Origin: Minisyncoccota bacterium
GTDB taxonomy: Bacteria > Patescibacteriota > Minisyncoccia > Moranbacterales > UBA2206
Length of the DNA stretch: 38,752 nt
Assembly: GCA_031291955.1 (NCBI GenBank)
Contig: JARLIA010000008.1
Coordinates: forward strand, 1 to 38,752
Direction: 5' to 3'
Within the stretch, counting starts at the first letter, position 1; each line of letters begins with the position of its first letter. Made by a program: the position numbers and the translations under genes. Positions 1 to 38,752 of this stretch are shown one piece after another. A model generated the notes under the pieces. That model had not been told where the DNA came from. It did no database searches and was given only the letters and a program-made list of their open reading frames with translations.

Positions 1-88
1 CGATACTATTAAGCTTCTCAAAGGCATAGATGCCCTTACTGATTTCTTCGCGTTCCCACGCTTTTAGTTCTGATGTTTTGTTACTCAT
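1..88 (-). CDS. partial unidentified protein, N-terminal 29 residues
   Basis: An open frame begins with ATG at 88 on the minus strand and runs off the left edge of the window. It starts MSNKTSELKAWEREEISKG. I do not recognise the family. The start codon lies next to a palindrome at 90-107 that could be an operator. The frame diverges from the rarA remnant on the plus strand, and rarA-like sequence begins only at about 135. Its insertion or recombination here may therefore have removed the 5' part of rarA. It could instead be a short open frame at an assembly joint. Confidence 0.4.
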   Translation of the reverse strand, partial: MSNKTSELKAWEREEISKGIYAFEKLNSI

Positions 89-899
89 ATGGACTTATCT
101 TAGTCCAGATAGAGCAAATGCAATAATTTCTAGAATCCAGCCAGCTTTGGTTTCGCGCTCCCGGGTTTTTGTGCTGGAAAAATTAGGAAGCGTTGATCTG
201 GAAAAAATCATCCGGCGGGCACTCTCGATTCTTGGCAAGAAAATAAAAATGAAGGAAAGCGAGATAAAGCTTTTGGCGCGCTTGGCCAATGGCGACGCTC
301 GGATGGCGATCAACGCTGTGGAAGCCTGCGCCGCCCAAAAAAATATCATCGACCGGAAACTGATCATGCAAGTCCTTCAGAAATCCCACATTCTCTACGA
401 CAAGACAGGAGAAGAACATTATAATATTATCTCGGCTTTACATAAATCAATGCGCGGGGGTGATGCCGACGCGGCCCTCTATTGGCTGGCCCGGATGCTG
501 GAAGGCGGGGAGGATCCGCTCTATGTTGCCCGGCGCCTAGTGCGCTTTGCTTCTGAAGATGTCGGTTTAGCCAATAACACCGCTCTTCTGGTGGCCAATG
601 CGGTTTTCGATGCAGCCCACAAACTTGGCATGCCGGAATGCAGCGTCCATTTGGCGCAGTGTGTTATCTATTTGGCCAAAAGCAAAAAGGACGTCACGGC
701 CTATTTGGCCTACGGCCGAGCCAAGAAAGATGTTATGGAATATGGCAACCTGTCGGTGCCGCTCCATATCCGCAATGCTCCGACCAAACTAATGCAGGAA
801 CTCGGTTATAGCAAGGGTTACAAATACACGCCGCTGGAAGATAGCTCGGACCAAGTTTATTTTCCGGAAGAGCTGAAAAAAAGGAAATATTTCGATTGA
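30..899 (+). CDS. rarA: RarA (MgsA) replication-associated recombination ATPase, 5'-truncated remnant
   Basis: From about base 135 (IQPALVSRSRVFVLEKL) the frame follows the C-terminal 60 percent of RarA/MgsA, the clamp-loader-like AAA+ ATPase that acts at stalled replication forks. The sensor-2/lid stretch (NGDARMAINAVE), ISALHKSMRGGDADAALYWLARML, GGEDPLYVARRLVRFASEDVG, VPLHIRNAPTKLM and the terminal VYFPEELKKRKYF are all family landmarks. The first 35 residues of the open frame do not look like RarA: the expected ATTENPSFE stretch is missing, and so are Walker A and B. The gene is therefore a 5'-truncated fragment, disrupted near 127-135, or the window begins at a chimeric joint. The MPLLISS start is probably accidental. 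It ends with TGA. Confidence 0.8.
   Translation: MPLLISSRSHAFSSDVLLLIWTYLSPDRANAIISRIQPALVSRSRVFVLEKLGSVDLEKIIRRALSILGKKIKMKESEIKLLARLANGDARMAINAVEACAAQKNIIDRKLIMQVLQKSHILYDKTGEEHYNIISALHKSMRGGDADAALYWLARMLEGGEDPLYVARRLVRFASEDVGLANNTALLVANAVFDAAHKLGMPECSVHLAQCVIYLAKSKKDVTAYLAYGRAKKDVMEYGNLSVPLHIRNAPTKLMQELGYSKGYKYTPLEDSSDQVYFPEELKKRKYFD
90..107. promoter_or_regulatory. palindrome next to the minus-strand start, possible operator
   Basis: TGGACT and AGTCCA form a 6-bp inverted repeat around TATCTT. It lies immediately upstream of the minus-strand ATG at 88. The position fits an operator or an RNA hairpin that covers the ribosome-binding region. No other copy was seen in the window. Confidence 0.3.
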
Positions 900-943
900 A
901 AAAATACATCTATGCCGTGGTTATTGTTTGGGTCTGTCAAAAC

Positions 944-971
944 TTGACAAATATCTGTTGTATGCTAGAAT
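944..971 (+). promoter_or_regulatory. sigma-70 type promoter of the sigma-4/HARE gene
   Basis: TTGACA at 944-949 and TAGAAT at 966-971 are separated by 16 bp, with a TGn extension directly before the -10. The next start codon is at 999, so the leader is short, about 20 nt. Confidence 0.7.
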
Positions 972-998
972 AGTTTGACCTAAAAAATAACCACATTT

Positions 999-2078
999 AT
1001 GAACAATTATCAATTCAAGGGGGATGAAAAGTTTGCAAATACGCGTTCGCGTCAGAATGAGCGGCGTTTTTTGGAGTTGGCTGAAAGTCTTTTGGCCGAT
1101 ATGTCCGGACGGTCGGGGGAAATCGTGAAGAAAAGATATGGTCTTCTCGGCGGGAAAAAGGAAACCCTGGAAAGTATCGGGGATGGTTACGGCATCACCC
1201 GGGAACGGGTGCGCCAGATCATTGCCGAAGCGACCAAACGTGTGGCGCAAAAGATGGACCATCCGGATTTTTTGGAAGCGGAAGAAAAAATAATTTTTAC
1301 AATCGAAGCGAATAATGGTATAATCAGAGAAAGCGAAATGGCGGAGAAATTTTCTGCCGCCAGCGACAAAGAAACCAACGCCGTCCGGTTTTTGGCCGGA
1401 GTTTCCGGAAAAATTTTTGAATTTGAAGAAAAAGGTATTTTGGAAAAAGTCTGGGTCGTTTCTTTAGATTCTGCCAAGCGTGCCAAGAAAATTATCGCCG
1501 AGACTGAAAAGATTCTCAAAGAAGAAAAGAAGCTTTTGCCGGACGAGGAGATTTTGGAAAGATTGAGTGAGCGTGGATTTCTTCATCCCGAGTCCGAACT
1601 GATCAGCTATCTTGAAGCGGCCGCGTTGATCAAGAAGAACAAATTCGGCAAATGGGGTCTGATCCATTGGAAGGAAGTCAGTCCCAAGGGCACGCGGGAG
1701 AAGGTCTATCTTGTTTTGAAAGAGAATAAAAAACCGTTGCACTTTACTGAAATTGCCAAGTTGATTGACAAATATGAACTGGGCAAAAGAAAAGCCCATC
1801 CGCAAACAGTCCACAATGAGTTGATCAAGGATGATCGGTTCGTGCTGATCGGTCGGGGCATCTACGCGCTCAAAGAATGGGGCTATTTCGAAGGGACGAT
1901 TCGGGAAGTTTTGGAAAATATTCTAAAAAAGAGCCCGAAGCCTTTGACCAAGGAAGAGATCATGGACCGGGTGCTGAAGATGCGCCGGGTCAAAAAAACG
2001 ACCGTGATGATCAATCTCAACAACAGCAAGATTTTTCAGAAGCAAAGGGATCTCTACAGTGTGAAGGGCAGGAAATAG
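999..2078 (+). CDS. sigma-70 region 4 / HARE-HTH domain transcription regulator
   Basis: This 359-residue cytoplasmic protein probably acts with RNA polymerase. Residues about 38-90 (IVKKRYGLLG, ESIGDGYGITRERVRQI) match the region 4 helix-turn-helix of sigma-70 factors, which contacts the -35 element. No region 2 is visible, so it is not a complete sigma factor. Residues about 225-305 (TREKVYLVLKENKKPLHFTEIAKLI ending GRGIYALKEWG) look like a HARE-HTH winged helix, as in the RNA polymerase delta subunit. A second related winged helix may follow to the C-terminus (PLTKEEIMDRVLKMRRVKKTTV). This architecture is familiar in CPR genomes. It has its own promoter and is followed closely by the 2136 gene. 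Its targets are unknown. Confidence 0.75.
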   Translation: MNNYQFKGDEKFANTRSRQNERRFLELAESLLADMSGRSGEIVKKRYGLLGGKKETLESIGDGYGITRERVRQIIAEATKRVAQKMDHPDFLEAEEKIIFTIEANNGIIRESEMAEKFSAASDKETNAVRFLAGVSGKIFEFEEKGILEKVWVVSLDSAKRAKKIIAETEKILKEEKKLLPDEEILERLSERGFLHPESELISYLEAAALIKKNKFGKWGLIHWKEVSPKGTREKVYLVLKENKKPLHFTEIAKLIDKYELGKRKAHPQTVHNELIKDDRFVLIGRGIYALKEWGYFEGTIREVLENILKKSPKPLTKEEIMDRVLKMRRVKKTTVMINLNNSKIFQKQRDLYSVKGRK

Positions 2079-2135
2079 ATTTTAGCTTTTGGGAAAAGAG
2101 GAAAAACAAAATTTTTTTAAAATATCAAAAAAGTC

Positions 2136-3404
2136 ATGAACAACGTTTCGGGCATCAATTTGATTCTCAATGTTATCTGGCAAGCCATCGTGAGTTTTTG
2201 GTGGATCATTTTGCCGATAATGTTTTATTATATTTTTCACGAGCTTTGGGTTGATTATGTGCTGGCCTACGCGCCCGATTCGTGGCTAGGAAAGCAAACT
2301 TGGACCATGTTGGAAGTCATTCCGCCCCGGGAAATCGAACGCGGGCCGCAAATGATGGAAAATATCTTTACCGGCATGACCGGCGTTTTGACCACTCCCA
2401 ATACTTTCGACAAATACATAAGAGGCTTTTGGATACAGGACCGCTTCAGCTTGGAGTTGGTCGGCGAAGAGGGCAAGGCTCATTTCTATTTCCGGATGCA
2501 GAAAAAATACCGGAAGATGATGGAAGCCCACATCTATGCCCAATATCCGGACGCCGAAATTTTGGAAGTGGAAGATTACTACAATAAATTTCCCCGCATC
2601 GTGCCCAACAAAGACTGGGATATGTGGGGAGCGGATTTTGATTTTGTGAACAAAGACCCGATCCCGATCAAGACTTATGACAAATTCGAAGAATCGGTGA
2701 CTGGCGAAATGATCGATCCAATGGCGGCCTTGGTGGAAAACTTAGGAGCACTCGGTCCGGGCCAGCACATCTGGCTCCAGTTTGTGCTCCAGCCAAGACC
2801 GGAGCCGGATGCCAAAAAAGACTATGCCGATGTTCTCAAAAAACTCAAAGGAGAAGTCGTGCCGGAAGTAATTGGGCCGCTGGGCCATTTGTGGGACGTC
2901 ATCAAAAATGTTCCCAAGGGTTTTTCGGGTCCGGTCGAATTCAAAGCGGCCGACAAAAAAGATCTTGGTCCTTTGGAATTCCGCCTTTCGCCCGTGGAGA
3001 AAGAACTTTTGAAAGCGACTGAGGAAAATTTGGGCAAGAATCTTTTCAAGACCAAACTGCGCTTCATCTATCTGGCTCGTCGGGAAAGTTTCGATGGTAC
3101 TTTGCGCTCGTCTTTCATCGGTGGACTTAAGCAGTTTAATGATATCAACTTCAACCAGATAAAACCGGAAGAAATCAGCAAGACTTACGGCAAAATATTT
3201 TTTACCAAGTCGCGGGGGGATTTCCGGAAGCGGAAGCTCTATGACCGCTACCGGCGGAGAAATATGGATGGGGCCACTATTGTATTTTCCACCAAGGAGT
3301 TGGCCACTATGTTTCATTTCCCGGATATGTACGTCAAGTCGCCGGCTGTGGCGCGAACAGCGGCGAAACTCGGCGCCGCGCCGGCTAATCTGCCGATTGA
3401 ATAA
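2136..3404 (+). CDS. conserved membrane-anchored protein paired with a VirD4-like ATPase
   Basis: The protein has 422 residues. Residues about 6-45 form one or two hydrophobic helices (IWQAIVSFWWIILPIMFYYIF), and the rest is soluble and mixed alpha/beta with no signal peptidase site. No catalytic motif is recognisable. The gene ends 8 bp before the VirD4/TraG-like ATPase at 3413, and the two look translationally coupled. The pairing suggests a membrane partner of the ATPase in a DNA- or protein-moving machine. That role is inferred from the neighbour only; I do not know a named function for this family. Confidence 0.6.
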   Translation: MNNVSGINLILNVIWQAIVSFWWIILPIMFYYIFHELWVDYVLAYAPDSWLGKQTWTMLEVIPPREIERGPQMMENIFTGMTGVLTTPNTFDKYIRGFWIQDRFSLELVGEEGKAHFYFRMQKKYRKMMEAHIYAQYPDAEILEVEDYYNKFPRIVPNKDWDMWGADFDFVNKDPIPIKTYDKFEESVTGEMIDPMAALVENLGALGPGQHIWLQFVLQPRPEPDAKKDYADVLKKLKGEVVPEVIGPLGHLWDVIKNVPKGFSGPVEFKAADKKDLGPLEFRLSPVEKELLKATEENLGKNLFKTKLRFIYLARRESFDGTLRSSFIGGLKQFNDINFNQIKPEEISKTYGKIFFTKSRGDFRKRKLYDRYRRRNMDGATIVFSTKELATMFHFPDMYVKSPAVARTAAKLGAAPANLPIE

Positions 3405-3412
3405 ATAAAAAT

Positions 3413-5383
3413 ATGAGTGATATAAATTTTTTCGCCAAAACTAACTTTCGAAATCAAGAGCGGGTTTTCGGCATCAAGAAAGACGACCGAAGGCGGCATA
3501 TGTATGCCATTGGAAAGACCGGTATGGGAAAATCCAACATGCTCGAGAACATGGCTATTCAGGACATCCGCGAGGGTCATGGCGTTTGCTATGTCGATCC
3601 GCACGGTGAAGGAGCAGAAAAAATGCTGCGGGCCATCCCGGCTAGTCGCATTAACGACGTGGTCTATTTCAATCCGGCTGACAAGGAATTCCCCATCGCT
3701 TTCAACATTTTGGAATCGGTGGATGAAGACAAAAAGAACTTGGTGGCGAGCGGCATGATGGGTGTTTTCAAGAAAATTTGGCCAGATGTTTGGAGCCCCA
3801 GAATGGAATATATTCTCAATAACACCATCTTGGCTTTGCTTGACTATCCAGGTTCAACCATGCTCGGGGTGAATCGCATGATGAGCGACAAGGATTTCCG
3901 GAAAAGAATCTATCCTAAAATCAAAGATCCGGTGGTAAAATCTTTTTGGATCAACGAGTTCGACCAATGGGATGATAAATTTCGGAAAGAAGCGGTGGCG
4001 GCCATCCAGAACAAGGTCGGACAATTTTTGTCGTCTTTCGTCATCCGGCACATCGTCGGCCAGCCCAAATCGACCATCGATATGCGGGACATCATGGACA
4101 ACAAAAAAATTCTGATCGTCAATCTGTCCAAGGGAAAAATCGGTGAAGACGCCATGCATCTTCTGGGTGGAATGATTGTGACGAAAATTCAGCTGGCGGC
4201 CATGGGCCGGGTGGAAATTCCGGAAGAAGACCGCAAAGATTTCTATCTCTATGTCGATGAATTCCAAAATTTCGCCACGGAATCTTTCGCCAACATTTTG
4301 TCAGAAGCTCGTAAATATCGCTTGTGTCTCATTCTGGCGCATCAATATATAAACCAGCTGATTTTCGACGGAAATTCGACGGTGCGCGACGCGATTTTTG
4401 GCAACGTTGGGACCATTGTTTCTTTCCGGGTCGGCGCGGAAGATGCCGAGCATTTGGAAAAAGAATTTGAACCGGTTTTTATGCAAAATGATATCGTCAA
4501 CTTGTCCAAATATCAGATGTATCTCAAGCTCATGATCGACGGAATCGCCGGCGACGCTTTTTCGGCCACTTCTCTTCCGCCGGTCGATCTTTCCGACACG
4601 GCGGGAAACGAAGAAAAAGCCATCAAGATTTCCCGTGAACGTTATGGTAAATCCCGCGCCGAAGTCGAGGAAAAAATCGCTCGCTGGAGCGGCATGTTCG
4701 ATTTTGAGGAATTTGAAAAAGAAGCGTCCGGCAACAAAACCAATGGAATTGTGAGAAAAAATAACGCGACGAGCAATGTTTCCGCTTCGCCCGCCCGAAC
4801 TCCCGTCCGTCCGTCCGCCGGAAATTCTCCGGCCAGAAAACCGGTTTTTTCCGCATCCGCCCAGCCGCGTCCGACCGCAGCGCCGCCGGCAAAAGAGGTG
4901 CCGTTAAAAAATAATAATCCAACCACTAATTCTATGAAAGTGAATGGTTTGAGCAGTGCCGACGCTGGAACGGCCAGTCAAGCAAATTCTCCAGGGGCAC
5001 CGAAGCCGATGTATGAAGCGGTTTGTGGTACGTGCGAAGAAAAAATCATGGTGCCGTTCAAACCCGATCCGTCGCGGCCGACTTTTTGCAAGGAGTGCTT
5101 GAAAGACTATCAGCGGGCGAGAGCCAGGGCCAAGGCGGAGAGGGAAGAAAGCCAAGGCGCGAAACGCGAAACGCAAGATGTGAAAAACGCTCCAAGCTCC
5201 ACGATACGCGATACGCAATCTGCCGAACCGGTGGTTTTCGTGTCAAAAGAAAAGCCGATCAGTCTGGGTCAGATGACGCACATCGCTCCCAAAAAATTTA
5301 AACTGGTCAAAAAAAACATCCAGGTCGACCTGGCCGGAATAAAAAAATTAATCGATCAAACACGTGAGAATAAATCTAATTAA
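3413..5383 (+). CDS. VirD4/TraG-like type IV secretion coupling ATPase with C-terminal zinc ribbon
   Basis: This 656-residue protein is a hexameric-type P-loop ATPase of the VirD4/TraG (FtsK/HerA) group that moves DNA or protein across membranes. Walker A is GKTGMGKS at 34-41. Walker B is in FYLYVDEFQNF with D282/E283, followed by an ARKYRLCLILAHQYINQL sensor stretch. The ATPase part ends near residue 450. After it comes a Ser/Pro/Ala-rich linker, then a four-cysteine zinc ribbon (C538, C541, C559, C562) and a charged tail. Unlike classical VirD4 it has no N-terminal membrane helices; the upstream 2136 product may supply the anchor. Bases 5157-5222 in the tail are built of repeated GCGAAAC/GATACGC words, like the intergenic repeats beside rpoA. 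No relaxase or VirB genes are nearby, so the substrate is unknown. Confidence 0.8.
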   Translation: MSDINFFAKTNFRNQERVFGIKKDDRRRHMYAIGKTGMGKSNMLENMAIQDIREGHGVCYVDPHGEGAEKMLRAIPASRINDVVYFNPADKEFPIAFNILESVDEDKKNLVASGMMGVFKKIWPDVWSPRMEYILNNTILALLDYPGSTMLGVNRMMSDKDFRKRIYPKIKDPVVKSFWINEFDQWDDKFRKEAVAAIQNKVGQFLSSFVIRHIVGQPKSTIDMRDIMDNKKILIVNLSKGKIGEDAMHLLGGMIVTKIQLAAMGRVEIPEEDRKDFYLYVDEFQNFATESFANILSEARKYRLCLILAHQYINQLIFDGNSTVRDAIFGNVGTIVSFRVGAEDAEHLEKEFEPVFMQNDIVNLSKYQMYLKLMIDGIAGDAFSATSLPPVDLSDTAGNEEKAIKISRERYGKSRAEVEEKIARWSGMFDFEEFEKEASGNKTNGIVRKNNATSNVSASPARTPVRPSAGNSPARKPVFSASAQPRPTAAPPAKEVPLKNNNPTTNSMKVNGLSSADAGTASQANSPGAPKPMYEAVCGTCEEKIMVPFKPDPSRPTFCKECLKDYQRARARAKAEREESQGAKRETQDVKNAPSSTIRDTQSAEPVVFVSKEKPISLGQMTHIAPKKFKLVKKNIQVDLAGIKKLIDQTRENKSN

Positions 5384-5606
5384 TAGCTCATTTTGGAATC
5401 AGGATATTTCCGGTCCCCTGGCTTTGATTTTTCTTATGGTTGTGAGTTTTGCCGTGGCTTGGTATACGGTTTCGATCGGACAAGAAGTTGTCGACAACGC
5501 GAAAAATTCGCCGGCTTTCAATATTCAAAAAAGGATAAAAAAGGAAATGCCGGATGCGAATAAAGGTGCCAGCGGTGTTGCTCCAACTGTGAAGCTGGCA
5601 CAATAA
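5364..5606 (+). CDS. small single-pass membrane protein
   Basis: The product has 80 residues and starts with GTG at 5364, overlapping the end of the ATPase gene by 20 bp, which suggests translational coupling. Residues about 15-35 (LALIFLMVVSFAVAWYTVSIG) form one membrane helix, followed by a short charged and Ala/Gly-rich tail. No family is recognised. The overlap suggests it belongs with the 2136-5383 pair, perhaps as a membrane accessory. This is inference from position. Confidence 0.6.
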   Translation: MRINLINSSFWNQDISGPLALIFLMVVSFAVAWYTVSIGQEVVDNAKNSPAFNIQKRIKKEMPDANKGASGVAPTVKLAQ

Positions 5607-5620
5607 TATAGATGAAATTC

Positions 5621-5671
5621 ATAGCGGACAGTTCGCCGGGCGGAGTATGCTTACGGGGTGCTGTCCGCTAT
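5621..5671. repeat. 11-bp inverted repeat (hairpin element) before mnmA
   Basis: ATAGCGGACAG at 5621-5631 is perfectly complementary to CTGTCCGCTAT at 5661-5671, around a 29-nt GC-rich loop. It lies 9 bp upstream of the mnmA start and has no T-tract, so it is not a simple terminator. It may be a REP-like insertion or a cis-acting RNA hairpin. Confidence 0.65.
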
Positions 5672-5679
5672 TTCTAAAT

Positions 5680-6771
5680 ATGCCAAAAAAAGAGAAAGTA
5701 GCCGTCGGCCTTTCTGGCGGAGTGGATTCGGCTGTGGCGGCGGCTTTGCTAAAAAAAGACGGTTATGACGTAACTGGTGTTTTTTTGCTGACACAGAATG
5801 GCATAGACGCTAAAGACGTGAAAAATATTTGCGCGGAGCTGGATATCCCGCTTGAGATCATCGATGCGCGGAAAAGATTCCAAAAAGAAGTCGTTGGATA
5901 TTTTCTGAAGGAATATTCTGCCGGCCGGACGCCCAATCCGTGCGTTTTTTGCAATGAAAATTTCAAGTTCAAGCTTCTTTTTGAAGCAGCGGAAAAGCTG
6001 GGAGCTGATTATGTTTCTACCGGACATTACGTCCGCATAAAGCAGGAAATCCGAAATCCGAATATCGAAATCCGAAACAAATCAAAAATAATAAATTCAA
6101 AATTAAAAAAAAGTTACAAACTTTTTTCCGCTAAAGATAAAAACAAAGACCAGTCCTATTTTTTATACCGGATCGGGCAGAAAGAATTGGCGCGGTTGAT
6201 TTTTCCGTTGGGGGAATATGAAAAAACGGAAGTGCGCGAGCTTGCCAGAAAATTTAAGCTACCGGTTCAGGACAAGGCGGAATCGCAAGACGTCTGTTTT
6301 TTGGCTGGAATGACGACGGAAAAATTCTTGGAAAAAAACATTAAATCTAAAAAAGGAAAGATAGTTGATGAGCAGGGAGAGGTTCTGGGCGAACATCGCG
6401 GGCTCCCGCTTTATACTTTGGGCCAAAGAAAGGGTATAAATATCGGCGGGACCGGGCCGTACTATGTTTTGGGCAAGAACTGCGAAAAAAATATTTTAAT
6501 CGTCACCAATGACAAGCGGCAGTTGCCATTGCTCGCCAAAACTGCTATTTTGGAACAAACTGTTTTTCCGGCTGGATTGCCGGTTTTTCCGGCCAAGGTG
6601 TTGATCAGAACCAGATACCGAAATCCGCTTTCGTATGCTATAATTAAACCGGATTTAACGCGGAAATATATCGTGGAATTTGAAAAACCCCAACGAGCCG
6701 TGACGCCGGGACAGTCGTGTGTTTTTTATTCGGAAGACGGGAGCTTAATCGGGGGAGGGATAATTAAATAA
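5680..6771 (+). CDS. mnmA: tRNA-specific 2-thiouridylase MnmA
   Basis: MnmA makes 2-thiouridine at the wobble base (U34) of tRNA-Lys, -Glu and -Gln, using ATP and persulfide sulfur. The PP-loop SGGVDS is at residues 12-17. The catalytic cysteine is C91 in NPCVFCN and the persulfide cysteine is C206 in AESQDVCF. The tRNA-contact stretch GHYVRI and the C-terminal beta-barrel with TPGQSCVFY are present. Length (363 residues) is normal. I chose ATG 5680 (MPKKEKVAVGLSGG), because the upstream start at 5647 would translate half of a hairpin element. A repeat-like stretch of about 23 codons (6045-6113) sits in frame after GHYVRI and is absent from ordinary MnmA. The flanking motifs are intact, so the enzyme is probably active. 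Confidence 0.93.
   Translation: MPKKEKVAVGLSGGVDSAVAAALLKKDGYDVTGVFLLTQNGIDAKDVKNICAELDIPLEIIDARKRFQKEVVGYFLKEYSAGRTPNPCVFCNENFKFKLLFEAAEKLGADYVSTGHYVRIKQEIRNPNIEIRNKSKIINSKLKKSYKLFSAKDKNKDQSYFLYRIGQKELARLIFPLGEYEKTEVRELARKFKLPVQDKAESQDVCFLAGMTTEKFLEKNIKSKKGKIVDEQGEVLGEHRGLPLYTLGQRKGINIGGTGPYYVLGKNCEKNILIVTNDKRQLPLLAKTAILEQTVFPAGLPVFPAKVLIRTRYRNPLSYAIIKPDLTRKYIVEFEKPQRAVTPGQSCVFYSEDGSLIGGGIIK
6045..6113 (+). repeat. intergenic-type word repeat inserted in frame in mnmA
   Basis: The stretch repeats the word GAAATCCGAA with variants (AATATCGAAATCCG), then turns into an A/T-rich tail (AAATTCAAAATTAAAAA). It encodes a low-complexity segment, QEIRNPNIEIRNKSKIINSK. Similar word-repeat tracts fill gaps between genes in this window. 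The length leaves the mnmA frame open. Confidence 0.6.
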
Positions 6772-6785
6772 ATCCGAATTTTTTT

Positions 6786-7064
6786 ATGTATACTAATGAT
6801 GATTTAAAAAATTTAAGCGACGAGGATAAGAAGCGGCAACGGAGTTCCATCCAGATGCAGATGATTATGTTGGAATCGGACAATCGGAAGCTGGTGAGTC
6901 AAAAAAACATGCTGGACGCGGAGCTGCGAAAACTTCGAATGGACCAGGAAAGGATCCGGGTTGATCACGATCAAAAAAAGAAAGAGTTTGATGTGCTGAT
7001 CTATAAGATCGGTCAGGGCGAGGAAGAATTGAAGCGGATGAGGAAGAAAATAAACTTGTTGTAA
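6786..7064 (+). CDS. small coiled-coil protein
   Basis: This 92-residue protein is almost entirely a predicted coiled coil, with heptad-like spacing and a very high Lys/Glu/Arg/Gln content (RKLVSQKNMLDAELRKLRM). It has no membrane helix and no catalytic motif. It follows mnmA by 14 bp and precedes another small gene, so it is probably in the same transcription unit. Function unknown. A structural or scaffold role would fit a short coiled coil, but nothing in the sequence proves it. Confidence 0.6.
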   Translation: MYTNDDLKNLSDEDKKRQRSSIQMQMIMLESDNRKLVSQKNMLDAELRKLRMDQERIRVDHDQKKKEFDVLIYKIGQGEEELKRMRKKINLL

Positions 7065-7084
7065 TTTACGAACTGCGAAAAATT

Positions 7085-7303
7085 ATGCAGGCAAATAATT
7101 TTGTGAAAATAGTGAAAGATTTAGCGGTTTCCAAGAAACTTGATTGGACGTCTTTTCGCGAGAAAAGGATGTGGGAAGTGGGAAAAAATTTGGAAAACAA
7201 GCAAATCGATGTTGATCAGGCGATCACGGAAATGAGAGGAGAATTTAAGTCTTATGAAATCAGTGATTCTGACGCAAAAGCAATCAAAGAAAAATTAAGG
7301 TAA
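7085..7303 (+). CDS. small hypothetical protein upstream of alaS
   Basis: The product has 72 residues, is soluble and helical, and is rich in Lys and Glu (MQANNFVKIVKDLAVSKKLDWTSF). It lies between the coiled-coil gene and alaS, 18 bp before the alaS start. No family is recognised. Position and strand suggest co-transcription with mnmA and alaS, but no function follows from that. Confidence 0.55.
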   Translation: MQANNFVKIVKDLAVSKKLDWTSFREKRMWEVGKNLENKQIDVDQAITEMRGEFKSYEISDSDAKAIKEKLR

Positions 7304-7321
7304 CGCAGATTTTATAATTCT

Positions 7322-9214
7322 ATGACAGCAAACGAACTGAGGAAAAAATATTTGGAATTTTTCCAAAGTAAAGGGCATGCGGTGATTCCCAGTGCGCCGG
7401 TTTTGCCGGAAAACGATCCGACGGTGCTTTTTACGACTGCCGGCATGCATCCTCTGGTGCCGTATCTCATGGGCGAGAAACATCCGCTCGGCAAAAGATT
7501 GGCCGACGCCCAAAAATGCATCCGAACAGGCGACATTGACGACGTGGGCGACAACCGGCATCTGACTTTTTTCGAGATGCTGGGTAATTGGTCACTCGGT
7601 GATTATTTCAAGCGCGAAGCTATTGAATGGAGTTGGGAATTTATGACTGATTCCAAATGGTTAGGATTGGATCCAAAGAGAATTTTTGTCACAGTTTTTG
7701 CCGGCGATAAGGAAGCGGGTGTCGATCGCGACAATGATTCAATTGAAATTTGGAAAGAGCAATACAAAAAAATCGGGATGGAAGCGGGCGTGTGCGAGCT
7801 GGACAAAAAAGCCGAAAAAAATAGTCGGATATTTTTGCTCGGGAAAGAAGATAACTTTTGGGGACCGGCCGGCGAGACGGGTCCATGTGGTCCATGTACG
7901 GAAATGTTTTATGATGTCTGGCCAGAAGAAGGCGAACTTCAAGGAACGCATGACGAGTTGGTGAAACAATTCCGTCTCATGGAAATTTGGAACGATGTTT
8001 TCATGGAGTTCAATAAGTCCGCGGAGGGAAAATTTGAGAAGATGGCCCAGCAGAACGTGGACACTGGCATGGGATTGGAGCGGACGGTGACTGTTTTGTC
8101 CGGGAAAGAAAATGTTTTTGATACAGACTTATTTTTGCCAATCATCCAAGAAGTAGAAAAGCTTTCGGGGAAAAGCTATCAAGACGAAGAATACAAAAAA
8201 CCAATGCGCATCGTTGCCGACCACATCAAAGCCGCGGTGTTCATCATTGCCGATGGCGTGGAACCGTCCAATGTCCAGCGCGGATATGTTTTACGTCGAC
8301 TCATCCGTCGCGCGGTGCGGCAGGGACATGTTCTGGGTATCAAAGAAAATTTTACGACTAAAATTGCCAAAGTGGTGCAAAAAATTTATGGCGCGGTTTA
8401 TCCGGAAATTCTGAGAGAAAACATTTTAAATGTTTTGGAAGAGGAAGAAAATAAGTTTGCTAAAACTTTGGCTAGCGGATTATTAAAAATTGAAAAATAT
8501 TTAAGTAATCCAGAAGGGAACTTTATATATAGAAAATTTGGAAATGAGACACAACAAGCTCCAAGTTATTTTAATACTGATGCGGCCGAACTTAGCTTTG
8601 ATTTGTATCAAACCAATGGGTTTCCATTGGAAATGTCCTTGGAGGAGTTGAAAAAAACAGGAATTACTTTCGATGAAGAAAAAATAAAAGAAAAATTTAA
8701 TGAAAAATTAAAACAACACCAGGAACTTTCCCGCACTGCTTCCGCCGGGATGTTCAAGGGCGGACTAGCAGATACGATGGAAAAGACGACCGCATTGCAC
8801 ACGACGGCGCATTTGATGCTGGCGGGACTGCGGAAAGTTTTGGGTGAAGGAGTGCATCAGAAAGGTTCCAATATTAATGGCGAGCGGATTCGCTTTGACT
8901 TTTCTTACGGCGAAAAGATGACCGACGATCAGAAAAAAGCGGTTGAGGATTATGTCAACGCGGCCATCAAAGAAAACGTGAAAGTAATAATGTCGGAGAT
9001 GACGCCGGAAGAAGCGCGTGAGGCCGGGGCGGAAGGCGAGTTCGGACACAAGTACGGCGAGCTGGTGAAGGTCTATGAAATCCCCGGCTTCTCCAAAGAA
9101 ATTTGCGGCGGCCCGCACGTCAAAAACACCGGCGACATCAAAGGCGTGTTTAAAATAGCTAAGGAAGAAAGTTCCAGCGCGGGCGTGAGGCGGATAAAGG
9201 CAACACTTGTCTGA
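7322..9214 (+). CDS. alaS: alanyl-tRNA synthetase without C-terminal DHHA1/C-Ala domain
   Basis: The class II synthetase charges tRNA-Ala. The catalytic domain starts with the conserved MTANELRKKYLEFFQSKGH and contains TTAGMHPLVPYL, GNWSLGDYFK (motif 2 region) and GMGLERT (motif 3). The tRNA-recognition part shows ADHIKAAVFIIADGVEPSNV. The editing domain has H493xxxH497 (HTTAH) and C595xxxH599 (CGGPH, where CGGTH is usual), so mischarged Ser/Gly-tRNA-Ala can probably be hydrolysed. At 630 residues the protein ends just after the editing core and lacks the oligomerisation/C-Ala region found in most bacterial AlaRS of about 870 residues. The natural stop is clear and the next gene follows directly, so this is a compact form rather than a frameshift. 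Confidence 0.95.
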   Translation: MTANELRKKYLEFFQSKGHAVIPSAPVLPENDPTVLFTTAGMHPLVPYLMGEKHPLGKRLADAQKCIRTGDIDDVGDNRHLTFFEMLGNWSLGDYFKREAIEWSWEFMTDSKWLGLDPKRIFVTVFAGDKEAGVDRDNDSIEIWKEQYKKIGMEAGVCELDKKAEKNSRIFLLGKEDNFWGPAGETGPCGPCTEMFYDVWPEEGELQGTHDELVKQFRLMEIWNDVFMEFNKSAEGKFEKMAQQNVDTGMGLERTVTVLSGKENVFDTDLFLPIIQEVEKLSGKSYQDEEYKKPMRIVADHIKAAVFIIADGVEPSNVQRGYVLRRLIRRAVRQGHVLGIKENFTTKIAKVVQKIYGAVYPEILRENILNVLEEEENKFAKTLASGLLKIEKYLSNPEGNFIYRKFGNETQQAPSYFNTDAAELSFDLYQTNGFPLEMSLEELKKTGITFDEEKIKEKFNEKLKQHQELSRTASAGMFKGGLADTMEKTTALHTTAHLMLAGLRKVLGEGVHQKGSNINGERIRFDFSYGEKMTDDQKKAVEDYVNAAIKENVKVIMSEMTPEEAREAGAEGEFGHKYGELVKVYEIPGFSKEICGGPHVKNTGDIKGVFKIAKEESSSAGVRRIKATLV

Positions 9215-9277
9215 ACCACTGATTCTCACGTGATTATCCTGATTACACTGAATTTTAATCCATTCAAATTCAAAATT

Positions 9278-10489
9278 ATGCCGAAAGTAATTACTGATGA
9301 AAAGTTAGTTGATGAATTTTTGGAACGGGGAGTAGAGGCTATTTATCCTTCCAAAGAGGCGCTCAAGAAAAAATTAATGAGCGGAGAAAGGATGAAGATT
9401 TATCAAGGCTTTGATCCGACCGGGCCATATTTGCACGTTGGGCATGCTATGGGAATTCGTGCTCTTCGGATTTTACAAAAACTTGGGCACGAGGTGATTT
9501 TTTTGGTGGGAGATTATACAGCCAAGGTCGGTGATCCTGACAAAGACACGACGCGGGAAATGCTCACGGACGAACAGATAGAAAAAAATATGGCTGGCTG
9601 GAAAGAGCAGGCGGCTCAGCTTATTGATTTTTCCGGAGACAATCCGGTCAGATTTGAGAGGAATAATAAATGGCTATCCAAAATGACGCTCGGGGATATC
9701 TTAAAACTGATGTCCAGAGTTACTATCCAGCAAATATTACAAAGAGATTTGTTTAAAAAAAGATTGGAAACGGACGATCCTTTAAAATTCCACGAGCTTT
9801 TATATCCATTGATGCAAGGATATGACGGCGTGGCGATGGAAGTCGACATGGAAATTGGAGGAGCGGATCAGACTTTCAATATGCTTTGCGGGAGAGATTT
9901 GTCTAAAAGTTATCTCGGAAAGGAAAAATTCGTGCGGACCAACAAAATGATGGATGCACCGGATGGGATAACCATGAGTAAAACAAAGGGCAATGGAATA
10001 AATTTGGCCGACAGTTCCGAAGATATGTTCGGAAAGGCAATGTCATATCCGGATGACCATATAATTTCCGGTTTGGAACTTTTGACGGAAGTGCCGATGG
10101 AAGAAATAAAAAAGATTGAGAAAGAGCTGAAAGTGGGCGCTAATCCGATGGAGTTGAAAAAGTTTATGGCATTTGAAATAGTGAAGATGATAAAGGGTGA
10201 GCCAGTGGCCGAAGCTGCCCGGGAGCATTTCGTAAAAACTGTCCAGAAAAAAGAAACGCCGGATGAAGTGGATGTTGTATCTACGCCCGTAGGTACGCCC
10301 GTAGGTACACTTATTGCGGAGGCCGGCTTGGCCGAAAGCAATGCTGGCGCCAAGCGGAAGATCAAGCAAGGCGGGGTGGAGATCGGCGGCGAGAAAATTA
10401 CGGACGCTAATGCTAAAATCGCGAAAGAGATGGACGGACAGATTTTGAAAGTCGGAAAGCGCGGCTTTCGAATAATTCAGGTGCGTTAG
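9278..10489 (+). CDS. tyrS: tyrosyl-tRNA synthetase
   Basis: This class I synthetase charges tRNA-Tyr. The HIGH-type motif is HVGH at 53-56 within FDPTGPYLHVGHAMGIRAL, and the KMSKS-type loop is TMSKT at 232-236. The stretch YPLMQGYDGVAMEVDMEIGGADQ is diagnostic for TyrRS over TrpRS. A C-terminal S4 RNA-binding domain (AGLAESNAGAKRKIKQGGV) completes 403 residues. I chose ATG 9278 because the frame upstream to 9230 is translated word-repeat spacer (GATTCTCACGTGATTATCCT type). A tandem 12-bp duplication in the linker gives TPVGTPVG. It lies close behind alaS, giving two synthetases in a row. Confidence 0.94.
   Translation: MPKVITDEKLVDEFLERGVEAIYPSKEALKKKLMSGERMKIYQGFDPTGPYLHVGHAMGIRALRILQKLGHEVIFLVGDYTAKVGDPDKDTTREMLTDEQIEKNMAGWKEQAAQLIDFSGDNPVRFERNNKWLSKMTLGDILKLMSRVTIQQILQRDLFKKRLETDDPLKFHELLYPLMQGYDGVAMEVDMEIGGADQTFNMLCGRDLSKSYLGKEKFVRTNKMMDAPDGITMSKTKGNGINLADSSEDMFGKAMSYPDDHIISGLELLTEVPMEEIKKIEKELKVGANPMELKKFMAFEIVKMIKGEPVAEAAREHFVKTVQKKETPDEVDVVSTPVGTPVGTLIAEAGLAESNAGAKRKIKQGGVEIGGEKITDANAKIAKEMDGQILKVGKRGFRIIQVR
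10283..10306 (+). repeat. tandem 12-bp duplication in tyrS
   Basis: ACGCCCGTAGGT occurs twice head to tail (10283-10294 and 10295-10306). It adds a TPVG unit to the linker between the catalytic and S4 domains and keeps the frame. Confidence 0.7.
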
Positions 10490-10509
10490 TTGTATAAGAA
10501 ACAGGCAGG

Positions 10510-10549
10510 GGCAAGGAGGAGGTTTATAGGTGGGGCAATGCCTCTTGCC
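10510..10549 (+). terminator. hairpin after tyrS, possible terminator or speD leader element
   Basis: GGCAAGGAGG at 10510-10519 pairs imperfectly with CCTCTTGCC at 10541-10549. A weak T-rich run (GGTTTTAATTTTG) follows. It fits a poor intrinsic terminator for the alaS-tyrS unit. It could instead be part of a structured leader for speD. The rest of the 165-bp gap is A/T-rich with no other clear element. Confidence 0.4.
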
Positions 10550-10654
10550 AAGGTTTTAATTTTGTTCTAAATTATGTAAGTTAATTAATAATTAAAAAGC
10601 CGGGCAGTATTTTTAAGTTTTTTTTACTGTTTGCGCTAAATAAGGGAAGGTAAA

Positions 10655-11092
10655 ATGTTTTACCAAAAAAAATTAGCCGTCGCGGTTGAGGAGAAGACGA
10701 TCAATTTCGGTCTTCATCTCACGCTTGATGGCTACGGTGGAAATCCGGATAAACTAAATGACGGGCGGCTCGTGAAAAAATGTCTCGATGAACTCCCGGA
10801 AAAAGTTAATATGCACAAAATTTTCGGCCCGGAAGTGCTGGAGGCCGGCCCGGCCAATCCCAAGGATTCGGGTGGCTGGTCGGGGTTTGTTATGATTGCT
10901 GAATCGCACATCAGCTGCCACACTTTTCCTTGGCGAAAATTCGTAAGTGTTGACGTATATACCTGCGGAAGCACGATGGACAAGGATTTTATTGTTAACT
11001 ACTTCACGGAAGCTTTTGAACTCCAAGATGTAGAAATTAATTTCATTCAGCGCGGGACAAGATTTCCAGCCAAAGATATCGTTTGCGGATAA
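10655..11092 (+). CDS. speD: S-adenosylmethionine decarboxylase proenzyme (SpeD, prokaryotic class 1b)
   Basis: SpeD decarboxylates S-adenosylmethionine to give the aminopropyl donor for spermidine. The proenzyme cuts itself at a serine, which becomes the pyruvoyl cofactor. Here the site is E83/S84 in AESHISCHTFP. H89 and C104 (VYTCG) follow at exactly the spacing of the Ser63/His68/Cys83 triad of the Thermotoga enzyme, so cleavage and activity are expected. Length is 145 residues. A purine-rich AGGGAAGG stretch precedes the ATG by a few bases, one of the better ribosome-binding sites here. No spermidine synthase gene is nearby, so the product may be used elsewhere. It ends in a clear intrinsic terminator and appears monocistronic. 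Confidence 0.9.
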   Translation: MFYQKKLAVAVEEKTINFGLHLTLDGYGGNPDKLNDGRLVKKCLDELPEKVNMHKIFGPEVLEAGPANPKDSGGWSGFVMIAESHISCHTFPWRKFVSVDVYTCGSTMDKDFIVNYFTEAFELQDVEINFIQRGTRFPAKDIVCG

Positions 11093-11095
11093 CTT

Positions 11096-11118
11096 AAAAG
11101 GGCTTCGGCCCTTTTTTT
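11096..11118 (+). terminator. intrinsic terminator of speD
   Basis: GGGC TTCG GCCC, with A/T extensions and followed by seven T, forms a compact tetraloop hairpin directly after the speD stop. Confidence 0.9.
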
Positions 11119-11120
11119 GT

Positions 11121-11149
11121 TTTCGTATTTTTTAATTTTGTGGTATAAT
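11121..11149 (+). promoter_or_regulatory. extended -10 promoter of the pilM/ftsA-like gene
   Basis: TATAAT at 11144-11149 is preceded by TGG, an extended -10. The -35 region (TTTCGT) is poor. The string TTTTGTGGTATAAT is the same as at the promoter near 19224, so it is probably a preferred promoter form in this genome. Confidence 0.7.
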
Positions 11150-11187
11150 TTCAATGATGAAGAATATCTTTTTGAATCAGTTTATTT

Positions 11188-12456
11188 ATGGGAATGTTTT
11201 CCAAAATTTTGGGTTTCAAAGGCAAGTCATCCGAATATTTGCTCTCTTTGGACATCGGGACAGAAGTGGTGAAAGCTCTGGTTTTCAAAATCGATGAGAC
11301 TTCCGGCGTGGGAGTGGTGAAAGGCGTCGGCCGGGCTCGCCAGGGGATTAAGGATATGCACAGCGGCGCCGTGTCGGATATTTCCGGCGTCATTGTCAAT
11401 TGCCGGGAAGCCATCGCGATGGCCAAAGCCATGGCCGGCACCAAGCAGGTGGAGAAAGCTATTATCGGAATTGCCGGCGAATTGGTGAAGGGTACGACGA
11501 CGACGGTGCATTATGAAAGAATCAATCCGGAGATCCGGATCGATACGCCCGAGCTGAAAAATATCATCCAAAAAGTGCAGTGGAAAGCATTTGACCGTAT
11601 CCGGGCTCAGTTGGCCTGGGAAACCGGCCACAGCGAGATCGATGTTCAGCTCATCAACGCGGCAATTGTGGACGCGCGGATCGACGGCTACAAAGTGACC
11701 AATCCGGTCGGCTTTCAGGGGCGCGACGTTTCCATTTCGGTTTTCAACGCTTACGCGCCAATGATCCATCTTGGGGCGCTTCAGAAGATCGGAGACGAAT
11801 TGAAACTGGAACTTTTGAACATCGCGGCCGAACCGTATGCCGTGGCCCGCTCAATGGGCATTGAGGACGCGACGGATTTCTCGGCGGTCTTCATTGATAT
11901 TGGCGGTGGAACGACCGATGTAGCGGTGGTTCGGAATGGCGGTCTTGAAGGAACGAAGATGTTCGGTCTCGGCGGCCGGGCGTTCACCAAGAGATTGGCG
12001 CAGGAACTCTCCGTCGGTTTTGAGGAAGCGGAAGTTTTAAAGATAAAATATTCGGAAGGCAAGCTTGGGAAAGATGTCAGTGTTAAAATTGAAAAAATCT
12101 TGAACGACGATTGCGACGTCTGGCTTCGCGGAATCGAATTGACCCTCTCGGAATTTTCCGAAGCCGATCTCTTGCCATATCGCTTTTTTCTGTGCGGCGG
12201 CGGCTCAGGACTGCCTGGCATCAAAAAAGCCCTGGCTGGTCCCAAGTGGTCAAGCAATCTTCCATTTGCCAAACCTATTGAAGTCAGTTTCCTGCAACCC
12301 AAAGACGTGGTTAATATCGTGGATGAAACCCGGCAATTGAAAGATCCGCAAGACATCACCCCGATGGGATTGGCCAATTTGGCACTGGATCTTGTCGGTG
12401 AGGAAAAAATGATGTCAGGAATCCTGCGGCGGGCGGTGAAGATGATACAGAAATAA
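11188..12456 (+). CDS. PilM/FtsA-like actin-fold ATPase
   Basis: The product has 422 residues and an actin/Hsp70-type ATPase fold. The N-terminal phosphate-1 motif is LLSLDIGTEVVKALVF, the phosphate-2 motif is AVFIDIGGGTTDVAVV near residues 230-245, and an adenosine motif follows (FFLCGGGSGLPGI). The 1C-like segment YAPMIHLGALQKIGDEL matches PilM/FtsA proteins. These sit at the inner face of the membrane and link either type IV pilus assembly (PilM with PilN) or FtsZ (FtsA). I cannot separate the two by eye. The next gene encodes a large membrane-anchored protein, which could be its partner in a pilus-like or envelope system. It has its own extended -10 promoter after the speD terminator. Confidence 0.75.
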   Translation: MGMFSKILGFKGKSSEYLLSLDIGTEVVKALVFKIDETSGVGVVKGVGRARQGIKDMHSGAVSDISGVIVNCREAIAMAKAMAGTKQVEKAIIGIAGELVKGTTTTVHYERINPEIRIDTPELKNIIQKVQWKAFDRIRAQLAWETGHSEIDVQLINAAIVDARIDGYKVTNPVGFQGRDVSISVFNAYAPMIHLGALQKIGDELKLELLNIAAEPYAVARSMGIEDATDFSAVFIDIGGGTTDVAVVRNGGLEGTKMFGLGGRAFTKRLAQELSVGFEEAEVLKIKYSEGKLGKDVSVKIEKILNDDCDVWLRGIELTLSEFSEADLLPYRFFLCGGGSGLPGIKKALAGPKWSSNLPFAKPIEVSFLQPKDVVNIVDETRQLKDPQDITPMGLANLALDLVGEEKMMSGILRRAVKMIQK

Positions 12457-12565
12457 AATTTCTAATTTCTAATTTTCAAACAATTTTCAATGATTCAATT
12501 TTAAAATTAATTCATTGGAAAATTAGAACTTGTTTGAAAATTGAAAATTGAAAATTTATAAATCT
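12457..12565 (+). repeat. A/T-rich word-repeat spacer
   Basis: This spacer repeats AATTTCTAATTTTC on the left and its complement GAAAATTGAAAATTG on the right, giving a long imperfect inverted repeat centred near 12508. No gene or T-tract terminator is seen. It resembles the tract inserted in mnmA. Confidence 0.5.
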
Positions 12566-14587
12566 ATGCACCAAACTTTTTACATCGACATCGACGAGGA
12601 AATAACCTCGATTGTCGAAAAATTGAAAAAGGCTCGCGTGAAAGAACTTATCATGGTGGTGCCCAAGCGGGCGCTCTTGATCCAGAGTATCGTCAATTTG
12701 CGCATTCTAAAAAAAGAAGCAGACGAGGCGGGGCTGCAGCTTATGATTGTGACCCAGGATAAATTGGGCAAGATTCTGATCGAAAAGGCCGGCATTTTGG
12801 TGCAGCAAAAAATGGATAATATTGCCGATGAAGATATCGACGCCGATGATGAATTGAGAATAGCTCCGGAGCCTGTTTCTTCTGCCGGCCAAAATGAGTT
12901 TAAAGAGAGCGCCAAAACTAAAAATCGCCTGGACAGGATCGGCAGTAGTGAATATTTCAACGAAGCTTCCGTTTCGCATGAAGAAATGAAAAAAGAATTT
13001 GGTCGCGCCAAACAAGTGGCTCTGGCGGAAAGTAATCCGGAAGGTCGGGAAAAAATTCTCAATAAAGAGCTGGTGGCTGGAGCGGGCAGCGAGACTAAAA
13101 AAAGGACCAATTTGGATATGGGTCCGCGTCCGCCAAGGCAAGAGAATTATTCGCCGGCGCCCATCCGCCCAAACCCAGAAGTCTTGTCCGCGCCGCGCAG
13201 TTCCATTCCTCGGGGAAGTTTTCCGGTCAATATGTCTCCGAAAGTTGATCGTTCGATTGGCGAGGATGATTCTTTGCGCCATGACAAGATCAATAATTTT
13301 TTCCAGCCGCAAAACAATGCCTATTTTAAGCAGAAAGATTCTTTGCAAAATAATCCGTATGCAAATCAGCAAACAAAATTCAGGCCGGAAAATGCCAAGC
13401 AGGACTATGCTGTTTCTGGAAAAATCCACAAATGGTTTTGGTCTTTCGGGGTCGTGGTGATTTTGGTTGTGGCTTTGGTGGCGGCGTACCTCCTCATTCC
13501 CAAAGCCAACGTGGTTATTTCCGCCAAGGCGCAAAACCAGGCGGTCGATTCGGAGTTGATGGCTGAAACCAGTGCCAGTTCTCCCGATTATGACAAAGGG
13601 ATAATTCCGGCCAAACTCATAACAACTGATGTCGAAGTGTCCCAAAATTTTACTCCAAGTGGTGCCGTATCGACGGTTAGTCCGAAAGCTCACGGCATGA
13701 TAACGATTTATAATACCTACAGTTCCGCGCCTCAGCTACTGGTGGCCACTACCCGTTTTCTGGCCACTAGCGGAAAGCTTTTTCGTTTAGTGGCTACAGT
13801 GACGGTACCAGGCGACACACAATCAGGCGGGCAAATCAAGCCAGGAACGATTTCGGCGGAAGTGGAGGCTGAACAGGGCGGCGCGGATTATAATATCGGT
13901 CCGGACACTTTCAATTTACCGGGACTTAAAAGCAGCGGGACAAAATATGCCAAGATTTACGCCAAGTCCAGCGGCAACATGAGTGGCGGCAGCAGTGGGA
14001 CTGTCAAAGCCAACAGGGTGACCGCCAAAGACATCTCTTTAGTCGAACAGGCGCTTGGCTCGAATCTTGACGGGTCTGTAAAACAAAAAATAAAAGACGC
14101 GGCTGGTGGCAATGTCCTGATTCCGGACGGCGCGGTGAATGAGGGAAGTGTCAGCTATCTCGTTTCCAATCCGGCTGGCGAGGCGGCCAGCTCTCCTCAG
14201 GTGACAGCCAGCGTTCCAGTTCAGGCATTGGTGGTGGATCAGTCGGTTTTCAACGACGTGGTTGGCCGTAAACTCGCCCAGACGGCCGGATCCGGGCAGT
14301 CGACCATTGACAGCAGCGCTATCAAAGTCAGTTCTGAAAAAGCCGACGCGGATTTCAAAACTGGGACAATGAGCATTTCCTTCCATGCTACCGCTAATCT
14401 TGGATCCAGTTTGGATTTGTCTAAGATCAAAAGTCAACTCATTGGCAAAAGCGAAAGTCAACTAAAGGCTTATTTAAGCAATTATCCCAATATACAGAAG
14501 GTTGAGGTAGACTATTGGCCATCATTTATTTCCGGTCGGATTCCTTTTTGGTCAAAACGTGTCAGTGTGACTCTTGACAGCAATTAA
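12566..14587 (+). CDS. large single-pass membrane protein with baseplate J-like extracytoplasmic region
   Basis: I start this 673-residue protein at ATG 12566 (MHQTFYIDIDEEITSIVEKL). The upstream TTG would add six residues from a repeat. The first 80 residues form an alpha/beta domain (ELIMVVPKRALLIQSIVNLRIL). Then comes a long charged, Pro/Asn-rich disordered stretch. One membrane helix lies at about 289-312 (WFWSFGVVVILVVALVAAYLL), and a Ser/Thr/Gly-rich beta region of about 350 residues lies outside. The part containing GMITIYNTYSSAPQLL and AEVEAEQGGADYNIGP resembles baseplate J/gp47-like proteins annotated in Patescibacteria. It probably acts in the cell envelope together with the upstream PilM/FtsA-like ATPase. 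The last codons contain the promoter of the ribosomal operon. Confidence 0.6.
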   Translation: MHQTFYIDIDEEITSIVEKLKKARVKELIMVVPKRALLIQSIVNLRILKKEADEAGLQLMIVTQDKLGKILIEKAGILVQQKMDNIADEDIDADDELRIAPEPVSSAGQNEFKESAKTKNRLDRIGSSEYFNEASVSHEEMKKEFGRAKQVALAESNPEGREKILNKELVAGAGSETKKRTNLDMGPRPPRQENYSPAPIRPNPEVLSAPRSSIPRGSFPVNMSPKVDRSIGEDDSLRHDKINNFFQPQNNAYFKQKDSLQNNPYANQQTKFRPENAKQDYAVSGKIHKWFWSFGVVVILVVALVAAYLLIPKANVVISAKAQNQAVDSELMAETSASSPDYDKGIIPAKLITTDVEVSQNFTPSGAVSTVSPKAHGMITIYNTYSSAPQLLVATTRFLATSGKLFRLVATVTVPGDTQSGGQIKPGTISAEVEAEQGGADYNIGPDTFNLPGLKSSGTKYAKIYAKSSGNMSGGSSGTVKANRVTAKDISLVEQALGSNLDGSVKQKIKDAAGGNVLIPDGAVNEGSVSYLVSNPAGEAASSPQVTASVPVQALVVDQSVFNDVVGRKLAQTAGSGQSTIDSSAIKVSSEKADADFKTGTMSISFHATANLGSSLDLSKIKSQLIGKSESQLKAYLSNYPNIQKVEVDYWPSFISGRIPFWSKRVSVTLDSN

Positions 14588-14602
14588 GAATCGCGATAAG
14601 AT
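14574..14602 (+). promoter_or_regulatory. promoter of the infA-rpoA-rpsI ribosomal operon
   Basis: TTGACA at 14574-14579 and TAAGAT at 14597-14602 are separated by 17 bp. The -35 box lies inside the last codons of the upstream gene. The predicted transcript has a leader of roughly 115 nt before infA. Confidence 0.75.
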
Positions 14603-14686
14603 GGGTTAGACGTTGAAAAATACAGAGCAATATCCGAACTCACGAATTTGGATTGTATTGATTTCCTGAAGTTTATTCCATTCATT

Positions 14687-14725
14687 AAGATGGAAGGATT
14701 GGGAAATCCCTCCGTCTTATTTTTT
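14687..14725 (+). terminator. terminator-like hairpin directly before the infA start (possible attenuator)
   Basis: A 14-bp stem (14687-14700 with 14705-14718, two G-U pairs) closes a GGGA loop. It is followed by an A and six T that end at the base before the infA ATG. It has the form of an intrinsic terminator, but it sits between the operon promoter and the first gene. It also removes any Shine-Dalgarno sequence for infA. Confidence 0.7.
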
Positions 14726-14947
14726 ATGCCACAAGACAAAGAGTTGGTAAAACTAGAGGGAGAAGTGATTGAGAATCTTCCCAGCACCACTTTCCGAGTC
14801 AAATTGGACAACGGGCACGAGATTCTGGCTCACATTTCCGGTCGGATGCGGGTGAATTACATCCGCCTCATTCCTGGTGATCGGGTTTTGGTTGAGATGA
14901 GTCCGTATGATTTGACGAAAGGAAGAATTGTCCATCGATTAAAATAG
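14726..14947 (+). CDS. infA: translation initiation factor IF-1
   Basis: IF-1 binds the ribosomal A site during initiation. The 73 residues form one OB-fold with the expected landmarks: [53 protein letters not shown]. Normal length is about 72. I start at ATG 14726 ([14 protein letters not shown]). The longer in-frame start at 14648 would translate the hairpin leader. No ribosome-binding site precedes the ATG, because a hairpin and a T-run occupy that place. It is the first gene of the ribosomal operon, in the usual order infA-rpmJ-rpsM-rpsK-rpsD-rpoA-rplQ. Confidence 0.95.
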
Positions 14948-14953
14948 ACAAAT

Positions 14954-15067
14954 ATGAAAGTTAGAGCCTCTGTAAAAAAAATTTGTGATAAATGCAAAGT
15001 GATCAAGCGTAAAGGAAAGCTTTACGTTATTTGCGAGAACCCGAAACACAAACAACGCCAAGGCTAG
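14954..15067 (+). CDS. rpmJ: 50S ribosomal protein L36
   Basis: The 37-residue protein begins [20 protein letters not shown] and ends NPKHKQRQG, the standard L36. The zinc ligands are C11, C14 and C27 with H32, so this is the zinc-binding (C+) form. It follows infA by 6 bp. It is part of the large subunit near the peptidyl-transferase region. Confidence 0.96.
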
Positions 15068-15100
15068 TGTTTGTGAATTATTCTATTAAAATCAATCAGC

Positions 15101-15487
15101 ATGCTTAGAATTTCCGGGGTAAACATCCCAGACGAAAAAAGAATAGTCATTTCTCTCACGTATATTTACGGGATCGGTCCCAAGACGGCAGAGCGGATTT
15201 TGAGCGAACTTGAAATTTCGCCGGACAAAAGAACCAAGGAGCTGACAGAGAAGGAACAAAACGAAATCAGGACCCACGTCGAAAAAAAGATCAAAGTCGA
15301 GGGCGAGCTGAAACTTGAAGTGCGCGATAACGTGAAGCGTTTGAAAGAGATTGGTTGCTATCGCGGTACGCGTCATCAAAGAGGCCTTCCGACTCGGGGA
15401 CAGCGAACCAAGACCAATAACCGGACCGTGCGCGGAAACGTGCGGCGCACCATGGGTTCGGGACGGGTGAAGACGGAGAAAACTTAG
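15101..15487 (+). CDS. rpsM: 30S ribosomal protein S13
   Basis: S13 lies in the head of the small subunit and contacts the large subunit and P-site tRNA. The 128 residues show the helix-two-turn-helix start [32 protein letters not shown], and the basic tail with [16 protein letters not shown]. Length is normal. The start is preceded by A/T-rich sequence without a clear Shine-Dalgarno motif, as for most genes of this operon. Confidence 0.96.
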
Positions 15488-15530
15488 CAAATTGTTGGAT
15501 TATCATATTGTTAAATTGTTATCAAATAGA

Positions 15531-16055
15531 ATGGCTGAAGAAATTATTAAAAAAGAAGAAGAGACAAAAAAAGACGAGGTCGCCGAAAAGAAGGCCGAAG
15601 ATTTAAATGTGGCAAAGAAGGCTGAAGATGTAAAAACTGCCGACTCCGCCAAGGCTTCGTCGGGCCGAGAGGAAGATCCAAAAAAGAAGGTTAAAAAAAT
15701 CAAACGGCAGATCGCCAAAGGTCGGGCGACAGTGAAATGCTCGTATAACAACACGATGGTGAGCATTTCCGATTCCAATGGCGGTGTTTTGGGTTGGGCC
15801 TCCTCGGGACTCTTGGGTTTCAAAGGCGCCAAGAAAGCGACGCCATATGCCGCAACTCAGGTAGTGGCCAATGTTAGTGAAAAAGTGAGAAAATACGGCG
15901 TTCGCGAGTTGGAAGTGTATGTTCGGGGCGTCGGATCTGGTCGGGAAGCGTCCGTTCGGGCGCTGGCTAACAACGGTTTTGATTTGACCGTAATAAAGGA
16001 TGTAACTCCGATCCCGCACAACGGTTGCCGAGCGAAAAAACCAAGAAGAATCTAA
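15531..16055 (+). CDS. rpsK: 30S ribosomal protein S11 with N-terminal Lys/Glu extension
   Basis: S11 forms part of the platform of the small subunit near the mRNA exit. The core starts near residue 55 (GRATVKCSYNNTMVSISDSNG) and ends with the typical DVTPIPHNGCRAKKPRRI. About 50 extra residues at the N-terminus are almost all Lys, Glu, Ala and Asp and are probably disordered. I start at ATG 15531 (MAEEIIKKEEE). The TTG at 15492 would translate a word-repeat spacer (AAATTGTT words). 174 residues compare with about 130 in most bacteria. Confidence 0.94.
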   Translation: MAEEIIKKEEETKKDEVAEKKAEDLNVAKKAEDVKTADSAKASSGREEDPKKKVKKIKRQIAKGRATVKCSYNNTMVSISDSNGGVLGWASSGLLGFKGAKKATPYAATQVVANVSEKVRKYGVRELEVYVRGVGSGREASVRALANNGFDLTVIKDVTPIPHNGCRAKKPRRI

Positions 16056-16086
16056 GTTATGAACTACGAAATGAAATATTAATTTT

Positions 16087-16719
16087 ATGGCTAGAGATAC
16101 CAATGCAAAATGTAGAAAGTGCCGGCGCGCCGGAGAGAAGCTTTTTTTGAAAGGCGACCGTTGTAATACGCCTAAATGCGCGATTTCTCGGCGGGCTTAT
16201 GCCCCTGGCGTGCATGGAAAGAAACCCAGCCGGAGTTCTAGTGAATATGGCATGCAATTGTCCGTGAAACAAAAGGTGAAGCGTATTTATGGCATTCTGG
16301 AGCGACAATTCCGCTATCATTTTGATGAGGTGAAAAGCAAGAAAGGCGTGACTGGCGATCTTTTGATGGCACGACTCGAAATGCGTCTGGATAACGTGGT
16401 TTATCGGATGGGCTTGGCCAGCTCGCGCTCACTCGCCCGTCAGTTGGTGAATCACGGGCTGATTGTCGTAGACGGCAAGAAATTAACCATTCCCTCGTGC
16501 GAGATCAAAATCGGCCAGACGGTCGGCATCAATCCGACCAAGGCCGGCAATAACTATTTTAAAAATTTGGAACAAGTTATCAAGAATAAGAAAGATTTTC
16601 CAGCCTGGCTCACTTTTGACGCTGCAAAGTCCGAGGGAAAAGTGACCAACCAACCGGAAAAAGCTGACCTTGGCATCAATGTCGACGCCCAGGTGATCGT
16701 GGAATATTACTCAAGATAA
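16087..16719 (+). CDS. rpsD: 30S ribosomal protein S4 (zinc-binding form)
   Basis: S4 nucleates assembly of the 30S body and binds 16S rRNA and mRNA. The 210 residues begin MARDTNAKCRKCRRAGEK. The cysteines (CRKC, then CNTPKC) form the zinc site of C+ type S4. The S4 RNA-binding domain is at about 98-160 (LEMRLDNVVYRMGLA, SRSLARQLVNHGLIVVDGKK). In E. coli S4 represses its own operon through a leader; whether the infA hairpin has that role is open. A 46-bp repeat follows before rpoA. Confidence 0.96.
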   Translation: MARDTNAKCRKCRRAGEKLFLKGDRCNTPKCAISRRAYAPGVHGKKPSRSSSEYGMQLSVKQKVKRIYGILERQFRYHFDEVKSKKGVTGDLLMARLEMRLDNVVYRMGLASSRSLARQLVNHGLIVVDGKKLTIPSCEIKIGQTVGINPTKAGNNYFKNLEQVIKNKKDFPAWLTFDAAKSEGKVTNQPEKADLGINVDAQVIVEYYSR

Positions 16720-16731
16720 ATTAAGTCATAT

Positions 16732-16777
16732 AACGCATAACGCATAACGCGAAACGTTCCACGTTCCACGCTACGCG
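16732..16777 (+). repeat. 46-bp word repeat, copy A (rpsD-rpoA gap)
   Basis: The tract is made of three AACGCATAACGC-like words, two ACGTTCC words and an ACGCTACGCG end. The identical 46 bp recur at 17762-17807, so rpoA lies between direct repeats. The ends ACGCG and CGCGT can pair. It occupies most of the gap and lies just upstream of the start codon. Confidence 0.8.
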
Positions 16778-16788
16778 CTTCAGGATTT

Positions 16789-17754
16789 ATGCAAATATCT
16801 CTTCCGCAAAAACCTAAATATACCGCGATTGATGAAAAGACGAGTCTTTTCGAAATTGACGGCTGCTATCCGGGTTATGGCACGACGGTCGGCAACGCCC
16901 TTCGGCGGGTACTGCTGTCTTCCATGCCGGGCGCGGCCATTACTTCAGTGAAAATTAAGGGCGTGAAGCACGAGTTTTCGACGATTCCTGGCGTAAGCGA
17001 AGATGTTATTCAGATAATCCTGAATTTGAAGCAAGTGCGGTTCAGACTTTTTTCCGACGAACCGGCGACAGTAACTTTGAAGGCCAAGGGCGAGAAAGCT
17101 ATTACGGCCGGGATGTTTGATTGTCCTTCTAATGTGGAAGTGGTCAATTCCGAATTTCCCATTGCCACCATCACCAGTGGAAAGGGCGAGATCGAGATGG
17201 AAATGGAAATTTCCAGCGGTATCGGTTATGTGCCGGTTGAACAGCAGGATCGGGAAAAGAAAGAAGTGGGCGTAATCGCGGTGGATGCCATATATACGCC
17301 AATCAAACGCGTCAACTACACCATTTCCAATATGCGGGTCGGAAAGCGGACTGATTTTGAAAAAATCAGTCTCGAAGTGGCGACTGATGGCAGCATTACT
17401 CCTTTGGAAGCCTTTTCCAAGGCTGTTGATATTTTGGTTGATCAGTTTTCCGTGCTGAAAAGCACGCAGGAGGCCGAGGAAGAAGTGGAGGCGCCGGCGG
17501 AAGAAGTGATGGAAGAGAAGAAGGAAGTTAGGGCGGAAGCGCCTGATCCGAAAAAGACCGAGGTGACCGAACTGAAAAATCTGTCTACTCGGACACTCAA
17601 CGTTTTGGAAAGTAACAAAGTGAAGACAGTCGGTGACATTGTGAAGCTCACTGAAGACCAGCTGAACGAACTGGAAGGTATGGGCGCCAAAGGGATCAAA
17701 GAAATCAAAAAAGCGGTCGGGGACTTTGGGTTGAATTTAAAGAAAGCGGAATAG
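16789..17754 (+). CDS. rpoA: DNA-directed RNA polymerase subunit alpha
   Basis: Alpha dimerises to start assembly of RNA polymerase, and its C-terminal domain contacts UP elements and activators. The N-terminal domain shows EIDGCYPGYGTTVGNALRRVLLSSMPGAAI and the second assembly motif NYTISNMRVGKRTDFEKISLEV. An acidic linker (EEEVEAPAEEVMEEKKEV) precedes the C-terminal helix-hairpin-helix domain (LKNLSTRTLNVLESNKVKTV, ELEGMGAKGIKEIKKAV). Length is 321 residues, normal. It sits in the ribosomal operon in the canonical order and is flanked on both sides by an identical 46-bp repeat. Confidence 0.97.
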   Translation: MQISLPQKPKYTAIDEKTSLFEIDGCYPGYGTTVGNALRRVLLSSMPGAAITSVKIKGVKHEFSTIPGVSEDVIQIILNLKQVRFRLFSDEPATVTLKAKGEKAITAGMFDCPSNVEVVNSEFPIATITSGKGEIEMEMEISSGIGYVPVEQQDREKKEVGVIAVDAIYTPIKRVNYTISNMRVGKRTDFEKISLEVATDGSITPLEAFSKAVDILVDQFSVLKSTQEAEEEVEAPAEEVMEEKKEVRAEAPDPKKTEVTELKNLSTRTLNVLESNKVKTVGDIVKLTEDQLNELEGMGAKGIKEIKKAVGDFGLNLKKAE

Positions 17755-17761
17755 TCGTCAT

Positions 17762-17807
17762 AACGCATAACGCATAACGCGAAACGTTCCACGTTCCACG
17801 CTACGCG
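17762..17807 (+). repeat. 46-bp word repeat, copy B (rpoA-rplQ gap)
   Basis: Identical over 46 bp to 16732-16777. It lies between the rpoA stop and the rplQ start. Recombination between the two copies would delete the essential rpoA gene, so they either arose recently or are held under correction. Confidence 0.8.
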
Positions 17808-17821
17808 TTCCATGATTAAGC

Positions 17822-18190
17822 ATGCAGCATAAGAATAGCACAAAAGAATTTGGACGGACGAGAGACCAGCGGCGGGCGCTTTGGCGCACGATGTTGGGGA
17901 GTTTGATCGTACGCGAAAAGATTACGACCACCGAAGCCAAAGCCAAGGAGCTGAAAAGCCGGATTGACAAAATTGTGAGGAAGGCCAAAAAAGGCAAAGA
18001 GGCGAGTCGGAAAGTGGCGGTCATTCGCGATCTCAAGAATGATATTCCGCTTATGGCGGTAAAAAAGATCACTGGCGAATTTTTGGATAAATTTGAAAAA
18101 AGAAACAGCGGATATTCCCGCGTGATAAAACTGGCGGCCCGGAAAAGCGACGGCGCCAAGATGGCTGTTATTGAATTAATAACCCAGTAG
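17822..18190 (+). CDS. rplQ: 50S ribosomal protein L17
   Basis: L17 is a large-subunit protein near the exit tunnel. The 122 residues show the family start with FGRTRDQRRALWRTMLGSLI, then REKITTTEAKAKELKSRIDK, and end SRVIKLAARKSDGAKMAVIEL. Length is normal. It follows rpoA as usual. Confidence 0.95.
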   Translation: MQHKNSTKEFGRTRDQRRALWRTMLGSLIVREKITTTEAKAKELKSRIDKIVRKAKKGKEASRKVAVIRDLKNDIPLMAVKKITGEFLDKFEKRNSGYSRVIKLAARKSDGAKMAVIELITQ

Positions 18191-18203
18191 CGAAAAAGTA
18201 TTT

Positions 18204-18599
18204 ATGAAAACTATTACTCGAAAATATCATCAATTTGACGCCAAAAGCAAATCTTTTGGGCGCCTGGCGACCGAGATCGCCTTGGTTTTGCGCGGCAAGA
18301 ACAAAGCGGATTTTACGCCCAATATCGACGGTGGGGATTTTGTCGTCGTGATCAATACCGATAATCTCAAAGCAACAGGCGGCAAGATGGACAAAAAGAT
18401 ATATCATTATTTCAGCGGTTATCCGGGAGGAGTCCGGAATGTCGCGCTGAAAGATAAGATAAAGCAAGATTCCCGGGAAGTGATCAAGGAAGCAGTCTAT
18501 GGCATGCTCTGCAAGAACAAGCTGCGTGACCGGATGATGACCAGACTCAAGATTTATAAAGACGACAAGCACGAACATAAGATAGAAATCACTCACTAA
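18204..18599 (+). CDS. rplM: 50S ribosomal protein L13
   Basis: L13 is an early assembly protein of the large subunit. The 131 residues contain DAKSKSFGRLATEIALVLRG, NIDGGDFVVVINTDNLKATG, KIYHYFSGYPGGVR and the AVYGMLCKNKLRDRMM segment. Length is a little under the usual 142. It pairs with rpsI downstream, the normal rplM-rpsI order, and is 13 bp after rplQ. Confidence 0.95.
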   Translation: MKTITRKYHQFDAKSKSFGRLATEIALVLRGKNKADFTPNIDGGDFVVVINTDNLKATGGKMDKKIYHYFSGYPGGVRNVALKDKIKQDSREVIKEAVYGMLCKNKLRDRMMTRLKIYKDDKHEHKIEITH

Positions 18600-18625
18600 T
18601 TTTCAAATTTAAAATTGTCAGACAT

Positions 18626-19084
18626 ATGGCTACCAAGAAAGTTACTAAAAAAGAAGAAGCAACGGAGAAAAAAGAAACTGCCGAGAAAGGCAAGTATTTT
18701 TATGCAGTCGGCAGACGGAAGACGGCCGTGGCCAAAATCAAGCTTTATGAGTCCAAGGGCAGCCAGAATACCATTGTGATCAATGAACGTGCGCTGGAAA
18801 AATATTTTCCGCTGGATCGCTTGTCTGAAGTGGCCAAATCTCCGCTGGCGTTGGCCGGCGAAGGCTCCAAATTTGAAGCGGTGATAAGAGTCCTTGGTGG
18901 CGGCGTGAACGCCCAAGCCGAAGCGATCCGGTTGGGTATCTCGCGCGCACTAGTGGTGTTTGACGAAACGCTCAAAAAATCTTTGAAGGACAAAAAATTC
19001 CTTACCCGCGATTCACGCGAAGTGGAACGCAAAAAGGCCGGTCTCAAAAAAGCCCGCAAGAGTCCGCAGTGGGCGAAGCGCTAA
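18626..19084 (+). CDS. rpsI: 30S ribosomal protein S9 with charged N-terminal extension
   Basis: S9 sits in the head of the small subunit; its C-terminal arginine tail reaches P-site tRNA. Core motifs are YFYAVGRRKTAVAKIKLYE, VLGGGVNAQAEAIRLGISRA and the end KKARKSPQWAKR. About 23 extra Lys/Glu/Thr-rich residues precede the core. The usual QFSKR C-terminus is here QWAKR. It is the last gene of the operon before a strong terminator. Confidence 0.95.
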   Translation: MATKKVTKKEEATEKKETAEKGKYFYAVGRRKTAVAKIKLYESKGSQNTIVINERALEKYFPLDRLSEVAKSPLALAGEGSKFEAVIRVLGGGVNAQAEAIRLGISRALVVFDETLKKSLKDKKFLTRDSREVERKKAGLKKARKSPQWAKR

Positions 19085-19105
19085 AAAAGTTTCCTTCATT
19101 ATTTT

Positions 19106-19150
19106 CCTCTCCTTTGGGAGAGGATGTCCGGTACTCCGGACAGGTGAGGG
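19106..19150. repeat. double-hairpin intergenic repeat
   Basis: CCTCTCC/GGAGAGG (19106-19123) and TGTCCGG/CCGGACA (19125-19142) form two neighbouring hairpins, ending GGTGAGGG. The layout is typical of mobile palindromic units in CPR genomes. There is no T-tract, so it does not itself terminate transcription. Confidence 0.6.
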
Positions 19151-19182
19151 AAAATCGGATTCGAGTACATTTCATATCACAT

Positions 19183-19213
19183 AAAAAAATCTCCCAGCGA
19201 TGGGAGGTTTTTT
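19183..19213 (+). terminator. intrinsic terminator of the ribosomal operon
   Basis: CTCCCA GCGA TGGGAG, flanked by an A-run before and a T-run after (GTTTTTT), gives a strong tetraloop terminator. The A-run also makes it usable from the other strand. Confidence 0.9.
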
Positions 19214-19229
19214 GCTTTTGTGGTATAAT
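19203..19229 (+). promoter_or_regulatory. extended -10 promoter of the DUF2892 gene
   Basis: TATAAT at 19224-19229 is preceded by TGG and by TTTTG, repeating the string seen before the pilM/ftsA-like gene. No good -35 box is visible. It starts inside the T-run of the preceding terminator. Confidence 0.65.
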
Positions 19230-19271
19230 ATAACCAGCGATTTTCGCGGTTAATTATTAAGGTCAAAAAAT

Positions 19272-19475
19272 ATGACCAAAAATGAAAGTTCGGTGGACCA
19301 CTGGGTGCGGGCGGTGCTGGGGGTGGTTGTCCTCTGGTTCTCATACGCCAGCCTTTCCGGCTGGGAGATGTGGGTCGGTTACATTATCGGCCTGGCGCTT
19401 CTTGTTACGGCCGCGACCGGCTATTGTTGGCTCTACCAAGTGCTCGGGATGAGCACGAAAAAACAAGGTCAATAA
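19272..19475 (+). CDS. DUF2892-type small inner membrane protein
   Basis: The 67-residue protein has two membrane helices (VRAVLGVVVLWFSYASL and MWVGYIIGLALLVTAATGYCWLYQVLG) around a short turn. The pattern VDHWVRAVLG with GYCWLYQVLG at the end matches the DUF2892 family, the membrane part of YgaP-like proteins, where CP(L/I)Y..LG is usual. Here the CP pair is CW. Function is unknown. It is monocistronic, between two terminators. Confidence 0.7.
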   Translation: MTKNESSVDHWVRAVLGVVVLWFSYASLSGWEMWVGYIIGLALLVTAATGYCWLYQVLGMSTKKQGQ

Positions 19476-19506
19476 AAAAGACAAGCTTTGACGCTTGTCT
19501 TTTTTA
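19474..19506. terminator. bidirectional terminator between DUF2892 gene and rpmE
   Basis: AAAAAAGACAAGC and GCTTGTCTTTTTT form a perfect 13-bp stem around TTTGAC. T-runs on both strands let it end both convergent transcripts. Confidence 0.9.
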
Positions 19507-19527
19507 AAAAACGCAAAAGAAAGAAGA

Positions 19528-19824
19528 TTATTTTTTCTTCTTTTTGGAAACCACTTTCTTGGTTTCGGCTTTGGGTTTTCTGGTGCGTTCCTTTTTCTCG
19601 GAAGTAACCTTTTTCTTTGAAGCGGCTTTTTCGGCCATCTTCTTGAAGCGTTCGACCCGGCCGGTCGTGTCCATCATTTTCTTTTTGCCGGTGTAGAGCG
19701 GATGACAGGCGGAGCAAATTTCCACTTTCATTTCGGCCACGGTCGAGCCCGCCTCGATCACGTTGCCACAGGCGCAAATTATTTTGGCATCAGGATAATA
19801 CTGGGGATGGGTGTTCTTTTTCAT
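19528..19824 (-). CDS. rpmE: 50S ribosomal protein L31 with basic C-terminal tail
   Basis: L31 bridges the two ribosomal subunits. The core begins [20 protein letters not shown] and holds the zinc ligands of the C+ form (CACG and CSACH), then [20 protein letters not shown]. About 30 Lys/Arg/Glu-rich residues follow, giving 98 residues against about 70 normally. I start at 19824; the longer frame would translate promoter sequence. It is transcribed opposite to its neighbours. Confidence 0.94.
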
Positions 19825-19874
19825 AGATATTAATAGGTTTGTTAACCAATAAACACTAGCATACCCCGGGAAAA

Positions 19875-19903
19875 TTGACAAGAGGGCGCTGGGCTGGTAT
19901 ATT
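19875..19903 (+). promoter_or_regulatory. promoter of rpsB-tsf
   Basis: TTGACA at 19875-19880, a 17-bp spacer and TATATT at 19898-19903, preceded by TGG. This is the best promoter in the window and gives a transcript with a leader of about 140 nt. Confidence 0.8.
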
Positions 19904-19922
19904 GGATGAGTAACAAAATACA

Positions 19923-20032
19923 TATATTCCAGGGGCTTTTATCCTGTCCCCGCCTTGGCGGGGTAAATTTAAGCCAAATTCCCGAAAGGGGAAAACTGGA
20001 ATATAGAAGCTTTCCGCCATCGAGGCGGAGAG
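19923..20032 (+). ncRNA. structured 5' leader of rpsB (candidate ribosomal-protein leader)
   Basis: A perfect 10-bp stem (TATATTCCAG 19923-19932 with CTGGAATATA 19996-20005) closes a multibranch region. Inside are GGCTT/AAGCC (19934-19938/19971-19975) enclosing CCCCGCC TT GGCGGGG (19948-19963), and a GAAA-tetraloop hairpin (TTCCC/GGG-GAA, 19979-19993). A further 9-bp hairpin CTTTCCGCC/GGCGGAGAG (20010-20032) stands before the rpsB Shine-Dalgarno AAGGA. The layout, between promoter and rpsB, suggests S2 feedback or another regulatory RNA. I do not recognise it as a named class. Confidence 0.65.
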
Positions 20033-20053
20033 ATAATAATTAAGGAAAAAACA

Positions 20054-20890
20054 ATGGAAAAAGTAAACACCGGATCAGCCGCGGCTGATCAAAAAAAGCC
20101 GGCCCAAAGTCAAACTTTGGACCATTTCGCCGATTTTGATTTCGGCAAGCTGGAAATCAATGTCGAGGCGATGTTTAAAAGTGGGGTCCATTTCGGCCAT
20201 CACAAATCGCGCCGGAATCCCAAAATGGACGAGTATATTTTCACTACCAAAAACGGAGTGAACATATTGAATTTGGAAAAGACGGCTGAGAAACTGAAAG
20301 AAGCGATTGACTTCATGACTCAAACTGTCGCCGAAGGGAAAGATATTCTTTTTGTCGGCACCAAAAAACAAGCCAAAAGGATCGTCGAGTCGGCCGCTCA
20401 GCGTGCGGAGATGCCATATGTCACCGAGCGTTGGCTGGGCGGAACATTTACCAATTTTCCCATCATCTCGGAGCGGACCCGCTATTTGCGCCAAGGTTTG
20501 GAAAAAATGGCCAAAGGTGAATATGCCAAGTACACCAAATTCGAGCAGATGAAATTTAAAGAAGAATTGGAGCGGTTGGAACGGAAGATGGGCGGCATCA
20601 AGAATATGGAGAAATTGCCCGGCGCCGTTTTCGTAACTTCGACGCTGGAGGACAATTTGGCCATCAAAGAGGCGGCGGTCAAAGATATTCCGGTGATCGC
20701 TCTGGTTGACACCAATTCCAATCCGGAAGGCGTCAGCTATCCTATTCCGGCCAACGAAGATGCTGTGTCGTCACTCAAGCTCATTCTTGGATATATGGTC
20801 AAAGCTGTTCTGGAAGGCAAGGCGAAAAAAGCGGCAACGGTTAAGCTGGAAGCCAAGGAGGAAGTGAAGGTGGAGAATAAGAAAAATTAA
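20054..20890 (+). CDS. rpsB: 30S ribosomal protein S2
   Basis: S2 binds late to the small subunit at the head-body junction and is needed to recruit S1 where S1 exists. The 278 residues include VEAMFKSGVHFGHHKSRRNPKM, NGVNILNLEKTAEKL, ILFVGTKKQAKRIVESAA, RWLGGTFTNFPIISER and DIPVIALVDTNSNPEGVSYPIPANEDA, all diagnostic. About 30 residues precede the core, and a Lys/Glu-rich tail follows. AAGGA lies 6-11 nt upstream of the ATG, one of the few clear Shine-Dalgarno sites among the ribosomal genes here. Confidence 0.96.
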   Translation: MEKVNTGSAAADQKKPAQSQTLDHFADFDFGKLEINVEAMFKSGVHFGHHKSRRNPKMDEYIFTTKNGVNILNLEKTAEKLKEAIDFMTQTVAEGKDILFVGTKKQAKRIVESAAQRAEMPYVTERWLGGTFTNFPIISERTRYLRQGLEKMAKGEYAKYTKFEQMKFKEELERLERKMGGIKNMEKLPGAVFVTSTLEDNLAIKEAAVKDIPVIALVDTNSNPEGVSYPIPANEDAVSSLKLILGYMVKAVLEGKAKKAATVKLEAKEEVKVENKKN

Positions 20891-20912
20891 GTGACTTAAG
20901 AAACTTAACGAT

Positions 20913-21494
20913 ATGACTCTTGAACAAATAAAAAAATTGCGCGAGCGGACCGGAGCGGGAATTGTGGAAGTCAAAAAAGCCTTGGTGGAAGCGGAGGGAG
21001 ACGAAAACAAAGCCATTGAAATCCTGAAGAAAAAAGGACTAGAGAAAGCGGGAAAGAAATCCGAAAGAACCACCCAAGAAGGCGTTGTAGTAAGCTATAT
21101 TCATTCTAATGGACGGGTGGGCGCTATGGTAAAGCTTTTGTCCGAGACTGATTTCGTGGCCCGGAATGACGAATTTCAGACATTGGCCCGGGATATCGCC
21201 ATGCACATTACCGCCATGAATCCCAAATATATCCGACCGGAAGATGTGGACGCGGATTTGGTTGAAAAAGAAAAGGAAATCTGGGTCGAACAACTCAAAA
21301 GGGATGGCAAGCCGGAAAATATCATGACTAAGATTATTTCCGGCAAAGAGAAGAAATTTCGGGAAGATCTGGCGCTTCTCACCCAAGCCTACGTTAAGAA
21401 TCCGGATCAGACAGTGGATGAGTTGATTAAGACGCATATCGGAAAAATCGGAGAGAATATTCAGGTGGGAGACTTTGCGCGGTTGGAACTGTAA
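20913..21494 (+). CDS. tsf: elongation factor Ts (short form)
   Basis: EF-Ts exchanges GDP for GTP on EF-Tu. The 193 residues contain the N-terminal UBA-like domain (LEQIKKLRERTGAGIVEVKKAL) and the core with the TDFVARNDEF motif that contacts EF-Tu. Only one core subdomain is present, so length is near the short Thermus-type EF-Ts rather than the E. coli form of 283. It follows rpsB by 22 bp, the universal rpsB-tsf pair. Confidence 0.95.
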   Translation: MTLEQIKKLRERTGAGIVEVKKALVEAEGDENKAIEILKKKGLEKAGKKSERTTQEGVVVSYIHSNGRVGAMVKLLSETDFVARNDEFQTLARDIAMHITAMNPKYIRPEDVDADLVEKEKEIWVEQLKRDGKPENIMTKIISGKEKKFREDLALLTQAYVKNPDQTVDELIKTHIGKIGENIQVGDFARLEL

Positions 21495-21592
21495 TCGCGA
21501 AAGCCGAGCGAAGATAAGCGAATAAGAGCGAACAAAATTAGCAAATTTGCTCCCATTCGTCAAAATTCGCGCTGCCTTAGCGAGTATCGATT
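21495..21592. repeat. word-repeat spacer with palindrome
   Basis: The tsf-PSP1 gap consists of GCGAA/AAGCGAATAAGAGCGAA words on the left and TTCGTC/AATTCGCG words on the right, around the 12-bp palindrome AGCAAATTTGCT at 21540-21551. No promoter or T-tract is evident. The start of the next gene follows directly. Confidence 0.5.
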
Positions 21593-22369
21593 ATGTCTAA
21601 CGTTTTGGTTTTAATATATCCCTGGGAAAATCCGGGACTGTACACCAGCTCTTTTGAAGTAGAGAAAGGCGATAAGGTTATTGTGCCTTTGGAAAACGGC
21701 AATGAATTGGGAATTGTCGCGGATGTCGATATAGCGGCCAAAGATGAACCGGCGGAAAAAATAGTACGGATCGCAACAGCGCGAGATGTCGAGGCTTATG
21801 AAAAGCATGAAGCTGAAAAAGCGGAATTGCTTGAAGCTTGCCGCGAAGAGATCAAGACTCAAGAATTGCCCATGAAACTGATTGATGCCCGAGGAAGTCT
21901 CGATGGAAAGCAGATAATTTTTGTCTTTACGGCGGACGGTCGGGTGGATTTTCGGGAATTGGTCAAGGTCATGGCCAAAAAGTTTAAGCGGTTGATCCGG
22001 ATGCAACAGATCGGCTCGCGCGACGAGGCTCGGAAGTTGGGCGGCTATGGCATTTGCGGCCGGGAGCTCTGCTGTGTCAAATTTCCCGGCAGCATCCCGA
22101 GCATTACAACCGATATGGCCCGCGTCCAGCAAATCGCGCACCGCGGTACGGAAAGAATCTCCGGCCTTTGCGGACGTCTGATGTGTTGCTTGGCTTACGA
22201 AGCGGAACAATACAAGAAACTTTTGGAAGGCATGCCGGAACTCTATAGCGTTGTAACGACGCCGGAAGGGAAAGCGACCGTCATCGAAATCAACGCGGAA
22301 ACTCAAGAAGTGAAGGTCAAGACGGAAAGTGGCAAGTACGTGGTTTTTAAGAAAGAAGATTTTAGATAA
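21593..22369 (+). CDS. PSP1 domain protein of the RicT (YaaT) type
   Basis: The 258-residue protein has the PSP1 C-terminal domain. The cysteine motifs CGRELCC (C155, C160, C161) and CGRLMCC (C193, C198, C199), followed by LAYE, are those of RicT. In Bacillus RicT works with RicA and RicF, carries Fe-S clusters and helps RNase Y mature mRNAs. RicA and RicF are not seen here, so the partner set may differ. It lies behind rpsB-tsf and before a TPR protein gene, in a plausible single unit. Confidence 0.85.
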   Translation: MSNVLVLIYPWENPGLYTSSFEVEKGDKVIVPLENGNELGIVADVDIAAKDEPAEKIVRIATARDVEAYEKHEAEKAELLEACREEIKTQELPMKLIDARGSLDGKQIIFVFTADGRVDFRELVKVMAKKFKRLIRMQQIGSRDEARKLGGYGICGRELCCVKFPGSIPSITTDMARVQQIAHRGTERISGLCGRLMCCLAYEAEQYKKLLEGMPELYSVVTTPEGKATVIEINAETQEVKVKTESGKYVVFKKEDFR

Positions 22370-22409
22370 ATCGCGAAAGCCCATTCGCGAATTAATATCG
22401 GCGATTATA

Positions 22410-23144
22410 ATGTTATATTCAATCATTCCTCCCATCCTCATTATCCTGTCTCTTATCGGAATCATCCTGTTTCTCATGAAGAAAGCGCCGGAGGCGGCCC
22501 GCCTGGAGGAACAAGATAAGAAGAATGTTTTCAGTCGGGTGAGTTCGGCCGAAGATATTTTGAAAGAATCCGCGCCGGCTTTCATGCCGGGAATGGTTAA
22601 TGATTTGAAACAAAAATTTTCTGCCGTTCCTCAAAAAACAAGCGGGGCTGTCAAAGCGGGTTTTTCCAAATTGTCCGGTGCGGGAAAAATATTTTCCGGC
22701 GTTGGGAAATTGACTAAGAGAAAAAATAATCCGAATCTGGACGGTTTTGAAAAAGAACCGGTTGGCGATGAAAGGTGGAAAGAAAAATTCAGGCTCTATG
22801 AAGAAAAACAAGATGTTCAGACTGAAAACGCGCCATCCGTTCGGGTGGAAATTCCCGCCCGGAAAAATGGAATATCCCGGCCGACCATCAGTTCCGAAAT
22901 AGCGGTTCCATCCAGGATGGTTGTCCAAGGAAGAAAAAAAGAGGCTTTTGAGAATATTCTTATCGACAGAATCGCGGCCAATCCGAAAGACACGGAAGCA
23001 TACGAGAGGCTGGGGGAATATTATATCGAGATCCGGAGCTTGAAAGACGCCAAGGAATGTTTCAAGCAAGTTATAAGGATTGATCCGAAAAACAAGAGTG
23101 TGAAGATGAAAATGCGGAGGTTGGAGCGGATGCTGGGGCGTTGA
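22410..23144 (+). CDS. membrane-anchored TPR protein
   Basis: The 244-residue protein starts at ATG 22410 (MLYSIIPPILIILSLIGIIL). The longer frame from 22329 would overlap the PSP1 gene. Residues 1-24 form one membrane anchor. A basic, Ser/Gly/Lys-rich linker follows. Residues about 185-240 (RIAANPKDTEAYERLGEYYI, KDAKECFKQVIRIDPKNKSV) are about 1.5 tetratricopeptide repeats. Such anchors usually bind partner proteins at the inner membrane face. No specific function can be given. Confidence 0.7.
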   Translation: MLYSIIPPILIILSLIGIILFLMKKAPEAARLEEQDKKNVFSRVSSAEDILKESAPAFMPGMVNDLKQKFSAVPQKTSGAVKAGFSKLSGAGKIFSGVGKLTKRKNNPNLDGFEKEPVGDERWKEKFRLYEEKQDVQTENAPSVRVEIPARKNGISRPTISSEIAVPSRMVVQGRKKEAFENILIDRIAANPKDTEAYERLGEYYIEIRSLKDAKECFKQVIRIDPKNKSVKMKMRRLERMLGR

Positions 23145-23147
23145 GCC

Positions 23148-23257
23148 GGCCCGCCAGATTTTCTCGTTTTATTATTTTCCAACAACCATATGATATAGTT
23201 AAGCTTATATAGTTAGTTGTTGTTGAATATGAAATTGGAAAATCAAGCGGGCGGGCC
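23148..23257. repeat. nested inverted repeat (MITE-like) abutting the tRNA cluster
   Basis: GGCCCGCC at 23148-23155 pairs with GGCGGGCC at 23250-23257, GATTTTC (23157-23163) with GAAAATC (23238-23244), and CAACAAC (23180-23186) with GTTGTTG (23216-23222). The right arm includes the first three bases of the split tRNA-Thr. It fills the gap after the TPR gene. Terminator, MITE and processing hairpin all remain possible. Confidence 0.6.
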
Positions 23258-23276
23258 GACTTAGCTCAGTGGTAGA

Positions 23277-23313
23277 CCTTGCCCGCAATGCTTCGCATAG
23301 CGATGCAGGCGGG
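23277..23313. repeat. REP-like palindrome inside the split tRNA
   Basis: TTGCCCGC and GCGGGGCAA bracket GCATAGC/GATGC-type inner pairs, giving a GC-rich hairpin of about 40 nt. The sequence type (GCTTCGCATAGCGATGCAGG) is a short palindromic element rather than tRNA. Confidence 0.6.
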
Positions 23314-23342
23314 GCAACGCTTTTGCCCGCCCGCCTTGACAT

Positions 23343-23414
23343 GCCGGCTTAGCTCAGTGGTAGAGCAACGCTTTTGTAAAGCGAAGGTCGTCAGTTCAAA
23401 TCTGACAGCCGGCT
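23343..23414 (+). tRNA. tRNA-Thr(UGU)
   Basis: A 72-nt cloverleaf: acceptor GCCGGCT/AGCCGGC, D-arm GCTC AGTGGTA GAGC, anticodon loop TTTGTAA with anticodon TGT, variable AGGTC, T-stem GTCAG/CTGAC, discriminator T. The outermost anticodon-stem pair is an A-A mismatch. CCA is not encoded; CA follows the discriminator. It lies inside the split copy. Confidence 0.92.
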
Positions 23415-23570
23415 CAAGGCATGTCGGGCGCGGTAAAGCGAAGGTCGTCGGTTCAAATCCGACAGTCGGCTCAAAGAGCATATTAGCATGTCAACATATT
23501 AATATATTAGCAAACGGTATTTTCTGTTAATATGCCAATATGCTGGCATGTTAAAATGAAAATGAATATT

Positions 23571-23653
23571 GGGTCGGTGGCAGAGTGGTCAAATGCATCA
23601 GACTGTAAATCTGACGCCGCAAGGCTTCGGGGGTTCGACTCCCTCCCGGCCCA
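23571..23653 (+). tRNA. tRNA-Tyr(GUA)
   Basis: An 83-nt type II tRNA: acceptor GGGTCGG/CCGGCCC, anticodon stem CAGA/TCTG with anticodon GTA, long variable arm (CGCCGCAAGGCTTCG), T-arm GGGGGTTCGACTCCCTC. Discriminator A, then CA instead of CCA. The preceding gap (23472-23570) holds only ATATTAGCATG-type word repeats. Confidence 0.93.
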
Positions 23654-23693
23654 CAAGGAATTTCAAATCAAGAGATTTGTTAATTGACAATTT

Positions 23694-23966
23694 GCCGTTG
23701 TAGCTCAGTTGGTAGAGCATTTCCATGGTAGATACACTGCCCGCTTTTTGGGAAACTGAAAGGCGAAGCCCGAATAACGGTTAAAGGCCTGGCACAAGGT
23801 TAAGACCGTGGCCCTATTTTGCATGAGGGCCCGAACGACTGACAAGGGGAGCTAAGTCCCGCTCGGCGGGATATGTTCAAGATACAGTCTAATCCTCTAA
23901 TAAGTGCTGAATAAATAGAGGTATAAATGAAGGAAAAGGTCTCCGGTTCAAGCCCGGACAACGGCT
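23694..23966 (+). tRNA. tRNA-Thr(GGU) interrupted by a group I intron
   Basis: The exons are 23694-23729 and 23930-23966. Joined they give a perfect 73-nt tRNA: acceptor GCCGTTG/CAACGGC, D-arm GCTC/GAGC, anticodon stem TTTCC/GGAAA, loop ATGGTAA with anticodon GGT, T-stem TCCGG/CCGGA, discriminator T, then CA. The intron lies between U36 and A37, the position used by known group I introns in tRNA-Arg(CCU) and tRNA-Ile(CAU). Without splicing the tRNA cannot work. Confidence 0.88.
23730..23929 (+). ncRNA. group I self-splicing intron, about 200 nt, no ORF
   Basis: The 5' exon ends in T and the intron ends in G, as group I splicing requires. The core is visible: P7 strands GACTG (23837-23841) and CAGTC (23885-23889), with the conserved S element TTCAAGATACAGTCTAATCC around the second. 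The P9 hairpin CCTCTA/TAGAGG follows, and there are G/C-rich P4-P6 and P8 stems. The length is close to the minimal Azoarcus tRNA intron. No homing endonuclease is encoded. The pairing of the 5' splice site with its internal guide is short by eye. Confidence 0.85.
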
Positions 23967-24002
23967 CAGTAACACATAATACGTAACACGTAACATAATT
24001 TT

Positions 24003-24158
24003 ATGGCACGCGAAAATTTGGCAAAGATGAAATGCGAGACTTGCAAGACGACCAACTATTTCACTTCGAGAAACAAGAAGAAGCTGAAAGAAAAGCTGGA
24101 GATGAAAAAACATTGTCCGAAATGCAAGACGCACACGTCGCACAAGGAAGTTAAATAG
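24003..24158 (+). CDS. rpmG: 50S ribosomal protein L33
   Basis: The 51-residue protein (MARENLAKMKCETCKTTNYF to KHCPKCKTHTSHKEVK) is a zinc-binding C+ form of L33 with CxxC pairs (CETC and CPKC). L33 lies near the E site of the large subunit. The order tRNA-Thr, rpmG, tRNA-Trp fits the widespread arrangement before secE-nusG, though secE is not seen here. The spacer before it is an AACACGTAAC word repeat. Confidence 0.94.
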   Translation: MARENLAKMKCETCKTTNYFTSRNKKKLKEKLEMKKHCPKCKTHTSHKEVK

Positions 24159-24160
24159 AG

Positions 24161-25861
24161 TTAGTTATTGAAGTGAGACAAGGGGTTTCCCTCGCGACTT
24201 CTAGCGGGCTTTGCTCGCCGAAGGTCGCTATGGCGACCGAAGGCGGGTGTCGTATAGTGGCAATACGTCGGTCTCCAAAACCGATAACGGGGGTTCGATT
24301 CCCTCCACCCGTGCATGACAGAAGCAGTCTCCTTGACGGAGGCTGTTTTAGTTTCAAACAAAGCAATATTCAGAGTTCGAAGCTTGCCTTTTTGTGCTGT
24401 TTCAACCTTTGCGCTTTCTATGATCCAGCTGAAAGGCTCGGCAAGCGTAAAAGACTGTATTTTCTTGTCTTTTATAGAGATGTTCGAAGATATGATTGAG
24501 ACAATTTCTTTCTTGGTTTCCAAGTCGCCATTTATGAATAATTTGTTGGCACTTTTTATGAAGAGCGAGGCTTGCTCAATCTTCTCAAAAACATTGCAGA
24601 AATTATCAATGGAACTTCGCAGAATTTCTCCAAGCGTTGCTTCTTCATTGCGAAGCTCTGCTAATTTCTTGTTGTAGATGTCTTGCGGAATAGCATTGTC
24701 GATAAACTTCTCAATCAAAGAATCCTGCCGCGTTTTGTTATTATCCAAAAGCATTTTATTTTTCTTTTCAATATCGCGGGCACTTTCCCATTCTTCTTTG
24801 CTGTTGGCTCGTGCGCCTTCAATCATAATATCAATGGCATTCTCATCGAAGTTAAGTTTTTTGAGATGTTTGTCGATTTCTTTTATTAATTCTTCCTCGC
24901 GCAAATATTTCTGCGAACATTTGCTGGCTCCCTTGGATTTTGTGCAATGATAATAGATATGACCCTTCTGCGTTTCGGCGGTTATTTTCAAACCGCATTC
25001 TCCGCAAGTCAGATGTCCGCGAAAAGGAAAATTATGAATATGCCGCCCGACTATGTGCTGGCGCGGATTAAAAACCTCCTCAACCGTATCAAATAATTGC
25101 TTGGAAACAATCGGCGCGTGCGCGCCTCGATAAACTTGATCATTCCAGCGGAAATAGCCGTAGTAAATCGGATTCTTGAGCATTTTATAAATCCCTCCGC
25201 CATAAACCTTTTTCCCATTGCGCGAACGGAAGCCGTTCGTATAGAGCGTGTCGGCTAATGTCGGCAAGGAATATTTGCCGGTGGCATAGAGCTTGAAAGC
25301 ATCTTTAACATACTGCCAGCGTTTCTTGTCGATGTAGATCTTCTTGGTTTTGTAATCCAATAGATAGCCAACTGGGGGAGTGGCCGGATATTCGCCACGG
25401 CGAATTTTCTCGGCTTGTCCACGCTTCACATTCTTGCTCAAGTCGCGAACATATTGATTGGCCATAGAAAACTCAATGCTGGCCATTACAACATTGTCAG
25501 CGGGATTGTAGTCGCGCTCAAAGGTCTTGATTTGCTGAATCGTGCCTTTTTCCAAAAGCCACTGGACAAGTCCGGCATCCATGGAATTTCTGGCCAGTCG
25601 GTCTATTTTCCAACACAAAATGCCGTCATATTTTCCGCTTTTGAATTTTTCCATCATTTGATTGAAAATCGGACGCCCGGGCTGCTTGGCGGATTTGGAT
25701 TCTTGCAAAATCTCCACAATGTTGAGATTTTCCCTTTTCGCGATTTCTTGCATCTCAAAAATTTGCGATTGAATAGAAAGAGCTTGCCGGTCTTCTGATT
25801 CGGTTGATTTTCTGGCATAAATTACGAAACGCATTTTATTGTTTGTTTTTATCTTTTCCAT
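24161..25861 (-). CDS. large serine recombinase (integrase), C-terminus altered by integration
   Basis: This is a serine site-specific recombinase. The resolvase domain begins MRFVIYARKST with catalytic S19 and contains the IDRLARN arginine motif. A recombinase domain follows (GYLLDYKTKKIYIDKKRWQY). A zinc ribbon comes next, starting with CGECG and followed by further cysteines in the CTKSKGASKC stretch. A coiled-coil region lies at about 375-440. I start at ATG 25861; the TTG nine bases upstream is possible. Up to residue 518 (ASVMHG) the frame lies in the element. The last 48 residues (WRESNPRYRFWRPTY onwards) are antisense tRNA-Trp and upstream sequence. In an excised circle the frame would instead run into the segment at 36886-36800, giving about 546 residues. 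It probably catalyses integration into, and perhaps excision from, tRNA-Trp. Confidence 0.9.
   Translation of the reverse strand: MEKIKTNNKMRFVIYARKSTESEDRQALSIQSQIFEMQEIAKRENLNIVEILQESKSAKQPGRPIFNQMMEKFKSGKYDGILCWKIDRLARNSMDAGLVQWLLEKGTIQQIKTFERDYNPADNVVMASIEFSMANQYVRDLSKNVKRGQAEKIRRGEYPATPPVGYLLDYKTKKIYIDKKRWQYVKDAFKLYATGKYSLPTLADTLYTNGFRSRNGKKVYGGGIYKMLKNPIYYGYFRWNDQVYRGAHAPIVSKQLFDTVEEVFNPRQHIVGRHIHNFPFRGHLTCGECGLKITAETQKGHIYYHCTKSKGASKCSQKYLREEELIKEIDKHLKKLNFDENAIDIMIEGARANSKEEWESARDIEKKNKMLLDNNKTRQDSLIEKFIDNAIPQDIYNKKLAELRNEEATLGEILRSSIDNFCNVFEKIEQASLFIKSANKLFINGDLETKKEIVSIISSNISIKDKKIQSFTLAEPFSWIIESAKVETAQKGKLRTLNIALFETKTASVKETASVMHGWRESNPRYRFWRPTYCHYTTPAFGRHSDLRRAKPARSREGNPLSHFNN
24243..24313 (+). 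tRNA. tRNA-Trp(CCA), integration target
   Basis: A 71-nt cloverleaf: acceptor GCGGGTG/CACCCGT with a G-U end pair, D-arm GTAT/ATAC, anticodon stem TCGGT/ACCGA, loop CTCCAAA with anticodon CCA, T-arm GGGGG/CCCTC, discriminator G, then CA. Its last six bases belong to the direct repeat that bounds the proposed integrative element. The gene is intact after integration. Confidence 0.93.
24308..24317. other. attL core
   Basis: CCCGTGCATG overlaps the last six bases of tRNA-Trp (24308-24313) and continues four bases beyond. The same ten bases recur at 36887-36896. The recombinase frame crosses it, reading MHG on the minus strand. Confidence 0.6.
24325..24349 (+). terminator. terminator after tRNA-Trp, supplied by the element
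   Basis: CAGTCTCC TTGAC GGAGGCTG forms an 8-bp stem (one G-U pair) followed by TTTT. It lies just inside the proposed element, in antisense to the recombinase. At the other end a second terminator stands at the same distance from the core. Confidence 0.6.
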
Positions 25862-25872
25862 ATTCGACAAAA

Positions 25873-25878
25873 ATTATA
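25873..25878 (-). promoter_or_regulatory. -10 box of the recombinase gene
   Basis: TATAAT on the minus strand lies 11 bp upstream of the ATG. No convincing -35 box is seen. The transcript would have a very short leader. Confidence 0.4.
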
Positions 25879-26762
25879 AGAATTATGGTTCCCAAAAATA
25901 ACAATATGGTTGGTAAGTCTGCCGGTGAATCGCTGAGTAATAAGTTTGTGTCCATAATTTTTTGCACAACAAAAGGCGCCACTCGCTTGTACACAGATCC
26001 TTACGGACACCGTAGCAAATGACGCCATTTCCCGAAGCGATGCAAAAAGCATCACTTCAGGTGTCCGCGTATTAATCTGTGTACATTTATATATTATCAT
26101 CTTTTTTATCATATTTCCAGCTCTATTTGGTGGCTCGCTTCGCTCGCATTTTATAGCCCTGCCGTCACTCGCTTAGGCTCGTTCCGGCTAATGAAAACCA
26201 AGTTTTTCAATCTTTCCTTTCAAGGGTAGTTTTCTCACAACCAAATAATAGAGAAGGCAGAAAGAAACATTGTCATTGGAAAATATTTTATTCAAGGAAG
26301 ATTTGGCAGACTGGAACTTTCGCGGCGAAAGTATCCAGACAGCCAAATATCAAATCATAATTTTCCAACGCCACTGTTTCATCCTGCACATTCTGAAAGG
26401 TTGTGAGAAAACTGCCTTTATAGAAACGAAAACCTCAGCGGTTATTCTTTTCATTCTTTCCCCGTAAGGAAGGAAAAATCCAAGAGCAAGGGGATGAGAA
26501 AATGCCTCTAATTGAAAAGCTCAAGGCTGTGGGATTGGCATTTTCTCACCCTCGCACAACGCGACGTTTTGCGACGCTCCTCTTGTTTGTTGCAAAAACT
26601 GCAGTCCAAGCTTTCCTTTGTTTTTGACAAACAAGGGGCATCGCAAGAACGCTCGTTGTGCGACTCGTGGACTTTTCCACTTTTATATTTCAACCACCCC
26701 CTGCCCCCGCCAATCTTGGCGGGGGTTCACCTGTGGAGCGCGAAAACAAAATTCTCACAAAC

Positions 26763-26842
26763 GCTCGGCGCTTGTGTTTTTTGTTTGAGGATGCGGAGGG
26801 GAACAAAAAACACGTCTTCTCACATTTGCTCAAATTTTTTTC
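26763..26842 (+). repeat. hairpin unit 1 with conserved flanks and T7 end
   Basis: The outer flank CTCGGCGCTTGTGTTTTT and its partner AAAAACACGTCTTCTCA surround a variable apex. ATTTG-CT-CAAAT and a T-run follow. It is the first of two units. Confidence 0.6.
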
Positions 26843-26948
26843 TGCCAGCCAGTCTTTCTCTCTGACGCCTCTTTTCTGTTTTGTGCAAAGAACAAAAGCA
26901 CTGCTTCGTTGTCCCATTTCACCGTGTCCAAACAAAATCACTTCAACT

Positions 26949-27041
26949 TCTCGTCGCTTGTGTTTTTCCGTCCGGCTCCGATATTTAGATCATCGCCGGC
27001 CGGCAAAAACACGTCTCCTCAAAGATTGAATCAATTTTTTT
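26949..27041 (+). repeat. hairpin unit 2 with conserved flanks and T7 end
   Basis: Same outer flanks as unit 1 with one change on each side (CTCGTCGC, CGTCTCCTCA), but an unrelated GC-rich apex (TCCGGC/GCCGGC). GATTGAATCAATTTTTTT follows. Conservation of the stem ends with a changed apex suggests selection on structure. Confidence 0.6.
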
Positions 27042-27385
27042 GGCCTCTTGCGCCCTTATCTCTGCGCCTCTGCCAGGCTTTGTCCATTTTTCCAAGCCCG
27101 TGGTTCGTTGCCGGAGCGTGGCTGATCATATCTTTGTTTGAAACTCATAAATATGCCTTGTTTAAGCCTTTTTGATGAACTGTGTGTCGCATATTTCGCG
27201 CGACAGAAGGATTTTATTGATACTTTTTTTATTTTCCAATAGAGGGTTTCATGGTTTGCGTAATTCTTTTTTTAGTTTGCTTCTTTATTTTTTCCAATTG
27301 AAAATTTATAAACCATTACAATTTCTTAATACAATTTTTTACTACACTTCCTTATTTCTACACTTTCTTACTACTTCCTTACTAT

Positions 27386-27778
27386 TTACTTAGTAGCATC
27401 CTTAGACTTTCTTTTTTGGTTCTTTTTTCTTTGCGGTGCGGCAATAATTTCATGAGAAACATAGCGGTCAAAGGCTGGACAATTCACGAATTTTCCTCCG
27501 GAGCAAAACTCCTCCTCGCCTTTTTCCAGCTCTCCGCAATTTTTCCACCCGAATTTAGTCAGAAGCGGACAGAGTTTTTCCTCAATGAAGTGATCAAGAA
27601 TTTGGCGGGAAGCGTCTCGGACAATTTTTTTGAGAAGCTCGGGGTCATAATTTTCCAGCATTCTTTTGACGGACTCATCAACGATGGCGTCTGATTTAGC
27701 ACTTTCTTTTTTAGATTGTTCGGACATTTTTTTGAATCTTTCAACAAAAGGATTTCCCTTCGGTGTGTTATTTTCCAT
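27386..27778 (-). CDS. unknown soluble protein with four cysteines
   Basis: The 130-residue protein has a charged helical N-terminal half (VERFKKMSEQSKKESAKSD) and a middle region with four cysteines (LCPLL, WKNCGEL, EFCSGG, VNCPAF) that could hold a metal. The tail is basic. No family is recognised. It lies between the hairpin array and two other small genes on the same strand, so it belongs to the minus-strand module of the element. In this genome type such proteins often accompany recombinase elements, but its function is unknown. Confidence 0.55.
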   Translation of the reverse strand: MENNTPKGNPFVERFKKMSEQSKKESAKSDAIVDESVKRMLENYDPELLKKIVRDASRQILDHFIEEKLCPLLTKFGWKNCGELEKGEEEFCSGGKFVNCPAFDRYVSHEIIAAPQRKKNQKRKSKDATK

Positions 27779-27881
27779 AAATTTGGATTTAAGGGTTAAT
27801 AAATTAGTAATTATGATGCGATGTATGCTTGAGTCTGAAAAACCTTGCCAGCCGAGCGTTTGCCTTCAAAACATGCAGTCC

Positions 27882-28091
27882 TCAGCTAGGTTTTGGTTTG
27901 ACTAGTTCCTGCAAAATTCTGCGTTTTTCTTTTTGGCCATAATCTTCTTTTTCAACTAGCCGGTTGAACCAGAAATAAAGCGTGCGTTTTTGGAAATTTT
28001 GTCCTTCAATAGCGTGGCTAAAGCAAGTCAACGAACTCAAATGTGGATTTTTATGTGCAATTTTTTGGAATCTTCTTTCTATGGATCTCAT
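27882..28091 (-). CDS. small basic protein of the element
   Basis: The 69-residue protein (MRSIERRFQKIAHKNPHLSS) is basic and helical and ends in a Lys/Arg-rich segment. It overlaps the upstream gene (28051-28263) by 41 bp in another frame, as in compact mobile operons. No domain is recognised. A DNA-binding role would fit the charge and setting, but this is a guess. Confidence 0.45.
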   Translation of the reverse strand: MRSIERRFQKIAHKNPHLSSLTCFSHAIEGQNFQKRTLYFWFNRLVEKEDYGQKEKRRILQELVKPKPS

Positions 28092-28263
28092 TTTTTTGAT
28101 CGTTATTTTGTTTATCCAAAGCGCCTTTTATAAAAATCATTCCGAGCCGGCTCATGCGGTCGAGCATGATTTCAACTTCATCATCATTCAGAATCCGTCC
28201 GCTTTTTTCTTCCAGCAGGGCTTTGGCTTTTTTCATCAGGTTGTCGGAATAGATGCGTTCCAT
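28051..28263 (-). CDS. small helical protein of the element
   Basis: The 70-residue protein (MERIYSDNLMKKAKALLEEK) contains SGRILNDDEVEIMLDRMSRLGMIF, two amphipathic helices with an acidic turn, and a basic tail. It overlaps the next gene by 41 bp. No family name is known to me. It starts 42 bp after the terminator of the 28362 gene and so probably has its own promoter. Confidence 0.5.
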   Translation of the reverse strand: MERIYSDNLMKKAKALLEEKSGRILNDDEVEIMLDRMSRLGMIFIKGALDKQNNDQKNEIHRKKIPKNCT

Positions 28264-28304
28264 GCGGAGTGGCTAAATACTTATATAGCCATTGTGGGCG
28301 CAAC

Positions 28305-28325
28305 AAAAAAACACGCTTTCGCGTG
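28305..28325 (-). terminator. terminator of the minus-strand 28362-29369 gene
   Basis: On the minus strand CACGC GAAA GCGTG is followed by seven T. It is a compact GNRA-loop terminator 37 bp beyond the stop codon. Confidence 0.8.
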
Positions 28326-28361
28326 AAGTTTGTCGTCAAAAATTTAACTTTTTCCTATTTC

Positions 28362-29369
28362 TTAGCTTTTTTTTTGATGTTTCAGGCTGCGCTTGGAAGC
28401 GGCTTTTTTCTTGCAGATGTCAGAGCAAAATTGTTGTGACTTGTGTTCTTTTTTGAAATATGTTTTGCAAAGCGGACAGACATCTACACTCTTCTGACTT
28501 TTAACCAGAAGATAGAATTGCAGACAACAAAGCGCAAAATGTCCATAAACTCGATAACCAGGAACGAGTTGTCCGGCGTCATCAATTTTTCTAAAACCTT
28601 TGATTTCTTCAAATGTCCGCTTATCCGGTGGATATTTGAAATTTACGCTTTTTCCTATTTTTGCAATGTCGTAGTATTTCTTGTCGATAAACATTTCCGA
28701 TGATTGCTCAAGGTAATAATGGATAGATGAAAGATTGGAAAATTTTAATTCTCCAGATTTATACAAATCCAGCAAACTTTTTAGGTATTCCTTTTTGTCC
28801 CATAGATATTCAAGATTGATCTCGCGTATTTTTTCTTTTACAAATAGGTATTCTTTTTTACGATCTTTCGGCACAGGATCTGTCATGGTGTGGGCAAAAA
28901 TATATCTTGCTGTTTTGATTTCATCTACATAGCGATGAATAAGCAATTTCATATCGTCTATGTCGGGGAAAATGCAAAAATCTTTTTTATTTTCAACAAA
29001 TTTTGCAAGGTCATTTTTTGTTTTCAGGCTTATGAATTGCAAATACAAATCCCTTTTTTGATAGTCCGAATAAAAAGTGTAGGGATCTTTATAGGCAAAA
29101 GCCGCTTCAGTCAGATATATTGTTCGGATAGATTGATAGTAATAATACGGACGCTTCGGACTTCTTCTTTGATAATGAGAGAGCCACGGTTCATCTTCCG
29201 TGAAAGCCCGGCCATTTGGTTGCAAATATACCGGCCTTTCCGGATTTTCAGCGTATTCGGCCATATCCCAAACACGGCGAAAAATCCGCCGAATTTCAAA
29301 ATCCGGCATTAAGCAATAATCATTTGATTGGATAATTAACTGGACGCAACGGTCTAAAATGCTGGCCAT
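28362..29369 (-). CDS. unknown protein with C-terminal CGNR-like zinc finger
   Basis: The 335-residue protein is soluble, rich in Tyr, Lys and Asp, and mostly helical. The last 45 residues carry VCPLCKTYFKKEHKSQQFCS followed by DICKKKAASKR. This C-x2-C, about 13 residues, C-x3-C finger followed by basic residues is the form of CGNR-type zinc fingers, which bind DNA in regulators. The large N-terminal part has no motif I recognise. The gene diverges from the methyltransferase operon across a 73-bp region with a palindrome, so it could regulate that operon or be a separate defence gene. Its own terminator shows it is transcribed alone. Confidence 0.55.
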   Translation of the reverse strand: MASILDRCVQLIIQSNDYCLMPDFEIRRIFRRVWDMAEYAENPERPVYLQPNGRAFTEDEPWLSHYQRRSPKRPYYYYQSIRTIYLTEAAFAYKDPYTFYSDYQKRDLYLQFISLKTKNDLAKFVENKKDFCIFPDIDDMKLLIHRYVDEIKTARYIFAHTMTDPVPKDRKKEYLFVKEKIREINLEYLWDKKEYLKSLLDLYKSGELKFSNLSSIHYYLEQSSEMFIDKKYYDIAKIGKSVNFKYPPDKRTFEEIKGFRKIDDAGQLVPGYRVYGHFALCCLQFYLLVKSQKSVDVCPLCKTYFKKEHKSQQFCSDICKKKAASKRSLKHQKKS

Positions 29370-29378
29370 CAGTAAATC

Positions 29379-29407
29379 TTGAGTAATTACTTACTTAATG
29401 GTATCAT
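29379..29407 (+). promoter_or_regulatory. promoter of the methyltransferase operon with overlapping palindrome
   Basis: TTGAGT at 29379-29384, a 17-bp spacer and TATCAT at 29402-29407, preceded by TGG. The palindrome AGTAATTACT (29382-29391) overlaps the -35 box. On the minus strand the same place offers TATGAT, a -10 for the divergent gene. The two genes therefore share one control region. Confidence 0.6.
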
Positions 29408-29442
29408 AAAATCAGTAAAAACCCTTTATTTTCAATAAAAAT

Positions 29443-30519
29443 ATGGCATTAAACAGTAATTTACATAAGGCCAACAAGGCAAAGAAAGATGAGTTTTATA
29501 CTCAGCTTGTTGATATTGAAAAGGAATTAAAACACTATAAAGAACAATTTCGTGATAAGGTAGTATATTGCAATTGTGACGATCCTTTTGAAAGTAACTT
29601 CTTTAAATATTTTGCCTCAAATTTTAATGCTTTAGGCTTGAAGAAACTTATCGCTACAAGTTACAAGCCATCACCTATTGCTAATACGGAACTTGTATTA
29701 CAGCCATCCCTCCTTCCCGGTTATGAAGATATGGTTGTAATAAAACCGGCAGAAACAAAAGGCCGTCCAAAAACAACGGCCAACAAATTCATTATCAATG
29801 AAGTTAGTGATCTCGACGGTGATGGCGCGTTTGATTTGCGTGATATTGCTGAACAACTCAAAGCAAACAAAAATAACGAATGGGCACCGCTAGAAGGCGA
29901 TGGAGATTTTAGAAGTGAAGAAAGTATAGAACTTTTAAAACAAGCAGATATTGTGGTAACTAATCCACCTTTTTCATTGTTTCGGGAATATGTTGCGCAA
30001 TTGATTGAATATAATAAGAAGTTTTTGATTCTTGGCGACCAAAATGCAGTAACCTATAAAGAAACTTTCGGTTTCATCAAAGAAAATAAATTGTGGCACG
30101 GCTACGATAACGGGGGTACAAAATGGTTTCAGGTTCCTAACGATTATGATATTGAAACAGAGTCAAGAATAAAAATTGAAAACGGTACAAAGTTTTTCAG
30201 TATGGGTAGGATTGTGTGGTATACAAACCTCGATAATACAAAGCGTCATGAAAAAATAGTGTTATATAAGAAATATACGCCGGAAGAATTTCCAAAATAC
30301 GATAACTACAATGTTATAAATGTTGATAAAGTGGCTGATATACCAATGGATTATGAGAGTGTAATGGGTGTACCGATTACCTTTGTTGATAAATATAGCC
30401 CAGCGCAGTTTGAAATATTGGGCATTGCTAATTCTGCAAGATGGATTGGTTACGAGTGTTTTACTTTAATTGAAGGTAGGAAAATATATAATCGAATTTT
30501 AATTAAACGAAGAAAATAA
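29443..30519 (+). CDS. EcoRI-type adenine-specific DNA methyltransferase
   Basis: This 358-residue N6-adenine methyltransferase would protect host DNA at its recognition site. The catalytic motif is NPPF at 174-177 in DIVVTNPPFSLFREYV. The N-terminal VYCNCDDPFESNFFKYFASN stretch is typical of the EcoRI methylase family, where it stands for the S-adenosylmethionine region. The very A/T-rich codon use differs from the ribosomal genes and suggests transfer. The next gene starts after one base. That gene encodes a DUF262-HNH protein, the likely restriction partner. The recognition site cannot be read from the sequence. Confidence 0.85.
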   Translation: MALNSNLHKANKAKKDEFYTQLVDIEKELKHYKEQFRDKVVYCNCDDPFESNFFKYFASNFNALGLKKLIATSYKPSPIANTELVLQPSLLPGYEDMVVIKPAETKGRPKTTANKFIINEVSDLDGDGAFDLRDIAEQLKANKNNEWAPLEGDGDFRSEESIELLKQADIVVTNPPFSLFREYVAQLIEYNKKFLILGDQNAVTYKETFGFIKENKLWHGYDNGGTKWFQVPNDYDIETESRIKIENGTKFFSMGRIVWYTNLDNTKRHEKIVLYKKYTPEEFPKYDNYNVINVDKVADIPMDYESVMGVPITFVDKYSPAQFEILGIANSARWIGYECFTLIEGRKIYNRILIKRRK

Positions 30520-30520
30520 T

Positions 30521-31615
30521 ATGGAAATTGAACTAAATGAAATTCCAGTGCGTGAACTTTTTGCTGGATATAAGGATAGTGATGAAGAGGGTGTGGTTGG
30601 TTATGGCGGAAAATTAGATATTCGCCCGAAGTATCAGCGTGAGTTTATTTATAAACCCGAACAACAAATTGCTGTAATAAATTCAGTGATTGGCGGTTTT
30701 CCGCTAAATGCAATGTACTGGGTAAAGAATAATGATGGAAGCTTTGAAATTCTTGATGGACAACAACGCACGGTTAGCATTTGTAATTTTGTAGCTGGCA
30801 ACTTCAATATCACAAATCGTGAATATCAAATGTATTTCACCAATTTAACCGAAAAAGAAAAAACGAAGATTTTGGATTATAAACTCATGGTTTATTTTTG
30901 CGAAGGCACATATGATGAAAAATTGGCATGGTTTAAGGTTATCAATACCGCGGGTGAAAAGTTAACAAATCAAGAATTGCTAAATGCTATCTATTCAGGG
31001 ACTTGGGTAACTGATGCCAAGCGATATTTTAGTAAGAGCAATGCACCGGCATCCCTTTTGGCCAATGACTATATGGGTGGAACATTAAACCGTCAAGAAT
31101 ATTTGGAAACAGTACTCCGCTGGATTAGTAATGATAAAATTGAGGATTATATGGGCAAGCATCAACATGATGCAAATGCTGAGGAATTATGGGCGTATTT
31201 TCAAAGAGTGATTGAGTGGGTGCAATTTGTTTTTCCAAAATATCGCAAGGTGATGAAAGGAATTGAGTGGGGCGAATTATATGGTAAATTCAAGGATACT
31301 AAATTAGATGCAGAAGAATTGGAGAGTGAAGTTGCGCGATTAATTGCTGATGAAGATGTTGACAGCAAAAAAGGCGTGTACTGGTATGTGCTAACTGGTG
31401 AAGAAAAATATCTCAATATTCGGGCATTTAACGAGAAAATGAAACTTGAAGCGTATGAAAAACAAAAAGGTATTTGCAAGAAATGCAAAAAACATTTTGA
31501 AATTGAAGAAATGGAAGCTGATCATATAACCCCTTGGCATGAGGGCGGAAAAACTATTGCAAAGAATTGCCAGATGTTATGCAAAGAATGTAATAGGAGA
31601 AAATCGGGGAAGTAA
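30521..31615 (+). CDS. DUF262-HNH nuclease, probable restriction partner
   Basis: The 364-residue protein starts with a DUF262 (ParB/Srx-like) domain. RPKYQRE at 35-41 and ILDGQQR with DGQQR at 79-83 are its signature, as in GmrS and other nucleotide-using restriction proteins. The C-terminal 46 residues form an HNH nuclease: CKKC (C319, C322), EADHITPWHEGG with H335, N349, and CKEC (C354, C357). Together they suggest an NTP-dependent or modification-sensing DNA endonuclease. It lies one base after the methyltransferase gene and 4 bp before the PHP-ATPase gene, so it is part of one operon. Whether it cuts unmethylated sites or acts only with the ATPase is open. Confidence 0.85.
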   Translation: MEIELNEIPVRELFAGYKDSDEEGVVGYGGKLDIRPKYQREFIYKPEQQIAVINSVIGGFPLNAMYWVKNNDGSFEILDGQQRTVSICNFVAGNFNITNREYQMYFTNLTEKEKTKILDYKLMVYFCEGTYDEKLAWFKVINTAGEKLTNQELLNAIYSGTWVTDAKRYFSKSNAPASLLANDYMGGTLNRQEYLETVLRWISNDKIEDYMGKHQHDANAEELWAYFQRVIEWVQFVFPKYRKVMKGIEWGELYGKFKDTKLDAEELESEVARLIADEDVDSKKGVYWYVLTGEEKYLNIRAFNEKMKLEAYEKQKGICKKCKKHFEIEEMEADHITPWHEGGKTIAKNCQMLCKECNRRKSGK

Positions 31616-31619
31616 AATT

Positions 31620-34379
31620 ATGGATGATAACAGACAATACAATCGTGGCTCGGAATGGAGAAAATGGGACTTGCATGTTCACACGCCGTTTTCTCATACA
31701 TCAGAATACGCTGGGGCGACACCTGAAGAAAAGTGGGATAACTTTATTGAAGGGCTAGAGTCTTTACCGGAAGACATGAAAGTTATTGGCATCAATGATT
31801 ATCTTTTCTTGGATGGTTATAAGGAGGTATTGAAATATAAAAATGATGGTCGATTAAAAAATATAGACTTAATATTGCCCGTTGTAGAATTTAGATTAAA
31901 AGAGTTTGTAGGAAATGAACAATTAAAGAAAATTAACTACCATGTCATTTTTGCAGAACAGAGCCTTCTCGACACTGATACTATAGAAGCACAGTTTTTA
32001 TCTTGTTTTAGATCATCATGCAATCTTGAGGTAGACGATGTGGGTGGTGCTACTTGGGGTGGCGTTGTAACAAAAGAAAGTTTAATTGATCTTGGTAAGC
32101 ATATATATGAAACTACCCCAGAAGATAAAAGAGAAAGTGACAATCATTTCGAAATAGGCTTTAAAAACATTAGTTATAGTCTCGACAAACTCAAGGAGTG
32201 TTTAGGAGAAATAAAAGAGCCAAACACATATCTGAAAGGTAAATACATAAAAGCTATTGGAAAGTCAGAATGGGAAGATTTTAGGTGGACAGGGTCTCCT
32301 GCGGATAAGAAGGATATAATCAATAATGCGCATATTGTCTTTTCTGCTTCACCAAATGCAGATCAGGCAAATAAAAATATAGGATCTTTAAAAGATCAAT
32401 CAGCAAATGGTCGTTTACTACATTGCAGTGATGCGCACACTATTAAGCAAATTGAAGATGAGGGGGTTGTAAGATTTGATTTTTCTAATACTAGCCCTAA
32501 AGATTTAGGGCATTGTTTTACATGGATTAAGGGGAGTACTAGTTTTGAGACATTGCGACAAGTGGTGGTGGATTATGAAAACAGGGTCTTGATACAAGAA
32601 AGAAACCCTGCTGAAAACAAGAATTCATCCCCAGAGCTTTTTATTGAGAAAATGGAATACAAACAAGACGGCGAAACTCATACAGTTTATTTTAATAAGG
32701 ATATAAACTCTGTTATCGGTAAACGAGGTGCCGGAAAGTCTGTTTTGCTTAAGCATATAGTTTTTGATGTACTTGAAAAAGGTGTTAAAGAAATAAAAAA
32801 ACTAAACGAATTTAAAATTTATTGGTGTGATAATACATCTGAAAATAAATTTATTGAATATATACCACAAAACTATCTATCAGCCATCACTTATGAAGAT
32901 GGTGAAAAATATGACGAACGAGATGAAATGCTAAAGGCACGATTGTTTAATAACGATTTATTTAAAAATGCCGATACTAGCAAAAATGAAGCTATTGATT
33001 CGATAGAGCTAAAAATCAATGCAAAAGTAAAAGAAGCAATTAGCTTGCATAGGCAGATTGTGGATACTACTAGCCAACTGAAACCGCTTGGAAAAGTTGA
33101 AGATAAGGATAAAGCAATAAAAACCAAGCAGGAAGAAATTAATAATCTTGGAAAGATTGATATAACTGATGAAGATATTAAAAACCAAACAAAGTATTCA
33201 TCAGAAATAGATTCGCTTAGTGGGGATATTAAATTATTAGAGCAGGATGTTCAAATTATAAAGAACATTAATAAGGATAAAGATGCGAGTTTTATCACAG
33301 TTGATGACGAAGCCTTTTTTGGATTGTCGCAGACAACATTAGAGTTAATAGAAAAGCACATAGAGAAACTCTCTAGCCAAGAGATTAAAGCGTATCTAGA
33401 TAATCTACTAACTGATTTAACTAAGAAAATCAAAACCAAGAAAAAAGGAAAAAGCACTGTTGAAAAGAAATTGAAGCCGATAAATGAGAAGTTGCAACAA
33501 AATAAGACTATAGAAAAAATTCTAAAGGAAATTAGTAAGCTTGATGTCGAGAAAAAAGAGATAGAAAAACTAAATAAATTCGTCCAAGAATCTAACGAGA
33601 AAAAGGTGGTATTAATTAGTGAAGTTGCTGATTTATACTTATCCTTTAAAGATAAAATAGAGGGAATAATTCAAACTCTTAAAAATGAATTTAGTAACTT
33701 CACTTTTATAACATTTGACTTTATGGTTGGTTATGATGTGAATGCATACAAGAGCAGATTTTTTGATGTGTACATTGATGGACGATCTGGCGATCGGTTT
33801 AAAAAGTTTATTGATGGCAACAGAGATTTTAATAAGATGGAGTTAATTGAAATTATTAAAGATATTATTGCTGACGCGGATACTGCAAAATTAAAAACTA
33901 CGGGTGGTGATAAGGAGCGTGCGCTAGTTGCATTATTAAGTTGTAGATATGATATTGATTTTACAAAATCCGTTAAATATAAAAATGGGGATGGATTGGT
34001 AGATTTTGAAAACATGACTGGTGGACAAAAAGCAATGGCACTACTGGATCTTATCTTTAATTTATCTAAAAGTGGATATCCGATAATTATAGATCAGCCA
34101 GAAAATGATATTGATGTCTCTGGAATTTCGAATGATTTGAGGAGGCTTGTGTTAGATCAAAAAGAAAGACGTCAAATAATAGTAGCAACCCATAGTCCGA
34201 ATTTATTGCTATTGACTGATTCTGAAAATGTAATAATAGCCGAGAATGAAAATAATATTATACATTATCGCAATGGTGGCATTGAGGACAAAAAAATTCA
34301 AGATGACATTGTAAACATTCTTGAGGGTGGTAGAGATGCATTAAAAAAACGTATGCAAAAAATTGGAGTTAACAGGTAA
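31620..34379 (+). CDS. PHP domain-SMC-like ATPase, defence type (Ppl/TrlF-like)
   Basis: The 919-residue protein has an N-terminal PHP phosphoesterase domain: H19 and H21 in WDLHVHTPFSH, and LLHCSDAH later, the metal ligands. An SMC/ABC-type ATPase follows. Walker A GKRGAGKS is at 367-374, a coiled coil spans about 470-690 (GKVEDKDKAIKTKQEEINNL), the signature TGGQ is at 800-803, Walker B IIIDQPEND has D825, and the switch is VATHSPN. This matches the PHP-ATPase group annotated as TrlF-like and the single-gene Ppl defence system described by Gao and colleagues in 2020. I start at ATG 31620; the frame before it overlaps the HNH gene. It probably senses phage DNA or replication through the ATPase and cuts nucleic acid or nucleotides with the PHP domain. 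Confidence 0.85.
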   Translation: MDDNRQYNRGSEWRKWDLHVHTPFSHTSEYAGATPEEKWDNFIEGLESLPEDMKVIGINDYLFLDGYKEVLKYKNDGRLKNIDLILPVVEFRLKEFVGNEQLKKINYHVIFAEQSLLDTDTIEAQFLSCFRSSCNLEVDDVGGATWGGVVTKESLIDLGKHIYETTPEDKRESDNHFEIGFKNISYSLDKLKECLGEIKEPNTYLKGKYIKAIGKSEWEDFRWTGSPADKKDIINNAHIVFSASPNADQANKNIGSLKDQSANGRLLHCSDAHTIKQIEDEGVVRFDFSNTSPKDLGHCFTWIKGSTSFETLRQVVVDYENRVLIQERNPAENKNSSPELFIEKMEYKQDGETHTVYFNKDINSVIGKRGAGKSVLLKHIVFDVLEKGVKEIKKLNEFKIYWCDNTSENKFIEYIPQNYLSAITYEDGEKYDERDEMLKARLFNNDLFKNADTSKNEAIDSIELKINAKVKEAISLHRQIVDTTSQLKPLGKVEDKDKAIKTKQEEINNLGKIDITDEDIKNQTKYSSEIDSLSGDIKLLEQDVQIIKNINKDKDASFITVDDEAFFGLSQTTLELIEKHIEKLSSQEIKAYLDNLLTDLTKKIKTKKKGKSTVEKKLKPINEKLQQNKTIEKILKEISKLDVEKKEIEKLNKFVQESNEKKVVLISEVADLYLSFKDKIEGIIQTLKNEFSNFTFITFDFMVGYDVNAYKSRFFDVYIDGRSGDRFKKFIDGNRDFNKMELIEIIKDIIADADTAKLKTTGGDKERALVALLSCRYDIDFTKSVKYKNGDGLVDFENMTGGQKAMALLDLIFNLSKSGYPIIIDQPENDIDVSGISNDLRRLVLDQKERRQIIVATHSPNLLLLTDSENVIIAENENNIIHYRNGGIEDKKIQDDIVNILEGGRDALKKRMQKIGVNR

Positions 34380-34394
34380 TTGTCATTGAATCGT

Positions 34395-35888
34395 ATGAAA
34401 TTATCAAAGACAAACTTTCTAATATGCCTCGATTGTGCAAAGAATGCTTGGCTAAAAATTCATAAGCCGGAGGTGTATAAGAAGAAAGCGCTTTCTTCTT
34501 TTGAGCTGAATATTATTGATACCGGCAATCAAATTGATGAGCTGGCGCGTGGTCTTTTTCCGGGTGGCGTGCTGGTGGAATCTCGCGATGATACAGAACT
34601 CACGAAGAAGCTTATGGAAGAAAAGACGACTGTAATCTATCAGCCTGTTTTTGCAACTGAAAAATATCTCGCAGTCTCTGACATTTTTGTCTTTAACCCA
34701 GATACAAATGCTTATGATCTGTATGAAGTTAAGTCATCAACAGCTTCGGAAGAAAATGGAGGAAGAAAAACTGAGGATTATTTGATAGACATGGCTTTTC
34801 AAAAGAATGTTCTAAATGATTTGGGTATTGAGGTGGGAACCTTGAATTTGATTAGGCTTAATAAAAAATATGTTCGCTCTGGCGATATTGATTTGAAGGA
34901 ACTATTTTTCATAGAAGATTTAACCAAGCAAGTAAATGAAAAATTGGAGGATGTAAGGAAGAACATGGAAGGGGCTTATGAAATATTATCCAGCGAAGCT
35001 GAACCGAAAGGGCATTGCGACTGTATTTTGAAAGGGAAAAACTCGCATTGTACAACAGCTTGGTATTCAAATTCTGATCTTCCGGAATATCCAGTTCATG
35101 CAATTTCAAGAATCAATGGAAAAAAATTAGCCGAGTTGGTTGATAGTCATATTTTTAATATTCACGATGTGCCGGATGATTTCCCACTGTCAGATAATCA
35201 AAAAAGGCAAGTGGAAACGGCCAAATCCGGCAAAGAATATATTGATAAAAAAGGCATTGCTGAATTTTTAGGAACGATGAAATACCCATTGTCATTTCTT
35301 GATTATGAAACATATCCATCAGCCTTGCCGAGGTATAGTGGGTACAGTCCATATCAGCAAATAACTTTTCAATTTTCACTGCATGTGATTGACTCACGCG
35401 AGAGCGAATTGGAACATTATGATTTTATCTATACTGATCAAGGTTGTCCTGATGAAAGTTTTGCAAAAGCATTGGAGAAGCATATCCCAAAAACAGGAAG
35501 TGTTGTTGTTTGGAATCAGAGTTTTGAAAAAAAGAGAAATGAAGAAATTGAAAAACGTCTGCCTGAATACCGGGATTTTATGCAAAGTGTTAATAATCGC
35601 GTTGTAGACTTGATGATTCCATTTTACGGAAAAACAACAATGTATGATCACCCGGAGTTTAAAGGAAGTGCCTCAATAAAATATGTTTTGCCGGCTCTTG
35701 TTCCGCATCTTTCATATAAAAATATGCACATTCAAGAGGGCGGAACTGCCTCCGACACTTGGAATCGCATTGTGTCAGGGGAATATTCCGATGAAGATAA
35801 AAATATGAAAATACAGGCACTCAAGGACTATTGCCATCTTGATACTTTGGCTATGGTTGAGATCTGGAAGAAGTTGAAATCAGTTTAA
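34395..35888 (+). CDS. Cas4-like nuclease fused to DUF2779 DnaQ-like exonuclease
   Basis: The 497-residue protein has two nuclease-like parts. Residues 1-225 resemble Cas4/AddB-type PD-(D/E)xK nucleases. The active-site pattern is D96 in SDIFVF with E112-x-K114 in YEVKSST, and four cysteines that could hold an Fe-S cluster are at C11 or C14, C208, C210 and C219. Residues about 295-497 form the DUF2779 domain, an RNase H/DnaQ-like fold, with D303/E305 in SFLDYETYP, the WNQSFE motif and a late acid D483 in YCHLDTLAM. I prefer ATG 34395; TTG 34380 directly after the previous stop is possible. Its place in the operon suggests DNA end processing in the defence pathway. Confidence 0.75.
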   Translation: MKLSKTNFLICLDCAKNAWLKIHKPEVYKKKALSSFELNIIDTGNQIDELARGLFPGGVLVESRDDTELTKKLMEEKTTVIYQPVFATEKYLAVSDIFVFNPDTNAYDLYEVKSSTASEENGGRKTEDYLIDMAFQKNVLNDLGIEVGTLNLIRLNKKYVRSGDIDLKELFFIEDLTKQVNEKLEDVRKNMEGAYEILSSEAEPKGHCDCILKGKNSHCTTAWYSNSDLPEYPVHAISRINGKKLAELVDSHIFNIHDVPDDFPLSDNQKRQVETAKSGKEYIDKKGIAEFLGTMKYPLSFLDYETYPSALPRYSGYSPYQQITFQFSLHVIDSRESELEHYDFIYTDQGCPDESFAKALEKHIPKTGSVVVWNQSFEKKRNEEIEKRLPEYRDFMQSVNNRVVDLMIPFYGKTTMYDHPEFKGSASIKYVLPALVPHLSYKNMHIQEGGTASDTWNRIVSGEYSDEDKNMKIQALKDYCHLDTLAMVEIWKKLKSV

Positions 35889-35915
35889 AAAAATAAGATA
35901 ATTTTTAAAAATTTT

Positions 35916-36566
35916 ATGAAAATGATAACTAAATTTCCAAAAACAAATTCTGCTGATATTGCAAGAAGAAAACAGGTAAGGGATGAAAATCTAGAAAGAA
36001 TAGAAAAGAATAATGAATTTCCAGTTTTTAATTTTAAAGCTTTTGGATTCAGACCTTATTTCAATAATAATGACAAAATAAATATTAAAGGCCCTCTTTG
36101 CTTAGGCTCATTATCCAAGGATAGGCAGTGTTTGGCGGAGCTTCGTGGAGATAATGCTGAAAGTAAAAAAGCTCACTGTATTGTTTGTGGCCGAACATAT
36201 GATTTGCCTCATGGCTTTCAGGAATTTAGAGAAATTGCAAATGAAGCATATGATGGATTTGTAAATTCTCAAGCAGAAATAATAACTTTGGATGTTCCCT
36301 ATGAAGCAATAAAAGCTGAGGATGAAGATGAAACGCGAAAAATAAGAATAAAATGGTCTCAAAAAGATGGCAGAAATCAGGCCGTTATTTATTTCATAAA
36401 TAAAGATGATACGGGGGGTGAAAAGGCTCAAACATTTGTTGATATGGATAGAGAGGAGATAAGGCATGATTCTAGCGACATGCATCCGGATAAATATCTT
36501 GTAAAAATAACAGCAGAATTCAAGAGCACGAATGTGGGTATAGAATATAAGAAAAAAGAAGAATAA
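35916..36566 (+). CDS. unknown zinc-cysteine protein, last gene of the defence operon
   Basis: The 216-residue protein is not recognised. Four cysteines, in PLCLGS, RQCLAE and HCIVCG, with nearby histidines suggest a zinc ribbon at about 60-100. The C-terminal half (residues 120-216) is predicted beta and ends in a charged tail. No membrane helix or signal peptide is seen. It begins 27 bp after the DUF2779 gene on the same strand, so it is probably co-transcribed with the methyltransferase-HNH-PHP-nuclease genes. A sensor or adaptor role would be plausible but is unsupported by any motif. Confidence 0.55.
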   Translation: MKMITKFPKTNSADIARRKQVRDENLERIEKNNEFPVFNFKAFGFRPYFNNNDKINIKGPLCLGSLSKDRQCLAELRGDNAESKKAHCIVCGRTYDLPHGFQEFREIANEAYDGFVNSQAEIITLDVPYEAIKAEDEDETRKIRIKWSQKDGRNQAVIYFINKDDTGGEKAQTFVDMDREEIRHDSSDMHPDKYLVKITAEFKSTNVGIEYKKKEE

Positions 36567-36643
36567 TTTTTTTTTCAATTATTGCAAAATAAATAAAGAG
36601 GGTGATTTGTTTTCAGGTTTCTAATCAGGAAAAGATATAGAAT

Positions 36644-36811
36644 ATGCAATATAAGTTTTCAGAAAAACTAAGAAAGGATCTTGCTGAATATTTCAAAAGA
36701 AATCACAACTTGGATATTACAAGCGAAACAGCAGATGAATGGCTCGACTCTATGGCTGGCTTATTTCTAGTATTTAGTGAGATTAATGCTGACAAAAAAT
36801 CACTTCATTAG
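36644..36811 (+). CDS. small helical protein at the right end of the element
   Basis: The 55-residue protein (MQYKFSEKLRKDLAEYFKRN to INADKKSLH) is helical and acidic/basic mixed, with the core ITSETADEWLDSMAGLFLVF. It resembles short proteins often found beside recombinases in CPR elements. Its last 12 bp overlap the proposed recombinase tail on the other strand. In a circular form it would lie directly tail to tail with the recombinase gene. The start ATG is 78 bp after the upstream gene. Confidence 0.55.
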   Translation: MQYKFSEKLRKDLAEYFKRNHNLDITSETADEWLDSMAGLFLVFSEINADKKSLH

Positions 36812-36886
36812 AGCCATCGCTCTCTCCAATCTAATCTCAATCACATCCCAATTTTCCAGTATATTCTCTCGAAGCGCATACCCAAG
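36800..36886 (-). other. displaced 3' end of the recombinase gene
   Basis: Starting from the attR core and reading the minus strand in the recombinase frame (ATG CAC GGG) gives MHG, then 28 codons beginning LGYALREN and ending ERAMALMK, then TGA at 36802-36800. Joined to the main gene across the core, this would restore a 546-residue recombinase. A 28-codon open run alone is not rare by chance. The exact frame match at the core and the convergent small gene make it credible. Confidence 0.6.
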
Positions 36887-36896
36887 CCCGTGCATG
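36887..36896. other. attR core
   Basis: CCCGTGCATG, identical to 24308-24317 at the end of tRNA-Trp. The next bases also resemble each other (A-AAGCA in both). Sequence beyond is proposed to be the original downstream flank of tRNA-Trp. Confidence 0.6.
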
Positions 36897-36903
36897 CTAA
36901 AAG

Positions 36904-36928
36904 CAAGGCTTATTTGAGCCTTGTTTTT
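36904..36928 (+). terminator. terminator, probably the original one of tRNA-Trp
   Basis: CAAGGCT TATTTG AGCCTTG followed by TTTTT is a good intrinsic terminator 8 bp after the attR core. It ends no nearby gene on the plus strand, which fits displacement from tRNA-Trp by the insertion. Confidence 0.75.
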
Positions 36929-36998
36929 GTGTGGGGTGGTATGAAGTTAGAACTAAATATGTTAGTATTAAAATATAATATTATTGAGGTAAATAATT

Positions 36999-37799
36999 AT
37001 GATAATTGACTCTCACATTCACATATCAATATTTGATAATAATGCGAGCTCTTTGCAGGAAGCATTTGACTTGTTTTTGCAAGAAATGGAAAAAAATGGA
37101 GTAAGGGCTGCAATTATAATTCCTGATAATATTGAGGGCAGTGATAATATCGCAGATTTAGACAAAGCGGTTGAATTGATTGGCGAGCGTAGAAACCTAT
37201 TTTTACTTGGTAGTCCACAAATCATTCAACGAGGCTCAGGCGAATTAGAAAAATATCGAAAACTATTGGAAGAAGAAAAAATCAAAGGACTCAAGTTTTT
37301 TCCGGGGCATGATCCATATTATCCAACCAATGAAAGGTGTCTGCCATATTATGAATTATGCCAAGAATTGGATGTGCTAGTTTTGTTTCACACCGGAGAA
37401 AATTCAGGGGATAGCGTTTGTGCCAATTGGAATGATCCCAAATATATTGTTGAAATCGCGAAGAAATATCCCCAGCTCAAAGTCATCATCACGCACTACT
37501 ATTGGCCGAAGTTGGATTATTGTTATGAAATAACCAAAGATATTCCTAATATTTATTTTGAACTGGCCACCCTGGCTGATTCCGAAGTCATCGAAAAAAG
37601 TGGGGGTATCAAAAAAATAAAAGAAATTTTACAAAAAACTATTTCCGACCGACCCAACAAAGTCATTTTCGGCACAGACTGGCCGATGTGCAAAATTGAA
37701 GAGCATGTTGAGTTGGTGAAATCGTTGGGGTTGAGTGAGGATGTGGGGGATGGGGTATTTGGAAGAAATGCGAAGATAATTTATAAGATATCATCATAG
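36999..37799 (+). CDS. amidohydrolase family (amidohydrolase_2) metal-dependent hydrolase
   Basis: The 266-residue TIM-barrel protein begins MIIDSHIHIS with the HxH metal motif. Further ligands follow in VLFHTGEN and VIITHYYWPKLDY, and the catalytic aspartate is in IFGTDWPM. This is the amidohydrolase_2 family, which hydrolyses or decarboxylates small carboxylic or cyclic substrates; the substrate is not readable. A strong Shine-Dalgarno (GAGGT) lies about 9 nt before the ATG, and TATAAT occurs at 36974-36979. It lies outside the proposed element but is as A/T-rich as the cargo, so it may also be acquired. Confidence 0.8.
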   Translation: MIIDSHIHISIFDNNASSLQEAFDLFLQEMEKNGVRAAIIIPDNIEGSDNIADLDKAVELIGERRNLFLLGSPQIIQRGSGELEKYRKLLEEEKIKGLKFFPGHDPYYPTNERCLPYYELCQELDVLVLFHTGENSGDSVCANWNDPKYIVEIAKKYPQLKVIITHYYWPKLDYCYEITKDIPNIYFELATLADSEVIEKSGGIKKIKEILQKTISDRPNKVIFGTDWPMCKIEEHVELVKSLGLSEDVGDGVFGRNAKIIYKISS

Positions 37800-37878
37800 G
37801 TGGTATTAGGCCATTATATGGTTACGCTAAACGAATTGATGTTGGAGGTGAAGAAGTTGATGGGGTAAATATCTTTTT

Positions 37879-38658
37879 ATGAAGAAAGGTAAAAAAATAT
37901 TAGGACTAATGATATACGAGCCTCCATGGCAGTATTATGTTAAATACAAGCGCTTTTTGTATGAACTAAAAAGTCCATTTTTAGATAGCATTGATTTTTT
38001 TACAGATGCCAAATTATCTTTTGCTTTTGAAAAGCTAGATAAATATGGGGTAGTTATTTTCTTTTATCATGACCCACTGAAGCAATTATATCCAGAAGTG
38101 TATGAATATGCTAAAAAAGTTAAAAATTATTGCACAAAAAAAGGAATTATTTTTATAAATAATCCTGATGCCCTTTCTCTATCCCAGAAATCGATGCAAC
38201 TAAGTTTACTCAAAAATAAAAAAATTAATGTAGCTAAAACATATTCATTTAGTAATTGGAACGATTTTTTTGCTGACAAAGGCCTAAAATATCCTATATT
38301 TTTTCGTTACGATATTGGGCACGATAGCCTGGGCGAAGGCTGTTCGGAACCATTTAAATCAAAAAAAGAACTCAATGAATCAAAAATATGGAAAAACAAA
38401 AAATGGAATAAAAGGAATCATTTAGAAGGGATTGTCGCAGTGGAATGGATTGACACTAAGGGTAAAGATGGATTTTACAGAAAATATAGGATGTTTGTTT
38501 TTGGCGATTTGGTTATAAAAGGCCCACTGCAAATTTCAGGCGATTGGTTTGTTCATGGAAATAATGCACTTAAAAATAAATCATGCAGGCTAGAAGATAA
38601 AATTTTTATGAAGTATAATGGACTGGCAAATCTAGACAACCATATTAGATGGATGTGA
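37879..38658 (+). CDS. ATP-grasp-like protein, probably truncated at the C-terminus
   Basis: The 259-residue protein resembles the N-terminal and central parts of RimK-like ATP-grasp enzymes, which join a carboxylate to an amine using ATP. Residues about 80-130 give a nucleotide-subdomain-like pattern (KKGIIFINNPDALSLSQKSM), then YPIFFRYDIGHDSLGEG and VAVEWIDTKGKDGFYRKYRM. The usual last part, with the magnesium-binding acid and Asn, is missing, and the frame ends at ANLDNHIRWM. The start of an IS3-type transposase lies 12 bp after the stop, so insertion may have cut the gene. Codon use is very A/T-rich. Family assignment is tentative. Confidence 0.5.
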   Translation: MKKGKKILGLMIYEPPWQYYVKYKRFLYELKSPFLDSIDFFTDAKLSFAFEKLDKYGVVIFFYHDPLKQLYPEVYEYAKKVKNYCTKKGIIFINNPDALSLSQKSMQLSLLKNKKINVAKTYSFSNWNDFFADKGLKYPIFFRYDIGHDSLGEGCSEPFKSKKELNESKIWKNKKWNKRNHLEGIVAVEWIDTKGKDGFYRKYRMFVFGDLVIKGPLQISGDWFVHGNNALKNKSCRLEDKIFMKYNGLANLDNHIRWM

Positions 38659-38670
38659 TAGACTATTAGT

Positions 38671-38752
38671 ATGAAAAAATCATACACTCCAAAGCAAAAA
38701 GCCTCGATTGCTTTGGCAGCCATCAAGGGCGAATCGGTTTCCAAGTTAGCCA
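38671..38752 (+). mobile_element. start of an IS3-type transposase orfA (runs off the window)
   Basis: The frame MKKSYTPKQKASIALAAIKG continuing ESVSKLA matches the start of IS3-family OrfA, a helix-turn-helix protein (consensus K-Y-x-x-x-x-K-x-x-x-A-L-x-A-x-K-G-E-x-x-x-x-L-A). The left end of the IS must lie between about 38640 and 38670, but no inverted repeat can be confirmed without the other end. Confidence 0.7.

Follow-up and report, generated by a model that had tools for sequence, protein, structure and literature searches.

Two candidate structured RNAs in a tRNA-targeted element of Moranbacteria, the larger of them partly shared with the terS-terL gap of small tailed phages

GOLLD and ROOL are phage and prophage RNAs of unknown function that often lie near tRNA islands and form RNA cages (PMC12286853). 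The large RNA candidate described here resembles them in being large, modular, and highly structured and in occurring in phages, where its core was found in phage contigs. It differs in having no sequence or structure match in Rfam (the gathering thresholds for GOLLD, ROOL, OLE, and HEARO were not reached), in lying between terS and terL rather than in a tRNA array, in being common to phages and satellite-like elements, and in having turned up, in the searches made, within a single patescibacterial order only. A precedent for a packaging RNA is the pRNA of phi29, a structured RNA of roughly 120-170 nt tied to the DNA-packaging genes of a very small tailed phage; phi29 is protein-primed and uses a different ATPase. 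The RNA studied here is likewise structured and adjoins packaging genes, terS and terL, in phages that are tailed and very small, whereas it is much longer and has no sequence relation or Rfam match to pRNA; its position and its sharing suggest a role in packaging.

The elements that carry this RNA invite comparison with phage satellites (PICI, P4-like elements, and PLE). On the one hand, they are integrated, carry defence cargo, have no structural genes in the parts examined, and hold putatively packaging-related sequence in common with phages of the same hosts. On the other hand, they have a large serine recombinase with an RNA leader and share a structured RNA with phages that would be their helpers. 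The literature searched yielded no paper about phage satellites in Patescibacteria, and the terms satellite, noncoding, and structured RNA are absent from a recent description of patescibacterial phages (PMC13059738). Within that literature, the elements are the first satellite candidates in Patescibacteria. The leader, which we call H1, resembles riboswitches and protein-binding mRNA leaders in that it lies directly upstream of a gene, follows a promoter-like element, and has a conserved pseudoknot near a start codon; it differs from them as a new family attached to large serine recombinases. These recombinases are enzymes used in genome engineering, and H1 is a candidate RNA switch for them.

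The window is the whole 38,752-nt stretch of DNA that was analysed. It contains an integrated element whose minus-strand order is F1, small ORFs, F2, hairpin region, 39-aa peptide, and recombinase. Its features are as follows.

24,161-25,870, minus strand: large serine recombinase, probable start ATG at 25,834 (Pfam Resolvase, Recombinase, and Zn_ribbon_recom); its 3' end runs antisense through the tRNA-Trp gene
24,243-24,314, plus strand: tRNA-Trp, presumed integration site (attL side); other tRNAs stand in the same arrangement in relatives
25,836-25,955, minus strand: ORF for a 39-aa hydrophobic peptide, MDTNLLLSDSPADLPTILLFLGTIILIIFVEYGKDKNKQ, kept in related loci between leader and recombinase
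25,956-26,107, minus strand: H1, pseudoknotted leader with promoter-like element (covariance model R3, 149.5 bits; covariation; number of loci)
26,090-26,099, minus strand: extended -10-like element TGATAATATA, a putative promoter just upstream of the leader stem (TGNTANTAT in most copies)
26,110-27,200, approximate limits set from conservation, minus strand: large structured RNA (fold z-scores and a five-copy consensus fold)
26,213-26,431, minus strand: H3, long imperfect hairpin including the 15-bp stem and its 186-nt span (inverted repeats and fold), conserved in L027, L029, L030, and L031
26,469-26,681, minus strand: core of the large RNA, a three-way junction of P1, P3 (hairpin H5), and P2 (hairpin H4) (covariance model R2, 98.7 bits; covariation; wobble strand)
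26,696-26,740, minus strand: G/C-rich hairpin adjoining the core, GGGGG..CCCCC on this strand, with a comparable hairpin at the same place in phage L064
27,386-27,778, minus strand: F2, small Cys-rich protein conserved in the element family (known from relatives, without a Pfam match)
27,407-27,432, minus strand: A-rich site common to phages, where it lies upstream of terS (sequence match); overlaps the 3' end of F2
28,051-28,263, minus strand: small conserved ORF of the element family, beginning MERIYSDNLMKKAK (known from relatives)
28,362-29,369, minus strand: F1, conserved 335-aa element protein with a C-terminal zinc-finger-like motif (known from relatives, without a Pfam match)
29,443-34,379, plus strand: defence-type cargo beyond F1, namely an EcoRI-like adenine methylase, a GmrSD/HNH protein, and an AAA ATPase (Pfam)

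Relatives mostly have the same gene order, at tRNA-Asp, -Gln, -Asn, or -Val, and different defence-type cargo. Short repeats that are attR candidates were detected in two of eight loci and imply elements 13.7 kb (G085) and 10.4 kb (G059) long.

A reading of the sequence alone had pointed to a dense series of nested inverted repeats at 25,989-27,041. The repeats are present there, and so is the 15-bp perfect stem that it had singled out as enclosing nested stems across 186 nt: AGTTTTCTCACAACC and GGTTGTGAGAAAACT pair 26,228-26,242 with 26,399-26,413, the span is exactly 186 nt (26,228-26,413), and more stems lie inside it. The conserved structure is wider than that reading had it, extending from about 25,956 to about 27,200, and in the organism's own genome (1.01 Mb in 15 contigs) the nested, hairpin-rich noncoding run at 25,960-27,200 is single copy. 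The fold z-score against dinucleotide shuffles is -7.3 at 25,985-26,085. Folding of both strands, which had been proposed as a check, gave -10.2 (plus) and -9.3 (minus) at 26,140-26,700 against the same kind of shuffles. In overlapping 300-nt windows across the whole window, z runs from -2.1 to -8.5 inside the hairpin region and averages -0.57 outside it (sd 1.55, n=247), which bears out the claim that hairpins are denser here than elsewhere. The strongest values outside come from 19,051-19,501, a stretch of terminator-like hairpins that also takes in part of an ORF, and from the tRNA cluster near 23,250; no other place comes near.

The claim that the region holds no convincing reading frame also held. 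The longest ORF that is open in a relative as well (26,658-27,029, plus strand) has substitutions of 11/7/9 at codon positions 1/2/3 relative to L027, whereas the recombinase, used as a control in the same test, has 125/76/248. We rejected a protein-coding reading on this flat pattern and a MITE or REP-type repeat because the region is single copy in the genome. An integron attC site was rejected because the conserved hairpin bases GTTGTGC do not fit the R'/R'' core GTTRRRY and because the neighboring enzyme is a serine recombinase, not an integron integrase. Group I and group II introns were rejected for lack of a match to their Rfam models. In a cmscan of the window, the element loci, and the phage loci against Rfam 15, neither RNA had a match and only tRNAs were reported; a permissive Rfam scan of the hairpin region returned matches at chance level only. 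The earlier suggestion of a large mobile-element RNA is supported insofar as the region is noncoding, has covarying homologues, and is common to phages; of the GOLLD, ROOL, and HEARO types that it had offered for comparison, Rfam detects none.

The hairpin kilobase is most likely two previously undescribed structured RNAs on the minus strand, a leader and a large RNA; the first hairpin of the region as originally noted (H1) is separate from the large RNA. The sequence-only reading had left the strand open and had thought of a single RNA of about 1 kb; the RNA part of that proposal has survived, and its count and strand now read two and minus. The working molecule is most likely a minus-strand RNA, co-directional with the neighboring recombinase, because mismatches in the helices are mostly G.U wobbles when read on the minus strand. 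The ratio of G.U to A.C cells on this strand is 22:1 for the core in 9 copies, 38:14 in 16 copies, and 47:5 for the leader. Base composition predicts no such excess, as the products of G and T and of A and C frequencies on the sense strand are about equal. On the plus strand, the nine-copy core has 1 G.U cell and 22 A.C cells, and a plus-strand RNA was rejected since the core helices would be almost free of G.U. The same near absence led us to weigh a strict DNA palindrome seriously; that reading then lost weight, as the mismatches turn out to be G.U when the minus strand is read. Mismatch counts in palindromes (40:20 in the element versus 6:3 in 23S rRNA) pointed weakly in the same direction. 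Fold energies of sense and antisense strands did not discriminate, as a coding control was equally biased, and the same applies to strand energies of the phage gaps.

Homologues of the large-RNA region were found by DNA similarity in relatives across one patescibacterial order (Moranbacteria), with copies in the family and the order; those named relatives that a pattern search picked up are Candidatus Moranbacteria. Among 384 genomes sampled from the class and 380 sampled from the phylum, nothing turned up outside the order. Pattern matches in WWE3, rhizobia, and others were dropped because the covariance model did not confirm them. For H1, a covariance model built without the pseudoknot identified 24 loci in 18 of the 131 genomes of the order. 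In all except one of these loci (23/24), H1 immediately precedes the gene for a large serine recombinase, down to about 34% protein identity. With the same model (R3), H1 was not found in phages.

The 11 copies of H1 upstream of recombinases have one fold in common. It has two stems, outer and inner, the latter bearing a variable hairpin, and a pseudoknot of 11 bp in which an internal loop pairs with the sequence immediately 3' of the outer stem. With the pseudoknot included, 91.7% of cells are paired and 51 are double changes, for a score of 0.380 versus 0.181. In most copies, a few bases separate the stem from the -10-like element upstream of it. The pseudoknot adjoins the start of the small ORF or of the recombinase, which suggests translational control; H1 is probably a cis-acting leader that would control translation of the recombinase operon.

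For the large RNA, a consensus fold built from five satellite copies comprises 187 pairs, of which 56 vary on both sides. In the core, P1 closes P2/H4 and P3, and 17 of the 39 pairs are changed on both sides in the nine-copy set. The test for covariation in homologues, also proposed beforehand, gave a strong result under both column shuffles and slid-partner controls. In a sense-strand alignment of 16 copies, two of them from phages, 90.6% of cells are paired and 102 are double changes. The covariation score for this set is 0.417, compared with 0.161 (sd 0.013) for shuffled columns and at most 0.143 for slid partners; the copies are related, so that the cells are not independent events, and kinship is ignored by the shuffles and partly allowed for by the slid controls. 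Some chromosomal copies (L033 and L032) are outside any recognizable element. Separately, the 3' module of the large RNA (GGAAAGTTTGAAAACC..GGTTTTCAA) occurs on its own in L035 (at about 7,709-7,736) and L038 (at about 123-150), where the surroundings are structured too but differ and include neither a recombinase nor the core.

Judged by sequence, the large RNA is partly homologous to an RNA in the terS-terL gap of Moranbacterial phages. A pattern derived from the core found an IMG/VR contig that the model confirms at 88.5 bits; this contig encodes an SU10-type capsid protein, an SPP1-like portal, an adaptor, a tail fibre, and an M23-LysM endolysin-like protein. In a second phage contig, the core lies between a small-terminase candidate and TerL. 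These first pattern searches, which were independent of terL, found only two true phage copies; further distinct phages were gathered through TerL homology. TerL matches phrog_2 (7.5e-20), TerS matches phrog_426 weakly, and related TerL genes are present in four genomes of the order. In nearly all phages with a complete upstream side, the gap between the two genes is free of genes and 0.5-1.5 kb long. All 14 of the gaps that were folded are strongly structured (z from -6 to -29), whereas terL coding sequence is near zero. The model detects the core in phages L064, L096, L138, and L139 and weakly in L102, L103, and L118 (a prophage contig of G102), always upstream of terL and in its direction, and the stem signature of P3 was seen in nine phage gaps. 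About half of the gaps are structured yet too divergent for the core model, and owing to divergence, folding all phage gaps together did not yield a consensus.

The contig ends are identical over 127 bp in L064 and 69 bp in L101, which indicates that the assemblies of L064 (1-14,094, about 14.0 kb) and L101 (1-13,099, about 13.0 kb) may be taken as complete. At this genome size, the gap accounts for about 7% of the total. Tailed phages with genomes this small (about 13-14 kb) are an observation in their own right; the L064 genome has terminase, portal, and capsid genes.

Sharing between elements and phages extends beyond the core. The A-rich site is common to both over 26-37 nt, with 37 of 37 positions identical between L056 and phage L099; it lies just upstream of terS in phages and ahead of the RNA in elements. 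In several loci it overlaps the lysine-rich 3' end of ORFs, and its standing as a DNA site is uncertain for this reason. A small Cys-rich protein is also common to elements and phages, with 27-45% identity in 11 phages. The order in phages is small protein, site, terS, RNA, and terL, and that in elements is small proteins, site, RNA, leader, and recombinase. Because the core, the A-rich site, and the small Cys-rich protein are held in common, the elements look like phage satellites that have retained the packaging locus of the phage but not its terminase, which is the simplest reading. Like satellites, they have their own recombinase at an att site, with the recombinase overlapping tRNA 3' ends in at least eight loci. 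No structural genes were seen among the element genes examined, which cover parts of elements rather than elements from end to end. A packaging sequence in common with a phage would be represented by the core RNA, the A-rich site, and the small protein, which may be packaging signals. All this suggests that the island in the window parasitizes a helper phage and bears a portion of that phage's packaging locus. Giant phage RNAs such as GOLLD and ROOL are still without a known function; the family described here has a fixed place between the two packaging genes of phages and is common to these phages and to satellite-like elements, so that its function is directly testable.

The reading that we prefer, and to which we give about an even chance, is that the region encodes minus-strand structured RNA of a tRNA-targeted element, in which the large RNA would be a satellite copy of the phage terS-terL RNA of about 1 kb and would serve as a packaging scaffold, and the recombinase would have a separate cis-acting leader. 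Probably a phage satellite, the element would have retained the RNA part of a packaging locus and would depend on a helper. The large RNA, presumably transcribed as a discrete molecule, would be made together with late or packaging genes and would fold into a scaffold used by the terminase. This scaffold would act in cis, so that molecules bearing the locus would be packaged by the helper phage; we favor a cis-acting role because it best explains why satellites have their own copy. More tentatively, and with distinctly less confidence, we propose a new kind of RNA, about 1 kb long and linked to packaging, that very small patescibacterial tailed phages would encode between terS and terL, where it takes up some 7% of the genome, and that satellites would carry for packaging their own DNA, together with a new class of leaders controlling large serine recombinases.

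The main rival holds that the region acts as DNA, as a cos- or pac-type packaging site, a replication origin, or recombination hairpins, that satellites need it in cis, and that there is no functional RNA. We regard this as unlikely. A packaging site would fit both the position between terS and terL and the occurrence in putative satellites, the near-identical site of 26-37 bp is common to both as well, and L057 and L059 carry a protein that by eye, without a Pfam match, resembles replication initiators. The strong asymmetry of the wobble pairs toward one strand nevertheless weakens a DNA-only packaging site, and a DNA role such as recombination hairpins, which the sequence-only reading had kept as its alternative, is disfavored on the same account; conserved bulges, the pseudoknot of the leader, and about 1 kb of nested structure also speak for RNA. 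Single-stranded DNA, too, would favor G.T over A.C; it counts against the DNA reading that no single-stranded stage is known here for double-stranded phage DNA.

It seems quite improbable that a single 5' untranslated leader of great length spans the whole region and regulates the downstream gene, that is, terL in phages and the recombinase in elements. H1 is clearly of the leader kind, and the region is co-directional with the downstream gene in phages and most elements; however, H1 has its own promoter-like element that separates it from the large region, it occurs without that region in L034, and the core is kilobases away from the recombinase in L057 and L059. We attach little probability to a trans-acting giant RNA of the GOLLD/ROOL kind that would form a cage during infection, unrelated to packaging, and whose adjacency to terL would reflect late expression only. 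The lack of an Rfam match argues against it, and a trans-acting product of the helper would by itself leave unexplained why satellites have their own copy beside the A-rich site, even though the size, the modular hairpins, the phage and mobile-element setting, and the induction of GOLLD during lysis (PMC12286853) would all fit.

Several minor observations concern the elements and the flanks of the window. On the strand opposite the target tRNA, the recombinase frame extends across the 3' part of the tRNA gene, here at 24,161-24,314 and also in L028, L029, L031, L034, L057, L059, L060, and L061, and the C-terminal residues of the recombinase are encoded by the integration site and therefore vary with the tRNA used. 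The protein of the two related elements L057 (8,176-9,294) and L059 (11,600-12,724) that looks by eye like rolling-circle replication initiators is 372-374 aa long, starts with MVDTVVLSI or MIDTIVISI, and has no match in Pfam or PHROG. L034 (9,446-9,805) encodes an HTH_36 replication-initiation-like protein that is 43% identical to proteins of prophage contigs L116 and L117. The very structured stretch at 19,050-19,560 (z to -7.8) apparently consists of strong terminator-like hairpins around a small ORF. Finally, fragments at 23,260-23,276 and 23,433-23,449 are identical to parts of the nearby tRNA-Thr and lie on both of its flanks, as if a second tRNA had decayed there.
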